Part shown: positions 1-64,000 of the stretch, piece after piece | Numbering within the stretch: the first letter of the stretch is position 1 | Layout: each line of letters starts with the position of its first letter | Assembly (NCBI GenBank): GCA_015068645.1 | Contig: SVKD01000012.1 | Location: forward strand, 1-64,000 | Origin: Oscillospiraceae bacterium | Lineage (GTDB): Bacteria; Bacillota; Clostridia; UMGS1840 | Direction of reading: 5' to 3' | Length of the DNA: 64,000 nt | The notes under the pieces: generated by a model | Told to the model about the DNA's origin: nothing | Databases searched by the model: none | The model's input: only the letters and a program-made list of their open reading frames with translations | Made by a program: the position numbers and the translations under genes

Positions 1-2
1 CG

Positions 3-257
3 AACAAGTCTTGTAATCGTATGATGTCGGTATATTATATCTGGTGTGCGGCAGGAAAACCTGCTTGCAGTGCATCTTTGAAATTCACCGACCTTAATAA
101 GCCGGAGCACGAAAACTACAAAGAAGCAATCGCATGGGCGGTAGAGAATGGTATTACCAACGGAACCTCCGATACAACCTTCTCCCCCGGAAAAACCTGT
201 ACCCGTGCTCAAATTGTGACATTCTTGTGGCGTGCGGCACAAAAAGGATTGATTTAG
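3..257 (+). CDS. C-terminal fragment of an SLH-domain surface protein (5' end outside window)
   Basis: The frame is open to the left edge, so this is the tail of a larger gene rather than a complete 78-residue protein. The last ~60 residues form a typical S-layer-homology repeat: FTDL, then YKEAIAWAVENGITNG, then a TFSPGKTCTRAQIVTFLWRAA ending. The residues before it look like the end of a preceding, diverged SLH repeat. SLH domains bind secondary cell-wall polymers and anchor exported proteins to the cell surface. The sequence ends directly after the SLH repeat and is followed by a strong intrinsic terminator. The catalytic or structural part of the protein is not in the window. Confidence 0.8.
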   Translation, partial: NKSCNRMMSVYYIWCAAGKPACSASLKFTDLNKPEHENYKEAIAWAVENGITNGTSDTTFSPGKTCTRAQIVTFLWRAAQKGLI

Positions 258-274
258 GTTATCACAAACAGAGA

Positions 275-309
275 AGTCCCAACCGAATAATCGGTTGGGA
301 CTGTTTTAT
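275..309 (+). terminator. Intrinsic terminator after the SLH gene
   Basis: A perfect 12-bp stem (275-286 with 291-302) closes a 4-base loop and is followed by a T-rich run. It ends the SLH transcript and lies directly next to repeat copy A. Confidence 0.85.
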
Positions 310-379
310 TGTGAATACAACAAGGTTCCGGGGAACCCGACCGCAATCTTTGATTGCGTCATCGGGGCGGGTTCTTATT
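304..379 (+). repeat. Dispersed repeat, copy A (inverted partner at 4340-4415)
   Basis: About 76 bp that reappear in reverse complement at 4340-4415 with about four mismatches. The centre is a hairpin (GCAATC-TTT-GATTGC with flanking CCGA/TCGG pairs). Copy A starts in the T-run of a terminator and contains the stop codon of the truncated MocR-type gene. No transposase is linked to it. It looks like a REP- or MITE-like unit; its identity is unknown. Confidence 0.75.
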
Positions 380-1418
380 TCATATTTCTTCTGATGCGGT
401 TTAAATGCCGTTCAAAATTACCGCTTTTTAAAAATTCTGCCAAGATATATTGGTCTAATACGGGAACGGTGCAGGAGAAGTTGCCTAAAATTTCATCGTA
501 GCGGGGAAGCAGAGATTCCGGCAGAATCAGATACCCGATTCTAATGGCGGGGGAGATGCTTTTAGAAAAGGTATTCATATAAATGACCCGCTGATTGTTG
601 TCTAACGAAAACAGAGATTCAATGGGATTTCCGGGTAGGAAAAACTCGCTGTTAAAATCATCTTCAATGATATATTTTTCATCGTTAGCCCACTGGATGT
701 ATTCATACCGTTTGGATGCAGAGGCAGTTACACCGGACGGATAACTTTGGAAAGGTGTGACGTGAAGAACTTTAAAATCATCCTGACGCAGTGCCTGACG
801 GGTGATACCATCCCGTCCCATGGGCAGTTTTTTCACGCTGACGCCCTCAGCCCGATAGACGGCTTCGATTTTTTCGTAGGACGGGTCTTCAATGCCGTAG
901 GTAATTTCTCTCCCTAACAGTTTTACAACTGTTTCATACAACTGTTCCGAGCCGGACCCGATAATGATACGACGAGGATCCGCCGACATATTGCGGTAAC
1001 GCAGCAGATAGTCAGACAGTGCATTTCTTAAGGCGATTGTCCCTTGATTGGGAGATTTGATAAACAGACGTTCTCCTTGTTCTGACAACACCTTTCGGAC
1101 TGTTTTAAACCACAAGTCGTATTCAAATCGGGGTGCTTTTTCAACGGGTTCTTCCAACGGTAAAAAGGACGCTTTTTTTTGATTGGTGTCAAGTGGTAAC
1201 ACTTCCAAAGATGACACGAAATATCCGCTTTTTTCTTTGGAGGTGATGTATCCCTCTTCTATCAGTAGATACAATGCCTTTTCCACTGTAATCACACTTA
1301 CACCGTAGCGGTCGGAAAGGGTACGCTTGGAAGGGATTTTTTGATTGGGCAGATATTGTCCCGATTGAATTTTATGTTTTAATTCCCGATAGAGGGAAAG
1401 ATATTTTTTGTCTTTCAT
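375..1418 (-). CDS. MocR/PdxR-family GntR-type regulator, C-terminally truncated
   Basis: The N-terminal ~75 residues are a GntR winged helix (QKIPSKRTLSDRYGVS). The rest is a fold-type-I aminotransferase-like domain with the PLP-lysine region TFSKSISPAIRIGY. This is the MocR architecture, which uses PLP as effector, and the gene is divergent from a pyridoxal-type kinase, a common arrangement for PdxR-like control of vitamin B6 genes. The protein is 347 residues, whereas the family is usually about 430-480; it stops at HLNRIRRNMK, where the C-terminal small domain should continue. The stop codon lies inside repeat copy A, so the 3' end appears to have been lost at the repeat. DNA binding could survive, but PLP sensing may be altered. 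It may be a pseudogene. Confidence 0.8.
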   Translation of the reverse strand: MKDKKYLSLYRELKHKIQSGQYLPNQKIPSKRTLSDRYGVSVITVEKALYLLIEEGYITSKEKSGYFVSSLEVLPLDTNQKKASFLPLEEPVEKAPRFEYDLWFKTVRKVLSEQGERLFIKSPNQGTIALRNALSDYLLRYRNMSADPRRIIIGSGSEQLYETVVKLLGREITYGIEDPSYEKIEAVYRAEGVSVKKLPMGRDGITRQALRQDDFKVLHVTPFQSYPSGVTASASKRYEYIQWANDEKYIIEDDFNSEFFLPGNPIESLFSLDNNQRVIYMNTFSKSISPAIRIGYLILPESLLPRYDEILGNFSCTVPVLDQYILAEFLKSGNFERHLNRIRRNMK

Positions 1419-1449
1419 CTGGTCTTATAAAAAACTCCTGTTTTGATTA

Positions 1450-1478
1450 TTTACTTATGTTCAGATTTTTATTATAAT
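1450..1478 (+). promoter_or_regulatory. Probable sigma-A promoter of the pyridoxamine kinase gene
   Basis: A TTTACT -35-like hexamer (1450-1455), a 17-bp spacer and a perfect TATAAT (1473-1478). It sits in the 94-bp divergent region between the MocR-type regulator and the kinase, where the regulator would be expected to bind. I see no certain operator. Confidence 0.55.
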
Positions 1479-1512
1479 AGATTTATCTTAAAATGTAAAG
1501 AGGTTTTTTGAA

Positions 1513-2340
1513 ATGAACTATAAAAGAATTTTGACGATTCAGGATATTTCCTGCGTAGGGCAATGCTCCCTGACGGTGGCGCTTCCCATTTTATCTGCTT
1601 GCGGATTGGAAACAGCCATTCTTCCTTCTGCAGTGCTTTCTACCCATACTGCAGGATTTTCGGGATTTACCTTCCGTGATCTGGCGGACGATATGCCTTC
1701 TATTTTAGACCATTGGAAGAAAGAAAACATTCAATTTGAAGCTGTTTATACCGGTTACTTAGGTTCCCTGCAGCAGATTGACTACGTGCTGGATATTTTT
1801 GCCGGTACCAAAACTGAGTCTGCCCGTCTGATTGTGGACCCTGCTATGGCAGACAACGGTTCCTTGTATTCCATTTTTGATATGGATTATGTGAATGCAA
1901 TGAAACGTCTTTGTGAAAAAGCAGATTACTTACTTCCCAACATCACCGAAGCCTGTTTCTTAACAGGCATGGAATATAAAACCGAATATGACAGAGCCTA
2001 TATTGATGAAATGCTTGATAAATTGGTTGCATTAGGCACCAAAAATGTGATTTTAACAGGTGTTTCCTACAAAGAGGGAACCACGGGTGTTGTGGTATAT
2101 GAAAACGGTGAATATCAGTATTACGAGCATCCCTTCCTGCCCAATAGCTGTCACGGAACAGGAGACATTTATGCCTCCGCTTTTGTGGGTGCTCTGATGA
2201 GAGGAAAATCTTCTTTTGAAGCCGCAAAAATTGCAGCGGAATATGTGCTGGAATGTATCCGCATTACCGCCGAGCTTCCCAATCATTGGTACGGTGCCGC
2301 TTTTGAACCTGCTCTTCCCAAACTGATTTCTATGCTTTAA
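1513..2340 (+). CDS. pdxK: Pyridoxamine/pyridoxal kinase (PdxK/PdxY family)
   Basis: A 275-residue ribokinase-superfamily enzyme that phosphorylates pyridoxal, pyridoxamine or pyridoxine with ATP to make the PLP-pathway vitamers (salvage). Family features seen are the N-terminal ILTIQDISCVGQCSL segment, the STHTAGFSG substrate region, YTGYLGS, VDPAMADNG and the C-terminal anion-hole/catalytic segment NSCHGTGDIYAS with the catalytic Asp in GTGD. The start is ATG with GAGG nine bases upstream. It is divergent from the truncated MocR-type gene, which supports a vitamin B6 role. It is monocistronic, with a terminator at 2395-2428. Some clostridial members also phosphorylate hydroxymethylpyrimidine, so exact substrate preference is open. 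The symbol is by family. Confidence 0.88.
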   Translation: MNYKRILTIQDISCVGQCSLTVALPILSACGLETAILPSAVLSTHTAGFSGFTFRDLADDMPSILDHWKKENIQFEAVYTGYLGSLQQIDYVLDIFAGTKTESARLIVDPAMADNGSLYSIFDMDYVNAMKRLCEKADYLLPNITEACFLTGMEYKTEYDRAYIDEMLDKLVALGTKNVILTGVSYKEGTTGVVVYENGEYQYYEHPFLPNSCHGTGDIYASAFVGALMRGKSSFEAAKIAAEYVLECIRITAELPNHWYGAAFEPALPKLISML

Positions 2341-2394
2341 TCAAATCATAACAGAATAGATCGTAACATGGTAGCCAGACTCATAAATCTTCTG

Positions 2395-2428
2395 AAAAAG
2401 ACATCTTTTTGGAGATGTCTTTTTTTTG
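2395..2428 (+). terminator. Intrinsic terminator after the pyridoxamine kinase gene
   Basis: The inverted repeat AGACATCT/AGATGTCT with a 5-base loop, followed by a long T-run. Confidence 0.85.
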
Positions 2429-2453
2429 TAAAATATAAAAAGTGATAAAAGGA

Positions 2454-2482
2454 TTGATTTTTTTAAAAAGATATGTTACAAT
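2454..2482 (+). promoter_or_regulatory. Probable promoter of first zinc-ribbon gene
   Basis: TTGATT (2454-2459), 17-bp spacer, TACAAT (2477-2482). The same TTGATT-17-TATAAT arrangement precedes the third paralogue at 4508-4536. Confidence 0.55.
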
Positions 2483-2565
2483 TTTACTGTATATCGTGAG
2501 ATGTATGTATGAAACTTCTCACCGGTTATAAAACTTATGAAGAAATGATTTAGGAGGCGATTGTT

Positions 2566-3351
2566 GTGATTTGCAGAAACTGTGGAAAAGAACAGTCATC
2601 CAACGACCGATTCTGTACTGATTGCGGAGCACCGTTAAATGTGGGTACTCCCGTATCAAACCCCATGCCCAATCCGGTACCTGTTACTCCCAATAATCAA
2701 AGCCGGAATTTAACGATTGCTTTGATTGTGGTGTCTGTTGTAGCATTGGTTGTGATTTTTTGTTTGTTAATCTTCCGAACCAATCAACCCATATATCCCA
2801 ATGGCGATACCTCTGGTGCTGTGGTTGCGTCGGCAGAACCCAGTCCCACTCCCGAAGCTACAAGTTCTCCGACACCCGCACCTACGGAAACTCCGGAGCC
2901 CACTGCCGAGCCTACTGCGAAACCTACTCCGGATCCCACTTCGGATCCTACTCCGCTTCCTACACAGGCGCCTACTCCGGTACCAACACCGGCAGCCACC
3001 CCGGTACCCACTCCGAATCAGCGGTATCAGCAGAAGAATCAGTATCTCACCACCGCCAGTGGTATTGAAATCTATTCCCAGAATTACTTGGATTATGCAA
3101 CCGAATCTGAGATGGCTTACGAATCAGGCATTGTGTTTAACAAATGGGATGTTTTATTAAATGATGTGTACCAGTATCTGAAAGGAATCATGTCCTCGTC
3201 TGATTTCAAAGCGTTAGAGGCAGACGAATTGAACTGGATTGTGGCAAAAGAAGCAGAGATGAAAACGGTATCTGACCAGACTTCCAAAAACCTGATTGGA
3301 ATTTCTTACACCAAAGACCGTTGTTATTATCTGATTTCCTTAATTAACTAA
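2566..3351 (+). CDS. Zinc-ribbon membrane protein with Pro/Thr linker and LprI-like (DUF1311-type) domain
   Basis: 261 residues starting at GTG with TAGGAGG seven bases upstream. An N-terminal zinc ribbon has two CxxC pairs (C3/C6 and C17/C20), followed by one transmembrane helix at about 49-70, a long PT(P)-rich linker at about 88-150, and a C-terminal domain. The C-terminal domain contains LNDVYQYLKGIM and ELNWIVAKEAE, a pattern like the LprI/DUF1311 family (lysozyme-inhibitor-like) but without its usual cysteines. Topology is probably zinc ribbon inside and the rest outside. It shares the N-terminal layout, ribosome site and linker type with the next two genes but has a different outer domain. 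The function is unknown. Confidence 0.75.
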   Translation: MICRNCGKEQSSNDRFCTDCGAPLNVGTPVSNPMPNPVPVTPNNQSRNLTIALIVVSVVALVVIFCLLIFRTNQPIYPNGDTSGAVVASAEPSPTPEATSSPTPAPTETPEPTAEPTAKPTPDPTSDPTPLPTQAPTPVPTPAATPVPTPNQRYQQKNQYLTTASGIEIYSQNYLDYATESEMAYESGIVFNKWDVLLNDVYQYLKGIMSSSDFKALEADELNWIVAKEAEMKTVSDQTSKNLIGISYTKDRCYYLISLIN

Positions 3352-3355
3352 CCAA

Positions 3356-3391
3356 TCAAAAGGAGTTATTCCATGGGATAACTCCTTTTTA
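3356..3391 (+). terminator. Intrinsic terminator after first zinc-ribbon gene
   Basis: AAGGAGTTAT/ATAACTCCTT stem with a T-run. A near-copy of this hairpin follows the second paralogue at 4411-4446, so terminators were duplicated along with the genes. Confidence 0.8.
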
Positions 3392-3526
3392 GAATAATTA
3401 TGTTTTGTCATTTTATCCCTTGATTGATTAAGGGGAACGCGTTATCATGAAAAAGGTTAAAAATGAACTTTTTTCATGTTGAAAAAGACAACCAGGTTGT
3501 GATTATTTTTTAGGAGGCGATGATTT

Positions 3527-4339
3527 TTGTTTTGTAAACATTGTGCTAATCAACTGACATCTAATGACCGGATTTGCCCCGTTTGCGGCCATCCGGTAGG
3601 AGAAATTGTTTCGGTTGCTAAGAAGAAAAATCCAACCCAAGTTCTGTTGATTTTGGTGTTGGTTACTTTAATTATGGCTCTGGTTGTGGTTTCTTTGTTG
3701 ATTGTTTATAAAATCAATAGAGAGCCGTATGAACCGGGACACCAGGTCGTGATTGTGAATCCTACTCCCGAACCGACTGCAGAGGCTACTTCTACACCTA
3801 CTCCTACAGAGAGTCCTACGCCATCTCCCAGTCCTACTCCTACACCAACCGCAACACCTGCTCCCTCGCAGACGCCTACACCTACACCTATGCCAACCCC
3901 AACTTTTAATCCTGCTCCTTCACAGGAAAACGGTCCTTATCAGACGTATGTGAATCGGGAATACGGTTTTTCCTGTGTTTATCCCTCGGATTTCTATTCG
4001 ATAACGCCTCAAGGGGAGGATGCGGTGAAAACCTATATTTCGGCGGATTCCACTGCTGTGATGACCATTCGTGCAGTATGGAATACAGGAGGCTTGACAC
4101 TTGATGATGTGTATGAAGATTTTCAAAATTCATATGGTGCCAACATTACGTATCATCCCAGGGAAGAAACCTGGTATGCTGCAAAAGTTGAATGGGGAGA
4201 CCGTTCCTTCTATCGGAAGCTCTTTTTGAAAAACGGAATGATTTGCTGTATGGATTTTGAATATCAAACGAAAGATCTGGATATTTACGGACCTCATATT
4301 GAATATATTGAAGACCATTTTACCACGAAAATTGATTAA
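3527..4339 (+). CDS. Zinc-ribbon membrane protein with Pro/Thr linker and PsbP-like outer domain (paralogue 2)
   Basis: 270 residues from a TTG start with TAGGAGG nine bases upstream; no ATG is placed near this ribosome site. The zinc ribbon is C3/C6 and C17/C20, the transmembrane helix is about 39-61, and a PT-rich linker spans about 79-133. The C-terminal ~130 residues begin YVNREYGFSCVYPSDF, a pattern seen in PsbP/Mog1-like lipoprotein domains. The first ~65 residues are almost identical to those of the next gene and the outer domains are clearly related, so the two arose by tandem duplication. Repeat copy B begins directly after its stop codon. Function unknown; probably a cell-envelope protein. 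Confidence 0.75.
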   Translation: MFCKHCANQLTSNDRICPVCGHPVGEIVSVAKKKNPTQVLLILVLVTLIMALVVVSLLIVYKINREPYEPGHQVVIVNPTPEPTAEATSTPTPTESPTPSPSPTPTPTATPAPSQTPTPTPMPTPTFNPAPSQENGPYQTYVNREYGFSCVYPSDFYSITPQGEDAVKTYISADSTAVMTIRAVWNTGGLTLDDVYEDFQNSYGANITYHPREETWYAAKVEWGDRSFYRKLFLKNGMICCMDFEYQTKDLDIYGPHIEYIEDHFTTKID

Positions 4340-4415
4340 ATAAGAACCAGACCCGATGACGCAATCAAAGATTGCGGTCGGATGCCCCGGAACCTTGTTG
4401 TATTCACAATAAAAA
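4340..4415 (-). repeat. Dispersed repeat, copy B (inverted relative to copy A)
   Basis: Reverse complement of 304-379 with about four mismatches. As in copy A, one end abuts a terminator hairpin (4411-4446) and the other abuts the end of a coding region. Confidence 0.75.
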
Positions 4416-4446
4416 AAGGAGTTATCCTATTGGATAACTCCTTTTT
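4411..4446 (+). terminator. Intrinsic terminator after second zinc-ribbon gene
   Basis: AAAAAGGAGTTATCC/GGATAACTCCTTTTT with a 4-base loop; it could work in both directions. It is the same stem family as 3356-3391. Confidence 0.8.
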
Positions 4447-4507
4447 TGGAATGAGTAAGATTTTTTTGTTTTATTGGGTAATTTGTGGTAAAATCACAGA
4501 AAAAAGA

Positions 4508-4536
4508 TTGATTTATCGGAATCTGTATGATATAAT
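4508..4536 (+). promoter_or_regulatory. Probable promoter of third zinc-ribbon gene
   Basis: TTGATT (4508-4513), 17-bp spacer, TATAAT (4531-4536). Confidence 0.6.
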
Positions 4537-4613
4537 AAGAATGATTTATATCAAATTTCTATTGTATATTGTTTTTGAGAACGGATCATGAACATTTTTA
4601 GGAGGCGATGATT

Positions 4614-5423
4614 TTGTTTTGTAAAAATTGTGGTAATCAACTGACATCCAATGACCGAGTTTGCCCTGTTTGCGGCCATCCGGTAGGAGAAGTTGTTTCG
4701 GTTGCTAAGAAGAAAAATCCAACCCAAGTTCTGTTGATTTTGGTGTTGGTCACTTTAATTATGGCTTTGGTTGTGGTTTCTTTGTTGATTGTTTATAAAA
4801 TCAACAAAGATCCGGGTAACACCGGCGGCACCCCTGTGGTGATTGTGACGCCTACTCCCGAACCGACTGCAGAGGTTACTGCTACTCCCAGTCCGACTCC
4901 CACAGAGAGTCCTACTCCGTCTCCCAGTCCGACGCCAACGCCTACCCCGACACCTACTCCCACTCCCACGCCGACGCCTACTTCTACTCCTTCGTCTTCC
5001 CGTGAAATAGATACCTATTATACGTATACCAATAGGGAATATGGATTTGCCAGTGCATACCCCGCAAACTTCTATTCTGTGACCCCCAGCGGTGTGAATG
5101 CAGTAAAAACCTATGTGTCGGAAGATTCCACTGCCACGATGACAATCCGCGCTACTTGGAATACAAGTGGAATGTCTGTCCAGGATACTTTGGATGACTT
5201 ATATGCGGAATATGGTGGAGACGTAAACTACGAGGATCACGGCGAAACTTGGTATGCTGCAGCGGTAACAAGAGCAGGCGGAGCTCGTTCATTATACCGG
5301 AAGCTTTTTGTGAAAAACGGTATGATTTGTTGTTTGGATTTTGAATACAACATCAGCGATTACGATATTTATCAGCCTTGTCTGGAATATCTGGAAAATC
5401 ACTTTACTACGAAAATCAATTAA
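4614..5423 (+). CDS. Zinc-ribbon membrane protein with Pro/Thr linker and PsbP-like outer domain (paralogue 3)
   Basis: 269 residues if the TTG at 4614 is used. An in-frame ATG at 4608 lies only three bases after GGAGG, too close for initiation, while the TTG matches the start of paralogue 2 exactly. It has a zinc ribbon with two CxxC pairs, a transmembrane helix at about 39-61, a PT-rich linker built on near-perfect 6-base repeats, and an outer domain starting [16 protein letters not shown]. The DNA repeat in the linker could change length in frame by slippage. It is the tandem duplicate of the preceding gene. Function unknown; envelope location inferred. Confidence 0.75.
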
Positions 5424-5436
5424 GACATATCTTTAT

Positions 5437-5476
5437 AAAAAGAACGGCAATTCAGATAGAATAGCCGTTCTTTTTT
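5437..5476 (+). terminator. Intrinsic terminator at the left edge of the restriction-modification island
   Basis: GAACGGC...GCCGTTC stem with a T-run. The hairpin at 9481-9520 on the other side of the island shares the GAACGG/CCGTTC stem and the flanking AAAAG/CTTTTTT. Confidence 0.8.
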
Positions 5477-5547
5477 AGTCCTCTGTTTGATTAGAATGAA
5501 AAAAGACTACTCCGAAGAATAGTCTTTTTTACTTGGATAAGAATGCA
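5477..5547. repeat. Degenerate copy of the tRNA-Leu-associated repeat (left island border)
   Basis: AGTCCTCTGTTT (5477-5488) is identical to 9881-9892 in the right-hand repeat array. It is followed in the same order by ATTA, a GA-rich start, a terminator-type hairpin (5499-5530, GACTA/TAGTC) with a T-run, and GGATAAGA (5535-5542), matching the GGATAAGAG of the tRNA 3' end. This suggests a worn copy of the same unit on the left side of the restriction-modification genes. Confidence 0.5.
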
Positions 5548-5638
5548 TATTTTGATACAAATTGTTCTACTTGTATGACCGACTCTTTACTGACCTTCAT
5601 TTTCGAATGTGTGACCATCACTCTATTTTATGATACTT

Positions 5639-5675
5639 ATTGTATGTAGACTAATTGTATTCAAAAACATATAAT
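5639..5675 (+). promoter_or_regulatory. Promoter and candidate controller-protein operator
   Basis: A perfect TATAAT (5670-5675) has no good -35 hexamer at 16-18 bp, which fits an activator-dependent promoter. Two direct ATTGTAT repeats (5639-5645 and 5654-5660, 15 bp apart) lie just upstream and are candidate binding sites for the adjacent controller protein. Inferred, not proven. Confidence 0.4.
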
Positions 5676-5697
5676 GTATATGATGGGAGGCGTATAT

Positions 5698-5916
5698 ATG
5701 GATATAGTTAAAGTTTTCGGAAACAACTTAAAGAAATATCGTACTGCTATGAATATTTCGCAAGAATCGTTTGCTGACAAATGCGGTATGCACCGTACTT
5801 ATATCAGCGCTATTGAGTGCTACAGAAGAAGTATTTCTCTAGAGAACATTCAGCGTATTGCCGAAGCACTTGAAATCGAAACTTATAAATTATTTTTGGA
5901 GGATGAGATCAAATGA
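5698..5916 (+). CDS. XRE-family controller (C) protein of the restriction-modification system
   Basis: 72 residues from the ATG at 5698, chosen because GGGAGG lies eight bases upstream; an upstream in-frame ATG at 5674 has no ribosome site. The protein is almost entirely a helix-turn-helix: SQESFADKCGMHRTYISAIE, followed by RRSISLENIQRIAEALEIE. The HRTYIS-IE segment is typical of restriction-modification C proteins, small dimeric regulators that first activate and later repress their own promoter and so delay nuclease synthesis. The next gene starts four bases before this one ends (ATGA-type overlap), so controller and nuclease are co-transcribed and translationally coupled. Confidence 0.85.
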   Translation: MDIVKVFGNNLKKYRTAMNISQESFADKCGMHRTYISAIECYRRSISLENIQRIAEALEIETYKLFLEDEIK

Positions 5917-6644
5917 AAGAACTAATGATAGAATTAAATAATTTGCGAAAAAAGTCCAATGGCGATACCAGCATCATTAAATCCATTGAAGATGAAAAGG
6001 CACTTTTTCCTTTTAGTGTTGAAAATAGACTGTTAGCATATTACTTGGCAATAGGCGAAATTACATATGAAAGATATTCACAATTAAATACCGAGTATTG
6101 TGAGCGAAATAAATATTTGGATCTGTTTGATATGGCTCCTCGTACCTACGGGCAGACTTGGGGAGAGCAACACGTTCGCACACTATTTCCGCAGTTTGTA
6201 AAAGCAACTAAAGAAAATGTTTCTGCAGAGTACCCTGCATTTGATGGTGAATTTGATTTATGGCTTGACGGAATTCGTATTGAAGTAAAAGCCTGTCGTG
6301 CAAACAGCACAAACGCAGGTGGCAGTTTAGCAAGCAGAGCGTATTTACATTCCGAAGCAAAAGCTGCTGGATTCAAGTATCACTATCAGCAGTTAAAACC
6401 TGCTTGTTGCGATGTTTTCATTTGGATCGGTACTTGCCGTGACGAATTGATTTATTGGGTTCTCACAAGCGAGGAACTTCAAAGAACTGGAAAACTTGGT
6501 CCCCAGCATCGTAACGAAAATACGGGTATTGCAGGTGTTGAAGTGTTTGAAGGACAAGTTTTTATGACCGAAGAAGAATTATCTCCATTTCTGGTTGACG
6601 AAAAAGATATTTTAGAAATTGTTCGTCGAAAAGGTAAAAAATAA
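5913..6644 (+). CDS. Type II restriction endonuclease candidate (PD-(D/E)XK fold)
   Basis: 243 residues, overlapping the controller gene. The central motif is FDGEFDLWLDG followed by IRIEVKACR, giving acidic residues D111/D115 and the E124-V-K126 pair of a PD-(D/E)XK metal-dependent nuclease core. The C-terminal part has a DVFIWIGTC beta strand and a basic tail. I do not recognise the exact specificity family. Genetic context (controller protein upstream, DNA adenine methyltransferase on the opposite strand) makes it the main candidate for the DNA-cleaving subunit. The island is more AT-rich than the neighbouring genes, which fits horizontal transfer. Confidence 0.7.
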   Translation: MKELMIELNNLRKKSNGDTSIIKSIEDEKALFPFSVENRLLAYYLAIGEITYERYSQLNTEYCERNKYLDLFDMAPRTYGQTWGEQHVRTLFPQFVKATKENVSAEYPAFDGEFDLWLDGIRIEVKACRANSTNAGGSLASRAYLHSEAKAAGFKYHYQQLKPACCDVFIWIGTCRDELIYWVLTSEELQRTGKLGPQHRNENTGIAGVEVFEGQVFMTEEELSPFLVDEKDILEIVRRKGKK

Positions 6645-6668
6645 GTATTTTTTAAAAGGAGTTGTTGT

Positions 6669-7211
6669 ATGGCAGATAAAAAGAAACTTGAGCAATTCAT
6701 AAATGGCATATTTAGTTTGGGTACAAATTTCGGTGAACTCGCCCAGTTAATGATTAAGGAGTTGGAGAAATTCACTCCGGCAGATGGGAAGTATTTTGAC
6801 CTGTTGGATTCAAAAAACCAAAAGATAGAAGCGAAGTTCTCACGAGCTAAGAAAAAACTCAAACCGCTGAAAAAATCTAATATAATTGACCTTTGTTTGA
6901 ATTCCGCATCGGATTCAAGGGTTTTGACTGAAGCTGAGGCTACGAATATAACATTCGATTGCAACATACAACAAATCAAACCCTCCGAATTCGATATTCT
7001 TTACTACGGAATCTTTTTCAAAGATAAAATTGTAATCTTCAAAGCTCAAAGCGACATTGTCCCTAATATGCCCGGATATTCAATTCAGCACAAAGGTGGT
7101 ACTGAGTATCAATTCCATATAAACAAATCAAACTATGCCGAACATAAAAAGAAGTATTTTCATAAGGAATTAACCTACTCTCAACTACTTGCATTATTTG
7201 AGAAAAAATAA
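6669..7211 (+). CDS. Second nuclease-like protein of the restriction-modification locus (unrecognised)
   Basis: 180 residues starting at ATG after AAAAGGAG. The segment YFDLLDSKNQ followed by KIEAKFSRA has the spacing of a PD-(D/E)XK core (D44/D47, then E54-A-K56), preceded by an acidic helix (ELAQLMIKELE). A second strand-like stretch is EFDILYYGIFF. It is 24 bases behind the first nuclease and in the same operon, and its last 18 bases overlap the 3' end of the convergent methyltransferase gene. It may be a second endonuclease subunit, a nicking partner, or the true endonuclease with the upstream gene as an accessory. I do not recognise the family by name. Confidence 0.6.
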   Translation: MADKKKLEQFINGIFSLGTNFGELAQLMIKELEKFTPADGKYFDLLDSKNQKIEAKFSRAKKKLKPLKKSNIIDLCLNSASDSRVLTEAEATNITFDCNIQQIKPSEFDILYYGIFFKDKIVIFKAQSDIVPNMPGYSIQHKGGTEYQFHINKSNYAEHKKKYFHKELTYSQLLALFEKK

Positions 7212-9374
7212 ATTCTTTCCAGATAATGCCCCACGAATAGTTTTTCTCTGTATCTCTGAAAGAGAATAAATACTCATAATTTCATTATCAAGATCTTCAT
7301 ATAGACCACTAATGTTTTCGCTTGAATTCATTATGTGGTCTACTTTTTTTATAATACCACTCTGTTTTTCAGTACTTACCATGGGGATCGGTAACGATTC
7401 TATGTGTGATCTCAGCAACTTAACAGAATTGTATTTTTTGTTTAAAAAGAAAGCTGCTACACTAGAATTCAAAATTGCCAAAATGTACTTTATATCCATA
7501 CCTTCAATCTGTGGTATTAAGATGTTGCAACTGTTCAACGAAAGCGTTTGTTGATTATCATACATAAAAACAGGCACTTCAGCAATGAATCTATACAATA
7601 ACTTTTCTTTAGCTCGATACATTTCAGTTGACGCAACTTGCTGAAATTTTTCAGGCGCAAAATAAATATAGTTATCGGTTTCCTTCATAGCATATCTAAA
7701 AATATCACTACCTTTTAAAACAATTTCCATTCCTTCTGTTTTTTCATTTGTGATATACTCCTTATTGTTACCGGTGACAATTCCCAATGCAAACTTAGCG
7801 TTATTTGCAAGATATTTAGCGTTTTTTAATGAGCCAATCACTTGTAAACAATCGTATTCTTCATCGCTCATGTTAAAAGAGAACGATGTTGCATTTATAT
7901 CTCTGTTTTCATTAATAACGAATTCTTTATTATTCAGTTCAATTCTGCAACCTTTCGTTTCTCCGCAACAACCTTTCTGAATGCCTAAGATGATCGCAGG
8001 ACATTGCACTCCCGAAAAAGCATTCCCCAAGTAACTCACAAATTTAAACGCCGTGTTTTTTACAATAAGTTCTCTTGCCTGCTGATGTGAGTTTACACTT
8101 AAAATCGCTTCTGGCAATACGTATGCTAAGTACCCATTTTCTTCTATCATTGCCATTCCTTTTTCAATAAACAAATCGTATGACTCCATACCTTTGTTTT
8201 TAGCAGTAGTATAATTAGCAGTAAGATAAGCGGTTTCTTCTTTGCTAAAATCATATCCCCAAGGTGGATTGCCCAATACTACAGAGAACTTACGAGAGAA
8301 AGTATTGGAAAGGGTATCGCCACAAACAAATTGAGAATACAACTGCTCTCTAGTAATGCTGTTATCATGCAAAAACATATTGATTCGTGTAATTAGAATA
8401 CTAACTTCATCTATGTCTTGACCATAAAGATTCTCAATTCCCACACCTTTTTCAACAAGACCGATAAGGAAATTTCCCGTTCCACAGCAAGGATCACATA
8501 ATGTCTTGTTTTGAGTATTAACATAGTTTTTCAAATTGCAAATAAGCGTATTAACCGTTTTTTGGGGTGTGTAATATGCACCGGTTTGTTTACGATGACT
8601 TAAATCTCGAAGGGAAATGTAAACAAATCCCAAAGTATCTTCTAATGGAACTAACTGAACTTTACTATTCAAAGCGGTTTGAATATTTGCAATCGTAATT
8701 TTTGATACATCAATATTCCCAAGCAAGTCTTTAATCAAACTATTGAATACATCATTACTTGTAATATCACTTTTTCCTTCAAGTAACAAATAATCTGATA
8801 CAACTATCCCTCCGCTTTGTTGATATAATTGTATGGCAAAATTAGCGAGAATCACTCTCAATTCATCTTCTGTAATTTGGTCACAAGAATTCAAAATACT
8901 TTCAACAATTTCACGATTATGATTGTTTTTGATGTAATCTTTGTATAGGACTTTGCCACTTACACTTTTTTTGTTCCTTCGACTTTTCAAACGGTTATCT
9001 TTTCCGATTCTTATTTCTGAGATAAGTGCTTCTATATATTTCTTATCAAAAGTTTCGCTATCAGACTCAATCTTCAGTTTTCCGAGTCTAACCCAGTTTT
9101 TGACAGTTGCTGGAGAAATAGAAAGCAGCTCACAAACTTGAGCAATACTTAATTTTTCTTCTTCAATTTTATAAAGATCATCAAATAATGATAATTGATT
9201 TTCAGGCACAGTGCTTTTTATTCGTGCATCAGTAGGTTTTTGGGCATTGGTAGGAATTAACCATACACCACTCATTCTATTAGCGCCTTCAATACGTCCT
9301 TGTTCGCACAATATCTGAACTCTTCTTTTAGATATATTAAATTTTTCTGCAGCATCAGAAACCGATATATACAT
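7194..9374 (-). CDS. Adenine-specific DNA methyltransferase with two N-terminal helix-turn-helix motifs
   Basis: About 726 residues from the ATG at 9374, preceded by GAGGTG; the ATG at 9398 lacks a ribosome site and lies near the predicted transcript start. Residues 1-45 (MYISVSDAAEKFNISKRRV) and about 75-103 (LSIAQVCELLSISPATVKNWV) are two MerR/excisionase-type helix-turn-helix motifs. The catalytic part has motif I DPCCGTGNFLIG (about 290-300) and motif IV NPPW (about 370), typical of gamma-class N6-adenine methyltransferases, followed by a long target-recognition region with QTGAYYTP before motif I. It should protect host DNA from the facing nuclease genes. Its promoter is near-perfect, unlike that of the nuclease operon. 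Confidence 0.88.
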   Translation of the reverse strand: MYISVSDAAEKFNISKRRVQILCEQGRIEGANRMSGVWLIPTNAQKPTDARIKSTVPENQLSLFDDLYKIEEEKLSIAQVCELLSISPATVKNWVRLGKLKIESDSETFDKKYIEALISEIRIGKDNRLKSRRNKKSVSGKVLYKDYIKNNHNREIVESILNSCDQITEDELRVILANFAIQLYQQSGGIVVSDYLLLEGKSDITSNDVFNSLIKDLLGNIDVSKITIANIQTALNSKVQLVPLEDTLGFVYISLRDLSHRKQTGAYYTPQKTVNTLICNLKNYVNTQNKTLCDPCCGTGNFLIGLVEKGVGIENLYGQDIDEVSILITRINMFLHDNSITREQLYSQFVCGDTLSNTFSRKFSVVLGNPPWGYDFSKEETAYLTANYTTAKNKGMESYDLFIEKGMAMIEENGYLAYVLPEAILSVNSHQQARELIVKNTAFKFVSYLGNAFSGVQCPAIILGIQKGCCGETKGCRIELNNKEFVINENRDINATSFSFNMSDEEYDCLQVIGSLKNAKYLANNAKFALGIVTGNNKEYITNEKTEGMEIVLKGSDIFRYAMKETDNYIYFAPEKFQQVASTEMYRAKEKLLYRFIAEVPVFMYDNQQTLSLNSCNILIPQIEGMDIKYILAILNSSVAAFFLNKKYNSVKLLRSHIESLPIPMVSTEKQSGIIKKVDHIMNSSENISGLYEDLDNEIMSIYSLSEIQRKTIRGALSGKNLFFLK

Positions 9375-9409
9375 AATAGCACCTCGCACTTTGTTCATTT
9401 AATAAATTG

Positions 9410-9453
9410 ATTATACTCTTTTTCGCGAATAATGTCAATACATTAATGTCGAT
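9410..9453 (-). promoter_or_regulatory. Consensus promoter and direct-repeat operator candidate of the methyltransferase
   Basis: On the minus strand, TTGACA (9438-9433), a 17-bp spacer and TATAAT (9415-9410) form a perfect sigma-A consensus. On the plus strand, AATGTCAAT (9431-9439) and AATGTCGAT (9445-9453) are direct repeats 14 bp apart that cover the -35 box, a plausible operator, perhaps for the methyltransferase's own helix-turn-helix domains. Confidence 0.7.
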
Positions 9454-9480
9454 GGTTTTGGAATAATTTAGAGCAAAAAT

Positions 9481-9520
9481 AAAAGAACGGCTATTAGTAT
9501 CAAAATAACCGTTCTTTTTT
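9481..9520 (+). terminator. Intrinsic terminator-like hairpin at the right island border
   Basis: GAACGG...CCGTTC stem with T-run (and an A-rich 5' side, so usable in both directions). It resembles the hairpin at 5437-5476. Confidence 0.7.
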
Positions 9521-9939
9521 GGTGCGGATAAGAGGACGCAGTTGTGCTTCGCACACCTTCTCAGCTTAGCGACCCAAAGGCGATGCCTTTCGGTACCCGC
9601 CTGCGCCCCGGCTTCGCTAAAAACCATTCCCCGAATGGTTTTCTAACGCTTGCCGCCTTCTTAAGGTTCAAGTCCTCTATTTTATTATACGAAAAAAAGA
9701 AGCTATCCGAAATGGATAACTTCTTTTTTGGTGCGGATAAGAGGACACAGTTGTGCTTCGCACACCTTTTCAGCTTGGCGACCCAAAGGCGATGCCTTTC
9801 GGTACCCGCCTGCGCCCCGGCTTCGCTAAAAACCATTCCCCGAATGGTTTTTCTAACGATTGCCGCCTTCTTAAGGTTCAAGTCCTCTGTTTTATTATAC
9901 GAAAAAAAGAAGCTATCCGAAATGGATAACTTCTTTTTT
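9521..9939. repeat. Two tandem ~210-bp repeats derived from the tRNA-Leu 3' end
   Basis: Two units (9521-9729, 209 bp; 9730-9939, 210 bp), nearly identical, with the start of a third formed by the real tRNA gene. Each unit begins with the last ~17 bases of the tRNA-Leu gene (GGTGCGGATAAGAGGAC on plus). It then carries hairpins (GTTGTGCTTCGCACACC; AAAGGCGATGCCTTT; AAACCATTCCCCGAATGGTTT), an inverted T-arm piece AGGTTCAAGTCCTCT, and a terminator hairpin GAAGCTATCC/GGATAACTTC. No credible gene lies in 9399-9938; the frames there are read-through artefacts. Confidence 0.85.
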
Positions 9940-10025
9940 GGTGCGGATAAGAGGACTTGAACCTCCACCGAGTTGCCCCGACTAGCACCTGAAGCTAGCG
10001 CGTCTGCCGATTCCGCCATATCCGC
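9939..10025 (-). tRNA. tRNA-Leu (anticodon CAG)
   Basis: 87 bases with encoded CCA (9941-9939). The acceptor stem GCGGATA/TATCCGC, a D-arm, the anticodon stem CTAGC/GCTAG with loop TTCAGGT giving anticodon CAG, a long class-II variable arm and the T-loop GTTCAAG are all visible. It reads CTG leucine codons. The 3' end is the site from which the adjacent tandem repeats derive, and tRNA 3' ends are common integration targets. A terminator hairpin follows on the minus strand (9938-9900). Confidence 0.95.
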
Positions 10026-10114
10026 ACACCATATTGATGCTATTTTCTCAAACAGCTTTTATATTCTATCACACTTTTATTTTGTTGTCAATACTTTTTT
10101 TGAAGAAAATGGGG

Positions 10115-10765
10115 TTATTTTTTCGTCTTCTCCAATGTTTTGATGCCGTGCTTACAAATCTCGTTTAAGATGCAGATTTCGCAGGCAGGTTTCTGCGCTT
10201 TGCATACAGCTCTGCCGTGTGCCACCAGACGGTGACAGAAATCAAACTGAAATTCCGGGGGAATGAATTTTCTGAGTGCTGACTCAATTTTTACCGGGTC
10301 GGATTCTTTGGTTAAGCCCATGCGGTTTGCTAAACGTTTGGCGTGAGTATCAATTACAATCGCCGGTTTCCCAAAAATTTCCCCTAAAATTACGCTGGCG
10401 GTTTTTCTGCCAACTCCTGCTAATTTGGTCAATTCTTCCATGGTATCGGGAACTTGGGAGTTATGTTGTTCCACCAGAGCGATAGCACAGTTTCTGATAT
10501 TTTTTGCTTTATTTTTATAAAAGCCGGTGGATTGAATCATGTTAGCAATTTCATTTTCCGAAAGGGAAGCGAATGCTTCGGGGGTGTTATAGTTCGGAAA
10601 AATGGTTTTGGTGACGATATTCACTCTTGCATCGGTACACTGTGCCGATAAGATGGTAGCAACCAAAAGTTCAAAGGGAGTGGTGTAATCCAGGGTGCAA
10701 TGAGGGTTTTCGTAAAGAATATCCAGTTGTTCTTTTAGCTTAAAAAACAGTTCTTTTTTCGTCAT
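10115..10765 (-). CDS. nth: Endonuclease III (base-excision DNA glycosylase/AP lyase)
   Basis: 216 residues, normal length for Nth. It removes oxidised pyrimidines and cleaves AP sites. The helix-hairpin-helix with catalytic lysine is seen in LAGVGRKTAS, the catalytic aspartate in VIDTHAKRLANR, and the [4Fe-4S] cluster ligands as C-x6-C-x2-C-x5-C near the C terminus (CKAQKPACEICILNEIC). It lies 29 bases behind recF on the same strand, so the two repair genes are probably co-transcribed. Confidence 0.95.
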   Translation of the reverse strand: MTKKELFFKLKEQLDILYENPHCTLDYTTPFELLVATILSAQCTDARVNIVTKTIFPNYNTPEAFASLSENEIANMIQSTGFYKNKAKNIRNCAIALVEQHNSQVPDTMEELTKLAGVGRKTASVILGEIFGKPAIVIDTHAKRLANRMGLTKESDPVKIESALRKFIPPEFQFDFCHRLVAHGRAVCKAQKPACEICILNEICKHGIKTLEKTKK

Positions 10766-10794
10766 ATCCTTTGTAACCCCTCTTTCCTTTGTTT

Positions 10795-11910
10795 TTATTG
10801 TTCGGTGACCACAGAATTTTCTACTAAGAATGTTTTTGCACCCTCCACCTCAAATGCTTGGGCATCGGTGATGGTGATAATGGTCTGGCAGGGCTTGATG
10901 TAGGAAAATAAGCTTTTCTGCCGTGTTTTATCCAGCTCGGATAAGATGTCATCTAAAAGCAGGACAGGATAGGAACCTGTCAGCTCTTTGATAAACAACA
11001 GTTCTGATAATTTTAATGCTAAAATAATGGTTCTTTGTTGGCCTTGGGAAGCATAAATTTTAGCATTTTTATCATTTAAATAGAATTCAAGGTCATCTCT
11101 GTGAGGACCTACCCTTGTGGTGTGAAACAGGTGTTCTTCCTTTGCCACCTCAGAAAGCTTTTGATGAAACATTTCGCGGATAGCTGCTTTGTCTTCCACA
11201 AAGGTATCAAACAGTTCGCTTTCATAGCGGAGATTTAATTCTTCTGTTTCTCCCGCAATTTCCGCATAAATTTTCTTGGCGGTTTCCTTTAAGCGTTCCA
11301 CAAAAAGTGCACGGTAGATGATGACTTCCGTGCCAAATTCTACCAGTTTTTCGGTATAAACCTGCAGAAGTGTTTCATCGGGATGTTCTTCTTTTAAGAG
11401 CTTGTTACGGTTTCTTAAAATGGAATTGTAGTATTTTAGAATTTTGTAGTAACGGGGACGAATCTGACAAACGTCCGAGTCCAAGAACCGTCGCCGTTGC
11501 TCTTTGTCTCCCTTGATTAAATTCAAATCCTCGGGAGAAAAGAGTACAGAATGAAATTCCCCTAAAAAAGAGGCGTTGTCTGTTTTTACATCGTTTTTTG
11601 ACAGTTCCCGTTTTGCAGATTTAGAATTTTTTGATAAGCCGATTTTCATTTTTTCCACGCGGGACGTGGGGTGTTTCTGATAAGAAATCTGCATGTTTGC
11701 CACGTCGCATTCGGATAAAATCAGTTCTTTATCAGACACAAACCGATGAGATTTCAAAGTGGAAAAATAGTGAATTGCTTCCACAATATTGGTTTTTCCC
11801 TGAGCGTTTTTGCCGCAGAGAATATTGGTGGATGGGGAAAAGGAGAGATCTAAATAATTGTAGCTTCGAAATTGGCTTAATTTGATATTTTGAAGATATA
11901 TTTTGATCAC
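10795..11910 (-). CDS. recF: DNA replication/repair protein RecF
   Basis: 371 residues. It is an SMC-like ATPase that binds gapped DNA and helps load RecA with RecO and RecR. Walker A GKNAQGKTN is at about 33-41, the signature region is ASQGQQRT, and Walker B is VLLLDDILSELD near residue 325-335. It starts at GTG behind a GGAAAGGG ribosome site. RecF usually sits next to dnaA-dnaN; here it lies between hisA and nth, so it has been relocated. Confidence 0.95.
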   Translation of the reverse strand: MIKIYLQNIKLSQFRSYNYLDLSFSPSTNILCGKNAQGKTNIVEAIHYFSTLKSHRFVSDKELILSECDVANMQISYQKHPTSRVEKMKIGLSKNSKSAKRELSKNDVKTDNASFLGEFHSVLFSPEDLNLIKGDKEQRRRFLDSDVCQIRPRYYKILKYYNSILRNRNKLLKEEHPDETLLQVYTEKLVEFGTEVIIYRALFVERLKETAKKIYAEIAGETEELNLRYESELFDTFVEDKAAIREMFHQKLSEVAKEEHLFHTTRVGPHRDDLEFYLNDKNAKIYASQGQQRTIILALKLSELLFIKELTGSYPVLLLDDILSELDKTRQKSLFSYIKPCQTIITITDAQAFEVEGAKTFLVENSVVTEQ

Positions 11911-11940
11911 ACCCTTTCCAAACAGTAATCAAACTACTGT

Positions 11941-12651
11941 CTAAATATTTAAAATTGCTTCTTTTAAGTTCACGTTTCCTGTGTAGATTGCTTTGCCCAC
12001 GATGGCACCATCCACGCCGATTTCTTTTAAATGAACCAGATCCTCAAATGAGCTGACACCACCGGACGCAATCACGTTAATGGAAACGTGATTTTTCATC
12101 TGTTCCATTGCCTTTAAGTTGGGGCCTGATAACATGCCGTCGGTTGCAATGTCGGTGTAGATAATGGTGTCGGCACCCATAGCTTCTGCTTTTTTTGCAA
12201 GCTCCAACGCACTGATTTTACTGGTATCAATCCAGCCATCAATGGCAGCGTATCCGTCTTTGGCGTCAATGCCCACGGCAACGTGGTTGGGGAATGCCAG
12301 AGCGGTTTTTTCAATTTCTTTGGGAGCGGTCACGGCAGAAGTGCCGAAAATCACACGGCTAATACCGTTTTCTAAATATTCTTTTGCTGTTTCAAAACTT
12401 CTGATGCCGCCGCCGATTTCAATAAACAAACCTGTTTCTTTGGCGATTTCTAAAATAATGTCTTTGCAGTAGGGCTCTTTATAGCGTGCGCCGTCTAGGT
12501 CGACCAAGTGCAGATATTTTGTGCCTTCTTCCTGCCATTTTTTAGCGGCGTCCAAAGGTTTTTCAAAATATACGGTAGTGTCTTCATACACGCCTTTGCA
12601 AAGGCGGACACATTTGTTGTCTTTAATATCAATTGCGGGATAAATAATCAT
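11941..12651 (-). CDS. hisA: Phosphoribosylformimino-AICAR ribotide isomerase (HisA)
   Basis: 236 residues, a (beta/alpha)8 barrel that isomerises ProFAR to PRFAR in histidine biosynthesis. The N-terminal IYPAIDIKDNKCVRL carries the general-base Asp, EIGGGIRS is the first phosphate loop, YTDIATDGM holds the second catalytic Asp, and NVIASGGVSS is the second phosphate loop. The ATG overlaps the 3' end of the rluA-type gene by 23 bases. No other his gene is in the window, so it stands alone in an unrelated operon. Confidence 0.93.
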   Translation of the reverse strand: MIIYPAIDIKDNKCVRLCKGVYEDTTVYFEKPLDAAKKWQEEGTKYLHLVDLDGARYKEPYCKDIILEIAKETGLFIEIGGGIRSFETAKEYLENGISRVIFGTSAVTAPKEIEKTALAFPNHVAVGIDAKDGYAAIDGWIDTSKISALELAKKAEAMGADTIIYTDIATDGMLSGPNLKAMEQMKNHVSINVIASGGVSSFEDLVHLKEIGVDGAIVGKAIYTGNVNLKEAILNI

Positions 12652-13540
12652 CGTAAAAGTCCTCGTTTTCTATGGTTGATAAAATGGTTTCAAAATCGGA
12701 AGGGGAATGAATTTCCAACAATTTTCCTGTAATGGGATGAGGAAATTGTGCACAATGGGAGTGTAAGTACAGCCGTTTCGCAGAAATTCCGCCATACATG
12801 GTATCACCCACGATAGGATGTCCTATTTGGGATAAATGTACCCGGATCTGATGAGTTCTGCCTGTTAACAACTCCAGTTCCAGCAAAGAAAAATTTTCTT
12901 TGCTCATCAGCACGCGGTAGCAGGTATGGGCAGGTTTTCCGTCATCACGGCAGACCCGTTTTAAAGAGGTTTCCGATTCTCTTGCGATAGGAAAGGTGAT
13001 TTCACCAGACATTTTTTCGGGAACACCCGTTACCAATGCCAGATACAGTTTCCGAAAGGAACCGTTTTGCTTCTGATTGGACAGAATATGATGGGAAAGT
13101 CCGTGCTTTGCAACTACCAATACGCCGCTGGTGGTTTTATCCAGCCTGCTGACGGGACGAAAGGGCATCGGACAGCCATTATCCACATAATACTGTGTTA
13201 CAAAATTGCCCAAAGTTCCGTTTGCCGTTCCTAAGGCAGGGTGAGTGGCGATACCGTACGGTTTGACCACTGCCATAAGGTCACCGTCTTCGTAGAGGAT
13301 GGTAAAAATTCCTTGCTCGGGTTCGCAGGAAATCTCAGTTTCTTTGGGAAACAGAAGAGTTACCTCATCACCTGCCGATACAGGATGACGTGTTGTGACG
13401 GGTTTTCCGTTGATGAGTAGACAGCCCAAATACTTCAGCTTGGTGATAATCCGATGAGAAATTCCTTGTCCTTTTAAGAAATAGTCCAATCGATCGTGAT
13501 GAGATTGTGCCAAAAAGGAAAGTTTTTCTCTTAGTTCCAT
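12629..13540 (-). CDS. RluA-family 23S rRNA/tRNA pseudouridine synthase
   Basis: 303 residues from the ATG at 13540, chosen because it overlaps the stop codon of the upstream gene (ATGGAACTAA) and would be translationally coupled; a GTG seven codons upstream is possible. An N-terminal S4 RNA-binding domain (about 15-75) is followed by the catalytic domain with RPVSRLDKTTSGVLVVAK, whose Asp is the nucleophile, and the later LLTGRTHQIRVHL motif. It isomerises uridines in rRNA or tRNA. The exact target cannot be read from sequence. Confidence 0.9.
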   Translation of the reverse strand: MELREKLSFLAQSHHDRLDYFLKGQGISHRIITKLKYLGCLLINGKPVTTRHPVSAGDEVTLLFPKETEISCEPEQGIFTILYEDGDLMAVVKPYGIATHPALGTANGTLGNFVTQYYVDNGCPMPFRPVSRLDKTTSGVLVVAKHGLSHHILSNQKQNGSFRKLYLALVTGVPEKMSGEITFPIARESETSLKRVCRDDGKPAHTCYRVLMSKENFSLLELELLTGRTHQIRVHLSQIGHPIVGDTMYGGISAKRLYLHSHCAQFPHPITGKLLEIHSPSDFETILSTIENEDFYDDYLSRN

Positions 13541-14010
13541 TGCAGGTTCTGAACTTCGCACATGCAGTTTGCAAGCAAGGTTGCTGCACGGAACTGACCG
13601 CCTTCCACCAATTTCATCTTGCCGATCATCAGATTACCGGTTTCATGCCGGACAGCAGTTGATTTCACGGTGATAATCACATCAAAACGGTCTTCCAAAG
13701 GAACTTCGATGGCTTCACCGGTTAAGGTGTTCATGGGATCCGTTGCAGGAACAGACTGAACGTCTTCCACAGTGCCGATGATTTCATTTAAGTCATAATG
13801 ATAAATCGTGTCTCCTTTTTGAAAGGCGTTTGCGGTGACATCCCGCACAGATTCTATTTTCAATTCGTAGGTAACATCCACGGAGTTGGTTACAGTTTCC
13901 TTATTGAATAAAAATTTCATACCAATAGCGAATATCAGCACCAAAATCAATAAGATAACCAGAAAATCAAACAGGTTGATTTTGCCAAAAAGTTTTCCAT
14001 TCTTCATCAT
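13531..14010 (-). CDS. DUF4330-family membrane-anchored protein (first copy)
   Basis: 159 residues: a short basic N terminus (KNGKLFGKINLFD), one transmembrane helix (about 14-36), then an extracytoplasmic domain. The GKLFGKINLFDF start is the signature of the DUF4330 family. The start is ATG after AGGAGG. It lies directly behind a similar protein, in an operon with a glycosyltransferase, an O-antigen-ligase-like protein and a MurJ-type flippase, suggesting a role in export or assembly of a cell-surface polymer. The biochemical function is not known. Confidence 0.75.
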   Translation of the reverse strand: MMKNGKLFGKINLFDFLVILLILVLIFAIGMKFLFNKETVTNSVDVTYELKIESVRDVTANAFQKGDTIYHYDLNEIIGTVEDVQSVPATDPMNTLTGEAIEVPLEDRFDVIITVKSTAVRHETGNLMIGKMKLVEGGQFRAATLLANCMCEVQNLQWN

Positions 14011-14028
14011 AATAGCATACCTCCTGAT

Positions 14029-14508
14029 TTACTCTGCAATCTTGATATCGGTAACCGTACAGTTTACCAGATAGTCTTCGTTAATCAAAGGGATCATATA
14101 ACCGATTTTTAATTCGGTGTCTCCCACCATCACTGCCAGGTCGGATATGTCAGCCTCACATTCTGTCACGATATCCACAGTGTAAAGATCGTCTACCGGA
14201 GCCTGAATATATTTTTTGCTTTCATAATCTGCAACAGCTCTGGTGGAAGGACGTGGTTCGGAAAGAGACTTGATGGTTCCGAAGGATGTGTTTTTGATAT
14301 TATCCGAAATTTCGTCACCTTCTGCAATTTTTTTGAGGATGTGTTCTTCCACATCCTGAGCTTCGAAGGTAACTGTTACGTTTTTTTTGTTATTGCGGGT
14401 TACCGCAGGGTTGATTTTGGAGATACCGTAAAAGGCAACCACCCCGATGACCAGCAATATGATCAGTTCAATGACGTATTTCATCACATTATTTTTTTTC
14501 TTGTTCAT
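14029..14508 (-). CDS. DUF4330-like membrane-anchored protein (second copy)
   Basis: 159 residues with one transmembrane helix at about 10-29 and an outer domain. Its length and layout equal those of the next gene downstream, and both share elements such as a GTI(K/E) segment and a late G..L.IG.M(I/K) segment, so it is a diverged tandem paralogue. Its ATG overlaps the stop of the glycosyltransferase gene by four bases. Family assignment is weaker than for its neighbour. Confidence 0.6.
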   Translation of the reverse strand: MNKKKNNVMKYVIELIILLVIGVVAFYGISKINPAVTRNNKKNVTVTFEAQDVEEHILKKIAEGDEISDNIKNTSFGTIKSLSEPRPSTRAVADYESKKYIQAPVDDLYTVDIVTECEADISDLAVMVGDTELKIGYMIPLINEDYLVNCTVTDIKIAE

Positions 14509-15617
14509 TTCATCAAATCCTCATATACTTTCTCTGTATTTTTTGCCATCAGTTCCACGGTGAAACCCTTTTGATAGGTTTCTTTTGCGCCTTGCCCGTA
14601 TTTGGAAATAAGGGCAGGGTTTTCTTTCAGTTTTTGAATGGCATCTGCCAAGGCAGAAGAATCGTTAGTGGGGAAGACAATCCCGTTTATCCCGGTCTGA
14701 ACCAACTCGGGATTTCCGCCGTAATCGGTAGCGATGCAGGGAATTCCCAAAGAATATGCTTCCAAAATTGCAAGGCTGCAGGCTTCGGTGCCGTAGGAAC
14801 AGTTTAACAGCACGTCCGTGGCATACAGCAGATTGGAAACATCGGATAAGAATCCGGTGAAGATAATAGAGTCTTGTAATCCTTGTTTCGTTACCATATG
14901 TTTTAAGGCTTCTTCCTCCGGCCCTGTTCCGGCAATCAAAAATTTTAAGTTGGTGCGATCAGGAAGTTTGGAAACTGCTTCCACTAAATATTTGTGCCCT
15001 TTTACGGGATTTAATCTGGCGCTGATGGAAAAGACCAAATCGTTTTCTGATAAGCCAAACTGCTTTCTTGCGGCTTCCTTCTGTTCATGAGTGGGAGTAG
15101 GAATTGCTTCCACACCGTTGTATACTACGGTAATTTTTTTTGCAGGAACGCCTGTGTCTGTCTGATTTTTCTTTGCTGCTTCGCACACTGCAATGCTTTG
15201 GTTGCAGGTGAACGCCGTAATCATACGATTAACCATCTTGCCAATGGGCTTTGTGAAGAAACCGGTAGGTTCAAACACGCTGTGACGGGTATATACAATT
15301 TTTTTCACGTTGCTGCCACATTTTGCAGCCGCCACTCTGGCAGACATAGTGCCGTGTGCATGAACAATATCCGGGCATTCCTGTTTGAAAATGCGGTAGA
15401 GGTTTTTTACCCCTTCTTTGGAATAACTCACATCGGCAATGCCGTCACATTCCATTACGTTAAGGCCTGCTTTTTCGTAAAGAGGTTTCAGCTGGGACCC
15501 GGTGGGAACAACCGCTTTTACCTGAAAACGGTCTTTGTTATGATAGCGGAAGTATTCTACGATCCATTTTCCGGCACCACCAATGTTGGTATCGGAAATC
15601 ACCATTAACACTTTCAT
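14505..15617 (-). CDS. Family 4 glycosyltransferase
   Basis: 370 residues, GT-B fold. The N-terminal domain starts with VLMVISDTNIGGAGKWIVEYF, and the C-terminal nucleotide-sugar domain has ISARLNPVKGHKYLVEA and the E-x7-E motif (EACSLAILE) followed by GIPCIATDYGGNPELV. It would transfer a sugar to a growing glycan at the cytoplasmic membrane face. It overlaps the ligase-like gene upstream by four bases (ATGA). The donor and acceptor are unknown. Confidence 0.9.
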   Translation of the reverse strand: MKVLMVISDTNIGGAGKWIVEYFRYHNKDRFQVKAVVPTGSQLKPLYEKAGLNVMECDGIADVSYSKEGVKNLYRIFKQECPDIVHAHGTMSARVAAAKCGSNVKKIVYTRHSVFEPTGFFTKPIGKMVNRMITAFTCNQSIAVCEAAKKNQTDTGVPAKKITVVYNGVEAIPTPTHEQKEAARKQFGLSENDLVFSISARLNPVKGHKYLVEAVSKLPDRTNLKFLIAGTGPEEEALKHMVTKQGLQDSIIFTGFLSDVSNLLYATDVLLNCSYGTEACSLAILEAYSLGIPCIATDYGGNPELVQTGINGIVFPTNDSSALADAIQKLKENPALISKYGQGAKETYQKGFTVELMAKNTEKVYEDLMK

Positions 15618-17113
15618 TTTGTTTCCTCCTCTCCCACAGCAAATAAGGATGCTGCCAGACTTAAGAATGCGAAGAAGAACATATAAATTCTGTAGTTATA
15701 GAAAGTGTTGTCAAAGAAACTCTGAATTAAGAAGGCGGTAAATCCACTGATTAAAGCAACCGCTAACACTCCGAGTTCTTGGGATTTGGGATGCTTATAC
15801 ACCATAAAGAGTTGTTTTAAAGTGAAAAATGCCAACGAGATGAACACAATAAATCCGAAAATACCGGTTTCACAGAGTTGATGGAAATATAAACTGTGGG
15901 AATGGGGTGCCATAATGGCATTATAAGCATATGGAGCGTAGGACATTTCGTAGGAATAATTTCCCAGACCAACTCCGGTTGGCCATAATTTTTTCAACAT
16001 ATCCACGGAGCCTCTCCAGATGTACACACGATAGGCAGTGGAGTTGTCTTTCAGGTTTCCGATACTCATAAAACGATTCAAAATGCTCTGCGGCAGTACC
16101 AGAAGTGCGAAAGGAGATGCCAACACAATGGGAACCAGTGCTTTTCTGTAAAGCAGGATGATAAACAGTCCCATACCGGCAATCAACCCTAACCAGCAAC
16201 CTCGGGAGTAGGTCAGGATGAGGCAGCCGAGAGCGGCAACCGTGCAGACACCGTACACAATTTTATGTAGCTTTTCTTTGGCGATGATACACATAGCCAG
16301 CGCCAGAGGAATTAAAAACAGCAAATATTCTCCAAACACGTTGGGATTCTGGAATGTGGAATAAATACGTCCGGAAATGTCGGTGAACAAATTGGTATCT
16401 GTCCAGGTGGTCATTTCGTAGCTACCGGTGATATACTGGAGATAACCGTAAGCACACACTACGATACCGGACAGGGTGAAGTAGGAAATGCTCATCATGA
16501 GTCTTCTGGGAGTGGAAACAAAATACCGTACCACATAATACAGGCCCACAAAAACGAAATAGACCAGGAAAATCTGAAGTTTATCGGGAGATTTTGAAAT
16601 CAAGAGCCCATAAACCAAGGCGATCAGGTAGAAACCAATCAACATGTCGGTGACAATCGGTTTGGTCTGTTTCAGATTTTTTTCAAAGTCTGCTTCCAAA
16701 AAGGCGAATCCCAGTGCCAGCAGGCACAGTGCAACTACCGCCATTGTGGGAAGGATTCCAGCTAAAAACAGCACCATCAGGAAAATTAAGAAGGAAAAAC
16801 TGTAACCGGAAGAATCCGCGTGGAACCAATTTAAAATTTTGCTGGTGCTTACAATTTCGGTTACCGTGGTACCGGTACACCAATTTTTTAAGCTGCGATA
16901 GGTGAAACTCTCTGTAATCAGATGGCTGATCCAACCAAAAAACTGGGCGATTTTTCCCATCAGTTTTGCGGTTTTGGATTCTCGGAACGCTTTTGTGGGA
17001 AGATCGTTCATAAACAGTTTATACAGAAAAGTTTTCCGGAAGGGAATTAAAAAGAACAGATAAATCTTTTGAAAGATTTTGTAGATTTTACTGTTTTTAA
17101 AACAGGTCATCAT
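15614..17113 (-). CDS. O-antigen ligase/polymerase-like membrane protein (Wzy_C type)
   Basis: About 499 residues from the ATG at 17113, which overlaps the murJ stop by four bases and has AAGGAG ten bases upstream; an upstream in-frame start at 17146 is possible. Many hydrophobic helices span about 110-490, with the Wzy_C-type segment LTYSRGCWLGLIAG and a following periplasmic-type loop (WPTGVGLGNYSYEM, PHSHSLYFHQLCETG) characteristic of O-antigen ligases. In a Gram-positive organism it probably polymerises or ligates a surface polysaccharide. Confidence 0.85.
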   Translation of the reverse strand: MMTCFKNSKIYKIFQKIYLFFLIPFRKTFLYKLFMNDLPTKAFRESKTAKLMGKIAQFFGWISHLITESFTYRSLKNWCTGTTVTEIVSTSKILNWFHADSSGYSFSFLIFLMVLFLAGILPTMAVVALCLLALGFAFLEADFEKNLKQTKPIVTDMLIGFYLIALVYGLLISKSPDKLQIFLVYFVFVGLYYVVRYFVSTPRRLMMSISYFTLSGIVVCAYGYLQYITGSYEMTTWTDTNLFTDISGRIYSTFQNPNVFGEYLLFLIPLALAMCIIAKEKLHKIVYGVCTVAALGCLILTYSRGCWLGLIAGMGLFIILLYRKALVPIVLASPFALLVLPQSILNRFMSIGNLKDNSTAYRVYIWRGSVDMLKKLWPTGVGLGNYSYEMSYAPYAYNAIMAPHSHSLYFHQLCETGIFGFIVFISLAFFTLKQLFMVYKHPKSQELGVLAVALISGFTAFLIQSFFDNTFYNYRIYMFFFAFLSLAASLFAVGEEETK

Positions 17114-18624
17114 CGTTTCATCACTCCTTTCAGTTTGTTGCGCCATTCACGTTGGGTTAGCAGCAATCCAACACCATATACGAAAATACCTGCCAGAGCG
17201 GCAATGCCAACTGTGGCGATATGACCGATCACATTTCCTTTTAAGGGAATTATGCTATAGGTAAGAGTACACACAGGGAACATCACAACCCCAAGAAGTA
17301 CACAACCTAATATCGAGAACAATTCTTTGGTTCCTAAGAATTTTAACTGTTTGTTTAAGAGAATCAGAAGCACTGCACTCATAAATACCGCCGTTAAGCT
17401 GGTAGCAAGAGCAAGCCCGAAGGATGCCATTGTGTTTTTTAACACATAGGATAAGCCAATGTTAAAGAGGATAGCAACGCCTGCAGTGATAGAAGGAATA
17501 AGCATTTTCTTTCTGGCGTAGTATGCCTTGTTTAATAAGTCCAGCAGTCCGTAGAAGGGGATTCCTAAGGAATAATAGAAGAATGCTCCTGAGGTTAAGA
17601 GTAAATCGGTATCGGTAAATTCCCCTCGTTTGTACACAATTTCAATAATGGGTGTTTTAAATGCCAGCATCAACACCGTGATGGGGATTAACACCGCTAC
17701 AATCAGTAAAAACGAAACACGAAGGGTGTTGTTGTATGCGTCGCTGTCTTCCTGCACCGACTGTTTGGAAAGACGGGGGAAAATGTAGTTGGTTAAGCTT
17801 ACCGTAAATACGCTGGATACAATCAGATACAGCTTGTTTGCCCAGTTTAAGGTGGAAAGTCCGTGAGGAATTTCGGAGGCAAAGGCATTGTTGATAATGG
17901 TGGAAATGGGTTGAATCCAAGTTCCAACCATAACGGGGATAGCCAATTTCACCACCGTTTTTAGTCCCTCGTGACGTAAAACAGGCTGATAATGGAATCC
18001 CTTTTTGATTGCCACGGGAATCTGGATGGCAAACTGGAGTACCCAGCCCACTACCAAAGATACTGCCAGACCGTTGATGCCGAATTTGTCATTTAAGAAG
18101 AATAAATACAAAATGACAATTCCGTTGGACACTAAGCTCATAGCGGCAGGAATAGAAAATTCGCCTTTGGACTGAAGCAGTCCCACCAGCGAAAACGCCA
18201 GGGAGGCAAACACAATCACGGGAAGCATAATGATTAAAAGATGGATTGCCAGTTCCCGCACCTCTCCTGCAAGGCCTCCTGCCATTAAGGTGACCAAATC
18301 GGAAGCAAACAAGACTAAAATTCCCGTCAGCACCACTGAGCCTAAGAATATCACATTCAAAAAGGCAGATGCAAAACGGTCGCCCTCTTTCACACCGTCT
18401 TTTTCTAAGTAAGTGTTATATACCGGGATGAATGCCGAGCTTACCGCCGAGGCAAATACAATGTCGAATAAATTTAAAGGTAGTGCCGACACACCGTAAA
18501 ACGCTTCGGCTGCACCGGAGGAACCGTACAGACTGGCGATGAGCATTTCTCTTCCTTGACCCATCAACTTGGAGAGTAAAATCATCACAAACATAAAGCC
18601 TACGGTTTTGATTGATTTTTTCAT
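17110..18624 (-). CDS. murJ: MurJ/MviN-family lipid flippase
   Basis: 504 residues with the many transmembrane helices of the MOP exporter superfamily. The start MKKSIKTVGFMFVMILLSKLMGQGREMLIA and the conserved FDIVFASAVSSAFIPVYNTY region are typical of MurJ, which flips lipid II across the membrane. Being first in an operon with a glycosyltransferase and O-antigen-ligase-like protein, it could instead flip a different lipid-linked oligosaccharide. The ATG at 18624 lacks a strong AGGAGG, having only an AAGG stretch upstream. Confidence 0.85.
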   Translation of the reverse strand: MKKSIKTVGFMFVMILLSKLMGQGREMLIASLYGSSGAAEAFYGVSALPLNLFDIVFASAVSSAFIPVYNTYLEKDGVKEGDRFASAFLNVIFLGSVVLTGILVLFASDLVTLMAGGLAGEVRELAIHLLIIMLPVIVFASLAFSLVGLLQSKGEFSIPAAMSLVSNGIVILYLFFLNDKFGINGLAVSLVVGWVLQFAIQIPVAIKKGFHYQPVLRHEGLKTVVKLAIPVMVGTWIQPISTIINNAFASEIPHGLSTLNWANKLYLIVSSVFTVSLTNYIFPRLSKQSVQEDSDAYNNTLRVSFLLIVAVLIPITVLMLAFKTPIIEIVYKRGEFTDTDLLLTSGAFFYYSLGIPFYGLLDLLNKAYYARKKMLIPSITAGVAILFNIGLSYVLKNTMASFGLALATSLTAVFMSAVLLILLNKQLKFLGTKELFSILGCVLLGVVMFPVCTLTYSIIPLKGNVIGHIATVGIAALAGIFVYGVGLLLTQREWRNKLKGVMKR

Positions 18625-19008
18625 AAAAAATACCTTCGCTTTAAACTATATAATTACATAACTATCTAATTATATAATTTACCATATAATATAAGAAATG
18701 TCAATCATTCCGAGCTTATTTTATGGGATTTTTCATGAAAAACCACTCGGATACTGTTGCGTAGATATTGAAAATTATCACACTGTAGAGGACGATGCCA
18801 CCTTGTCCCCTACATTTTTATTTGTCACATATCACGAAAAAAAGAAAAAACGGTGTCAAAATTCGTGATAAACGGAGAAAATGAAAAAAAGGACAAATTT
18901 TTTGAAAAAATGTTTGCTTTTTTTTTCACAATGTTGTATAATGGATACGATGTAAAAATTTGTATTAAAATTTTATCATATAAAGAAAATTTCAGGAGGA
19001 ATTTTACG
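18625..19008. other. Divergent intergenic region between murJ and fba
   Basis: 384 bp without a gene. A minus-strand TTGACA (18704-18699) and an AT-rich stretch 17 bp on can serve murJ. A hairpin TGTAG-GGAC/GTCC-CTACA at about 18786-18816 followed by TTTTTATTT looks like a terminator or a fragment of a small repeat. The fba promoter is at 18914-18942. Confidence 0.5.
18914..18942 (+). promoter_or_regulatory. Sigma-A promoter of fba
   Basis: TTGCTT (18914-18919), 17-bp spacer, TATAAT (18937-18942). Confidence 0.7.
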
Positions 19009-19872
19009 ATGTTAGTATCCGCAAGCGAAATGCTCAAAAAAGCAAAAGAAGGCAAATATGCAGTTGGTCAGTTCAACATCAACAACTTAGAATGGACCAA
19101 AGCAATTCTTCAAACTGCACAGGAATGTAACTCTCCCGTTATCTTAGGGGTTTCCGAAGGTGCAGGTAAATACATGACCGGTTTTAAAACCGTTACCGCT
19201 ATGGTAAAAGCGATGGTAGAAGATTTAGGCATCACCGTTCCCGTTGCTCTGCACTTAGACCACGGTTCTTACGAAGGTGCAAAAAAATGTATCGAAGCAG
19301 GTTTCTCTTCCGTAATGTTTGACGGTTCTCACTACGGCATTGAAGAAAATATTGAAAAAACCAAAGAAATCATTGCTATTGCAAATGCAAAAGGTATCTC
19401 CGTGGAAGCAGAAGTTGGTTCCATTGGCGGTGAAGAAGACGGCGTTGTTGGCGCAGGCGAAGTGGCAGATCCCGATGAATGTAAACTGATTGCAGATTTA
19501 GGTGTGGACATGCTGGCTGCAGGTATTGGTAACATTCACGGTAAATATCCTGCAAACTGGGCAGGTTTAAACTTTGAAGCGTTAGATGCAATTCAGCAGA
19601 AAACCGGCACTATGCCTTTAGTTCTGCACGGTGGCACCGGTATCCCCGCTGATATGATCAAGAAAGCAATTTCTTTAGGTGTTTCCAAAATCAATGTAAA
19701 TACCGAATGTCAGTTAAGCTTTGCAGAAGCTACCAGAAAATACGTGGAAGCAGGCAAAGACTTAGAAGGCAAAGGCTTCGACCCCAGAAAACTGTTAGCA
19801 CCCGGCGTGGAAGCAATCAAAGCAACCGTAAAAGAAAAAATGGAACTGTTTGGTTCTGTAAATAAAGCGTAA
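19009..19872 (+). CDS. fba: Class II fructose-1,6-bisphosphate aldolase
   Basis: 287 residues from the ATG at 19009 behind AGGAGGAA; the longer open frame upstream is not translated sequence. It is a zinc-dependent aldolase of glycolysis/gluconeogenesis that interconverts FBP with DHAP and GAP. Zinc and substrate motifs are HLDHGSYEGAKKC, EAEVGSIGGEEDG, NIHGKYPANW and LHGGTGIP, plus the INVNTECQ phosphate-binding segment. It is transcribed alone from its own promoter and ends at a strong terminator. Confidence 0.95.
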   Translation: MLVSASEMLKKAKEGKYAVGQFNINNLEWTKAILQTAQECNSPVILGVSEGAGKYMTGFKTVTAMVKAMVEDLGITVPVALHLDHGSYEGAKKCIEAGFSSVMFDGSHYGIEENIEKTKEIIAIANAKGISVEAEVGSIGGEEDGVVGAGEVADPDECKLIADLGVDMLAAGIGNIHGKYPANWAGLNFEALDAIQQKTGTMPLVLHGGTGIPADMIKKAISLGVSKINVNTECQLSFAEATRKYVEAGKDLEGKGFDPRKLLAPGVEAIKATVKEKMELFGSVNKA

Positions 19873-19908
19873 TTTTTGAGAATTTTTTGACAATATCAAT
19901 CAATAAAT

Positions 19909-19941
19909 AAAAATCCCCCCGATTTTCCCGGGGGGATTTTT
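19909..19941 (+). terminator. Intrinsic terminator after fba
   Basis: AAAAATCCCCCC/GGGGGGATTTTT with a 9-base loop, an exceptionally GC-rich stem. Confidence 0.9.
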
Positions 19942-19969
19942 GTCTAAAAACGGAAAGGAACGAATAAAC

Positions 19970-20242
19970 ATGGAAAAAGCAGTATTAACTGTTATCGGCA
20001 AAGACAGAACCGGGATTATTCACGGTGTATCCGGCGTTTTATTAGAAGCGGACATCAACATTATGGATATTTCTCAGACCATTATGCAAGATATGTTCAC
20101 CATGGTGATGCTGGTGGATATCGCCAATTCAAAAGTGGAATTTACTGCGTTAAAAGAAATCCTTCGTGAAGAAGGCAAACGCTTAGGGGTGGAAATTACC
20201 ATTTGTCACGAGCAGATTTTTAACTCTATGCATAGAATCTAA
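19970..20242 (+). CDS. ACT-domain protein (UPF0237 type)
   Basis: 90 residues from the ATG at 19970, preceded by GGAAAGGAA. The whole protein is one ACT domain ([36 protein letters not shown]), a small ligand-binding regulatory fold that often senses amino acids. It lies 17 bases ahead of a UPF0210/DUF711 gene, a pairing seen in many bacteria, and the two probably act together. The ligand is unknown. Confidence 0.88.
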
Positions 20243-20259
20243 GAAAGGACTGCCCGACG

Positions 20260-21618
20260 ATGATAAATAATTACGAAGTAATTGAAACTTTAAAAATGAT
20301 TAACCAGGAAAACCTGGACGTAAGAACGGTTACCATGGGGATTTCTCTTCGTGACTGTGCTCATTCTGACCCGAAAATTGCCTGTCAGAATATTTATGAT
20401 AAAATTACCAAATATGCCCAAAAATTGGTTCCTGTTGCCGAAGGCATTGAAGCGGAGCTTGGAATTCCTATTGTGAACAAACGAATTTCCGTGACTCCCA
20501 TCTCCTTGGTGGCAGAAAGCAGCCATACCGATAACTATACCTGCTTTGCCGAAGCTTTGCAAAAAGCGGCAGACGAGGTTGGTGTCAATTTCTTAGGTGG
20601 ATTTTCCGCATTGGTGCATAAAGGCTTGACCAAGGGGGATGATATTTTAATTAAATCCATTCCCGAAGCGTTGACCGCAACCAAAAATATCTGTTCTTCT
20701 GTTAATGTGGCGTCCTTAAAAACAGGTCTTAATATGGATGCTGTCAAAAGAATGGGGGAAGTGATTGTAGATTTGGCACATCGCACCAAAGATCAGGACA
20801 GTATCGGTTGTGCAAAACTGGTAGTGTTTGCCAATGCGGTGGAGGATAATCCCTTTATGGCAGGTGCATTCCACGGGATTGGGGAACCTGAGTGTGTGAT
20901 TAACGTGGGCGTTTCCGGCCCCGGTGTAGTACATTCTGCCCTCAAGAAAGTAAAAGGAGCAGACTTTGAAACCGTGGCGGAAACCATCAAGAAAACTGCA
21001 TTTAAAATTACCCGTACCGGTCATTTGGTTGCTCAGGAAGCGGCAAGAAGATTGGGCGTACCCTTCGGTATTGTGGATTTAAGCTTGGCTCCCACTCCTG
21101 CCATTGGCGACAGTGTGGCAAGAATTTTAGAAGAAATGGGGCTGGAACGTTGCGGCACCCACGGTACCACTGCGGCGCTGGCTCTGTTAAACGACGCAGT
21201 AAAAAAAGGCGGTATGTTTGCAAGCTCCTTTGTAGGTGGTCTGTCCGGTGCATTTATTCCTGTTTCTGAAGACGAAGGTATGATTGAAGCAGCCGCAATG
21301 GGTGCATTATCTTTGGATAAATTAGAAGCAATGACTTGTGTTTGTTCTGTAGGTCTGGATATGATTGCCGTTCCCGGCGATACTCCTGCTTCCACCATTT
21401 CTGCCATTATTGCAGACGAAGCGGCAATCGGTGTGGTAAATCAGAAAACCACTGCAGTTCGTGTGATTCCCGCATACGGCAAAAAAGAAGGGGATTACGT
21501 AGAATTTGGCGGATTATTAGGCAAGGCACCCGTGATGGGCGTGCATCCCTATAGTAGTGAAGAGTTCATTGCCCGTGGCGGAAGAATTCCTGCCCCCATC
21601 CAGTCTTTGAAAAACTAA
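20260..21618 (+). CDS. UPF0210 (DUF711, PFL-family) protein
   Basis: 452 residues, normal family length. The start [33 protein letters not shown] is characteristic, as are [14 protein letters not shown] and VGVSGPGVV. It is cytosolic, with no signal peptide or membrane segment. Homologues are related to pyruvate-formate-lyase-like folds by annotation, but the reaction is not established. It is co-transcribed with the preceding ACT-domain gene and ends at a terminator. Confidence 0.9.
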
Positions 21619-21636
21619 GGCTTGATAAAAGAACAT

Positions 21637-21676
21637 AAAACACCAAAAACATATTGCTTATGTTTTTGGTGTTTTG
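21637..21676 (+). terminator. Intrinsic terminator after the UPF0210 gene
   Basis: AAAACACCAAAAACATA paired with TATGTTTTTGGTGTTTT, 5-base loop. Confidence 0.85.
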
Positions 21677-21805
21677 TATTTGTAAAAAAATTTTTTCTGC
21701 CAAAAAATAAAATACCAAATTATGGGAACAAATCCATGAATATTCCGTCTGTAGAAATGTATCAAACATTTTAATAATATGATAAAAAATTCGGAGGAGA
21801 AAATC

Positions 21806-22867
21806 ATGAAAAAAATGGTAAGTCTTTTGGTAATGTTTGTGTTGCTCTTTAGTATGGGAACAATGTTCACTGCTTTTGCGGAGGACGGCATTCGCATTGT
21901 GGTAAACGGGGAGGAAATTTCCTTTGATGCAAAACCCTTTATTGAAGAGGGCAGAACCATGGTTCCGATGAGAGCCATTTTTGAAGCGATGGGTGCTGAA
22001 GTTTCCTGGGATGCTGAAAATTACACAGCTACCGCAACCAAAGGGAACCACACAATTAGTTTTTCTATTGATAGCACTTGGATTTTTGACGCAGGTTTTG
22101 TAGCGGTTAACAATTGTGAAGTGGCACCAAAAATTGTGGAAGACAGAACCTTTGTACCGTTACGTGCTATCGGAGAAACCTTAGACTGCAATGTAGCCTG
22201 GGACGAAGCCACCAGAACTGTTTATGTGGACGAAAAAACTTCTCCCATGGAAGTTGTTTATCAAACAGAACAAATCGTTTTGGATACCGATCACGAAGTT
22301 GCAAAAATTGCAGTAAGTTATACCTATCCTGTAGTCGTTGACGGAAAAGACTTTATGACAGCGGAAAATGTTGCACTGTTGAATCAGAAGATTGCCCAAC
22401 AAAGAAGTGAGCTTGTGGATGTGCATGCCTATGCAAATACCTTTGCACGAGAATTTCCAGTAATCATTGAACATCAGTCATACGGTTATCCCACGATTGA
22501 ATTGGATTTTACCACCAGACTGTATACCAGCGAAAAATACGGTACTGTCAGCATTCTGACCGGTGTTAATATGCCCTGGACAGGTGGCTGGATGGACGGT
22601 GTAACTTTGGATAAAGATACCATGTTAAGAAAAGAATTGCACGAATGTTTTGCCGATAAAGAGCCCGAAGAATTGTATAACGAAATTTATAGCGACTTTT
22701 TAAGCTACGATGAATATGTCAGATACGGAAAAGAATCCTTAGCGGCTGTTCCCGGTGTGGTTCCGTTTGTCATTTCTGATAACGATTTACGGGTATATAT
22801 GTCCAACATTGAATTGACCGGTGTGGGTAGAGTGAATGGCTATTTTACCGCTATTTTAGAATATTAA
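21806..22867 (+). CDS. Secreted protein with copper-amine-oxidase-N (stalk) domain and DUF3298-like C-terminal region
   Basis: 353 residues from the ATG at 21806 (GGAGGAG eight bases upstream). A signal peptide spans about 1-25 (KKMVSLLVMFVLLFSMG..AFA). Residues ~28-135 form the Cu_amine_oxidN1/stalk domain: VVNGEEISF, then EEGRTMVPMRAIFEAMGAEVSWD and EDRTFVPLRAIGETLDCNVAWDE. The C-terminal part resembles DUF3298/RsiV-type extracellular domains (FADKEPEELYNEIYSDF, and VVPFVISDNDLRVYM). It is exported and probably binds the cell wall. The next gene, 25 bases on, also encodes a secreted protein. Confidence 0.8.
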   Translation: MKKMVSLLVMFVLLFSMGTMFTAFAEDGIRIVVNGEEISFDAKPFIEEGRTMVPMRAIFEAMGAEVSWDAENYTATATKGNHTISFSIDSTWIFDAGFVAVNNCEVAPKIVEDRTFVPLRAIGETLDCNVAWDEATRTVYVDEKTSPMEVVYQTEQIVLDTDHEVAKIAVSYTYPVVVDGKDFMTAENVALLNQKIAQQRSELVDVHAYANTFAREFPVIIEHQSYGYPTIELDFTTRLYTSEKYGTVSILTGVNMPWTGGWMDGVTLDKDTMLRKELHECFADKEPEELYNEIYSDFLSYDEYVRYGKESLAAVPGVVPFVISDNDLRVYMSNIELTGVGRVNGYFTAILEY

Positions 22868-22892
22868 CATTTCTTAGAAGGAGCTATTTGCA

Positions 22893-24944
22893 ATGAAATT
22901 AAAATCAGTTCTCTCTTTGCTTCTTTGTTTTTTACTGTGCTTTTCGCCTGCGTTTGCCCAGAGTGAATCGGAAAGTATGCAAACAGCACTGGAATATGCA
23001 AAAACAATCCTGAATGTTCCTGAAGAATATACCGAGTTTACCTATCGTGCTCAGACTGCACCGGATGGTGAAGTAAGCTGGATTTTTATCTGGTCGGGTG
23101 AAAACAAAGGGGATATGCAGGTTTATCTTAGTGAAGATGGGTTTGTGTCTGCCTATTATTCTTGGATTTATGCAGATTCTTATGATGAAACCTTGGCAAA
23201 CTATACCCACGAGGAAGCAAGAGAAATTGCCAAAGAGTTTATCCAAAGAGTGAATCCCGAATTATATCCTTATCTTCGGGAAGTAACACCTGACGGGGAG
23301 AACAGAGATTCCCGTACAGCATATTTTACCTTCCAGGAATTTTGCGGAGAGATTCCCGTATTTGCTAACACGGTTTCTGTGACGGTGGATAAATATCACG
23401 GGAATGTCAAAAGTTACCATGGCACGAGAAAAGCAGAGGGATTGCCTGAAACTACTGCTTTATTGAAGGAAGAGGAAGCAAAAGAAGCATACCTGCGTGA
23501 CATCGGTGTTCAGATGGAATATCGGATGTACTATAATTCAAAAGACAAAGCTTTTACGGTGTTTCCTGTATATTCCTTAAAAGATACCACGGGGAAAGCG
23601 ATTGATGCGGTAACCGGTGGGGTTGTGGAGCCGTATTTTTCGGAAGAATCTCCTATGTATGGAAGTACCAACGGAGCTATGGACAATTCTGCTTCCAAGG
23701 AAGAATCTGTTGAAGTCGGATTTTCGCCTGCGGAACTGGAAGCACTTTCCAATGTGGGTGAGGTGTATTCCAAAGAAGAAGCCTTAACGATTGCAACCAA
23801 AAAAATTCCTGCTTTAGAGGAATATACTCTTCAGACAGCTTCCTTGCATCAAAATTATCGGGATGAAACCAAGCTTTATTGGTATTTCGATTTGAAAAAA
23901 GAGGACAACAGCTACGCAGATGTGCAGCTGGACGCTAAAACCGGACAGTTGATTAGTTTTTCGATGCCTGAGGAACCTTCGGAAAACAAATCTTTCAGCC
24001 GAGAAGATGCCAAAGCAGTAGCAGAAGCATTTTTCAAAACAGAAGCGTCTGATGTGTTTGCACAGACCGCCTATATGGAAGAGGGACACTACGGTATTTC
24101 TCCCGTGAAGGAGGAACAATTCCCCTCTTCCTACTACATCACCTATCAACGGATGGAAAACGGTATTCCCGTAAACGGAAATTATCTGAATGTACGGGTG
24201 GATTCTGCTACCAAGCAGGTAGGCTCCTTCAACCGTTCCTTCACGGATAACTTGGATTTTCCGGATGTTTCTTCTGCTATGAGCGAGAAGGAAATCTTAG
24301 AAGTGATGGATCAAAAAATGGATTTTGTCCAGACTTATATCCCCGTAAAAGACAGATATGTGCTTGCATATACCTTCCAGAATGCAAGCGGTACTCTTTT
24401 TGATGTGTATAGCGGAAATCGCTTAAATTACAGAGGAACTTCCATTCAAGAGACCGTTGTTCCACAGTATACCGATATTGCAGGGCATTGGGCAGAAGAA
24501 ATGATTCTGGCGTTGCTGGATAACGGTTACTATATTTCAGAGAACGAGTTTCGTCCCGATGAAGTAATTACCAAAAAAGAATTTTTGCAATTTTTTTTGA
24601 GATACAGCTCCGATTTGGATGACGATATCAAACAAATGATTGCAGAAGTGGAAGGAATCCCTGTAGAGCAAGTAAATGTTGATGCGGTGATGACGAAAGA
24701 GGAATTGAGTTGCTATTTTGTTTATCAGTTAGGGTATCAGAAGATTGCAAAAAAAGACGAAATTTTCCGTTATCCTTTCCCCGATGAAGCAGACGCCTCC
24801 AATTCTTTGAAGGGGGATATCACCATTTTGGCAGGACTTGGTGTTTTCAAGGGAAGTAACGACGGGAATTTCTATCCCAAAAAACAGTTAACTCGTGCTG
24901 AAGCAGTGAGTGCGATCTATCATTATTTTGTTAATGCACAATAA
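22893..24944 (+). CDS. Secreted YcdB/YcdC-repeat protein with C-terminal SLH domains
   Basis: 683 residues from ATG behind AGAAGGAG. A signal peptide spans 1-22 (SVLSLLLCFLLCFSPAFA). Residues ~25-500 contain PepSY/YcdB-YcdC-like repeats (for example NYTHEEAREIAKEFIQRVNP, VYSKEEALTIATKKIP, SFSREDAKAVAEAFFK). The C terminus (about 525-683) carries SLH repeats: YTDIAGHWAEEMI with FRPDEVITKKEFLQFF, and GVFKGSNDGNFYPKKQLTRAEAV. The last repeats fix the protein to the cell wall. The repeat domain may inhibit or modulate wall enzymes; this is inference. Confidence 0.82.
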   Translation: MKLKSVLSLLLCFLLCFSPAFAQSESESMQTALEYAKTILNVPEEYTEFTYRAQTAPDGEVSWIFIWSGENKGDMQVYLSEDGFVSAYYSWIYADSYDETLANYTHEEAREIAKEFIQRVNPELYPYLREVTPDGENRDSRTAYFTFQEFCGEIPVFANTVSVTVDKYHGNVKSYHGTRKAEGLPETTALLKEEEAKEAYLRDIGVQMEYRMYYNSKDKAFTVFPVYSLKDTTGKAIDAVTGGVVEPYFSEESPMYGSTNGAMDNSASKEESVEVGFSPAELEALSNVGEVYSKEEALTIATKKIPALEEYTLQTASLHQNYRDETKLYWYFDLKKEDNSYADVQLDAKTGQLISFSMPEEPSENKSFSREDAKAVAEAFFKTEASDVFAQTAYMEEGHYGISPVKEEQFPSSYYITYQRMENGIPVNGNYLNVRVDSATKQVGSFNRSFTDNLDFPDVSSAMSEKEILEVMDQKMDFVQTYIPVKDRYVLAYTFQNASGTLFDVYSGNRLNYRGTSIQETVVPQYTDIAGHWAEEMILALLDNGYYISENEFRPDEVITKKEFLQFFLRYSSDLDDDIKQMIAEVEGIPVEQVNVDAVMTKEELSCYFVYQLGYQKIAKKDEIFRYPFPDEADASNSLKGDITILAGLGVFKGSNDGNFYPKKQLTRAEAVSAIYHYFVNAQ

Positions 24945-24954
24945 AAACTGAGAT

Positions 24955-24997
24955 AAAAAAGCTTGTGCCCGCAACATGCGAGCACAAGCTTTTTTTA
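24955..24997. terminator. Bidirectional terminator between the SLH gene and noc
   Basis: AAAAAAGCTTGTGC paired with GCACAAGCTTTTTT. It serves both converging genes; noc ends inside its T-run. Confidence 0.88.
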
Positions 24998-25819
24998 GGA
25001 GGATGCAGGGAATTGGGATTTATCAATGCGGATAATATACTCAATATAGGAATCTGTTTCGCTTTTTTTTGTGTCGGCAGGAACGCCGGCTTTATTCATC
25101 ATTTCCACTGCCTGCTTTAGGGTGTTGGAAAAAATGCGGATATCCCGAAAGAGGGGAATCATTCGTTTTTCTTTTCGTTCTTTGGACACTTTTTCCGATA
25201 CCAGACTGTCAATATAGGCATCGGTTTCCATTACATTCAAATTCTTGGTAATAATCTGATGGAGCACTTTTTTTTGTAGTTCTTCATTGTCCATTCGCAG
25301 CAATGCCCGACAGTGACGTTCACTTAACTGATGTTCCACAGCCAGCGCTTTGATTTCATCGCTTAAACGGAGCAGACGAAGCTTGTTGGCGATGGTGGAT
25401 TGCTTTTTCCCAAGCTTAAAAGCCAGCTCGTCCTGAGTATATGCAAATTCCCGAATCAGTTTGTCGTAGGAGATGGCTTCCTCAAAAAAGGTAAGGTCTG
25501 CTCTTTGCAGGTTTTCGATTAAGGCAACCAAAGCGGATGCATCTTCATTTACATTCATCACAATCACGGGAACTTCTTTTAATCCAATGAGTTTTGATGC
25601 TTTTAAGCGACGTTCTCCTGCAATTAATTCAAAGGTGCTTTCATTGAGTTTTCGCACGGTTAACGGTTGAATGATTCCGCAGGCACGAATGGATTCTGCC
25701 AGCTCAAACAATGCCCCTTCTTCAAAAATTTTGCGCGGTTGATGGGGATTCTTTAAAATATTTTCTGTGGGAACCGTAAGAATTCTGTTTTTTTGAGGTG
25801 TTTTGGGAAAAAGATTCAT
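24995..25819 (-). CDS. noc: Nucleoid occlusion protein (ParB/Noc family)
   Basis: 274 residues. An N-terminal ParB CTPase domain has IRACGIIQPLTVRKLN, the GERR motif (LIAGERRLKASKLIG) and ENLQRADLTFFEEAISY. A helix-turn-helix follows (YTQDELAFKLGKKQSTIANKLRLLRL), and then a dimerisation tail. No parA is adjacent and the ENLQR-x-DL-x-FFEEA spelling is typical of Noc, which binds DNA and membrane and stops division over the nucleoid. Spo0J/ParB is the alternative. It is followed on the same strand by no close partner. Confidence 0.8.
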   Translation of the reverse strand: MNLFPKTPQKNRILTVPTENILKNPHQPRKIFEEGALFELAESIRACGIIQPLTVRKLNESTFELIAGERRLKASKLIGLKEVPVIVMNVNEDASALVALIENLQRADLTFFEEAISYDKLIREFAYTQDELAFKLGKKQSTIANKLRLLRLSDEIKALAVEHQLSERHCRALLRMDNEELQKKVLHQIITKNLNVMETDAYIDSLVSEKVSKERKEKRMIPLFRDIRIFSNTLKQAVEMMNKAGVPADTKKSETDSYIEYIIRIDKSQFPASS

Positions 25820-25959
25820 TGTTTTTTCTCCTTTTGCTGCATGAAATGAACGAAAATGGAAATATTTTCCAATTGCGACTTTATTATAGCAGAAAAAGAG
25901 AGAAAAGTAAAGAAAAATCGTTCGACATTTTTCGCCCGATCTCCTTGCAATGAAAGGAT

Positions 25960-26652
25960 TTATTGCAAAGGAAGAGCGTTATAAAGATACTCTTGAGGAT
26001 TTGTCGGCTCTCCGTTTTGTTCCAGCTCAAAATGCAGATGGCTGGGCAGATGCGCTTCAAAGATTCCTACCTCTCCTAAAGTGCCGATTTGTTCTCCTTG
26101 GGTGACCACCTGACCCACGGTGACGGCTTTGTCGTTTTCCAGATTGCAGTATCTGGTCAGGTATTCGCCCTCGTGGGTCAGTTCCACGGTGTAACCGGTT
26201 TCATAATCGAAGCTGTTTTTGGAAACAATTCCATCAGCCGCTGCCAAGATGGGGGTTCCTTTTTCTCCTCCAAAATCAATTCCCGTGTGAATGCGGTAGT
26301 CCCCATAGGTTGCCTGAAATACCAGAATATCCTCTGTGTAATCAGACAGCACCTCTGCTCCCGATACGGGAAGTGCTATCTGAAAGGGTGTCGGAGTGGG
26401 AACAGGGGTTGGTTCTGCAGTCGGTATAGGTGGTAAAGGGGTTGGTGAGGGCGGCACTGTGGGAAGTGGAGTCGGTTCCGGTGTGACAGCTGCCGTTGGT
26501 GTGGGCAGAGCTTTTTTTATCAGGTCGGTGTTAGTTTTTAACGCCAACTCTTTTTCCAGGTGGGTGGTTGTCGTGTGGGAGATTGTCATAGTAATTACGG
26601 TGATGATTCCGGCGGCGCTAAGTAGGGTAAGAAATGTTTTGCCTTTTTTCAT
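25960..26652 (-). CDS. spoIIQ: SpoIIQ-like M23 (LytM) metallopeptidase
   Basis: 230 residues: one N-terminal transmembrane helix (about 8-26), a PT-rich spacer (about 50-88) and a C-terminal LytM domain with zinc ligands visible in RIHTGIDFGG (His and Asp) and HLHFEL. Lying next to spoIID, it is best explained as SpoIIQ, the forespore protein that pairs with SpoIIIAH and, in Clostridia, keeps an active peptidase for engulfment. The Bacillus SpoIIQ is catalytically dead, but here all ligands look intact. A generic wall hydrolase cannot be excluded. Confidence 0.75.
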   Translation of the reverse strand: MKKGKTFLTLLSAAGIITVITMTISHTTTTHLEKELALKTNTDLIKKALPTPTAAVTPEPTPLPTVPPSPTPLPPIPTAEPTPVPTPTPFQIALPVSGAEVLSDYTEDILVFQATYGDYRIHTGIDFGGEKGTPILAAADGIVSKNSFDYETGYTVELTHEGEYLTRYCNLENDKAVTVGQVVTQGEQIGTLGEVGIFEAHLPSHLHFELEQNGEPTNPQEYLYNALPLQ

Positions 26653-26722
26653 AACTTCATTGTTCCTTTCTGAAAAAACTGATTGTTATGAAAATTGTAA
26701 CCGATTGATGGAATTTTATACA

Positions 26723-27700
26723 TTACAGGGAGTCAATTTCAACACCCGTGTAGTATTTTTTTAAGATTTGTTCGTAGGTGTAGCCTCGCTTGGCAAGGTG
26801 ATTGGCGCCGTATTGGCTCATTCCTACGCCGTGACCGTATCCTTTGGTGGACACTGTGATACCATCTGTGATTTCCACAGTAAAATTCGCAGAACGTAGT
26901 CCTAAAAGGGAACGAAGCTCGGTTCCGGAAAAGGAAGTACCGCAAATAGATACGGATTTTACGCTTCCGGATTCGTTTTTTTCCCAGTGGGAAAACCAAT
27001 TTTTTTGATCTTCGGTGAAAGAAACGGTTTTACTTCCTGCATTAATTTTTTCTTGAAATTCCGAAAAAGTAAAGGTTTTGGTTTCCTGATAGCGGGGAGA
27101 ATCTTCTTCTCCCTCTGATGTTACCGATACCAGATATGGAACAGGATTTCCCCACACATCTTCGGCATTTTCTGTTATACCGGAAGAGGTGGAATGAAAC
27201 ACCGCAGAAATTGGTTCGCCGTTGTAGACGAGAATCTGATTTTGGGTGCTGTCTACCGCTTGTTTAATTTTTTCAAGCTGCTCCGGGCTTTCTGAAAATT
27301 TTTGGGAAAGCTCGTCGGGCGATAAATATGCTTTGCAATGAGAGGAATCAGAGCAGACATCTGCATTGGGATGGTCTTTGTTGGGTGATTTGGAACGGTT
27401 TACGGTGTAGGTTCTGGCGGCAACTGCTTGGGCTTTTAAGGCTTCTGATTCAAAAGATGCCGGCATTTCGCCTGCTACCACGCCGTAAAGGTATTCTTCT
27501 AACGGAAGCTTTATGGGAGTATTGTTATGCAATAAGGTGATTTCGGTCTGCGGTTGTGCGGCAACGGGCGGCACTTTGGACGGCGTGGGGGTTTCTTTTT
27601 GGTAATGGGTTCCAAAGCTTGCAAACAGCAGAGGAATCATCCAGATTACAAGAAACAGGAAAATTCCTGCAATCAGCGGAAAAAAACGGTTCTTTTTCAT
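26723..27700 (-). CDS. spoIID: Stage II sporulation protein D (SpoIID/LytB lytic transglycosylase)
   Basis: 325 residues from the ATG at 27700, which has GAAGG ten bases upstream; an ATG 11 codons earlier lacks a ribosome site. It has one transmembrane helix near the N terminus (PLIAGIFLFLVIWMIPLLF) and the SpoIID domain: LPLEEYLYGVVAGEMPASFESEALKAQAVAARTY, HCKAYLS and the C-terminal GYGHGVGMSQYGA. SpoIID degrades stem-peptide-free glycan at the septum during engulfment. Its order with spoIIQ matches that of C. difficile and supports a spore-forming host. Confidence 0.92.
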   Translation of the reverse strand: MKKNRFFPLIAGIFLFLVIWMIPLLFASFGTHYQKETPTPSKVPPVAAQPQTEITLLHNNTPIKLPLEEYLYGVVAGEMPASFESEALKAQAVAARTYTVNRSKSPNKDHPNADVCSDSSHCKAYLSPDELSQKFSESPEQLEKIKQAVDSTQNQILVYNGEPISAVFHSTSSGITENAEDVWGNPVPYLVSVTSEGEEDSPRYQETKTFTFSEFQEKINAGSKTVSFTEDQKNWFSHWEKNESGSVKSVSICGTSFSGTELRSLLGLRSANFTVEITDGITVSTKGYGHGVGMSQYGANHLAKRGYTYEQILKKYYTGVEIDSL

Positions 27701-27781
27701 TAAAAACTGGCCTTCTTTCGTTGGTTTTTTCATAAGATTTTAGCAGGGAGAGGGTTTCTTTGTTAAAATCAAAAAAATTGC

Positions 27782-27810
27782 TTGCTTTTTTTTAGAAGTT
27801 ATTGTATAAT
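27782..27810 (+). promoter_or_regulatory. Sigma-A promoter of lon
   Basis: TTGCTT (27782-27787), 17-bp spacer, TATAAT (27805-27810). Confidence 0.7.
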
Positions 27811-27828
27811 ATTATTTAATGTATATGT

Positions 27829-27896
27829 ATGACCATTTATCAGTATACCTCGGGAAGTTTGGCTTCCTGTAATCTTCCAAGAATCCGATTGGTCAT
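27829..27896 (+). promoter_or_regulatory. Structured 5' leader of lon
   Basis: ATGACCA (27829-27835) can pair with TGGTCAT (27890-27896), TCGG with CCGA inside that, and an inner hairpin GGAAG/CTTCC lies at 27853-27867. It has no CIRCE sequence and no T-run. It looks like a folded untranslated leader just ahead of the ribosome site. Confidence 0.4.
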
Positions 27897-27913
27897 CACA
27901 AGGAGTTTATTGT

Positions 27914-30337
27914 ATGACAAAAGAAAATCATAATATGATAGAAGAAATCATCACCGAAGAAATGGCGGTTCTGCCTCTTCGCGGCGTGTCTATTTTTCCC
28001 CACACGGTGATGCATTTGGATGCCCAGAGAAAAGTTTCTGTGGCAGCAATTGAATATGCAATGCAACACAACAAGCCTGTGTTTTTACTGGCGCAGGTTG
28101 ATCCTTCGGTGGAGCATCCCAAAGAAGGTGATTTCTACCGTATCGGCACCATTGCCAAGGTAAAACAACTGCTAAAGCTGCCCAACAACTGCGTGAGAGT
28201 GCTGGTGGATGCAAGAATCCGCGGAGAAAGTTTTGCTGTGTATGAAAAAGACGGCATGCTCTTCTCCCAGGTGAAACGTTGTCCCAGACGGCAACCTGTC
28301 CGTCGTTCCAAACAACTGGAAGCTCAGATTCGTTCCTTAAAGGATGTTTATGCAGAATACTTTAAGCTGGTGGGCAGAATTTCTCCCGATGTGATGGGTG
28401 GAATCGTTTCCACAAGCGATATTGAAAAATTAACCGACATTATCTGCGGCAGCTTATTTGTGGATTACGATGAAAAACAGTACCTTCTGGAACTGTTGGA
28501 TCCTAAGAAACGAGTAACCGAGCTGATTAAGATTTTAACGGCGGAAATTGACCTTCTGCAACTGGAAATTGACATTCAGGCAAAGGTGAAAAGCCAGATT
28601 GATAAAAATCAGAAAGAATATTATTTAAGAGAGCAGATCCGTGCCATTCACGAAGAACTGGGGGAAGAGGAAGATGTTCATTCCGAATCCGACGAGTATC
28701 TGAAAAAATTGGAGGGCATTCGCACTGCTTTGTCCGAGGATTCCTATGAAAAGCTGAAAAAGCAGATCAGCCGTTTTGCTAAGATGCATCCTCAGGCGCA
28801 GGAAACCATGGTGGAGAGAAACTATCTGGACACCATCTTCGATTTACCTTGGTTAAAAACCACCAAAGAAAATATTGATTTAAAGAAATGTTTGGAAAAG
28901 CTGGACCGTGACCATTACGGTCTGGATAAAGTGAAAGAGAAACTTTTAGAATACTTGTCTGCCAAAAAGTTTAATCCCGAAATCAAATCCCAGATTTTAT
29001 GCTTGGTGGGACCTCCCGGTGTTGGGAAGACCTCCATTGTAAAATCCATTGCGGATTCCATCGGCAGAAAATATCAGAGAATGTCGTTAGGCGGTGTTCA
29101 TGACGAAGCGGAAATCCGTGGTCACAGACGTACCTATGTGGGCGCAATGCCTGGCAAGATTATGTCTGCCATCCGCACCGCAGGAGTGAAAAATCCGCTC
29201 ATTCTGTTAGACGAAATTGATAAACTTGGTAAGGATATGCGTGGCGATCCTGCCAGTGCTCTGCTGGAAGCCTTAGATAAAGAGCAGAATAACACCTTTA
29301 CTGACCACTATGTGGATTTGCCCTTTGACTTATCCGAAGTGCTCTTTATCACCACGGCAAACAGTCTGGACACCATTCCCGGTCCCTTACTTGACCGTAT
29401 GGAAGTGATAGAGTTATCGGGCTATACCCGTTATGAAAAATATCGGATTGCCACTGACTACTTGGTGAAAAAGCAGTACAAAGAGCATAAAATCACTAAG
29501 AAAACCTTGAAAATTGACGATAGTGCAATTTATTCCATTATTGATTATTATGTGAGAGAAGCAGGGGTTCGCCGATTAGAGAGAAATCTAGTGACCTTAA
29601 TCCGTAAAGCGGAGAAAGAAATGCTTCTTTCGGATAAAAAATCCATCACCGTCAATGAAAATAATTTAGAAACCTTCTTAGGTAAGAAGAAATATACCGT
29701 TGACCCCAAAAATGCTTTTCCCGAAGTCGGGGCGGCATTAGGTCTTGCCTGGACAGCTGCAGGTGGTGACACCTTGTTCTGCGAAGCAGTAGCCGTGGAC
29801 GGTACCGGTAAAATTGAAGCAACGGGAAGCTTAGGCGATGTGATGAAAGAATCTGCAAAAATTGCAGTTGCTTACATCCGCTCGGTGGCAGACCGTTTGC
29901 ATCTGGAAAAAGATTTTTATAAAACCAAAGACATTTATATTCATTTCCCCGACGGAGCAACTCCCAAAGACGGTCCATCTGCAGGGATTACCATTGCTTT
30001 GGCGGTTACCTCTGCATTAACCGGCAGAAAAATCCGTAATGATGTGGCAATGACGGGAGAAATCTCCATCCGCGGAAAAGTGCTTCCCATCGGTGGTTTA
30101 AAAGAAAAGTCCATTTCTGCACATCGTGCAGGAGTGTTTAACATCATCATTCCCAAGGAAAACGAAAAGGACTTGGAAGACATTCCAAAAGAAATTTTTG
30201 ATGACTTCAACTTTATGCCTGTCAGCGAATTTTGGGAAGTGTTGGAAATTGCACTCCTTCCAAAAGATGATGACGATTTTATGAATCTTTCTGAAGATTC
30301 TTATTCCAATTACAACCTCTACGAGAACAAAATATAA
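27914..30337 (+). CDS. lon: ATP-dependent protease Lon
   Basis: 807 residues, normal length for LonA. The N-terminal substrate-binding domain (VLPLRGVSIFPHTVMHL) is followed by a coiled linker, an AAA+ module with Walker A GPPGVGKTS at about 366-374 and Walker B ILLDEIDKL, and the C-terminal protease with the catalytic Ser in KDGPSAGIT (about 688) and Lys in IGGLKEKSISAHRAG (about 730). It degrades misfolded and short-lived proteins in the cytosol. It is followed 15 bases later by hisS. Confidence 0.97.
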   Translation: MTKENHNMIEEIITEEMAVLPLRGVSIFPHTVMHLDAQRKVSVAAIEYAMQHNKPVFLLAQVDPSVEHPKEGDFYRIGTIAKVKQLLKLPNNCVRVLVDARIRGESFAVYEKDGMLFSQVKRCPRRQPVRRSKQLEAQIRSLKDVYAEYFKLVGRISPDVMGGIVSTSDIEKLTDIICGSLFVDYDEKQYLLELLDPKKRVTELIKILTAEIDLLQLEIDIQAKVKSQIDKNQKEYYLREQIRAIHEELGEEEDVHSESDEYLKKLEGIRTALSEDSYEKLKKQISRFAKMHPQAQETMVERNYLDTIFDLPWLKTTKENIDLKKCLEKLDRDHYGLDKVKEKLLEYLSAKKFNPEIKSQILCLVGPPGVGKTSIVKSIADSIGRKYQRMSLGGVHDEAEIRGHRRTYVGAMPGKIMSAIRTAGVKNPLILLDEIDKLGKDMRGDPASALLEALDKEQNNTFTDHYVDLPFDLSEVLFITTANSLDTIPGPLLDRMEVIELSGYTRYEKYRIATDYLVKKQYKEHKITKKTLKIDDSAIYSIIDYYVREAGVRRLERNLVTLIRKAEKEMLLSDKKSITVNENNLETFLGKKKYTVDPKNAFPEVGAALGLAWTAAGGDTLFCEAVAVDGTGKIEATGSLGDVMKESAKIAVAYIRSVADRLHLEKDFYKTKDIYIHFPDGATPKDGPSAGITIALAVTSALTGRKIRNDVAMTGEISIRGKVLPIGGLKEKSISAHRAGVFNIIIPKENEKDLEDIPKEIFDDFNFMPVSEFWEVLEIALLPKDDDDFMNLSEDSYSNYNLYENKI

Positions 30338-30352
30338 GAAAGGGTGATTATA

Positions 30353-31603
30353 GTGGCGAAATTAACCGCACCCAAAGGAACCAAAGACGTACTGCCCCAG
30401 GATAGTTACCGTTGGCAGTATGTGGAAAGCGTTTTAAAACAAATCTGTAACGATTTTAATTTTAAAGAAATCAGAACCCCCACCTTTGAGGCAACCGAAG
30501 TGTTTGCCCGTGGGGTAGGGGACACCACCGACGTGGTAACCAAAGAAATGTACACCTTTTTGGATAAGGGTGGCAGAAGCATTACCCTTCGTCCCGAAGG
30601 CACTGCAGGGGTAGCAAGAAGCTTTGTGGAAAACGGACTTTATGCAGGGGTTCTGCCCTTAAAACTGTTTTATCTGATTTCCTGCTTCCGTTATGAAAAG
30701 CCTCAGGCAGGCAGACTTCGTGAATTCCATCAGTTTGGGGTGGAAATGCTTGGCACCACCACTCCCAATTCCGATGCGGAAGCCATCATTTTCGGTGCTG
30801 AAATTTTCAAGCGCTTAAACATCGGCAACATCACTTTAAACCTGAACAATATCGGTTGTAAGGAATGTCGCAAAGCTTATAACGAAAAATTGAAAGCATT
30901 TTTGGAAGCTAAAAAAGATTCTTTATGCGAAACCTGTCAGGAACGATTAGGCAAGAATCCTATGCGAATCTTTGACTGTAAGTCGGAGGTATGCCAGTCC
31001 TTAATCAAGGATGCACCCACCATTTTTGACTGTGTGTGTGACGATTGCCGTGACCACTTCAACACCGTGACCGATATTTTAGATACTGTTGGTATCACCT
31101 ACAAAATTGATAAAGGTATCGTTCGTGGTCTGGATTACTATTCCAAAACCGTGTTTGAATTTGTGTCCGATAACATTGGTGCACAGGGTACGGTGCTTGG
31201 CGGCGGCAGATATGACGGTCTGATTGCCGATTTAGGTGGTAACGATGCACCGGGTATCGGCTTTGCCATGGGCATTGAACGTCTGCTCCTTTTGGCAGAA
31301 GGTGCTATGGAGGTTTCCAAAGATACACCTGATGTGTTCCTAATTCCCATCGGTGATGCGGCAAAAAAACAGGTTTATCAGCTTGTTTACTCCTTACGTG
31401 GACAAGGTATTTCTGCAGAATATGACTTAAATGCTCGTTCCGTGAAAGCGCAGATGAAATATGCCGACAAAATCGGCGCAAAATATACTGTAGTCATCGG
31501 GGATGACGAAATTGCTCAGGGAAGCTATCCCGTGAAAAATATGTCAAACGGCGAAACCGTGAATGTGGCTCCCGATGAAATCGTAAACGTAGTAAAAGCG
31601 TAA
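30353..31603 (+). CDS. hisS: Histidyl-tRNA synthetase
   Basis: 416 residues from the GTG at 30353, preceded by AAAGG at nine bases; the GTG at 30344 sits inside the ribosome site. The protein begins MAKLTAPKGTKDVLP, as usual for HisRS. Class II motifs are visible: motif 2 in CFRYEKPQAGRLREFHQFGVE, the histidine-specific segment GLDYYSKTVFEF, and motif 3 in GIGFAMGIERLLLL, followed by the anticodon domain. A Cys-rich insert (CETCQE, CVCDDC) lies in the middle. It forms a unit with aspS, as in Bacillus. Confidence 0.97.
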   Translation: MAKLTAPKGTKDVLPQDSYRWQYVESVLKQICNDFNFKEIRTPTFEATEVFARGVGDTTDVVTKEMYTFLDKGGRSITLRPEGTAGVARSFVENGLYAGVLPLKLFYLISCFRYEKPQAGRLREFHQFGVEMLGTTTPNSDAEAIIFGAEIFKRLNIGNITLNLNNIGCKECRKAYNEKLKAFLEAKKDSLCETCQERLGKNPMRIFDCKSEVCQSLIKDAPTIFDCVCDDCRDHFNTVTDILDTVGITYKIDKGIVRGLDYYSKTVFEFVSDNIGAQGTVLGGGRYDGLIADLGGNDAPGIGFAMGIERLLLLAEGAMEVSKDTPDVFLIPIGDAAKKQVYQLVYSLRGQGISAEYDLNARSVKAQMKYADKIGAKYTVVIGDDEIAQGSYPVKNMSNGETVNVAPDEIVNVVKA

Positions 31604-31632
31604 TGTAACCATACAGAAAGGATTGATTATAA

Positions 31633-33435
31633 ATGGCTGAAACCTTACAGGGCTTCAAACGCACCAACTATGCAAATGACTTTGATTCTTCCTCCATCGG
31701 GCAGAAAGTGTCAGTAGCAGGTTGGGTAAACAAACAAAGAGACATCGGTTCTCTGGTATTCATTGACCTTCGTGACAGAACCGGTCTTGTTCAGATTGTG
31801 TTCGATGAAACCATCAACGTGGAACTTTTAAATAAGGCAAAAGGTGTTCATAACGAATATGTGATTGCCGTAACCGGTACTGTTCGTCAGAGAAGCGGTG
31901 CGTTTAACAAAAACATCAAAACCGGGGAAATTGAAATTGTGGCAGAGGAATTAAGAGTCCTCTCCGTTTCCGAACCCACTCCCTTTGTTATCGCATCCGA
32001 TGTGGAAGCAAACGACCAGATTAAATTAAAATACCGTTATCTGGATTTGCGCCGTCCCGAAATGCAGAAAAACATTATCATGCGTCACAAAATCTCCAAA
32101 ATTGCAAGAGATTACTATGATGAAAACGGTTTTTTAGAAATCGAAACACCCTATTTAACCAAATCCACTCCTGAAGGCGCAAGAGACTATCTGGTGCCCA
32201 GCCGTGTGCATCCGGAAAAATTCTATGCACTGCCCCAGTCTCCTCAGCTTTACAAACAGCTTCTGATGTTATCCGGTTTTGACCGCTACATTCAGATTGC
32301 AAGATGTTTCCGTGATGAAGACCTGCGTGCAGACCGTCAGCCTGAATTTACTCAGATTGACTTGGAAATGTCTTTCGTGGAAATGGATGACGTTATCGCT
32401 ATGAACGAAGGCTTCTTAAAAAGAGTATTTAAAGAAGTTTTAGATATGGATATCCAGACTCCCTTTATGAGAATGGATTACAAAGAAGCGATGGAACGCT
32501 ACGGTTCCGATAAGCCGGACAACCGTTTCGGTCTGGAATTGGTGGACTTGTCCGAAGAAGTGAAAGACGTGGAATTCACTGTATTCCAAAACGCTTTGCA
32601 AAACGGCGGAAGCGTAAAATGTATCAACGGGGAAGGTATGGGTGCAAAACTGTCCCGTAAAGAAATTGATGCATTGGGCGAACTGGTGAAAACCTACGGC
32701 GGTAAAGGTTTAGCTTATATCGTGGTAAACGAAGACGGCGTAAAATCTCCTATTGCTAAATTTATGACCGAAGAACAGTTGGCAAAAGTGATTGCAAAAG
32801 CCAATGCAAAAGCAGGCGACATTATTTTAATTGTTGCAGATAAAACCGACGTGGTTTACACTGTTTTAGGCAGCTTACGTTGTGACCTGGCGAAGAAATT
32901 TAATTTATATGACGAAAACTCCTTCTCTTTCCTGTGGGTAGTAAACTTCCCGCTCTTAGAGTTTGATGAAGAAGAAAATCGTTATGTGGCAAAACATCAT
33001 CCCTTCACTGCTCCTATGGATGAAGATTTGGATAAATTAGAAACCGCACCCGGCGAAGTTCGTGCAAAAGCATACGATATCGTGTTAAACGGTAACGAAA
33101 TCGGCGGCGGCAGTATCCGTATTTTTGATACCAAATTGCAGGAAAAAATGTTTGGTGTGTTAGGCTTTTCTAAAGAAGCTGCTCAGGAACGTTTCGGTTT
33201 CTTAATTGATGCGTTCCGTTTTGGACCTCCGCCCCACGGTGGTATGGCATACGGTTTGGACAGACTGTGTATGCTGATGGCTGGTTGCGATTCCATTCGT
33301 GATGTCATTGCATTCCCCAAAGTGCAGAATGCATCCGAACTGATGACCAACGCTCCCGACTTTGTGGATGACAAACAGTTAACCGACTTAAATATTACCT
33401 GTGTAAAACCCGAAAAAGAAGAAAACGAAGACTAG
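31633..33435 (+). CDS. aspS: Aspartyl-tRNA synthetase
   Basis: 600 residues, the bacterial-type length with a GAD insertion domain. The N-terminal OB fold binds the anticodon (VAGWVNKQRDIGSLVFIDLRDR). Class II core motifs are RCFRDEDLRADRQPEFTQIDLEMSF (motif 2) and the C-terminal GLDRL segment (motif 3). There is an ATG start behind GAAAGGA. The hisS-aspS order is the same as in Bacillus subtilis. It charges tRNA-Asp; a non-discriminating Asp/Asn form cannot be told from reading alone. Confidence 0.97.
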   Translation: MAETLQGFKRTNYANDFDSSSIGQKVSVAGWVNKQRDIGSLVFIDLRDRTGLVQIVFDETINVELLNKAKGVHNEYVIAVTGTVRQRSGAFNKNIKTGEIEIVAEELRVLSVSEPTPFVIASDVEANDQIKLKYRYLDLRRPEMQKNIIMRHKISKIARDYYDENGFLEIETPYLTKSTPEGARDYLVPSRVHPEKFYALPQSPQLYKQLLMLSGFDRYIQIARCFRDEDLRADRQPEFTQIDLEMSFVEMDDVIAMNEGFLKRVFKEVLDMDIQTPFMRMDYKEAMERYGSDKPDNRFGLELVDLSEEVKDVEFTVFQNALQNGGSVKCINGEGMGAKLSRKEIDALGELVKTYGGKGLAYIVVNEDGVKSPIAKFMTEEQLAKVIAKANAKAGDIILIVADKTDVVYTVLGSLRCDLAKKFNLYDENSFSFLWVVNFPLLEFDEEENRYVAKHHPFTAPMDEDLDKLETAPGEVRAKAYDIVLNGNEIGGGSIRIFDTKLQEKMFGVLGFSKEAAQERFGFLIDAFRFGPPPHGGMAYGLDRLCMLMAGCDSIRDVIAFPKVQNASELMTNAPDFVDDKQLTDLNITCVKPEKEENED

Positions 33436-33496
33436 TGAAATATGATGTTGCCTGAGTGATTCCTCGGGCAACCCATACATATTCGGAGAAAGAATT

Positions 33497-33997
33497 ATGT
33501 TAGATGCAATTAGAAATTCCATTCAAAGCTTCTTTGTGAATCTGCCTTTGCCTTTATGGTTAAAAGTAATGCTTGCTGCCATGATTCCTATGGTGGAGGC
33601 AAGGTATTCCATTTTGTTCTTTTTAAATAGCGGAATGCCCTATTGGGAGCTTTATGCACTGAGTGTTTTAGGAAATATGATTCCTGTTCCCTTTATTATT
33701 TATCTGTTCCGTCCCTTGCTTGGTTTCTTAAGAAGAACAAAGTTGTTTTGCAAACTTGCAACCAAGCTGGAAGAACGTACCCATAAAAAAGCGGCACAGT
33801 TGCAGAAATACTCCGCATGGGGATTGTTTTTCTTTGTGGCACTTCCGGTACCCGGCACCGGTGCTATCACCGGCTCTATGATTGCAGCGCTTTTGGATAT
33901 GCGAGAAAAATATGCTCTGCCTGCAATTTTTGTGGGAACAATCGTTGCAACTTTTCTGACCTCCGGAGCAGCAAGTTTCCTGCAATGGATTTTTTAG
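33497..33997 (+). CDS. Small multidrug-export family membrane protein (COG2426)
   Basis: 166 residues with about four to five hydrophobic helices. The segment MIPMVEARYSILFFLNSGMPYW and the loop GLFFFVALPVPGTGAITGSMIAALL are typical of the PF06695 Sm_multidrug_ex family. Despite the family name, transport function is not established. The gene follows aspS by about 60 bases and ends at a terminator. Confidence 0.85.
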   Translation: MLDAIRNSIQSFFVNLPLPLWLKVMLAAMIPMVEARYSILFFLNSGMPYWELYALSVLGNMIPVPFIIYLFRPLLGFLRRTKLFCKLATKLEERTHKKAAQLQKYSAWGLFFFVALPVPGTGAITGSMIAALLDMREKYALPAIFVGTIVATFLTSGAASFLQWIF

Positions 33998-34009
33998 TAA
34001 CTAAATCAT

Positions 34010-34041
34010 AAAAAACTGCAACATTTTGTTGCAGTTTTTTT
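34010..34041 (+). terminator. Intrinsic terminator after the COG2426 gene
   Basis: AAAAAACTGCAAC/GTTGCAGTTTTTT with a short loop and T-run. Confidence 0.88.
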
Positions 34042-34070
34042 GTACCCAAAAAGGGAAAGAAAAAAAGTTG

Positions 34071-34099
34071 TGGACAAATACGGGAAACTATGTTACAAT
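34071..34099 (+). promoter_or_regulatory. Promoter of the candidate 6S RNA
   Basis: TGGACA (34071-34076), 17-bp spacer, TACAAT (34094-34099). Transcription would begin at about 34106, exactly where the long hairpin starts. Confidence 0.6.
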
Positions 34100-34105
34100 G
34101 AATGT

Positions 34106-34326
34106 GCTACAACTTTTCAAATTGAAACAACACAATTTCATAACATCAATGCTTGAAGGGCACGCTATTACTAAAAAAGTATAAAAAGCGTATGCTCTTG
34201 TTTCGTCATACCTTCAAGCAGTTGATTGTGTTATGATTTGAAAAGTGTGTAGCAACCTTTGAAACGGAGCTGTGCGTTTTTTTGTGCGCGGCTTTCCGTT
34301 CTCGGTGGCTGCGCACTTTTTATTTG
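34106..34326 (+). ncRNA. ssrS: Candidate 6S RNA
   Basis: A promoter-driven, non-coding stretch that folds into one long rod. The ends GCTAC (34106-34110) and GTAGC (34249-34253) pair. ACTTTTCAAAT (34112-34122) pairs perfectly with 34236-34246, AACACAAT (34129-34136) with ATTGTGTT (34225-34232), and TGCTTGAAGG (34150-34159) with CCTTCAAGCA (34211-34220). A 13-base asymmetric bubble on the 5' side (34137-34149) mimics an open promoter, as 6S RNA does to trap sigma-A RNA polymerase. A terminator hairpin (GTGCGC.../...GCGCAC) lies at about 34286-34320. B. subtilis 6S-1 (bsrA) also lies near aspS, as far as I recall. The 3' end is uncertain. Confidence 0.6.
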
Positions 34327-34421
34327 TTAATTTATATGGCGTGAGGAGGTTTTTTATTTTCAGTCATCAGCAGATAGGTAACAGCCTTTCAAGCAAAATC
34401 AGTATGAGAAAGGAAAAAATT

Positions 34422-35075
34422 ATGAAACTTTTAAAACAATTTTTTTTAATCATCTTAACCGTTACCCTTTTGGGGAATATTACGGTATCTGCCCAAAAAA
34501 CATCTGAGGAACTTGCAGCAGAAGAATTGGTTTCTCTTTCTGTTTTAAAAGGGAATGAAGACGGCGATTTGATGTTGAATCAAACTGTTACCAGAGCGGA
34601 AATGGCAGTGATTATCTGTCGCCTTCTGGCATTGGAGGATACCGCAATCAAAAATGTTCCCGCTGTATCTTTGTTTTCCGATGTATCAGAAAATCACTGG
34701 GCGGCAGGTTATATTGATATAGTGAAAGCGTATAAAATCGTGAATGGTTATCCTGACGGAACATTTCGTCCTGAAGAGGAAGTTACCTATGCAGAAGTAA
34801 TCAAAATGTTAGTTGCTACCTGTGGATATCTTCCTAAAGCAGAACAGATGGGCGGCTATCCTATGGGCATGATTATGGTAGCTTCACAGAATGGAATCGC
34901 AAAAGGAGTTTCTTTTGCGCAGGACGAACAAGCAACCCGCGGGGAAGTAGCCCTTTTGGTGCAAAATACGCTGGACGTTCCTTTTTTGGTGCAAACGGGG
35001 TTCGGAGCATATGAGGAATACTTGGTGAATCCGGATATGACATTGAGAATTCAGCATTTTAAGATGCAACCGTAG
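34422..35075 (+). CDS. Small secreted SLH-domain protein
   Basis: 217 residues from the ATG at 34422 (AAAGGA upstream); the frame continues further 5' but overlaps the terminator of the RNA gene. A signal peptide spans about 1-24, followed by about three SLH motifs: an N-terminal partial one, then LFSDVSENHWAAGYIDIVKAYKIVNGYPDGTFRPEEEVTYAEVI, and a third starting AQNGIAKG-type with DEQATRGEVALLV. There is no separate functional domain, so it may be a wall-binding or S-layer accessory protein. Its 3' end overlaps the convergent peptidase gene by 17 bases. Confidence 0.82.
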   Translation: MKLLKQFFLIILTVTLLGNITVSAQKTSEELAAEELVSLSVLKGNEDGDLMLNQTVTRAEMAVIICRLLALEDTAIKNVPAVSLFSDVSENHWAAGYIDIVKAYKIVNGYPDGTFRPEEEVTYAEVIKMLVATCGYLPKAEQMGGYPMGMIMVASQNGIAKGVSFAQDEQATRGEVALLVQNTLDVPFLVQTGFGAYEEYLVNPDMTLRIQHFKMQP

Positions 35076-35997
35076 TTTCTACCACCACCGGTGCAGGGGG
35101 ATTGGAAAGTAATTTTGAAATCTGATAGCAGTCAATCCAGATTTGGTTGTTGCCATCCTTTTGTACTTCGTTAAAAATCAGTTGTATTCCAAAATGCAGA
35201 TGAGGCACCTGAATATTGTTCACGTTCTCTTTGAAACTGTAGCCGGTCTGACCAACATAGCCGATGGTTTGACCGGCTTTTACGGTATGCCCTTCTGCTA
35301 AGTCTTTTGCAAAGGGGTGATTTTTTTGCAGGTGGGCGTAATAATAATACCGCATTCCGTCAAAGCTTCGGATGCCGATTCTCCAGCCGCCGTAGCGATT
35401 CCAGCCCATCACTTCTATCACACCGTCTTCCACAGCAGCAACGGGAACCCCTGTGGAGGTGAAAAAATCGTGTCCCTGATGCTTTCGCTGAAAGCCGTAA
35501 CTGCGGCTGTTTCCAAAATCGTCGGAATCGGAATAGTATCCTTTCACGGGATGACGGATTAAAAGTCCGTATTTTAAAACGGGTTTTACAGTTCCGTCTT
35601 CCTGCTTTTGTTCTGCCTCGTATTCACCAACCCAGCCGTTTAAAATGGCACCGTAGGCATTTAAGTAATAAGAGTATTGTTTAAGATTTGTGGGGGTATT
35701 GGTTTTTAAATATTCTGCAGCATTTGTTACATCTTTTTGGGTAACTTGTTTAAAATTGCCGCCGTTTTTGGCTGCAAGATAACTGAGCAACTTAATAAAG
35801 TCTACCCGTTCTTCTTCGTTGCGGCTTTGGATATCCAATTCAATTGCTTGATATAAAAGGGGAGAGGGAATTTGAAATTCCACCCACTTGATATAAGATG
35901 CATCGCTTTGCACGTGCAGTGTTTGAAACCAAAATTCACCCGACAGAATGCATACAAGCGCCATGCAAAACAGTGTCAATGAAAAACGAAGCTTCAC
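35059..35997 (-). CDS. Secreted M23 family (LytM-type) metallopeptidase
   Basis: 312 residues. A signal peptide or anchor spans about 1-22. A helical region of about 120 residues precedes the C-terminal M23 domain, with HQGHDFF (first zinc His and Asp) and PHLHFGI (second zinc His). It should cleave peptidoglycan cross-links outside the membrane. The domain is interrupted by a longer than usual middle segment (NRYGGWRIGIRSFDG). It is separate from the spoIIQ gene and lacks its PT-rich spacer. Convergent with the SLH gene. Confidence 0.85.
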   Translation of the reverse strand: MKLRFSLTLFCMALVCILSGEFWFQTLHVQSDASYIKWVEFQIPSPLLYQAIELDIQSRNEEERVDFIKLLSYLAAKNGGNFKQVTQKDVTNAAEYLKTNTPTNLKQYSYYLNAYGAILNGWVGEYEAEQKQEDGTVKPVLKYGLLIRHPVKGYYSDSDDFGNSRSYGFQRKHQGHDFFTSTGVPVAAVEDGVIEVMGWNRYGGWRIGIRSFDGMRYYYYAHLQKNHPFAKDLAEGHTVKAGQTIGYVGQTGYSFKENVNNIQVPHLHFGIQLIFNEVQKDGNNQIWIDCYQISKLLSNPPAPVVVETTVAS

Positions 35998-36101
35998 GAA
36001 AGCACCTCCTATATATAATAGTATAATATATGAAATGCTATGTACGGAAAGAACATGGTTTTCTTACCGAAAAGAAAAAATTAAAAAAATACAAAAAAAA
36101 C

Positions 36102-36129
36102 TTGACAAATGGAAAAATTGTGTTATAAT
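36102..36129 (+). promoter_or_regulatory. Promoter of the infC operon
   Basis: A perfect TTGACA (36102-36107), 16-bp spacer, and a perfect TATAAT (36124-36129). Confidence 0.8.
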
Positions 36130-36136
36130 AACAAGG

Positions 36137-36256
36137 TAATTGATATAAGAAAGAAGAAGTTTCCGCTTCTCACCTTGGTCGAAAATGTTCGGCAGGTTAT
36201 CGGATGCGCAGGTGTACTGTGTGTTTTGTGAGGGCGGATTTATCCGTCTTTTTTTG
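36137..36256 (+). promoter_or_regulatory. L20-type leader with intrinsic terminator ahead of infC
   Basis: About 120 bases between the promoter and infC. It contains the L20-leader-like AAGTTTCCGCTTCTCACC segment near its 5' end, further pairable elements and a terminator hairpin GGCGGAT/ATCCGTC with T-run at 36233-36256. In Firmicutes, free L20 binds such a leader and favours termination, limiting infC-rpmI-rplT expression. Confidence 0.75.
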
Positions 36257-36301
36257 TGTCAAAAACAAAAACGAAAAAACAAAAGATAGGGGTGCTTTTC
36301 C

Positions 36302-36811
36302 ATTAGCGTGAAAGAATTACCAATCAATGAGGAAATCCGCGAAAAAGAAGTCAGAGTTATTGGTGCACAGGGCGATCAGTTGGGCGTATTACCCATTAAG
36401 GATGCCATGGAAGCAGCAATCAAAGCAAACTTGGATTTGGTTATGATTTCTCCCAAGGCAGTTCCGCCGGTTTGCAAAATCATGGATTACGGTAAATACC
36501 GTTTCGAACAGGCGAAGAAAGAAAAAGAAATCAAAAAGAATCAGAAGATTGTTACCGTGAAGGAAGTTCGTCTTTCCGTGAACATTGATACCCACGATTT
36601 CAACACCAAATTAAATCAGGCAATCAAATTCTTAAAAGCCGGAGATAAGGTGAAAGTATCAGTTCGGTTCCGTGGCCGTGAAATGGCACATACCAACTTA
36701 GGTGCAGATACCTTAAGAAGATTCGGTGAAGCGATTACTGAGGTTGGCACAGTTGATAAACCCGCAAAAATGGAAGGCAGAAGCATGGTTATGTTTTTAG
36801 GCCCCAAATAA
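36302..36811 (+). CDS. infC: Translation initiation factor IF-3 (AUU start)
   Basis: 169 residues when begun at the ATT at 36302. AGGGGTG lies seven bases upstream of this ATT, whereas the in-frame GTG at 36308 would be 13 bases away. The AUU start of infC is a classic device by which IF-3, which rejects non-standard starts, limits its own synthesis. The N-terminal domain ([26 protein letters not shown]) and C-terminal 30S-binding domain ([14 protein letters not shown]) are complete. First gene of infC-rpmI-rplT. Confidence 0.95.
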
Positions 36812-36859
36812 GCCGTAATTTAGGTTTAGATTTTATATAATAAGAGAGGAGTAATTATC

Positions 36860-37057
36860 ATGCCTAAAATTAAGACACACAGAGGTGCCGCTAAAAGATT
36901 TTCTTTGACCAAAGGTGGCAAAGTGAAAAGAGCGAAAGCCGGCAGAAGACACATTTTAAACAAAAAATCCACTAAGAGAAAAAGACACTTAAGAATGGGC
37001 GGCTATGCTTGTGAAGCAAATGCAGCAGTAATCAAAAAACTGATTCCTTACAAATAA
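36860..37057 (+). CDS. rpmI: 50S ribosomal protein L35
   Basis: 65 residues, highly basic, begins [24 protein letters not shown] and contains [15 protein letters not shown], the family hallmark. GAGAGGAG precedes the ATG. Second gene of the L20-controlled operon. Confidence 0.97.
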
Positions 37058-37119
37058 GTTTTTTTGGAATCGTTTTTTCTAAGATTTGAAATTATAGAAG
37101 TTGGAGGATACTAAGAACT

Positions 37120-37473
37120 ATGGCAAGAATCAAAGGTGCTGTTGTCACCAGAAGAAGACATAAAAAAATCTTAAAATTAGCAAAAGGCTACAGAGGCGCA
37201 AAAAGCAGACTGTTCAGAACTGCAAATGAAGCAGTTATGAAATCTCTGGTTTATGCATACATCGGCAGAAAACAGAAAAAGAGAGAATTCAGACAGTTGT
37301 GGATTGCAAGAATCAACGCTGCTGCAAGAATGAATGGTATCAGCTATTCCAGACTGATGAACGGTCTGAAAAAAGCAAACATCGAAATCAACAGAAAGAT
37401 GTTATCCGAAATTGCAATTGCAGATCCCGCAGGCTTCACCGCTTTAGTAGAAAAAGCAAAAGCTGCTCTGTAA
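37120..37473 (+). CDS. rplT: 50S ribosomal protein L20
   Basis: 117 residues, complete. The basic N-terminal extension ([32 protein letters not shown]) organises 23S rRNA early in assembly, and the C-terminal domain ([20 protein letters not shown]) is the part that would bind the mRNA leader in autoregulation. Last gene of its operon; a strong terminator follows, so the S10 operon is a separate transcript. Confidence 0.97.
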
Positions 37474-37483
37474 GATTGAGTTT

Positions 37484-37512
37484 AAAAAGCGACCGGCTTC
37501 CGGTCGCTTTTT
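37484..37512 (+). terminator. Intrinsic terminator after rplT
   Basis: AAAAAGCGACCGG/CCGGTCGCTTTTT with a 3-4-base TTC-type loop. Confidence 0.92.
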
Positions 37513-37628
37513 GTATGTTTGTTCATTCGCCAAAGAGACAAATATTATTTGGAAAATATACCAAAAAAGGCGTAAAATGGCAGGTTTGAAAAAATTTGAA
37601 AAAAATTTAAAAAAATTTCAAAAAACAC

Positions 37629-37657
37629 TTGCAATTTGACAAACTATCTGCTATAAT
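37629..37657 (+). promoter_or_regulatory. Promoter of the S10 ribosomal superoperon
   Basis: TTGCAA (37629-37634), 17-bp spacer, TATAAT (37652-37657). It opens a leader of roughly 300 bases before rpsJ. Confidence 0.7.
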
Positions 37658-37663
37658 ATCAAA

Positions 37664-37969
37664 GGTTATGTTATGCGATGAAGTGGAAGGTGGCTTCAAA
37701 ACGGTATAAACCGGCTGTTTTGAAGGGAATTTCCACGGAGTATGTTTGGTTTGAAACCAGGCGGCTAAAAAACGGTAATTCATGATAACGACTTGGTGTA
37801 CTTACATCATTACCTTTTGATGCCCGAAAATTTTTATGAGCGCTATAAAAATCTTCGGGATATTTTATGGAATAGGTGTGAAACACGAGGGTGAGTGTTA
37901 GAAAAATGAACCGTGCAGCCGAAACAGAACACCGAAAAAATTTTGAATTATTTAGGAGGAAACACGGTT
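37664..37969 (+). promoter_or_regulatory. Long structured leader of the S10 operon
   Basis: No gene lies in this ~300-base stretch. Stable hairpins are seen: GTGGAA/TTCCAC (37683-37736) enclosing CTTCAAAAC/GTTTTGAAG (37694-37702 with 37717-37725); TGGTTT/AAACCA (37747-37759); GGTA-ATGAT/ATCAT-TACC (37774-37814); and CCCGAA...TTCGGG (37823-37859) with an AT-rich inner stem. Such a leader is where an r-protein (L4 in E. coli) would act. No terminator T-run follows the hairpins, so control by translation or antitermination is open. Confidence 0.6.
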
Positions 37970-38284
37970 ATGGCAGCAATGAAAGAAAAAATCAGAATCA
38001 GATTGAAAGCGTATGATCACGTTATTTTAGATCAGTCCGCTGAAAAAGTAGTGGAAACCGCGAAAAGAACTGGCGCAGGAGTATCCGGCCCCATTCCGCT
38101 TCCCACCAAAAAAGAAATCGTTACTATCTTAAGAGCAGTACACAAGTACAAAGACTCCAGAGAACAGTTCGAAATGAGAACTCATAAGAGAATGATCGAT
38201 ATCTTAAACCCCACCGCGAAAACTGTTGATGCTCTGATGAAATTAGACCTGCCCGCAGGCGTTGAATTCGACATCAAACTGTAA
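37970..38284 (+). CDS. rpsJ: 30S ribosomal protein S10
   Basis: 104 residues from the ATG at 37970, with AGGAGG eleven bases upstream. The sequence [32 protein letters not shown] and the later [20 protein letters not shown] are diagnostic. S10 sits in the 30S head and also serves as NusE in antitermination. First gene of the S10-spc-alpha series. Confidence 0.97.
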
Positions 38285-38451
38285 TCGACTATTATTATAC
38301 CATATATATAATAGTATGCGAGTTTTCTCTTACCTGTGTCAAAGAGAATTCGCATGGGCAAAAAAAACGCCCACCTGATACCTCAAAAACTTCTGAGGTA
38401 CCAAGGTCATGTTGGGCAACCCCCAACCAATAACCATAGGAGGAAAACATT
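38285..38451 (+). promoter_or_regulatory. Structured spacer between rpsJ and rplC
   Basis: 167 bases with three hairpins: ACTATTATTATA/TATATAATAGT (38288-38315), GCGA-TTTTCTCTT/AAGAGAA-TCGC (38318-38353) and GGGC-GCCC (38356-38372). It is longer and more folded than other spacers in the operon and may control rplC translation or RNA processing. Confidence 0.45.
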
Positions 38452-39090
38452 ATGGAAAAAGCAATTCTGGGTAAAAAAGTCGGCATGACTCAGCTTTTCT
38501 CCGAAACCGGCAAATTTGTTCCGGTTACCGTGATTGAAGCAGGTCCCTGTGTCGTTACCCAAAAGAAAACCGTAGAAATCGACGGTTACAACTCAATTCA
38601 GGTTGGTTTTGTGGAAACCAAAGAAAAAAAATCTAACAAACCGTTAATGGGCCACTTCAAAAAAGCTGGTACCGCAATCATGAAATTCTTAAGAGAATTC
38701 AGATTGGATGACACCGCTTCTTACAATGTGGGCGATGAAATCAAAGCAGGCGTTTTCGCAGAAGGCGACAGCGTTGATGTAACCGGTATCTCTAAAGGTA
38801 AAGGTTACCAGGGCACCATCAAAAGACATGGTCAGTCCAGAATCCCCATGAGCCACGGTGCTGGTCCTGTGCATAGAAGCGCAGGTTCTATGGGAGCTTG
38901 TTCTTCCCCGTCTCGTGTATTCAAAGGCAAAAAACTTCCCGGTCACATGGGTAATGTTCAGGTAACTGTTCAGAACTTAGAAATCGTGAAAGTTATGGAA
39001 GACAAAAACCTGATCCTTGTTAAAGGTGCAATTCCCGGTCCCAAAGGCGGATTGGTTACCGTTAAGAGCTCTGTGAAAGCTTCCAAGTAA
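38452..39090 (+). CDS. rplC: 50S ribosomal protein L3
   Basis: 212 residues beginning [16 protein letters not shown], with the [33 protein letters not shown] loop that reaches the peptidyl transferase centre and carries the usual methylatable-Gln region. One of the first proteins to bind 23S rRNA. AGGAGG precedes the ATG. Confidence 0.97.
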
Positions 39091-39177
39091 TCACAGAAGT
39101 TGATATAGAAACTGCTTTTCACCCCGTAGGGTGACAAAACAATGATAATCAGCCTTTGGCTGGAAGGAGGAAATACG

Positions 39178-39801
39178 ATGCCTAAAGTAGCATTATATAA
39201 TATTGAAGGCAAAGAAGTCGGCGAAATCGAATTAAAAGATGAGATTTTTGCTGTTGAAATCAGCAGTGCCGCTCTTCATATGACTGTGAAAAACTACCTG
39301 GCAAATCAGAGACAGGGTACTCAGTCTACCAAAACCCGTACCGAAGTAAGCGGTGGCGGCGCAAAACCGTGGAAACAGAAAGGAACCGGTCGTGCAAGAC
39401 AGGGCTCCATCCGTGCTCCCCAGTGGAAAGGTGGCGGCGTGGCTTTAGGTCCCAAACCGAGAGATTACAGCTACACCTTAAACAAAAAAACCAGAAGACT
39501 GGCATTAAAATCCGCTTTATCTGCAAAAGTTGCAGAAAACAACATTGTTGTTGTGGATAAGCTGGCTATGGACGAAATCAAAACCAAATCTTTTGTTAAG
39601 ATTTTAGAAAACTTAAAAGTTGATACCAAAGCATTTGTGGTTACCGGTGCAAAAGAAGCTAACTTAATCGCTTCCGCAAACAACGTACCCGGCGTAAAAA
39701 CTGCAGTGGTTGATACCATCAACACCTACGATGTTTTAAATCACACCAAATTAGTGATTGAAGCATCTGCGGTTACCAAATTAGAGGAGGTGTACTGCTA
39801 A
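39178..39801 (+). CDS. rplD: 50S ribosomal protein L4
   Basis: 207 residues from the ATG at 39178 (AAGGAGG upstream); the open frame extends further 5' but without a ribosome site. The exit-tunnel loop [25 protein letters not shown] is intact. L4 often represses its own S10 operon, making it the first candidate to act on the leader at 37664-37969. It overlaps closely with rplW (TAAGATG). Confidence 0.96.
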
Positions 39802-39802
39802 G

Positions 39803-40090
39803 ATGAACGCATACGATATCATTATTGCTCCGATCATTTCGGAAAAATCCATGGGCATGCTGGCTGATCAGAAGTACACTTTCAAAGTGAACGCAAATGC
39901 CAACAAAATCGAAATCAAAAAAGCCGTTGAAGAAATCTTTAAAGTTGAAGTAGACAAAGTTACAACCTTAAACGTAATCGGCAAAAACAAAAGAGTCGGC
40001 GTACACGCAGGCAAAAAATCCGACTGGAAGAAAGCGATTGTAAAATTAAAAGGAACCAAAACAATCGAATTCTTTGAAAGTTTAAGATAA
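39803..40090 (+). CDS. rplW: 50S ribosomal protein L23
   Basis: 95 residues, begins MNAYDIIIAPIISEKSM, with VEEIFKVEVDKVTTLNVIGK. L23 lies at the tunnel exit and docks SRP and trigger factor. Its ATG lies one base after the rplD stop, and the ribosome site GAGGAGG lies inside rplD. Confidence 0.96.
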   Translation: MNAYDIIIAPIISEKSMGMLADQKYTFKVNANANKIEIKKAVEEIFKVEVDKVTTLNVIGKNKRVGVHAGKKSDWKKAIVKLKGTKTIEFFESLR

Positions 40091-40104
40091 GGAGATGATT
40101 GATA

Positions 40105-40938
40105 ATGGCAGTAAAAACTTATAAACCGACTACACCGTCAAGAAGATATATGACCGCACCTGACTTCTCCGTGTTGTCTGATGTAAAACCTGAAAAATCT
40201 CTTCTTGTTAAACTGAAAAAACACGCCGGCAGAAACTCCTACGGTAGAATCACCGTAAGACACAGAGGCGGCGGAAACAAATCTAAATACAGAATTATCG
40301 ACTTCAAACGTGACAAAATGGATATGCCCGCAACTGTTCTGACCTTAGAATACGATCCGAACAGAACCGCATATATCGCATTAGTTCAGTATGAAGATGG
40401 TGAAAAGAGATACATCCTGGCTCCCAACGAATTAAAAGTTGGCCATAAAGTTATCTCCTCTGCAACCGCAGATATCAAACCCGGTAACACTTTACCGTTA
40501 GCAAACATTCCCGTTGGTACCATCATCCACAACGTGGAAATCACCAAAAACAGAGGCGGTCAGTTAGTTCGTTCTGCAGGTAATGCAGCACAGCTGATGG
40601 CTAAAGAAGGTGACTATGCTCAGGTAAGACTTCCCTCCGGCGAAGTTAGAAAAGTGCTGATCGACTGTAAAGCAACCATCGGTCAGGTAAGTAACTTAGA
40701 GCATGAAAACGTTACCATCGGTAAAGCAGGTAGAAAAAGACATATGGGTATCAAACCTACCGTTCGTGGTGTTGTTATGAATCCCTGTGACCATCCCCAT
40801 GGTGGTGGTGAAGGTAAATCACCCATCGGTCGTCCGGCTCCTGTTACTCCCTGGGGTAAACCGGCTCTGGGCTTAAAAACCAGAAAGAAAAAGAAAATCA
40901 CTAACCGCCTGATCGTGAAGACCAGAAACGGTAAATAA
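40105..40938 (+). CDS. rplB: 50S ribosomal protein L2
   Basis: 277 residues from the ATG at 40105, behind GGAGATG. Highly conserved C-terminal segment [17 protein letters not shown], containing the His near the peptidyl transferase centre, and central [22 protein letters not shown]. Needed for subunit association and peptide-bond formation. Confidence 0.97.
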
Positions 40939-41028
40939 TCATCGACATACACCGTGATCCGATTTTCGGATGCGGTACCCCGATAAAACGCACAACTTGT
41001 GCGAAAAAATCTACAAGGAGGCAAAAAT

Positions 41029-41301
41029 ATGAGCCGTTCAATCAAAAAAGGGCCTTTCGTGGACCCCAAACTTTTGAAGAGAATTGAAGAAATGAATGAC
41101 AAAGGCGAAAAAAGAGTGTTAAAGTCTTGGTCCAGATCTTCTACTATTTTCCCTCAGTTCGTTGGACACACCGTTGCAGTATATGACGGAAGAAAACACG
41201 TTCCCGTATATGTAACCGAAGATATGGTTGGTCACAAACTGGGCGAATTTGCTCCTACCAGAACCTACAAAGGTCACGCAGGTGCAAAAACTTCAAAATA
41301 A
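41029..41301 (+). CDS. rpsS: 30S ribosomal protein S19
   Basis: 90 residues from the ATG at 41029 (GGAGG seven bases upstream); the upstream in-frame ATG is spacer. Begins [16 protein letters not shown] and ends with [14 protein letters not shown], the usual S19 pattern. Located in the 30S head with S13. Confidence 0.96.
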
Positions 41302-41379
41302 TCCGGGTAATACCAAAAGAACCCGACACATAAGTTTAAATTTTAGAACCACCTAAAGGGTGAAAGAGGAGGAATAAAA

Positions 41380-41715
41380 ATGGAGGCAAGAGCAACTCTC
41401 CGTTATGCTAGAATATCTCCCCGCAAGGTAAAGATAGTTATTGATTTAATCAGAAATAAACCCGTTGGTCAGGCTTTGGCTATTTTAAGACATACTCCCA
41501 AAGCTGCATCCCCCCTGGTTGAAAAACTGTTATTATCAGCTATCGCTAATGCGGAAAACAATCATAATATGGCAAAAGATGACCTGTACGTTTCCGAATG
41601 TTTCGCAAACGCAGGCCCGATTCTGAAAAGAATTCAGCCCAGAGCACAGGGTAGAGCATTCAGAATTGCAAAAAGAACCAGCCATATTACCGTGGTTGTA
41701 AAAGAAAAAGAATAG
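41380..41715 (+). CDS. rplV: 50S ribosomal protein L22
   Basis: 111 residues. The N-terminal [21 protein letters not shown] and the tunnel loop [19 protein letters not shown] are intact; this loop is where macrolide-resistance changes occur in other bacteria, and nothing unusual is seen. It ends 12 bases before rpsC. Confidence 0.96.
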
Positions 41716-41727
41716 GAGGTATGAGTA

Positions 41728-42405
41728 ATGGGTCAGAAAGTTAACCCGCATGGTTTAAGAGTCGGCGTTATTAAAGATTGGGACTCTAAATGGTACGCTC
41801 CGGATCACAAATTCGGCGATACTTTAGTAGAAGACCACAAAATCAGAGTATTCTTAAAGAAATCTCTGTTCCAGGCCGGCATTTCCAAAATTGAAATTGC
41901 AAGAAAAGCAAATAAAATCTTTATTAAAGTGTTCACTGCAAAACCCGGTATGTTAATCGGTAAAGGCGGTGCAGAATTAGAAAAAATCAGAGCTTCTGTT
42001 GTGAAATTACTGGGCGGTAACGCAAACGTTAACGTAAACATCGTTGAAGTAAAACCCGCAGAAATGGATGCAACTTTAGTAGCTGAAAACATCGCAGCTC
42101 AGCTGGAAAAACGTATTTCCTTCAGAAGAGCGATGAAACAGTCCATGCAGAGAACTATGAAGTTCGGTGCAAAAGGTATTAAAACTTCCGTTTCCGGCCG
42201 TGTTGGCGGAGCTGAAATTGCAAGAACTGAGCATTATCACGAAGGAACCATTCCGCTGCAGACCTTAAGAGCAGATATCGATTACGGTTTTGCAGAAGCG
42301 AATACCACCTACGGTAAGTTAGGCGTTAAAGTTTGGATTTACAAAGGTGAAATTCTTCCTGAAAGCAAAAATGCGAAAAAAAATACTCAAGAGGGAGGAA
42401 AATAA
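41728..42405 (+). CDS. rpsC: 30S ribosomal protein S3
   Basis: 225 residues. The N-terminal [23 protein letters not shown] is diagnostic. A KH domain with [15 protein letters not shown] lies at about 70-85, and the C-terminal domain contains [17 protein letters not shown]. It forms part of the mRNA entry site with helicase activity. Confidence 0.97.
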
Positions 42406-42408
42406 GCT

Positions 42409-42846
42409 ATGTTAATGCCTAAAAGAGTAAAAAGAAGAAAACAATTCAGAGGCAGAATGACCGGTAAAGCTTTAAGAGGTAACAAAGTAACTTACGGCGA
42501 TTACGGTATTCAGGCTACCGAACCCGGTTGGATCACCGGTAACCAGATCGAAGCTGCCCGTATTGCGATCAACCGTTACATCAAAAGAGGCGGTAAAGTT
42601 TGGATCAAAATTTTCCCCGATAAACCGGTAACCGAAAAACCTGCTGAAACTCGTATGGGTAGCGGTAAAGGTTCTCCCGAATACTGGGTAGCAGTTGTAA
42701 AACCGGGCAGAGTATTATTCGAGCTTTCCGGCGTTGATGAAGTAACTGCCAGAGAAGCTATGAGATTAGCGCAGCACAAACTGTCCGTTAAGACCAAGTT
42801 TGTTCTCCGTGAAAAAGAAGTGGAGGTAGAAAGCGATGAAGATTAA
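42409..42846 (+). CDS. rplP: 50S ribosomal protein L16
   Basis: 145 residues. Starts [17 protein letters not shown] and has [22 protein letters not shown], the conserved region near the A-site tRNA. It overlaps rpmC by 11 bases, so translation is probably coupled. Confidence 0.97.
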
Positions 42847-43036
42847 GAATATTAGAGATTTAGCGGATAAGGAGCTTAATCAGAAACTCGCTGAGCTGAA
42901 AATTGAGCTTTTTAACTTAAGATTTCAACATGCCACCAACCAGCTTGATAACCCCATGAGAATGAAAGAAGTTAAAAAAACTATCGCGAAAATCAAGACT
43001 GTATTAAAAGAAAGAGAACTGGGAATTAACCAATAA
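42836..43036 (+). CDS. rpmC: 50S ribosomal protein L29
   Basis: 66 residues, a two-helix hairpin: [43 protein letters not shown]. It sits at the tunnel exit next to L23. The ribosome site (GGAGG) lies inside rplP. Confidence 0.96.
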
Positions 43037-43103
43037 TTTTCCCGTGAGGTTTAGAATCGCTTTTCCCGTTTTTGGCGAAAGGCGGAAATGGAGGAACTAA
43101 ATC

Positions 43104-43361
43104 ATGTCCGAAAGAGGCTTTAGAAAAGTTAGAATCGGCGAAGTTGTAAGCAACAAAATGGATAAAACCATCGTTGTTAAGATTGAAGATTCTGTAAAGC
43201 ATCCGATTTACAAAAAAATCATCAAAAGAACCATTAAGTTCAAAGCACATGATGAAAACAACGAATGTAACATCGGCGACAGAGTTGAAATCATGGAAAC
43301 CAGACCTTTGTCTAAAGACAAAAGATGGAGACTTACAAAAATCGTTGAAAAAGCAAAATAA
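43104..43361 (+). CDS. rpsQ: 30S ribosomal protein S17
   Basis: 85 residues, an OB-fold rRNA-binding protein. [38 protein letters not shown] and [20 protein letters not shown] are characteristic. GGAGG precedes the ATG. Confidence 0.96.
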
Positions 43362-43434
43362 GAATGTTTCTGCGGTAGTAATACCGTTAATAAAAACGCT
43401 TGCGACTTATGTCAGTAAGCAGAGGAGGATTACA

Positions 43435-43803
43435 ATGATTCAGCAAGAAAGCAGAATGAAAGTAGCTGATAATACCGGTGCAAAAGAACTGCTGACCATC
43501 AGAGTTCTCGGCGGATCTAAAAAAAGATACGCAAACATCGGTGACGTGGTTGTAGCTACTGTCAAAAAAGCAACACCCGGCGGAGTTGTAAAAAAAGGTG
43601 ATGTTGTAAAAGCTGTTATCGTTAGAAGTGTGAAAGGTGTTCGCCGTCAGGATGGAACCTACATCAGATTTGACGAAAACGCAGCTGTAATTATTAAAGA
43701 TGACAAAAATCCGAGAGGTACTCGTATTTTTGGCCCTGTTGCAAGAGAGCTTCGTGACAAGGAATATTCCAAAATTTTATCCTTGGCTCCTGAAGTATTG
43801 TAA
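43435..43803 (+). CDS. rplN: 50S ribosomal protein L14
   Basis: 122 residues from the ATG at 43435, behind GAGGAGG; the longer open frame upstream only overlaps rpsQ. Begins [27 protein letters not shown] and contains the family signature around [17 protein letters not shown]. It contacts L19 and the 30S subunit. Confidence 0.97.
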
Positions 43804-43817
43804 GGGAGGTAACGAAA

Positions 43818-44144
43818 ATGTACAAAAAAGTGAATGTAAGAAAAGATGACCGTGTAATGGTTATTTCCGGTAAAGACAAAGGCAAAAAAGGTAAAGTTCT
43901 GGTAGTATCCCCCAAAGAAGGTAAAGTTATCGTAGAAGGTGTTAACGTTGCTACCAAACACACCAAACCTAAAGCTCAGGGTCAGACCGGTGGTATTGTA
44001 AAACAGGAATGTCCGATTTATGCTTCCAAAGTAATGCTCGTTTGCCCCAAATGCGGTAAAGCGGTAAGAACCGGTAAGAAAATCCTGGACAATGGCAAAA
44101 AAGTAAGATATTGCAAAAAATGCAATGAAACTTTAGGCGAATAA
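43818..44144 (+). CDS. rplX: 50S ribosomal protein L24 with zinc-ribbon tail
   Basis: 108 residues. The N-terminal KOW motif is RVMVISGKDKGKKGKVLVVSP. The C-terminal part carries two CxxC pairs (VCPKCGKAV and YCKKCNETL), a zinc ribbon found in many Gram-positive L24 proteins. L24 initiates 50S assembly. Confidence 0.96.
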   Translation: MYKKVNVRKDDRVMVISGKDKGKKGKVLVVSPKEGKVIVEGVNVATKHTKPKAQGQTGGIVKQECPIYASKVMLVCPKCGKAVRTGKKILDNGKKVRYCKKCNETLGE

Positions 44145-44166
44145 GAAAGGGAGGTAAACTGCGATT

Positions 44167-44709
44167 ATGTCTAACTTAGCTAATTTATATAAGAACGAAG
44201 TTGCACCTGCCCTGATGAGCAAATTCGGATACAAATCTGTAATGCAGATTCCGAAAATCGACAAAGTTGTTGTAAACATCGGTGTTGGTGAAGCAAAAGA
44301 CAATGCAAAAGCGTTAGAAAGCGCTGCTGCAGACTTAACCTTAATCACCGGTCAGAAAGCAGTTCTGACCAAAGCGAAAAAATCCGTATCTAACTTCAAA
44401 TTAAGAGAAGGTATGAACATTGGATGTAAAGTTACTTTACGTGGCGAAAGAATGTATGAATTTATCGAAAGATTATTCTGCATCGCTCTTCCCCGTGTAA
44501 GAGACTTCAGAGGTATTAGCGCAAACTCTTTTGACGGCCGCGGCAACTACGCATTCGGTATCAAAGAACAGCTGATTTTCCCGGAAATCGAATACGATAA
44601 GGTAGAAAAAATCAGAGGTATGGACATTGCATTCGTTACCACTGCAAAAACTGACGAAGAAGCAAAAGAATTACTGACTCTGATGGGCGCTCCCTTCATT
44701 AAAGCGTAA
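44167..44709 (+). CDS. rplE: 50S ribosomal protein L5
   Basis: 180 residues. Contains [26 protein letters not shown] and [39 protein letters not shown]. It binds 5S rRNA with L18 and contacts P-site tRNA. GGGAGG lies upstream of the ATG. Confidence 0.97.
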
Positions 44710-44767
44710 GCGTCGATTTCTGAAGATTCCCAAAACACAAGAGTAAAGTGAAAGGAAATGGAAACAA

Positions 44768-44953
44768 ATGGCTAAAAAATCTATGATTAATAAGCAGCAG
44801 AAACCCCAGAAGTTCAGCACCAGAGAATACAACAGATGTAAAATCTGCGGCAGACCTCATGCTTATCTTAGAAAATATGGCATTTGCCGTATTTGCTTCA
44901 GAGAACTGGCATACAAAGGTCAGATTCCCGGCGTGAAAAAAGCAAGCTGGTAA
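44768..44953 (+). CDS. rpsN: 30S ribosomal protein S14, zinc-binding type (type Z)
   Basis: 61 residues, the short form with C24-x2-C27 and C40-x2-C43 binding zinc (CKICGRPH and CRICFREL). The zinc-free long paralogue that some bacteria use under zinc limitation is not in this window. Confidence 0.97.
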
Positions 44954-45100
44954 GATTGGTTTTTGCAGGCGAAAGACTGTAACTGCCCGAAAGGGCAGAA
45001 AAGTCCCCCGATGGGGCACGTAAAGAATTAAGAACAAGGTTTTAGGTAAGTCGTATCACCTTGGCGTGATAAACAATACCTTAAAAAAGGAGGCTATACA
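44954..45100 (+). promoter_or_regulatory. Hairpin-rich spacer between rpsN and rpsH
   Basis: 147 bases. Two compact GC-rich hairpins, CTGCCC-GAAA-GGGCAG (44983-44998) and CCCC-CGAT-GGGG just after, lie 70-110 bases before the rpsH ribosome site. This is the position where S8 regulates the spc operon in other bacteria; a link here is only inferred. Confidence 0.35.
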
Positions 45101-45499
45101 ATGCAGATCACAGATCCTATTGCAGATATGCTTACAAGAATTAGAAATGCAGGTACAGCAAAACACGATACCGTGGATGTTCCCGCATCTAATATGAAAA
45201 AAGCAATTGCTGAGATTCTTTTAGAAGAAGGCTACATTAAGAATTTCCAGCTGATTGACAACAGCACTCAGGGCATCATCAGAATCACCCTGAAATACGG
45301 TGCAAACAAAACTAAAACAATTAATGGTTTGAGAAGAATTTCAAAACCGGGTCTCAGAGTTTACGCAAAAAGCGAAGAACTGCCGAAAGTATTAAAAGGC
45401 CTGGGTATCGCGTTAGTTTCCACTTCTAAAGGAATCATGACCGATAAAAAAGCAAGACAGGAAAATGTCGGCGGCGAAATTCTCGCTTATATTTGGTAA
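45101..45499 (+). CDS. rpsH: 30S ribosomal protein S8
   Basis: 132 residues. Begins [40 protein letters not shown] and ends with [20 protein letters not shown]. It binds central 16S rRNA. AAAGGAGG lies upstream. Confidence 0.97.
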
Positions 45500-45513
45500 T
45501 GGAGGGATAAAAG

Positions 45514-46062
45514 ATGTCTAGAATTGGTAAAATGCCGATCTCCGTACCGAATGGAGTAACAGTAACAATCGGCGCTGAAAATTTAGTAACTGTAAAAGGT
45601 CCCTTAGGAACTTTAGAACAGAAGTTCAATAAGGACATGGTCCTGAAATTGGAAAATAACGAAGTAACCGTAACCAGACCCAGTGATGAAAAAACACATA
45701 GATCCTTACACGGTTTAACTCGTACCATCCTTTCCAATATGATTACCGGTGTTACCTCCGGTTTCTCTAAAGAACTGGAAATCAACGGTGTTGGTTACAG
45801 AGTTGCAAAACAGGGTAACAAAATCGTTATGAACTTAGGTTATTCTCATCAGGTTGAGATGGAAGAACGTGACGGTATCACCCTGGATTGCCCCACACCG
45901 AATAAAATCATCGTAAAAGGTCCCGATAAACAGAAAGTTGGTCAGTTCGCTGCCAATATCCGTGAAAAAAGACCTCCGGAACCCTATAAAGGTAAAGGTA
46001 TCAAATACGTTGATGAAGTTATTATCAGAAAAGAAGGTAAAACCGGCGCTAAGAAGAAATAA
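45514..46062 (+). CDS. rplF: 50S ribosomal protein L6
   Basis: 182 residues. Begins [19 protein letters not shown], and the second half carries the L6 signature [28 protein letters not shown]. It lies near the sarcin-ricin loop and factor-binding site. Confidence 0.97.
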
Positions 46063-46119
46063 TCGTTTGGTTATGTTCCTTAGCTGTTTTATCAGATTGT
46101 TTAAAGGAGTGAATAAACA

Positions 46120-46482
46120 GTGGTTAAAAAGCAAAACAGTAATGTTGCCAGAGTAAAAAGACATTACAGAATCAGAAATAATATTAAAGGTACTGCACAG
46201 AAACCGAGACTGAATGTGTTCAGAAGCTTAAATCACATTTATGCTCAGATTATCGATGACGTTGCAGGTGTTACCTTAGTTTCCGCTTCTACCTTAAGCC
46301 CTGAATTCGGCAAGAATCCGGGTGGAAACATTGAAGCTGCGAAAAAAGTTGGTTTATTGGTTGCAGAAAAAGCAAAAGCCAAAGGTATCGAAGTTGTTGT
46401 ATTCGATCGTGGCGGTTATCTGTACCACGGACGCGTTGCCGCTTTGGCTGAAGGTGCCAGAGAAGGCGGACTGCAGTTCTAA
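46120..46482 (+). CDS. rplR: 50S ribosomal protein L18
   Basis: 120 residues from a GTG start behind [27 protein letters not shown] and the end [22 protein letters not shown] are diagnostic. It binds 5S rRNA. Confidence 0.97.
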
Positions 46483-46514
46483 TTACACTTTAGTGATAAG
46501 GAGGAAATACAATC

Positions 46515-46997
46515 GTGAATCAAGCTAAATTTGATCCGGCTACGCTGGATATTAAAGAAAAAGTTGTTGCCTTAAACAGAGTTGCTAAAGTTGTAAAAGG
46601 TGGTAGAACCTTCCGTTTCTCAGCTTTGGTAGTTGTAGGCGACGAAAACGGTAGAGTAGGTTGCGGTATGGGTAAAGCAGCTGAAATTCCGGATGCAATC
46701 AGAAAAGGTATTGAGGATGCAAAGAAAAACATGGTGGAAATTCCCCTGTACAAAACTACTATTCCTCATGAAGTTATTGGTGAATTTGGTGCAGGCAGAG
46801 TGTTATTAAAACCTGCTGCTGAAGGTACCGGTGTTATCGCTGGTGGCCCTGCCAGAGCCGTACTGGAACTGGCTGGTATCAGAGATATCAGAACCAAATG
46901 TTTAAGATCCAACAATCCCAGAAACGTAGTATCTGCTACTATCGAAGGATTAAAGAGCTTAATGAGTTTAAAAGAAGTGGCTGATAAAAGAGGTAAA
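46515..46997 (+). CDS. rpsE: 30S ribosomal protein S5
   Basis: The gene runs in frame from a GTG at 46515 behind AAGGAGG to its stop at 47021 (168 residues); the coordinates given cover the conserved body. The N-terminal dsRNA-binding fold has [38 protein letters not shown], and the C-terminal half has [23 protein letters not shown]. It contributes to decoding accuracy; nothing unusual is seen. Confidence 0.95.
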
Positions 46998-47109
46998 ACT
47001 CCCGCTGAAATCGTGAAATAAGAGGTTTCATAGGAATCAGAACCAAATAAGATGAGTCCGAAAGAAAGGAAATGTGCCTAAAAGTTTTTAAGCACTTGGT
47101 ATTTTAAAA

Positions 47110-47289
47110 ATGGCTAAATTAAAAGTTACTTTAAAAAAGAGCCTGATCGGTCGTCTTGACAGCCATATTAAGACTGCAAACGCATTAGGCCTGAAAAAAA
47201 TCAGAGACGAAAAAATCCATAATGATACACCTCAGATCAGAGGTATGGTAAAAAAAGTATCTTATCTGGTAGACTGTGAAGAAGTCTAA
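47110..47289 (+). CDS. rpmD: 50S ribosomal protein L30
   Basis: 59 residues, easily missed because it is so short. It reads [20 protein letters not shown] and continues with [29 protein letters not shown], the L30 pattern. Its place between rpsE and rplO is standard. There is no strong ribosome site directly before the ATG (an AAAGGAAATG stretch lies about 30 bases upstream). Confidence 0.95.
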
Positions 47290-47319
47290 AACTAAAATTC
47301 ATTCGGAGGTGTAAAAGTT

Positions 47320-47760
47320 ATGAGATTAAATGAATTATCTCCGGCTCCGGGTTCCGTAAAAGAGCGTTACAGAAAAGGTAGAGGTCACGCTTCCGGTAAC
47401 GGAAAACAAGCCGGCAAAGGTCATAAAGGTCAGAAAGCAAGATCTGGCGGCGGTGTAAGACCCGGCTTTGAAGGCGGTCAGATGCCGTTAGCAAGAAGAC
47501 TCCCCAAAAGAGGCTTCCACAATATCTTTGCGAAAAACTATACCGAAATTCATCTTTCCGATTTAGAAAGATTTGAAAACGGAACTGAAGTTACTGCTGA
47601 ACTGTTAAAAGAAACTGGCGTAATTTCTAAAATCAATGACGGAATTGTTGTGTTAAACAGAGGAGATCTTACCAAAAAGCTGACTGTAAAAGCTGCAAGA
47701 TTCTCAAAAGCTGCTGCTGAAAAAATTACTGCTTTAGGTGGAAAGACTGAGGTGATTTAA
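47320..47760 (+). CDS. rplO: 50S ribosomal protein L15
   Basis: 146 residues. Begins [43 protein letters not shown] in overlapping parts, the basic glycine-rich N terminus of L15, followed by the globular C-terminal half. It stops one base before secY, so translation is probably coupled. Confidence 0.97.
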
Positions 47761-47761
47761 T

Positions 47762-49012
47762 ATGTTTAGCATATTAAAAAATGCATGGAAAATTCCGGAT
47801 CTGAGAAAAAAACTCTTATACACTTTGCTGTTACTGGTTGTTTTCAGATTAGGATCGCATATCCCTGTTCCCTTTATTAACAGAGATATTTTACCCCAGC
47901 TGTTTGGCAGCGGAAATAATACTCTGTTTGGTTTAGCAAACATTATGTCCGGTAATGCTTTAGAGCAAGCAACTATTTTTGCAATGAGCATCACCCCTTA
48001 CATTAACTCATCCATTATCATGCAGCTTCTGACTGTTGCAATTCCCGCTTTGGAAAAAATGGCTAAAGAAGGGGAAGAAGGCAAAAAGAAAATTGCAAAA
48101 ATCACTCGTATTGTTACCATCGTTTTAGCATTTGTTCAGGCATCCGGTTTATACATGGCTGTTGTTGATACAAGCTTTAAAGGACCGATCACCTTCTTTG
48201 CTGTAGTTCTTACCTTAACAGCTGGTACCGCATTCTTAATGTGGTTAGGTGAGCAGATTAATGAAAAAGGTGTTGGTAACGGTATCTCCATGATCATCTT
48301 TGCAGGTATCGTATCCGGTGCTCCTACTGCGCTGTATTCCTTTATCGTAGGTGGAACCAACTGGTTAATCATTGCTGCACTGGCGTTGATTATCCTGGTT
48401 GTAATCGGTTTCATCGTTCTGATGAACAATGCTGAAAGAAGAATTCCTGTTCAGTATGCAAAAAGAGTTGTTGGTAGAAAAATGTATGGCGGCCAGAGCA
48501 CTCACGTGCCGATTAAGGTTGCTATGGCAGGGGTTTTACCCATCATCTTTGCTGTATCTATTATGGCATTCCCTGCAACCATCGCACAGATGCTTGGCGG
48601 TGCAGGTACCGGATTCTGGGCAGGCGTTATCCGTGTGTTATCACCCGGTAGCATTTGGTACTCCATCATTTATTTCATTCTGATTATTCTGTTCACATTC
48701 TTCTATACTGAACTGCAGTTTAATCCGATTGAAATTGCAAATAACATGAAGGCTAACGGTGGTTTCGTTCCCGGCTTAAGACCTGGTAAACCCACCAGTG
48801 ACTTCATCCGTATGGTATTAAACAGAATCACTCTGATCGGTGCAATCTTTATTGCGTTGATTGCAGTTGTTCCCACCTTGCTCTCGCACATCAATCCTGC
48901 GTTTGCATTCGGTGGATCTTCTCTGATCATCGTAGTAGGTGTTGCAATTGAAACCGTAAAACAGATTGAATCTCAGATGTTGATGAGACATTATAAAGGC
49001 TTCTTAGATTAA
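47762..49012 (+). CDS. secY: Protein translocase channel subunit SecY
   Basis: 416 residues with ten predicted membrane helices. Starts with an amphipathic KNAWKIPDLRKKLLYTLLLLVVFRLGSHIPVPFIN; plug and pore regions are present, and the cytoplasmic loops include RRIPVQYAKRVVGRKMYGGQSTHVPIKV and GFVPGLRPGKPTSDFI. It forms the SecYEG channel for export and membrane insertion. Its place in the spc operon is standard. Confidence 0.97.
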   Translation: MFSILKNAWKIPDLRKKLLYTLLLLVVFRLGSHIPVPFINRDILPQLFGSGNNTLFGLANIMSGNALEQATIFAMSITPYINSSIIMQLLTVAIPALEKMAKEGEEGKKKIAKITRIVTIVLAFVQASGLYMAVVDTSFKGPITFFAVVLTLTAGTAFLMWLGEQINEKGVGNGISMIIFAGIVSGAPTALYSFIVGGTNWLIIAALALIILVVIGFIVLMNNAERRIPVQYAKRVVGRKMYGGQSTHVPIKVAMAGVLPIIFAVSIMAFPATIAQMLGGAGTGFWAGVIRVLSPGSIWYSIIYFILIILFTFFYTELQFNPIEIANNMKANGGFVPGLRPGKPTSDFIRMVLNRITLIGAIFIALIAVVPTLLSHINPAFAFGGSSLIIVVGVAIETVKQIESQMLMRHYKGFLD

Positions 49013-49033
49013 AATTTTTTGCGGTGCATAACA

Positions 49034-49672
49034 ATGATTTTGACATTATTAGGAGCGCCCGGTGCCGGTAAAGGAACTTTGGCGCGAAATTTAGCAAAAA
49101 AATTAGAAATTCCAACCATCTCAACCGGAGCATTGCTCCGGGATGAGATTGGTAAGGGCTCTCCATTAGGACAAGAAATTGATCGGCTGATTTCCAAAGG
49201 AAATTTTGTGTCGGACGAAATGGTTTACAAGTTACTCATCAATAGACTTTCGGAGCCAGATTGTCGGAACGGATACATTTTAGACGGTTTTCCCAGAAAT
49301 ACTGCTCAGGTAGAAAATTTGGCTGAGTTGGGAATCAAGCTGGATAAAGCGTTGCTTTTAGATGTGTCTGATGAAACGATTATCAATCGTTTAGCCGGTC
49401 GCAGAGAATGTCCAAATTGCAGAGCTACCTTTCATATTCAGTATAATCCACCGAAACAGGACAATATTTGTGACGAATGCGGTACCACTCTGAAGATCAG
49501 AGAGGATGACCGACCGGAGGTAATTTCCAAACGGTTGGATATTTATCGCAAAGAAACACAACCTTTAATTCAACTTTTCTCTGAAAAGGGATTATTGGTA
49601 GCCGTTCAAAGTTGTGTCGGTGTGGAAGATACTGTGGAAAATGCATTACAAGTGCTGGGTGTAAGATTATGA
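49034..49672 (+). CDS. adk: Adenylate kinase
   Basis: 212 residues from the ATG at 49034 (a TTG five codons earlier is unlikely). It interconverts ATP + AMP and 2 ADP. The P-loop GAPGAGKGT is at about 7-15, DGFPRNTAQ is the Asp-Gly-Phe-Pro-Arg segment, and the long LID carries four zinc cysteines (CPNCRATF and CDECGTTL), the Gram-positive type. It overlaps map by four bases. Confidence 0.96.
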   Translation: MILTLLGAPGAGKGTLARNLAKKLEIPTISTGALLRDEIGKGSPLGQEIDRLISKGNFVSDEMVYKLLINRLSEPDCRNGYILDGFPRNTAQVENLAELGIKLDKALLLDVSDETIINRLAGRRECPNCRATFHIQYNPPKQDNICDECGTTLKIREDDRPEVISKRLDIYRKETQPLIQLFSEKGLLVAVQSCVGVEDTVENALQVLGVRL

Positions 49673-50418
49673 TTTATATTAAAAGTAAAGAAGAAATTAC
49701 ACTGATGAAAAAAGCTGGTCAGATTACCAAAGGTGCTTTACAAAAAGCTATCGAAGCGGTAAGACCGGGAATCAAGACAATTGAGCTTGACAAAATTGCA
49801 GAAAATTTCATCAGAAAATGCAATGCTACCCCATCTTTTTACCAATACAATGGTTATCCGATGCACATTTGTGTTTCGGTGAACGATGAGGTGGTGCATG
49901 GAATTCCCGGTGAATACGTGATTCAGGAAGGCGATATTGTCAGCATTGATTGCGGCGCTTGTTATAAAGGATATCATGGCGACTGTGCCGACACTGCATT
50001 CGCCGGAGCCGTTTCCCAAGAGGCAAAGCTTCTTGTGGAAGCAACCCGAGAAAGTTTCTTTTTAGGGATGAAGCAGGCTGTGGCAGGAAACAGAGTCGGA
50101 GATATTTCAGAAACCATTCAGACATTTATTGAAGGAAAAGGGTTTTCCATTGTTCGTGATTTGGAAGGCCACGGCATCGGAGCGAATTTGCACGAAGGGC
50201 CGTCGGTTCCCAATTTCGGAAGAGCAGGGAAGGGACCCAAGCTGATGCCGGGGATGACCATTGCCGTGGAACCTATGGTAAACCTAGGGCAATATCCTGT
50301 GTATCAGGATGCCATAGACCGTTGGACTATCCGTACGGTGGACGGCAGCCTATCGGCACATTACGAAAATACCATTCTTATCACAGACAGTGAACCTGTC
50401 ATCTTAACTACGTTATAA
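49669..50418 (+). CDS. map: Methionine aminopeptidase, type I
   Basis: 249 residues, ATGA overlap with adk. Removes N-terminal Met from new proteins. Metal ligands lie in SIDCGACYKGYHGDCADTAF (two Asp), the His in EGHGIGANLHEGP, and the two Glu in VEPMV and HYENTILIT. The substrate-side His is in YNGYPMHICVSVNDEVVHGIP. The GTVRT-type strand is present as TIRTVDGS. Confidence 0.96.
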   Translation: MIYIKSKEEITLMKKAGQITKGALQKAIEAVRPGIKTIELDKIAENFIRKCNATPSFYQYNGYPMHICVSVNDEVVHGIPGEYVIQEGDIVSIDCGACYKGYHGDCADTAFAGAVSQEAKLLVEATRESFFLGMKQAVAGNRVGDISETIQTFIEGKGFSIVRDLEGHGIGANLHEGPSVPNFGRAGKGPKLMPGMTIAVEPMVNLGQYPVYQDAIDRWTIRTVDGSLSAHYENTILITDSEPVILTTL

Positions 50419-50429
50419 GGAGGGCAAGG

Positions 50430-50711
50430 ATGTTTCAAATAGCGGACTTGGTTGTATCCTTAAGCGGTAGAGATAAGAATCGCATTTTTATGGTATTGGA
50501 AGTTTTAGATTCCAATTATGTGTTGCTTGCAGACGGAATGCTTCGGAAATTAGAAAAGCCGAAGAAGAAAAAAGTAAAGCATTTGGAAAAATCCCAATAT
50601 ACTTTAAATGAACGTCTGCTTCAAAAAATCAGCGAAGGTAAAAAAATTACCAATGCAGAGCTTCGAAAATCACTTCGGGCTCTCACAGATGATACTGAAT
50701 CGGAAGAATAA
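50430..50711 (+). CDS. KOW-domain RNA-binding protein (L14e-like)
   Basis: 93 residues behind AAGGAGG. The N-terminal half is a KOW-type fold (FQIADLVVSLSGRDKNRIFMVLEVLDSNYVLLADGMLRKLEKPKKKKVKHLE), similar to archaeal/eukaryotic L14e, followed by a helical tail. In many Clostridia a gene like this sits between map and infA. It is probably a ribosome- or RNA-associated accessory factor; function unproven. Confidence 0.85.
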   Translation: MFQIADLVVSLSGRDKNRIFMVLEVLDSNYVLLADGMLRKLEKPKKKKVKHLEKSQYTLNERLLQKISEGKKITNAELRKSLRALTDDTESEE

Positions 50712-50732
50712 CAGTTGCACGGAGGAAAAATT

Positions 50733-50951
50733 ATGCCGAAAGATGATGTACTTGAATTAGAAGGAACTGTAATTGAAGCATTACCCAATGCTCAGTTCAC
50801 AGTTGAATTAGAAAATGGGCACAAAATTTTAGCTCATATCTCAGGAAAATTAAGAATGCACTACATTAAAATTCTGCCGGGAGATAAAGTGACTTTAGAA
50901 ATGTCTCCCTATGATTTAACCAGAGGCAGAATTGTATGGAGAGCGAAATAA
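50733..50951 (+). CDS. infA: Translation initiation factor IF-1
   Basis: 72 residues from the ATG at 50733, with GGAGG nine bases upstream. An OB fold: [62 protein letters not shown]. It binds the 30S A site. The longer in-frame start at 50715 precedes the ribosome site. Confidence 0.97.
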
Positions 50952-50967
50952 TAGGAGGTAAATACTC

Positions 50968-51081
50968 ATGAAAGTAAGACCGTCTGTAAAAAAAATCTGC
51001 GAAAAATGTAAAGTTATCCGCAGAAAAGGAAATATCATGGTAATTTGCGAAAACCCCAAACACAAACAGAGACAGGGTTAA
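50968..51081 (+). CDS. rpmJ: 50S ribosomal protein L36
   Basis: 37 residues: [20 protein letters not shown] followed by [17 protein letters not shown], with zinc ligands C11, C14, C27 and H32. Too short for most open-frame scans. AGGAGG precedes the ATG. Confidence 0.97.
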
Positions 51082-51329
51082 TCGCCAAATTCCAAAGAAT
51101 GCCCGTTTAGCGGCAAAGACAAACCTTTTGTGAAAAAGGCGCGGCTGTACAGAGTTCCTCTGTATGCCTTTTTTGCAGGATGTTTGCTTCATATAAGGAA
51201 TACTTTTTATAAAACGTGTTCCAACTGCTCTCACTGTGAGAGGAAAACGGTTTCACTAATCGTTTTCGCGGGAAACCGCCAATAAACAAACGAAATCCAA
51301 CACGAAAAAATCAGGAGGTGTAGATTCAA
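51082..51329 (+). promoter_or_regulatory. Spacer with terminator-like hairpin between rpmJ and rpsM
   Basis: 248 bases without a gene. AAAAAGGC...TACAGAG-TTC-CTCTGTA...GCCTTTTTT (51133-51174) is a convincing intrinsic terminator or attenuator, followed by a second foldable stretch (CGGTTTC/GAAACCG) before rpsM. It may divide the superoperon or provide read-through control. Confidence 0.55.
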
Positions 51330-51698
51330 ATGGCAAGAATTGCTGGTATCGACTTACCCAGAGAAAAAAGAGTAGAAATCGGTTTGACCTATATCTACGG
51401 AATTGGTGTTTCTGCTTCCAGAAGAATTTTAAAAGAAACCGGAATCAATCCCGACACCAGAGTTAAAGATTTAACCGATGAAGAAGTAGCAAAATTAAGA
51501 GATAATATCGACAAAAACCATGTAGTTGAAGGTGATCTTCGCCGTGACGTTGCAATGGATATCAAACGTTTGATTGAAATTGGATGTTACAGAGGAACCA
51601 GACACAGAAAAGGTCTGCCTTGCAGAGGTCAGAGAACCAAAACCAACGCAAGAACCAGAAAAGGTCCCAGAAAAACTATGGCAAACAAAAAGAAATAA
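51330..51698 (+). CDS. rpsM: 30S ribosomal protein S13
   Basis: 122 residues. Begins [26 protein letters not shown] and ends with the basic [18 protein letters not shown] tail that touches P-site tRNA. AGGAGG is upstream. First gene of the alpha-operon section. Confidence 0.97.
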
Positions 51699-51802
51699 TC
51701 TTTTTGCTTGGGTTTCCCATACGGCAGGCAGGCTAAGAAGCTTGTTGCCTAGAAGAATCGAAGTGTAGAGATGCACTTTAACGAAAGGAATGAGAAAATC
51801 AA

Positions 51803-52198
51803 ATGGCTAAAGCGGTTAAAAGAACTACCAGAAGAAGAAAAGAGAAGAAGCACATTGAGAAAGGTGCAGTTCATATTCAGTCTTCTTTCAACAATACAAT
51901 CGTAACCATCACTGACGTTGCAGGTAATGCACTTTCTTGGGCATCCGCAGGTGGTCTGGGCTTCAGAGGCTCCAGAAAAAACACCCCGTTTGCTGCACAG
52001 ATGGCTGCTGAAACTGCTGCAAAAGCTGCTATGGAACATGGCTTAAAAACTGTTGAAGTTTTCGTAAAAGGTCCCGGTTCCGGTAGAGAAGCTGCAATCA
52101 GAGCACTGCAGACCGCAGGTTTGGAAGTTACCATGATTAAAGACGTAACTCCTATTCCTCACAACGGTTGCAGACCTCCGAAGAGAAGAAGAGTATAA
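51803..52198 (+). CDS. rpsK: 30S ribosomal protein S11
   Basis: 131 residues. [36 protein letters not shown] and the C-terminal [17 protein letters not shown] are diagnostic. It lies on the 30S platform with S18 and S21. Confidence 0.97.
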
Positions 52199-52277
52199 TC
52201 TCTTTTGGAGAACATTATTATTTGAAATTTAGGATTTTGGCGATAAGCCAAAGAATACAAGTGGAGGTGCAAAACAA

Positions 52278-52904
52278 ATGGCAAGATATACAGGTGCAGT
52301 GTGCCGTCTTTGCAGAAGAGAAAATCAGAAACTTTTCTTAAAAGGTACCAGATGTTTTTCTGAAAAATGTGCACTGTCTAAAAGAGCATATGCTCCCGGA
52401 CAGCACGGCCAGGCAAGAAAGAAAATGTCTGAATACGGCGTTCAGCTGCGTGAAAAACAGAAAACTAGAAGATATTATGGCGTATTAGAAGGTCAGTTTG
52501 CAAACTACTACGAAATGGCTGTTAAAAAAGCAGGCATCACCGGTGAAAACTTACTGATCATCTTAGAATCCAGATTAGATAACATCGTTTACAGATTAGG
52601 TTGGGCTACTTCCAGACCGGAAGCTAGACAGCTGGTTAGACATGGCCATTTTGAAGTAAACGGTCAGAAAGCAAACATTCCTTCTATCTTACTGAAGGCA
52701 GGAGATACCATCACCATTAAAGATAAGAGCCGCAGCTCTGAAAAGATTAAAGCAGTGTTAGAAACTACCGAATCTAAAGTAGTTCCCATGTGGTTATCTT
52801 TAGATAAAAACGCTTTAAGCGCTTCTATCGTAAGAATGCCCACCAGAGACGAAATCGATCTGGAAGTTGAAGAACACTTAATCGTTGAGTTGTACTCCAA
52901 ATAA
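52278..52904 (+). CDS. rpsD: 30S ribosomal protein S4
   Basis: 208 residues. The N-terminal zinc site has C9-x2-C12 and C26/C31 (the zinc-containing form), and an S4 domain lies in the middle ([32 protein letters not shown]). Nucleates 30S assembly. In Bacillus rpsD stands alone; here it is inside the alpha operon, as in many Clostridia. Confidence 0.97.
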
Positions 52905-53047
52905 GATATTGACTTTGCTTTTATGCTTTCTCCGATCGTTTTTTGGTCGGAGGAGGCGGTTAAGTCAGTATGGCTGACCCAAAGAGCGTAAAACTCCAAC
53001 ACGATAGAAAATAAGATTGAACACCAGTAGGTGAGGAGGGTCACAAT

Positions 53048-53995
53048 ATGATTTTAATTGAAAAACCCAATATCGAATTTTTAGACCGGTCACCCAGCGG
53101 TGATTATGCTAAATTTTCCTTAAGCCCGTTAAATCGGGGATATGGTACTACCCTTGGTAACAGCTTGAGAAGAATTCTGTTATCTTCTTTGGAAGGTGTT
53201 GCTCCCACCAGCGTGAAAATTGATGGTGTGGTACACGAATTCTCCACCATTCCCGGTGTGAAAGAAGATGTAACCGAAATTATTCTGAATGTAAAAAATA
53301 TCGCTGCAAAACTGTTCTGTGACGGTCCTAAAACCGTGATTTTAGAAGCAGACGGCGAATGTGTTTTAACTGCCGGCGATATCAAACCGGATGCAGAAGT
53401 GGAAATTAAAAACCCCGAACTGCACATTGCAACCTTAAATAAAGACGCAAAATTCTATATGGAAATTGTGTTTGACCACGGTATCGGATATGTTCCTTCT
53501 GAACTGAATAAAACTCCGACTCTGCCTGTGGGTGCAATTCCGGTTGACTCCATTTATACTCCTGTAAAGAAGGTAAATGCAACTGTTGAAAACACCAGAG
53601 TAGGTAACAAAACCGACCATGATAAACTGACTTTGGAAGTTTGGACCAACGGCGTGTTGACTGCTGACGAAGCAGTTGGCTGGGCTGCAAAAATCATGAG
53701 CGAGCATCTGTCTTTATTCGTAGGTTTGTCCGAAGAAGCAAAGAACAGCGATATCATGGTGGAAAAAGAAGAAGACTACAAAGAAAAAGTTTTGGAAATG
53801 ACTATCGAGGATTTAGACTTGTCTGTTCGTTCTTACAACTGTCTGAAACGTGCAGGTATCAACAATGTTGAAGACCTGTCCAAGAAGACTCAGGAAGAAA
53901 TGATTAAGGTAAGAAACTTAGGTAGAAAATCCATGGAAGAAGTTATTGCCAAATTAGAAGCGTTAGGCTTGACTCTGGCGCAGGAAGAAGAATAA
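53048..53995 (+). CDS. rpoA: RNA polymerase alpha subunit
   Basis: 315 residues. The N-terminal dimerisation domain ([25 protein letters not shown]) assembles beta and beta-prime. The C-terminal DNA-binding domain ([46 protein letters not shown]) contacts UP elements and regulators. GAGGAGG precedes the ATG. Confidence 0.98.
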
Positions 53996-54040
53996 ACCTG
54001 ACCCGAAAGGGAATTGATTAAAAAGGGAGGCTATGTCAAA

Positions 54041-54382
54041 ATGGCAGGAACCAGAAAATTAGGTCGTCCTACAGACCATAGAATCGCTATGCTCAAAAAT
54101 CTTGTTACTGCTCTGTTAGAACACGGTAAAATGGAAACCACCGTTACCAGAGCAAAAGAAACCAGAGCATTGGCTGAAAAAATGATTACTCTTGCGAAAA
54201 AAGATACTTTACATGCAAGAAGACAGGCGCTGGCTTTTATCACCAAAGAAGATGTTGTGAAAAAGCTGTTTGAAGAAATCGCTCCGAAATATGCTGAAAG
54301 AAACGGTGGTTACACCAGAATCATCAAAACTTTCGAACGCCGTGGCGATGCAGCTTTAATGTCTGTAATCGAATTAGTATAA
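54041..54382 (+). CDS. rplQ: 50S ribosomal protein L17
   Basis: 113 residues from the ATG at 54041. [36 protein letters not shown] is the family signature, and the end is [20 protein letters not shown] lies upstream. Last gene of the canonical alpha operon. Confidence 0.97.
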
Positions 54383-54395
54383 GGAGGTATTCACA

Positions 54396-54593
54396 ATGAA
54401 ACAGGGAATCCATCCGGATTACAAAAAAACCACTATCACCTGTGCTTGTGGCGCGGTTTATGAAACCGGCTCCAGCAAGGAAAACCTGCACGTGGAAATT
54501 TGTGCAAAATGCCATCCGTTCTATACCGGCAAACAGAAACTGGTAGACACCGGCGGACGTGTAGAAAAATTCAAAAAGAAATTTGGTTTATAA
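54396..54593 (+). CDS. rpmE: 50S ribosomal protein L31, zinc-binding type
   Basis: 65 residues. [49 protein letters not shown]. The cysteines (C-A-C and C-x2-C) mark the zinc-containing form. It follows rplQ by 13 bases, an uncommon site for rpmE, which is often next to rho or prfA. A terminator follows. Confidence 0.96.
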
Positions 54594-54600
54594 AAACAAG

Positions 54601-54637
54601 AAAATGGCTTACAGAACACTCTGTAAGCCATTTTTTT
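54601..54637 (+). terminator. Intrinsic terminator of the ribosomal superoperon
   Basis: AAATGGCTTACAGA/TCTGTAAGCCATTT with a 4-base loop and T-run. Confidence 0.92.
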
Positions 54638-54725
54638 ATGCGTTTATCTTACTAAAAGACGGTATTTATTGTTAGAGTTTGACTTTTTTAGAAATATATG
54701 ATATACTTATACTGAGGTGATAAAT

Positions 54726-56264
54726 ATGAATTTTATTCAATATGTAGAAAACATCCCTAATATAACTATTGCAAAGAGAATTGCATCCGCTTATGTTGCA
54801 GACTATACTAGACTTTCTTTAGATGAAATAAAGGAATGTTTAATTAAAACTGCATTACAATATACATCTTATGAAAATATTTCCAATCAGTTGGAAAAGA
54901 TAAAGTTAGATTCAAATCGTGCCATTCGTATCATTTCACCTATTCTGTTAAGAGATCATCTTTTGAATCAAGATGACTTCATTTCAAAAGAAACAGAAAC
55001 CGATTCCGCAATCAAGACATATGAAAAGAATATTGTTGACGATTCTAACAACTATGATTTTACTAAAATGTCTAAGGATTTTGCATTGTTTAAACATATG
55101 CTTGATGTTGCTTGGGCATACAATGATGATATCTCAGTAGATGAAAAAAACTTGTTGGAAGCACTTAGAAAATACTTGTCTATTTCCAACAAAGAGTTTC
55201 ACATGTTAGAAGCAAAAGCAGGACGATTCCCGCAACGAGAGAACCTGTTACACGAATCGAAAGATATTGATGATACAAGAAAAGCTTTACAATCGAAGGG
55301 ATTGTTATTTACTATAAAAAATTCAGACGGCATCGTATGCGATATGATTCCTGACGACATTGCAAAATGCTTGCGTCAATACTACAACATTGAAATTCGT
55401 GCTTATGGCTATGAAAAAATGATTGACTATATCATAAAGAAAGCGAAGAAGCAATATTTAATTGATATTATTCACAAAGCAAGTCAAAATTCTAGAAAAG
55501 CGCAAATTGAGTTGTCTAATAACCCAACTCTGACAGAATTAAAAGATGTGATTTTAAAATCTATTCTTCCCTCCAATTTGTTGGGAGGATTTTCTCCACG
55601 AGATGGATTGGACGGTTCCGTTTTATCTGCATGGTGCGGCGAAATCGGTTTGAATGTCTCTGGTACAAAAAATGTGTTGATTGAACGAATCTTGGCTTTT
55701 TATGATTCCATGAGAAAAATTGAATTAAAAACTGAAGATGATAGAGAAAAGCTGATTTCTGTTTATGAACAGTTGGCAAATAGGGACTTAAAATTCTTAA
55801 GAGCAAATAAAATTATTGAAAAGGATTTACAATGCGAACACTTATTCGAGGATGCTACAAACTATCTGTTTGAAAAGATGTTGTTAAATAAACCGCTAAC
55901 CTTGACGGGAACTGACCATCCTGATGGAAAACTTACTTTTAAAGATAAGTATATTATGTGGGATAACAAATCCAAAGAAAGTTCTGTTAATTTAAAAGAC
56001 CATATTCAGCAATTTGAAAGATATATCAATTCATCTGATAAGGACGTGGTTGTGTTTATGGTGATTGCCCCTGAATTCACTCCGCAAAGTGCACAACTTT
56101 GTGTTGATTTTTCTTTGAATAATGATACTCAAATTCTTCTGATTACTGCAAATGAATTGAAACAGGTGGCAGAATTGTGGCAAAAGAAAAATCCTACACA
56201 GCCTTTTAATTTAGGATATTTTAAACAAAATGGTCGTTTTGATATTAGCCGCTTGAATTTGTAA
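54726..56264 (+). CDS. Orphan SAP-domain protein with FokI-like nuclease domain
   Basis: 512 residues from the ATG at 54726, with GAGGTG upstream. Three parts can be seen. Residues ~118-165 resemble a TerB-like helical fold (FKHMLDVAWAYNDDISVDEKNLLEALRKYL). Residues ~285-325 form a SAP-type DNA-binding motif (LSAWCGEIGLNVSGTKNVLIERIL). The C terminus has HPDGKLTF with D400, then MWDNK with D413 and K415, then LKDHIQQFERYI. The order PDG, D-x-K, L...Q..RYI is that of the FokI cleavage domain (PD-(D/E)XK). No methyltransferase or other partner adjoins it. It is AT-rich and lies between two conserved loci, so it is probably a transferred defence or mobile-element gene. Confidence 0.65.
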   Translation: MNFIQYVENIPNITIAKRIASAYVADYTRLSLDEIKECLIKTALQYTSYENISNQLEKIKLDSNRAIRIISPILLRDHLLNQDDFISKETETDSAIKTYEKNIVDDSNNYDFTKMSKDFALFKHMLDVAWAYNDDISVDEKNLLEALRKYLSISNKEFHMLEAKAGRFPQRENLLHESKDIDDTRKALQSKGLLFTIKNSDGIVCDMIPDDIAKCLRQYYNIEIRAYGYEKMIDYIIKKAKKQYLIDIIHKASQNSRKAQIELSNNPTLTELKDVILKSILPSNLLGGFSPRDGLDGSVLSAWCGEIGLNVSGTKNVLIERILAFYDSMRKIELKTEDDREKLISVYEQLANRDLKFLRANKIIEKDLQCEHLFEDATNYLFEKMLLNKPLTLTGTDHPDGKLTFKDKYIMWDNKSKESSVNLKDHIQQFERYINSSDKDVVVFMVIAPEFTPQSAQLCVDFSLNNDTQILLITANELKQVAELWQKKNPTQPFNLGYFKQNGRFDISRLNL

Positions 56265-56285
56265 TGATTGAACATACTGAACGAA

Positions 56286-56324
56286 AAAAGAGACTGTATC
56301 ACATTTCGTGATGCAGTCTCTTTT
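56286..56324. terminator. Bidirectional terminator between the SAP nuclease and the SipL-like gene
   Basis: AAAAGAGACTG-ATCAC/GTGAT-CAGTCTCTTTT; serves both converging genes. Confidence 0.85.
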
Positions 56325-56331
56325 AATTGTA

Positions 56332-57837
56332 TTACTCAATAATCAGATAACTGCCAACCTTTAAATTGCGGTCGTTGTCAATGTTGTTCACCGCTTTCAA
56401 GCGGTCCACGGTGGTGGCATATTTTTTGGCAATGTTAAACAGGGTATCCCCCGGTTTTATCATATAGGCAACAATGGGAGCACGGTCAATTTTCAATGGC
56501 TTTTCGCGGTCGGGTAAAATTCCTTCCACATATTCTTTTTGGGTGGTATGGTGCATCATCATTTGTGCAGTGACACCCATTCGCAGTTCCAAAGAATTTT
56601 GATTTAAGATATTATAAGAAAAATGGTTGGGGAATAGCTTTGCAGTTGCGCTTTCACAAGCGATGGGAGCTGAAAGGTCATGTACCAGTTCAAAGGGGAT
56701 TTGTCGGGATAAAGAGTTCATTCCTGAGGGCGTCTGATATAAGATGATGGTATCCAAGTCTCCCGACATGATGATTCGGTGATGCTCAATTTTAGTGTTA
56801 TTAAGTTTCGGAGTGCAGGATATATCTGCAATTCCTTCAAATTGCACATCGGGTAACGCAATAATTTCCTTGATGGAAACCGTTTCGGGCGGCAGAATCT
56901 GAAGTTGTTCGAAAGAGGTGGTTTTCTTTAACAGCTTGACAGCGCAGTTGGGGCTGTAAGCATCGATGATATAAGAAGTTTTCCCGGGTGTTGTTGCTTG
57001 CAGTTTTAACTGCATCACACCGGTGGCGTGAATAGATTTTGCCTCGTTTTCTTCATTTTCGGTGACTTTAATATCCTCTAAAAAAGGTATCATATCGTAT
57101 ATTAAAAAATCTTTTTCTTCCGCTCCCATATCCACGATTTCAGTGAAGGGAGAGGAACATTCAGCAGTTTCTAGGGTGGATAGCGTGGAGTAATACAACA
57201 TTTTTAATGTGTAGTCACCTTTGGCTACAACCTTATTGGAAATAGGTTTTAAATCTTGATTCCTCACCTGCAGAGAGGACTCTAGAATTTCCGCCACAGG
57301 AGGTTTTCCCGGTGGTAGCGGAAAATTTAAGGCAACCGGAAATTCTTCTTCTGTGCTTTGAAGAATGCAGTATGTAGGAATCGTCTCGCTCAAACATTCA
57401 ACATCTTCGTCTATGGTAAGGCGGGGAATGAAAACATTTTCTTTTAAGGTAAGTGTAAGGTGCAATCTGCCTCGGATTCCTGCTTTTCGTGAATTGATAA
57501 ATACAGGATTATTTTGGGAGACAGAAAAGGCAATGTCGGAAAAATCCCAGGCTAAGGAAGAGGGGATTTCTTCTTTGATTAAAATGGTGTCAGAGTGGGA
57601 GATGGAACAAATTTGTCCCATCTGGGCACCTTCTGGTAAGTACAGCAGATTGGCACAAAGCTTCACCTTGGCTGTGAATAAGTTGTCCCGAACACTATAT
57701 TCCGATACATAGCCCGTAAGTTTTTGTGAGAGAATTTTTAAAATATCACGTTTGGAATCGGATACGTTTAAATCCCATTCAATGGGTTGGCTGACGTTTT
57801 TTGTCCAAACAGTTTTTGTCACGTTTGCTTCCATCAT
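56332..57837 (-). CDS. sipL: SipL-like spore-coat morphogenetic protein (DUF3794/SPOCS + LysM)
   Basis: 501 residues from the ATG at 57837, with AAAGGAG eight bases upstream; an ATG 17 codons earlier has no ribosome site. Repeated SPOCS/DUF3794 domains run from about residue 25 to 440 (for example LSQKLTGYVSEYSVRDNLFTAKVKLCANLLYL, and a later EGIADISCTPKLNNTKIEHHRIIMSG). The C-terminal 45 residues are a LysM motif (MIKPGDTLFNIAKKYATTVDRLKAVNNI). C. difficile SipL has this layout and links SpoIVA to the coat. Function is inferred from this; expression would be mother-cell specific. Convergent with the SAP nuclease. Confidence 0.82.
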   Translation of the reverse strand: MMEANVTKTVWTKNVSQPIEWDLNVSDSKRDILKILSQKLTGYVSEYSVRDNLFTAKVKLCANLLYLPEGAQMGQICSISHSDTILIKEEIPSSLAWDFSDIAFSVSQNNPVFINSRKAGIRGRLHLTLTLKENVFIPRLTIDEDVECLSETIPTYCILQSTEEEFPVALNFPLPPGKPPVAEILESSLQVRNQDLKPISNKVVAKGDYTLKMLYYSTLSTLETAECSSPFTEIVDMGAEEKDFLIYDMIPFLEDIKVTENEENEAKSIHATGVMQLKLQATTPGKTSYIIDAYSPNCAVKLLKKTTSFEQLQILPPETVSIKEIIALPDVQFEGIADISCTPKLNNTKIEHHRIIMSGDLDTIILYQTPSGMNSLSRQIPFELVHDLSAPIACESATAKLFPNHFSYNILNQNSLELRMGVTAQMMMHHTTQKEYVEGILPDREKPLKIDRAPIVAYMIKPGDTLFNIAKKYATTVDRLKAVNNIDNDRNLKVGSYLIIE

Positions 57838-58034
57838 AGAAGGTTCTCCTTTGTGATTATTTTTTGAGCAGGCTCTTTTTATTTTCATTTCACTATATGT
57901 GGATTTTTCAGAGAATATTCCAAAACAGTGTTGAAATAATTATAAGAAAAACGCCAAAACAATTTACCCAAAAAGGATTTGGAAAAAAACCAAGAAAGCG
58001 AGGCTGAAAAAAAGAAAAAAATGGTCGGATTGTC

Positions 58035-58063
58035 TTGCATTTTAAGTTTGGCTGTGGTATAAT
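58035..58063 (+). promoter_or_regulatory. Promoter of the purine operon
   Basis: TTGCAT (58035-58040), 17-bp spacer, TATAAT (58058-58063). A small hairpin GGATAA/TTATCC lies in the leader at about 58084-58099. No purine riboswitch or PurBox pair was recognised. Confidence 0.65.
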
Positions 58064-58145
58064 GAATTTGATATGTTAGGATAGGATAATTTTTTATCCG
58101 TAACATCTGACAAACGAAAAAAGTATCGGAAAGGAAGAGCAAAAA

Positions 58146-58643
58146 ATGCCGAAAGTTGCAGTCATTATGGGAAGCGATTCTGATTTTCCCCAGTTAAAAG
58201 GATGTATTAAAACCTTAAAAGATTACGGAGTGGACGTGGAAGTGAAAGTGATGTCTGCTCACAGAACTCCTGAAGATGCGGCACAGTTTTCCAAAAACGC
58301 CAAAGCGAACGGTTTTGAAGTGATTATTGCGGCTGCAGGAAAGGCGGCACATTTAGGTGGCGTTTTAGCAGCGTTTACCACCTTGCCTGTGATCGGTATT
58401 CCCATTAAGGCGTCTACCTTAGACGGCCTGGATGCACTGTTATCCATCGTGCAGATGCCAAAAGGTATCCCTGTGGCAACCGTAGCCATTGACGGTGGCG
58501 ACAATGCGGCAATTTTAGCACTGCAGATACTTTCCCTAAAGTATAAAGATATTGAAAGTAAATTAGAACAAATGAAAGAGAATATGGCAAACGAAGTTCG
58601 TGCCAAAGATAAAAAACTTCAGGACGAAGTGGCAAGTTTATAA
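58146..58643 (+). CDS. purE: 5-(carboxyamino)imidazole ribonucleotide mutase (PurE, class I)
   Basis: 165 residues. [13 protein letters not shown] and [12 protein letters not shown] hold the CAIR/N5-CAIR site and [25 protein letters not shown] completes it ([11 protein letters not shown] here). It converts N5-CAIR to CAIR. Class I PurE normally needs PurK, which is not in this window. GGAAAGGAAG precedes the ATG. First gene of purE-purM-purN-purO-purV-purD. Confidence 0.95.
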
Positions 58644-58660
58644 GAAAGAGGGCAAAAACT

Positions 58661-59707
58661 ATGAATGAAGCATATAAACAGGCGGGCGTAGATATCCACG
58701 CAGGATACCGTTCCGTGGAACTGATTAAAGAAAGCGTAAAGAAAACTTTTACCAATGGCGTTATGACCGACATCGGCGGTTTTGGCGGTCTGTTTGAACT
58801 GTTTAAAACCGGTAACTACACCAATCCCGTTTTAGTATCCGGTACTGACGGTGTGGGCACCAAATTAAAAATTGCATTCTTAACCGGCAAACACGATACC
58901 GTTGGCCAGGACTGTGTTGCAATGTGTGTAAACGATATTGTTTGCTCCGGTGCAAAACCTCTGTTCTTCTTAGACTACTTAGCAGTTGGCAAAAACGTGC
59001 CTGAAAGAATCGCAGAAATCGTAAAAGGTGTCAGCGACGGCTGTATCTTAGGTGAATGTGCGTTAGTTGGCGGTGAAACTGCAGAAATGCCCGGTTTCTA
59101 TCCTGTGGACGAATACGATTTGGCAGGATTCTCCGTGGGCGTTGTGGATAAAGATAAAATTATCGACGGCTCCACCGTGGCAGAAGGCGACGTGTTAATC
59201 GGCGTGGCTTCCTCCGGGATTCATTCCAATGGTTACTCTCTGGTGAGAAAAGTGTTTGAATTAAACGGTCCCGAAGAAGAAGCGAAGAAAAATTTAGCCG
59301 CATATTATGATGAACTGGGTATGACCTTAGGCGAAGCTTTAATCATCCCCACCAAAATTTATGTAAAAACCGTGCTGGCTGTGTTAGCTCAGTACAAAGT
59401 GAAAGCAATTTCTCATATCACCGGCGGCGGTTTCTATGAAAACATTCCGAGAATGTTACCCAAAGGTACCGAAGCGGTCATTAAAAAAGATTCCTTCCCG
59501 GTGCTACCCATCTTTAAACTGTTGCAGGCAAAAGGCGGTATTTCGGAAGAAAATATGTATAACACCTATAATATGGGTATCGGTCTTTGCATGGCTGTGA
59601 ACAAAGGCGATGCAGACGGCGTGGTAAAAATCATCGAATCCTTAGGGGAAAAAGCATATATTTTAGGTACCGTAGAAAACGGTGACGCAGGAGTGAAACT
59701 GATCTAA
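58661..59707 (+). CDS. purM: Phosphoribosylformylglycinamidine cyclo-ligase (PurM)
   Basis: 348 residues. [50 protein letters not shown] in overlapping motifs, with [11 protein letters not shown] and [16 protein letters not shown], all typical of AIR synthetase. It makes AIR from FGAM with ATP. It overlaps purN by one base (TAATG). Confidence 0.96.
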
Positions 59708-60294
59708 TGAAAAAGATTGTTGTGTTAGTGTCCGGCGGCGGTACCAACCTGCAGGCATTGATTGATGCCAAGGATGTGATTGTGTCGGGTGAAATTACCA
59801 AAGTAATTTCCTCCAAACCGGATGTGTATGCATTGGAACGTGCCAAAAACGCAGGGATTCCCGGTGTGGTAGTGGCAAGAAAAAGCTTTCCCGATAACGA
59901 AAGCTATCAGAAAGCGCTCCTTGCCGAATTAAAAGCGGAAAATCCCGATTTAATCGTGTTGGCAGGATTTTTATCCATTATCGGAGAAGAAATTATCAAA
60001 GAATTTCCCGAAAAAATCATCAACGTGCATCCGTCCCTCATTCCGTCTTTTTGCGGAGACGGTTTCTACGGACTGAAAGTTCACGAAGCGGCTTTAAAAA
60101 AAGGAGTAAAAGTGACCGGTGCAACGGTGCATTTTGTCAACGAAATTACCGACGGTGGCAGAATCATTTTGCAACAGCCCGTGATGGTAGAGGATGGTGA
60201 CACTCCCGAAGTGTTGCAAAAAAGAGTAATGGAGCAGGCAGAATGGAAGATTCTACCCCAAGCCTGTGAATTGGTTTTAAGTGGCAGAGTATAG
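59707..60294 (+). CDS. purN: Glycinamide ribonucleotide formyltransferase (PurN)
   Basis: 195 residues. KKIVVLVSGGGTNLQALIDA binds GAR, and the catalytic triad is visible as the Asn and His in INVHPSLIPSF and the Asp in EITDGGRII. It uses 10-formyl-tetrahydrofolate. Translationally coupled to purM. Confidence 0.96.
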   Translation: MKKIVVLVSGGGTNLQALIDAKDVIVSGEITKVISSKPDVYALERAKNAGIPGVVVARKSFPDNESYQKALLAELKAENPDLIVLAGFLSIIGEEIIKEFPEKIINVHPSLIPSFCGDGFYGLKVHEAALKKGVKVTGATVHFVNEITDGGRIILQQPVMVEDGDTPEVLQKRVMEQAEWKILPQACELVLSGRV

Positions 60295-60313
60295 GAAAGG
60301 AACAACATAGACT

Positions 60314-61018
60314 ATGAATCAGATTGCAGAATTACTGAATACAAATTCTTATCCCGGCAGAGGCATCATCGTTGGAAAATCCAAAGACGGTGAACATGCC
60401 GTAACCGCATATTTTATTATGGGAAGAAGCGAAAACAGTCGTAACCGTGTGTTTGTGACGGAAGGAGAAGGCATCCGCACCGAAGCGTTTGACCCCTCCA
60501 AATTAAGCGATCCCTCTTTAATTATTTATGCACCTGTTCGTGTACTGGGGGATAAAACCGTGGTGACCAACGGTGACCAGACCGACACCGTGTATGACTT
60601 CTTAAAAGATGGCAAAACCTTCGAAGAAGCACTTCGTACCCGTGAGTTTGAACCCGATGCTCCAAACTACACTCCCCGTATTTCTGCAGAACTGACCGTA
60701 AATAGCGGATTTTCCTATAAAATGTCTATTTTAAAAAGTGCAATGGGCAACGGCGAATCCTGCCAGAGATTCTTCTATGAATATTCTCAGCCCGTAGCGG
60801 GTGAAGGCCATTTCATCCATACCTACAAATGTGACGGTAATCCCATCCCTTCTTTCTATGGGGAACCCGAACTGGTGGAAATTAACGAAGATATTGACGC
60901 TTTTACCAACACCTTATGGACAAACTTAAATGAAGACAACAAGGTTTCCTTGTTTGTAAGATACATTTCTTTAAAAGACGGTTCTTATGAGACCAGAATC
61001 ATCAACAAAAACAAATAA
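60314..61018 (+). CDS. purO: IMP cyclohydrolase, archaeal PurO type
   Basis: 234 residues. NSYPGRGIIVGKSKDGEHAVTAYFIMGRSENSRNRVF is the conserved PF07826 (PurO) start, with FDPSKLSDPSLIIYAPVR and NYTPRISA later. It closes FAICAR to IMP, the last purine step. It is not related to the PurH N-terminal domain. The next gene is the missing transformylase, which completes the functional pair. Confidence 0.88.
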   Translation: MNQIAELLNTNSYPGRGIIVGKSKDGEHAVTAYFIMGRSENSRNRVFVTEGEGIRTEAFDPSKLSDPSLIIYAPVRVLGDKTVVTNGDQTDTVYDFLKDGKTFEEALRTREFEPDAPNYTPRISAELTVNSGFSYKMSILKSAMGNGESCQRFFYEYSQPVAGEGHFIHTYKCDGNPIPSFYGEPELVEINEDIDAFTNTLWTNLNEDNKVSLFVRYISLKDGSYETRIINKNK

Positions 61019-61047
61019 CAACGAAAAAAAGGAAAGGAACCGAAACG

Positions 61048-62220
61048 ATGAAAGAATTAGAATTAAAATACGGTTGTAACCCCAATCAAAAACCCTCCAG
61101 AATTTTTACCGAGGAATATGATTTGCCCATTACCATTTTAAACGGCAGACCCGGTTACATTAACTTTTTGGATGCCTTTAACAGCTGGCAGCTGGTAAAA
61201 GAATTAAAAGAAGCTACCGGTCTTCCCGCAGCAGCATCTTTTAAACACGTTAGCCCTGCAGGTGCAGCAGTTGGGTTACCCCTTTCCGATTTAGAAAAGA
61301 AAATCAACTTTGTGGAAGAATTTGAGCTTTCTCCTATGGCTTGCGCATATGCAAGAGCAAGAGGTGCAGACAGAATGTCTTCCTACGGTGATTTTATCGC
61401 TTTATCTGATACCTGTGACAAAGAAACTGCGGCAATCATTGCCAAAGAAGTGTCTGACGGTATCATCGCGCCCGACTATACTCCCGAGGCGCTGGAAATC
61501 TTAAAATCCAAAAGAAAAGGCGGCTACACCGTTATCCAGATTGACAAAGATTTCACTCCCAAGCCCATTGAACGTCGTGATGTATTCGGTATCACCTTTG
61601 AGCAGGGAAGAAACGAACTGAAAATTGACGAAAATATGTTAACCAATTTTGTGACTGATGCAAAATCTTTCCCTGAAAGTGCAAAAATTGACTTGATTAT
61701 TGCGTTAATTACCTTAAAGTATACCCAGTCCAACTCCGTTTGCTATGCAAAGGGCGGACAGGTGATCGGCGTTGGCGCAGGTCAGCAGTCCAGAATTCAC
61801 TGTACCAGACTGGCAGGTAACAAAGCAGACGTTTGGTATTTAAGACAGCACGAAAAAGTGTTGAACTTAAAATTCAAACCCGATATCCGTCGTCCCGACA
61901 GAGACAACACCATCGACGTGTATATTTCCGACGAATATATGGACGTGTTGGAAGATGGTGTTTGGGAACAGTTTTTCACTGAAAAACCGCCTGTGTTAAC
62001 CCGTGAAGAACGCTTAGAATGGCTGAAAACCCAGTCCGGTGTGTCTGTTGGTTCCGATGCATTCTTCCCCTTTGGCGATAACATTGAACGTGCCAGAAAG
62101 AGCGGGGTAGAGTTTATTGCTCAGCCCGGCGGTTCCATCCGTGATGACCATGTTATCGACACCTGTAACAAATACGGTATTGCTATGGTATTCACCGGCA
62201 ACCGTTTATTCCATCACTAA
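61048..62220 (+). CDS. purV: Stand-alone AICAR transformylase (PurH C-terminal-type domain only)
   Basis: 390 residues. AAASFKHVSPAGAAVGLPL holds the catalytic Lys-His, and SNSVCYAKGGQVIGVGAGQQSRIHCTRLAGNKAD binds folate and nucleotide. The ~190-residue N-terminal MGS-like cyclohydrolase domain of normal PurH (about 510 residues) is absent; the gene starts with a clean ATG behind AAAGGAAAGG, so it is not a truncation. It formylates AICAR to FAICAR, which the preceding PurO closes. The symbol purV follows literature usage as I recall it. Confidence 0.88.
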   Translation: MKELELKYGCNPNQKPSRIFTEEYDLPITILNGRPGYINFLDAFNSWQLVKELKEATGLPAAASFKHVSPAGAAVGLPLSDLEKKINFVEEFELSPMACAYARARGADRMSSYGDFIALSDTCDKETAAIIAKEVSDGIIAPDYTPEALEILKSKRKGGYTVIQIDKDFTPKPIERRDVFGITFEQGRNELKIDENMLTNFVTDAKSFPESAKIDLIIALITLKYTQSNSVCYAKGGQVIGVGAGQQSRIHCTRLAGNKADVWYLRQHEKVLNLKFKPDIRRPDRDNTIDVYISDEYMDVLEDGVWEQFFTEKPPVLTREERLEWLKTQSGVSVGSDAFFPFGDNIERARKSGVEFIAQPGGSIRDDHVIDTCNKYGIAMVFTGNRLFHH

Positions 62221-62231
62221 AATAAGAAAAC

Positions 62232-62269
62232 AATAGGGAATTTTTATCGAAAATTCCCTATTTCCTTTT
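62232..62269 (+). terminator. Hairpin between the AICAR transformylase gene and purD
   Basis: AATAGGGAATTTT/AAAATTCCCTATT followed by TCCTTTT. It has a weak T-run, so it may be a partial terminator that lowers purD expression. Confidence 0.6.
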
Positions 62270-62296
62270 GATTAACGGATAGGAGAATGAAAGACA

Positions 62297-63583
62297 ATGA
62301 GTGAAAAAAATAAAAAAATCTTAGTTGTTGGCGGTGGCGGAAGAGAACACGCCATTATCAAATGCTTAAAACGGGATAACCCCGACCTTAATATCTATTG
62401 TGCACCCGGAAACGGCGGTATCTCTCAGTTGGCAACCTTAGTGCCCATCAAGGCAACCGAAATTGAAAAGCTGGTATCTTATGCCAAAGAAGAAGCTTTC
62501 GATATGGTTATGGTTGCTCCCGATGACCCGTTGGTATTAGGCTTGGTGGACGAGTTAGAAGCCGCAGGAATCCGTGCTTTCGGTCCCCGCAAAAATGCAG
62601 CGATTGTGGAAGGAAGCAAAGCCTTCTCCAAAGAGCTGATGAAAAAATACAATATCCCCACCGCGAAATATGAAACCTTTACCGATGCAGATTCTGCTAT
62701 CTCTTACTTAAAAGCAGAAAACACCTATCCTGCTGTTATTAAAGCAGACGGTTTAGCATTAGGTAAAGGGGTTATCATTGCCCAGAACGAAGAAGAAGCG
62801 GTAGCTGCTATTAATGAAATGATGGTGGATAAAGTGTTCGGAAATTCCGGCTCCACCGTGGTAATTGAAGAATTCTTAACCGGTCCCGAAATTTCCGTGT
62901 TGGCGTTTACCGACGGCAAAACCGTGGTGCCCATGGTATCCGCTCAGGACCACAAACGTGCCTACGATAACGACGAAGGCTTAAATACCGGCGGTATGGG
63001 CACTTTCTCTCCCAGCCGTGTGTATAACAAAGACTTAGAAGAAGAATGTATGAAAAACATCTTCCTGCCCACCATTAATGGCCTCCGAGCAGAAGGAAGA
63101 CCTTTTAAAGGGGTTATCTATTTTGGCTTAATGGCAACCAAAAACGGGGTAAAAGTCATTGAATACAATGCCCGTTTCGGTGACCCGGAAACCCAGGTGG
63201 TTCTTCCCAGATTAAAAACCAATTTACTCACCATCTTTGATGCTATTATTGATGAAAAATTAGACGAAATCAACATTGAATGGTATGATAACGCTTGTGT
63301 ATGTGTAATTATGGCATCCGGAGGATACCCCAAAGCATACAAAACCGGCTACGAAATCACCGGTATGGAAAAAGCGGAAGAAAAAGACAATATTTTTATT
63401 TATCACGCAGGCACCAAAGCCCAAGACGGCAAATTCTTAACAGCAGGCGGCCGTGTGATTGGTGTTACCGCAACCGGCTCCAATTTGGATGATGCGATCC
63501 GTGAAGCATACGATGCCGTAGCGAAAATTTCTTTTACCGATGCACATTATCGAAAAGATATCGGTATCAAAAAGTACGACTAA
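62297..63583 (+). CDS. purD: Phosphoribosylamine-glycine ligase (PurD)
   Basis: 428 residues, ATP-grasp fold. ILVVGGGGREHAIIKCL is the N-terminal signature, with VIKADGLALGKGVIIAQNEEEA (ATP), HKRAYDNDEGLNTGGMGTFSPS and EYNARFGDPETQVVLPRL (metal and active site). It makes GAR. GGAGAATG precedes the ATG. Confidence 0.96.
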   Translation: MSEKNKKILVVGGGGREHAIIKCLKRDNPDLNIYCAPGNGGISQLATLVPIKATEIEKLVSYAKEEAFDMVMVAPDDPLVLGLVDELEAAGIRAFGPRKNAAIVEGSKAFSKELMKKYNIPTAKYETFTDADSAISYLKAENTYPAVIKADGLALGKGVIIAQNEEEAVAAINEMMVDKVFGNSGSTVVIEEFLTGPEISVLAFTDGKTVVPMVSAQDHKRAYDNDEGLNTGGMGTFSPSRVYNKDLEEECMKNIFLPTINGLRAEGRPFKGVIYFGLMATKNGVKVIEYNARFGDPETQVVLPRLKTNLLTIFDAIIDEKLDEINIEWYDNACVCVIMASGGYPKAYKTGYEITGMEKAEEKDNIFIYHAGTKAQDGKFLTAGGRVIGVTATGSNLDDAIREAYDAVAKISFTDAHYRKDIGIKKYD

Positions 63584-63595
63584 GAGGCGATTTTT

Positions 63596-64000
63596 TTGAA
63601 TAAACAAACCATACAAAAATTAAAATTATTTGGCAGCGGAATCCTTTCTCGTTGGGAAGAAAACAAAGATTTGTTTTTAGAAGTGAGCGGGGCTTATAAA
63701 TCAGGCGCCGTAACCTATCCCTTTGTTGTGGCATACGATGGAGAAACCTATTGTTTAACATTCCAGAAAGAGAAAAACAAAGGTGCTTTTTCGGATTTGT
63801 TTGGCAGTCTTTTGGAAACTGCCAACTTATATGACGAGCTGGAGCTTATCTATGCTGACCGCACAGGGAGACTCATTCTTCGTGCCGATGCCAAAAATGT
63901 AACCACCAAAAGCGACAACAAGGTGGTTGAGGTAGCAAAGAACGAAGAAAAGCATCTCATTTCTCCCAAAGCGGCAAACAAGCTGTTAAGTGTGTTGGAT
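63596..64000 (+). CDS. Unrecognised protein, 5' part (runs off the right edge)
   Basis: 135 codons visible from a TTG start with GAGG seven bases upstream. The protein opens MNKQTIQKLKLFGSGILSRWEE and continues with a mixed alpha/beta pattern (YPFVVAYDGETYCLTF, DLFGSLLETANLYDELELIYADRTGRLILRADAKN). No signal peptide or membrane segment is seen and no family is recognised. It lies 12 bases after purD, so it may be the last gene of the purine operon or a separate gene. Confidence 0.55.
   Translation, partial: MNKQTIQKLKLFGSGILSRWEENKDLFLEVSGAYKSGAVTYPFVVAYDGETYCLTFQKEKNKGAFSDLFGSLLETANLYDELELIYADRTGRLILRADAKNVTTKSDNKVVEVAKNEEKHLISPKAANKLLSVLD

What the first reader, a model, noticed from the sequence alone, without database searches (positions are those of the whole stretch)
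5698..9374. Restriction-modification locus with two nuclease-like proteins and one methyltransferase
A controller protein and two successive genes each with a PD-(D/E)XK-like motif face a single adenine methyltransferase. Two nuclease-like subunits with one methyltransferase could form a heterodimeric or nicking-type enzyme, or the 180-residue protein may be an unusual endonuclease in its own right. I recognise neither nuclease family.
Basis: partly seen in the sequence, partly recalled or inferred. Interest (0 to 1): 0.62.

Follow-up and report, generated by a model that had tools for sequence, protein, structure and literature searches.

The report
Two-subunit restriction enzyme, one methyltransferase
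A gut bacterium carries a DNA-cutting defence system whose scissors seem to be built from two different, distantly related half-enzymes that elsewhere each work without the other, all protected by one DNA-marking enzyme, which gives a natural example of how a single-subunit enzyme becomes a two-subunit one.

Summary
The locus is a Type II restriction-modification system: controller C (with C-boxes) - R1 (243 aa) - R2 (180 aa), convergent with one N6-adenine methyltransferase, M. R1 and R2 are homologous (profile comparison 98.1%, E 9e-14), both keep D...ExK, and both are predicted to have the same PvuII/BisI-like PD-(D/E)XK fold. Each type occurs elsewhere as the only nuclease beside a methyltransferase, with an invariant QHRGNxGEGQ-like hairpin. 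The pair (C-R1-R2-M) recurs in other genomes with both nucleases under strong purifying selection (dN/dS about 0.04-0.18). In the pair only, DNA-contacting elements changed: R2 lost the TRR linker arginines and two hairpin glycines; R1's hairpin gained 7 residues. A tree makes R1 and R2 two old lineages brought together, not a local duplication. Most likely they form an obligate heterodimer (or alpha2-beta2). Because a single M serves them, and its recognition domain is unusually similar to those of single-nuclease relatives, I favour a palindromic or near-palindromic site. This is not a standard Type IIT system, which has two methyltransferases. Heterodimerisation, DNA target and activities are inferred, not shown. 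New variant of a known kind.

The parts
5635..5658 (+). C-boxes: ACTTATTGT - ATGTAG - ACTAATTGT, operator of the C-R1-R2 operon; TATAAT -10-like element at 5670-5675
   Evidence: 18-base core identical in window, L003, L006 and L025; resembles the Esp1396I OL/OR operators GACTTATAGTC...GATTATAGTC (PMC3758141)
5698..5916 (+). C: controller protein (HTH_3), 72 aa from the ATG at 5698 (GGGAGG upstream)
   Evidence: HTH_3 1.7e-14; PADLOC Control_protein 2.5e-21; its end overlaps the R1 start (ATGA)
5913..6644 (+). R1: 243-aa nuclease subunit, D115..E124-x-K126, hairpin QHRNENTGIAGVEVFEGQ
   Evidence: PADLOC REase_II PDLC03414 9e-33; AF2 pLDDT 89.3, pTM 0.83; NhoI Z 10.2; dN/dS 0.05-0.07
6669..7211 (+). 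R2: 180-aa nuclease subunit, D44..E54-x-K56, linker TNFGE, hairpin IQHKGGTEYQF
   Evidence: PDLC03414 9.6e-9; AF2 pLDDT about 90 over most of it; NhoI Z 11.6; dN/dS 0.04-0.18
7194..9374 (-). M: N6-adenine DNA methyltransferase, two N-terminal HTH_17 stretches + N6_Mtase + TaqI_C recognition domain; likely start 9374 (MYISVSDAA), ORF open from 9398; 3' end overlaps R2 by 18 bases
   Evidence: TaqI_C 4.7e-25, N6_Mtase 1e-24; PADLOC MTase_II 3.5e-131; orthologues in L004 and L006 begin at MYI

Best explanation
A C-protein-controlled Type II restriction-modification system whose endonuclease is an obligate two-subunit enzyme. R1 and R2 each supply one PD-(D/E)XK catalytic site and one half of the DNA-reading surface, and pair across the PvuII/BisI-type dimer interface as R1:R2 (or an alpha2-beta2 tetramer). 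One N6-adenine methyltransferase protects the site on both strands, so the site is probably palindromic or nearly so. The subunits descend from two anciently separate single-nuclease lineages of one family. R1 joined an R2-type system that already had this M, and both subunits then changed their linker/hairpin DNA-contact elements. C delays R1/R2 expression until M has protected the genome. Shown: gene content, homology, motifs, predicted folds, recurrence, purifying selection, pair-specific changes, phylogeny, conserved C-boxes. Inferred: heterodimerisation, joint recognition, palindromic site, cleavage, timing.
For: R1 and R2 homology: hhalign 98.1%, E 9e-14; both match PDLC03414. The pair arrangement recurs in L003, L004 and L006, and in L005 as far as the contig reaches. 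Both genes are under purifying selection. Stand-alone relatives: R2-type beside one MTase in many loci, R1-type in L024 and L037. Of 56 columns conserved in 23 stand-alone R2 proteins, 8 changed in all pair R2s. Seven of these lie in alpha0, the alpha0-alpha1 linker, the alpha1 Glu and the hairpin, which in NhoI/Eco15I are dimer, minor-groove, catalytic and DNA-closing elements (PMC11347163). R1's hairpin is longer by 7 residues. Tree: pair R1 100/100 next to R1-alone, pair R2 100/100 inside R2-alone on a long stem. Pair M lies among R2-alone Ms, with TRD identity 54-64% against 40-45% in the catalytic domain.
Against: No direct evidence that R1 and R2 bind each other: the fused R1-R2 model had pTM 0.48 and a poor R1 half, so the interface is untested. 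R1-alone samples are few (two full copies, one partial). Two of the pair-type loci have a broken or missing nuclease (L025: R1 stop codon, no R2; L006: R2 frameshift, possibly an assembly error). R2 carries E26Q at the alpha1 Glu position, though R1-alone proteins also have Gln there by alignment. A heterodimer on a symmetric site has no obvious advantage.
Confidence: 0.68

Rival explanations
1. R1 and R2 are two separate homodimeric endonucleases that cut the same (or overlapping) site and share one methyltransferase; the second gives redundancy.
For: Each type exists as the only nuclease beside a related methyltransferase elsewhere; M recognition domains of the whole family are similar; both active sites are intact.
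Against: In the pair both proteins lost or reshaped the hairpin/linker residues that are otherwise invariant in stand-alone enzymes, which is not expected if each still had to read the whole site alone.
Confidence: 0.15
2. Only one subunit recognises and cuts; the other is a helper that cuts the second strand or tunes specificity (as the small subunits of BtsI/BspD6I do), so loss of one gene would leave a nickase.
For: R2 is smaller (180 aa), lacks R1's N-terminal helical extension and has E26Q; unequal subunits are known in BtsI, BsrDI and BspD6I (PMC4081073).
Against: R2's stand-alone cousins of the same size are the sole nuclease of their systems, so small size does not mean lack of recognition; D, ExK, QQxK, QH and E..Q are kept in both.
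Confidence: 0.13
3. A decaying system: R2 or R1 is a leftover with no present function.
For: L025 and L006 carry broken nuclease genes.
Against: dN/dS of 0.04-0.18 for both genes among window, L003, L004 and L005; full-length open frames in the window.
Confidence: 0.04

Closest known systems
Type IIT enzymes BbvCI / Bpu10I
   Same: Two different homologous PD-(D/E)XK subunits encoded side by side, each with its own catalytic site (PMC6326814, PMC4081073).
   Different: BbvCI/Bpu10I read asymmetric 7-bp sites, and Type IIT systems generally have two methyltransferases or a fused pair; here there is one single-domain M. No PDB chain matched either profile below E 0.05.
BslI (alpha2-beta2, CCN7GG)
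   Same: Two different nuclease subunits serving a palindromic site ('unusual Type IIP', PMC4081073) is the arrangement proposed here.
   Different: BslI is reported as zinc-dependent with Cys4 motifs; sequence relatedness could not be tested, and the target here is unknown.
PvuII and the BisI family (NhoI, Eco15I)
   Same: Same predicted core fold: R2 Z 11.6, R1 Z 10.2 to NhoI 8q5n_A; small dimeric nucleases without extra domains.
   Different: BisI enzymes cut methylated DNA, use QxK and are homodimers; these have ExK and sit beside a methyltransferase, so they should be blocked by methylation rather than need it.
PADLOC REase_II family PDLC03414 and stand-alone R2-type REases
   Same: R1 and R2 are members by sequence and share the methyltransferase type.
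   Different: Those are one nuclease with one methyltransferase and keep the QHRGNxGEGQ-like hairpin; here two diverged members are paired.

Membership tests
Type II restriction-modification system | separate endonuclease and cognate methyltransferase genes side by side | tested here: met
   PADLOC REase_II and MTase_II hits on adjacent genes
C-protein-controlled R-M system | small HTH controller ahead of R with C-box operator | tested here: met
   HTH_3/Control_protein hits; conserved C-boxes. Binding not tested
Type IIT | two different catalytic sites in two subunits/domains | tested here: met
   D..ExK in both R1 and R2, same fold; activity not tested
Type IIT | accompanied by two methyltransferases or a fused pair (general, not absolute) | tested here: not met
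   one MTase domain, one catalytic motif (NPPW); no second MTase ORF in the window or seen in the L003-L006 pair loci
Type IIT | recognises an asymmetric site | not testable with these tools
   site unknown; avoidance analysis gave no candidate
PvuII/BisI structural family | PvuII-like PD-(D/E)XK fold | tested here: met
   NhoI is the top hit for both models, ahead of PvuII and EcoRV
BisI modification-dependent enzymes | QxK active site | tested here: not met
   IEVK/IEAK in R1/R2
BisI modification-dependent enzymes | cleavage requires methylated cytosines | not testable with these tools
   needs assay; the partner N6A methyltransferase argues against
BslI-like two-subunit Type IIP | alpha2-beta2 assembly on a palindrome | not testable with these tools
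   single M is consistent; no structural or target data

The most novel reading that the evidence does not exclude
An obligate heterodimer assembled from two anciently separate single-nuclease (presumably homodimeric) PvuII-like restriction enzymes, still reading an essentially symmetric site guarded by one methyltransferase: a natural case of homodimer-to-heterodimer evolution in a restriction enzyme, with both single-subunit relatives still living.
Probability: 0.4. Interest if true: 0.6.

Novelty: new variant of a known kind. Interest (0 to 1): 0.42.

Why it matters
Two-subunit Type II enzymes are few, and the well-studied ones read asymmetric sites with two methyltransferases. Here single-nuclease relatives of each subunit exist in living genomes, so the steps from one-subunit to two-subunit enzyme (lost linker arginines and shortened hairpin in R2, lengthened hairpin in R1) can be reversed or swapped and tested directly. 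If the enzyme works as proposed, mutating one catalytic site would also give new strand-specific nicking enzymes of very small size.

Tried and rejected
Pfam, NCBIfam and PHROGs gave no significant family for R1 or R2; PDB sequence searches with single proteins and profiles gave nothing useful. Plasmid and phage records: R1 none, R2 one 31% plasmid hit; R1-type L024 protein none in plasmids or viral contigs; window R1 none in viral contigs. A fused R1-R2 model (reading the TAA between the genes as a residue) was tried to see the interface, but the R1 half was poor (pTM 0.48), so no interface is claimed. Palindrome avoidance in about 457 kb of the host genome against two congeners gave no host-specific avoided site that stands out. 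Local tandem duplication of R1/R2 rejected by the tree. A dead partner rejected by dN/dS. A two-methyltransferase arrangement looked for and not found. I recognised no characterised REBASE enzyme in this family, and REBASE itself could not be searched.

Full report
What is there. The window holds C (5698-5916 +), R1 (5913-6644 +), R2 (6669-7211 +) and M (7194-9374 -, ORF open from 9398). C overlaps R1 by an ATGA, R2 follows R1 after 24 bases with a good ribosome site, and M runs convergently, overlapping the R2 end by 18 bases. C is a controller protein (HTH_3 1.7e-14; PADLOC Control_protein 2.5e-21). Upstream of it, at 5635-5658, lie two boxes ACTTATTGT-ATGTAG-ACTAATTGT whose core is identical in L003, L006 and L025 although the rest of the upstream DNA is not. 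They resemble the Esp1396I operators (PMC3758141). M has one N6_Mtase/Eco57I domain and a TaqI_C recognition domain and scores 3.5e-131 to a PADLOC Type II methyltransferase. No second amino-methyltransferase motif was found in the longer ORFs of the window.

The two nucleases. R1 and R2 both match one PADLOC Type II restriction enzyme model, PDLC03414 (9e-33 and 9.6e-9). Profile-profile comparison of the R2 family with the R1 family gives 98.1% probability, E 9e-14 over 130 columns. Over 28 members of both kinds the invariant residues, in R1 numbering, are D115, E124, K126, F154, Q159, Q160, K162, D177, E213 and Q215. All have counterparts in window R2, and the QH dipeptide is also invariant. 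AlphaFold gives R1 at pLDDT 89.3, pTM 0.83 and the R2 half of a fused construct at about pLDDT 90 over most of its length. The nearest solved structure for both is NhoI of the BisI family, a PvuII relative (R2 Z 11.6, rmsd 2.9 A, 122 residues; R1 Z 10.2, rmsd 3.6 A, 122 residues). So the 180-residue protein has a nuclease fold.

The relatives. The 180-aa type is common as the only nuclease beside one methyltransferase (L007-L009, L011, L012, L014, L016, L020, L022, L028, L029). It also occurs in viral contigs, beside a different methyltransferase (L030-L034). R1-type proteins also occur without R2 (L024, L037; L036 partial), again with a relative of M next to or upstream of them. The pair C-R1-R2-M recurs in L003, L004 and L006 (R2 with a frameshift) and, cut off by the contig end, L005. 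In G245 (L025) R2 is missing and R1 has an in-frame TAG. Between pair copies, dN/dS is 0.05-0.07 for R1, 0.04-0.18 for R2 and 0.06-0.13 for M (pairs with saturated dS left out): both nucleases are maintained.

What is special in the pair. Stand-alone R2 proteins share TRRFG, then D..ExK, FDCNIQQIK and QHRGNxGEGQFHI. All pair R2 proteins instead have TNFGE and IQHKGGxEYQFHI. Of 56 columns conserved (85% or more) in 23 stand-alone R2 proteins, eight are changed in every pair R2: R11, R19 (deleted), R20N, E26Q, I67L, N144G, G145 (deleted), G147Y. Seven of the eight lie in the N-terminal helix, the linker after it, the catalytic-helix Glu and the beta-hairpin. In the NhoI/Eco15I structures the corresponding elements make the dimer contact, touch the minor groove, help bind the metal, and close the channel over the DNA (PMC11347163); the mapping onto our proteins is by sequence order and secondary structure, hence inferred. 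In R1 the same hairpin is QHRNENTGxAGxxVFEGQ against QHRGNVGEGQ in stand-alone R1 proteins, a 7-residue gain. Both partners therefore changed their DNA-reading parts in opposite directions, as expected if they now read the site together.

History. In a joint tree pair R1s form one clade (100/100) joined to R1-alone proteins, and pair R2s one clade (100/100) within R2-alone proteins, on stems of 2.3 and 1.2 changes per column against about 0.05-0.2 at their tips. The two subunits are old lineages brought together, not a local duplication. Pair Ms form one clade among Ms of R2-alone systems, and their recognition domain is more similar to those (54-64%) than the catalytic domain is (40-45%). Usually the recognition domain diverges faster, so the target is probably the same or close. 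One single-domain M that protects a site on both strands, and R2-alone enzymes that presumably act as homodimers, both point to a palindromic or near-palindromic site; this is inference.

How it most likely works. M methylates adenines in the site on both strands. C builds up from its own promoter, binds the C-boxes and turns up C-R1-R2 once M has acted. R1 and R2 pair and cut unmethylated incoming DNA, one strand per active site. Heterodimer formation, target and cleavage were not shown. The best model for comparison is BslI (two kinds of subunit, palindromic site) rather than BbvCI, because Type IIT systems generally carry two methyltransferases (PMC4081073).

Setting. Just beyond M lie partial tRNA-containing repeats and a tRNA-Leu (9939-10025 -), then nth. 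In congeners the stretch next to nth holds other content, including Type I R-M genes (L103, L105), and no C-R1-R2-M. The locus therefore sits in a variable defence hotspot and was probably acquired.

Verdict. Ordinary in kind (Type II R-M), unusual in build.

Noticed in passing
window 9504-10025 and the same place in L103, L104, L105: The tRNA-Leu (cag)/nth junction is a variable hotspot in this genus: congeners carry Type I R-M genes and a 554-aa recombinase-like ORF (L103, L105) or other genes (L104) there instead of C-R1-R2-M.
   Followed up: partly
window 9512-9956 and 5460-5506: Two tandem copies of about 210 bp next to the tRNA-Leu 3' end; 20-30 nt of the same repeat also lies on the other side of the R-M locus (5460-5506), so the locus is flanked by related direct repeats.
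   Followed up: partly
L030-L034 (viral contigs), around 4989-6300: Viral contigs carry an R2-type restriction enzyme whose end overlaps a DPPY-type DNA methyltransferase, i.e. a complete small R-M system, next to topoisomerase-like genes.
   Followed up: no
L010 1527-4329: Two R2-type genes, the second truncated at its start, separated by a transposase and sharing one methyltransferase.
   Followed up: no
L019 4238-5543, L021 4995-6284, L023: The same R2-type nuclease is paired with a different class of methyltransferase (DPPY/IPYG-type), so partners have been swapped in this family.
   Followed up: no
window 3527-4339 and 4608-5423: Tandemly duplicated zinc-ribbon, single-pass membrane proteins with a low-complexity P/T-rich linker (first 203 nt 94% identical).
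   Followed up: no
window 7194-9374, residues 1-110 of M: M carries two N-terminal excisionase-like HTH_17 stretches, which may let it regulate its own gene.
   Followed up: no

Follow-up and report, generated by a model that had tools for sequence, protein, structure and literature searches.

The DNA analyzed here, a window of 64,000 nucleotides from an Oscillospiraceae bacterium, carries a lone gene whose 512-residue product almost certainly contains a FokI-type nuclease, its predicted PD-(D/E)xK center intact and strongly conserved. Sequence comparisons argue strongly that it was acquired as a single gene and is not a resident of its host genome. We favor, with moderate confidence, the interpretation that it is a horizontally spread, single-gene anti-phage or anti-plasmid nuclease, which would restrain itself until incoming DNA triggers it. 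The features of the locus are collected in Table 1.

Table 1. Position of the nuclease gene, its domains and its surrounding signals in the window.
Feature	Position	Strand	Basis or remark
Variable stretch between rpmE and a sipL-like gene	54635..56331	.	2-3 bp in congener G001; occupied by different genes in G003 and G004
Promoter TTGACT-17-TATACT, traveling with the nuclease gene	54679..54707	+	10/12 match here
Ribosome-binding site GAGGTG	54714..54719	+	6 bases ahead of ATG 54726; in most copies
FokI-type SAP nuclease gene, 512 aa	54726..56264	+	ORF; full-length relatives
Conserved helical block, residues ~119-163 ('TerB-like' in the initial annotation)	55080..55214	+	Conserved in BREX/Shango-like operon partner
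Winged-helix-like part, residues ~178-226	55257..55403	+	Low-confidence model
SAP DNA-binding motif, residues 299-326	55620..55703	+	Pfam PF02037, E 3.9e-7
FokI-type PD-(D/E)xK nuclease domain, residues 337-512	55734..56261	+	Fold and conservation
Predicted catalytic D400 of the PDG motif	55923..55925	+	Invariant
Predicted catalytic D413-N-K415	55962..55970	+	Invariant
Terminator, 17-pair stem, within the inserted stretch	56286..56324	+	3' of the nuclease gene

The open reading frame was confirmed, and nearly all full-length relatives share its M-x-F N-terminus. The sequence TTGAC(A/T) is present 17-22 nt upstream of the start in 16 of the 18 copies of the gene and, judging from the consensus promoter alone, expression would be continuous. 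No Rfam match was obtained around the gene, and PHROGs returned no meaningful match to its product.

The initial annotation had recognized a SAP motif joined to a nuclease with a FokI-like D..DxK center, and both elements withstood scrutiny. The SAP motif scores 30 bits with PF02037, above the gathering cut-off of 23.9. Pfam PF09254 matches the whole protein weakly over residues 347-437 (E 0.0026, 17.7 bits, cut-off 25) and reaches 19.6 bits, still below the cut-off, with the nuclease domain alone; the full-length relative encoded by genome G780, 33% identical, passes it with 26.5 bits. Since a PDB profile search with the sequence of the nuclease domain did not find FokI, the assignment rests on the Pfam score of this relative and on structure. 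Folded alone with 21 sequences (AF2), the domain gave a confident model (pLDDT 86.9, pTM 0.86) whose best solved match is FokI (Foldseek E 4.9e-4; Z 14.3 over 160 residues), followed by Nt.BspD6I (Z 12.9), R.BspD6I2 (Z 11.8) and HindIII (Z 9.1). The whole-protein model is poor (pLDDT 64.5), yet its best Foldseek matches are again FokI and Nt.BspD6I. None of the 18 close sequences, whose alignment has a mean column identity of 86%, departs from D400, D413 or K415, nor does any of the seven in a divergent nuclease alignment reaching down to 26% identity; the motif is therefore not due to chance. The divergent relatives, which include haloarchaeal plasmid and provirus proteins, have also kept E371, F374, E375, A377, T378, G401, W412 and N414.

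The front end of the protein is less easily named. The block at residues ~119-163, labeled TerB-like in the initial annotation, is a genuinely conserved segment; the label itself stays unconfirmed, as no match to Pfam TerB (PF05099) appears up to E 10 and the region is poorly modeled. A protein of genome G579 shares this block within model positions 72-247 (E 3.5e-14), carries additional SAP motifs but lacks a FokI domain, and is related to the N-terminal half without having the nuclease. Immediately downstream of its gene come those for a BrxC/D ATPase (PADLOC BrxD 9.4e-78, SngB 2e-61) and a BrxHI-like helicase, a link seen in this one genome only. In the same locus (L064, 5748-10635), the SAP-rich, ATPase and helicase genes are followed by dGTPase-like and DarG-like genes. 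Shango is an experimentally tested anti-phage system with TerB, ATPase and helicase genes (PMC10250203). Kinship to SngA, the TerB_N/TerB_C protein that accompanies SngB and SngC in Shango, was rejected by profile comparison (hhalign probability 0.3 against an SngA set), and no ATPase or helicase gene neighbors the nuclease gene, which places it outside Shango.

A search of genome contigs retrieved 21 relatives, 69-83% identical, present in one copy per genome except for one gene split over two contigs. The gene occurs in 4 of 391 genomes of the class and 4 of 398 of the phylum (~1%), in 1 of 21 genomes of the family of one carrier, and in the host alone (G000) among the five genomes of its genus. 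It is absent from the four congeners, although the RpoA of three of them is 98-100% identical. Because the composition of the gene is foreign (32.5% GC against 41.1%), this pattern argues for gain rather than loss. For 102 of 120 genome pairs the gene is more similar than RpoA, and the two trees are discordant; a partial correlation of distances nevertheless persists (Mantel r ~0.5). The dN/dS of ~0.05 points to strong purifying selection. Most synonymous sites are saturated, so that the spread by transfer is mostly not recent.

The insertion site is variable. Only ~3 bp separate the rpmE terminator from the end of the sipL-like gene in congener G001. The congener loci L051, L052 and L053 cover this spot, which is empty in G001, filled in G004 by an XRE-type HTH together with a protein that has a copper amine oxidase N-terminal domain, and filled in G003 by a set related to that of G004 plus another ORF. 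Elsewhere, relatives sit at unrelated sites whose flanking genes share nothing except chance families and a short related ORF, which immediately precedes the nuclease gene at four loci (L004, L005, L016 and L021). Phage integrase is matched by two of the 97 flanking proteins, and housekeeping proteins make up most of those listed; a resolvase match was obtained for one of ten flanking proteins scanned singly. A HEPN-like protein adjoins the relative in G554 (L062, 7765-8229). Farther away in the window, a row of three genes (2566-5423) encodes zinc-ribbon-like proteins that resemble one another and carry threonine-proline repeats. Neither of the conditions that the initial annotation set for refuting its view was encountered: a nuclease fold is predicted, and the gene is neither universal nor tied to this locus. 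No fixed partner gene recurs across loci, and there is good support for describing the gene as a lone nuclease. The suggestion of a mobile-element remnant, on the other hand, is unsupported since the gene is intact, strongly selected and without an accompanying element at most sites.

Plasmid and phage searches with the 512-residue protein returned only relatives from Natrinema and Humcor1. No close relatives were found in viral contigs using this protein or its alignment as query, and the haloarchaeal provirus protein retrieved from them only the same provirus gene. Humcor1 is an active provirus of Halorubrum coriense, an induced, circular siphovirus (PMC7911831), and its relative of the nuclease gene would fit the idea of cargo borne by a temperate virus.

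The FokI-type fold, the patchy spread, the foreign GC content, the provirus relative, the BrxC/D-linked relative of the N-terminal half and the lack of a constant methylase among the families searched together make defense the best interpretation. The nuclease would be made continuously in the resting state and held back by the front end, as happens in FokI. Binding of incoming DNA, or of some structure or modification found only there, would fall to the SAP and winged-helix-like parts; this binding would free the nuclease, which would then pair up and cut. Several observations run against a defense function: the flanks are mostly housekeeping genes and not defense islands, no PADLOC defense model fits the protein (a single weak, non-significant match was returned), the spread is not very recent, and the nuclease domain, with a mean identity of 0.87-0.91, is unusually constant for an arms-race gene. 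We would also propose, more tentatively, a one-gene defense family with members in gut Clostridia as well as in haloarchaeal proviruses. Its proteins would couple a FokI-type nuclease to a sensing front end of the kind also used by an ATPase-helicase defense operon, and would tell self from foreign DNA without methylation.

As a special case of defense, the protein could be a modification-dependent (type IV-like) nuclease acting on phage DNA with modified bases. Such an enzyme would need no methylase because modified phage DNA is its target, which would account for self-avoidance and agrees with a lone, patchily spread gene without constant methylase. Pfam, however, revealed no known reader domain for modified bases, SAP being a general DNA-binding motif, and we regard this version as unlikely.

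Methylases also bear on the idea of a plain restriction enzyme that cuts a fixed sequence while a methylase from another locus protects the host. FokI and Nt.BspD6I are indeed sequence-specific restriction enzymes and the window encodes an Eco57I/TaqI-like N6-adenine methylase (7194-9398). This methylase, however, has its own neighboring genes and lies 45 kb from the nuclease gene; together with two neighboring ORFs devoid of Pfam matches (5913-9398), it is possibly a separate restriction-modification unit. The initial annotation was right about the absence of a methyltransferase in the neighborhood of the gene, but the window does carry this separate methylase locus. No cognate methylase of a type IIS system stands beside the nuclease gene, none is shared in the immediate flanks of its relatives, most loci having no flanking gene in common, and no methylase family of the four searched for recurs in all seven carriers: PF02384 has no strong match in G357 and none in G077, while matches to PF01555 are missing from G000, those to PF00145 from G554 and G780, and those to PF02086 from four of the seven. 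Plain restriction is accordingly improbable.

A selfish homing-like gene, spreading through DNA cutting and not serving its host, would fit a single gene traveling with its promoter and standing alone at many sites. Homing nucleases, however, usually keep to one site whereas most loci here share no flanking genes, and a single copy per genome is the rule, so that we give this explanation little credit. A DNA repair or processing nuclease of the host, which strong purifying selection and housekeeping neighbors might suggest, is hardly credible for a gene of foreign GC content that is missing from close congeners and ~99% of related genomes and has a relative in a provirus.

If defense is indeed the function of this nuclease, methods relying on defense islands would miss the gene because it stands by itself, with housekeeping genes around it. 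A FokI-type nuclease working without a methylase would raise a clear question of self-recognition and could supply a new nuclease module for biotechnology.

Among the papers searched for SAP or TerB associated with FokI, none describes this protein, which shares traits with three groups of known systems. Shedu, Cap4 and other PD-(D/E)xK defense nucleases likewise combine a nuclease effector with a regulatory half; Shedu (Z 5.6) and Cap4 (Z 5.1) are weak structural matches, the nuclease domain being closer to FokI than to either, and Pfam detects no SAVED domain in the 512-residue protein. The likeness to Shango, made up of a TerB protein, a BrxD-like ATPase and a helicase, and to BREX BrxC/D-BrxHI operons lies in the G579 relative of the N-terminal half, encoded upstream of ATPase and helicase genes; unlike these operons, the gene described here is single, has its own nuclease and comes without ATPase or helicase. 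The type IIS enzymes FokI and Nt.BspD6I/R.BspD6I2 have the same nuclease fold and D..DxK center, likewise at the C-terminus behind a DNA-binding part. The 512-residue protein differs from them in having no methylase partner, in its PF09254 score below the cut-off, and in its SAP motif and distinct front end.
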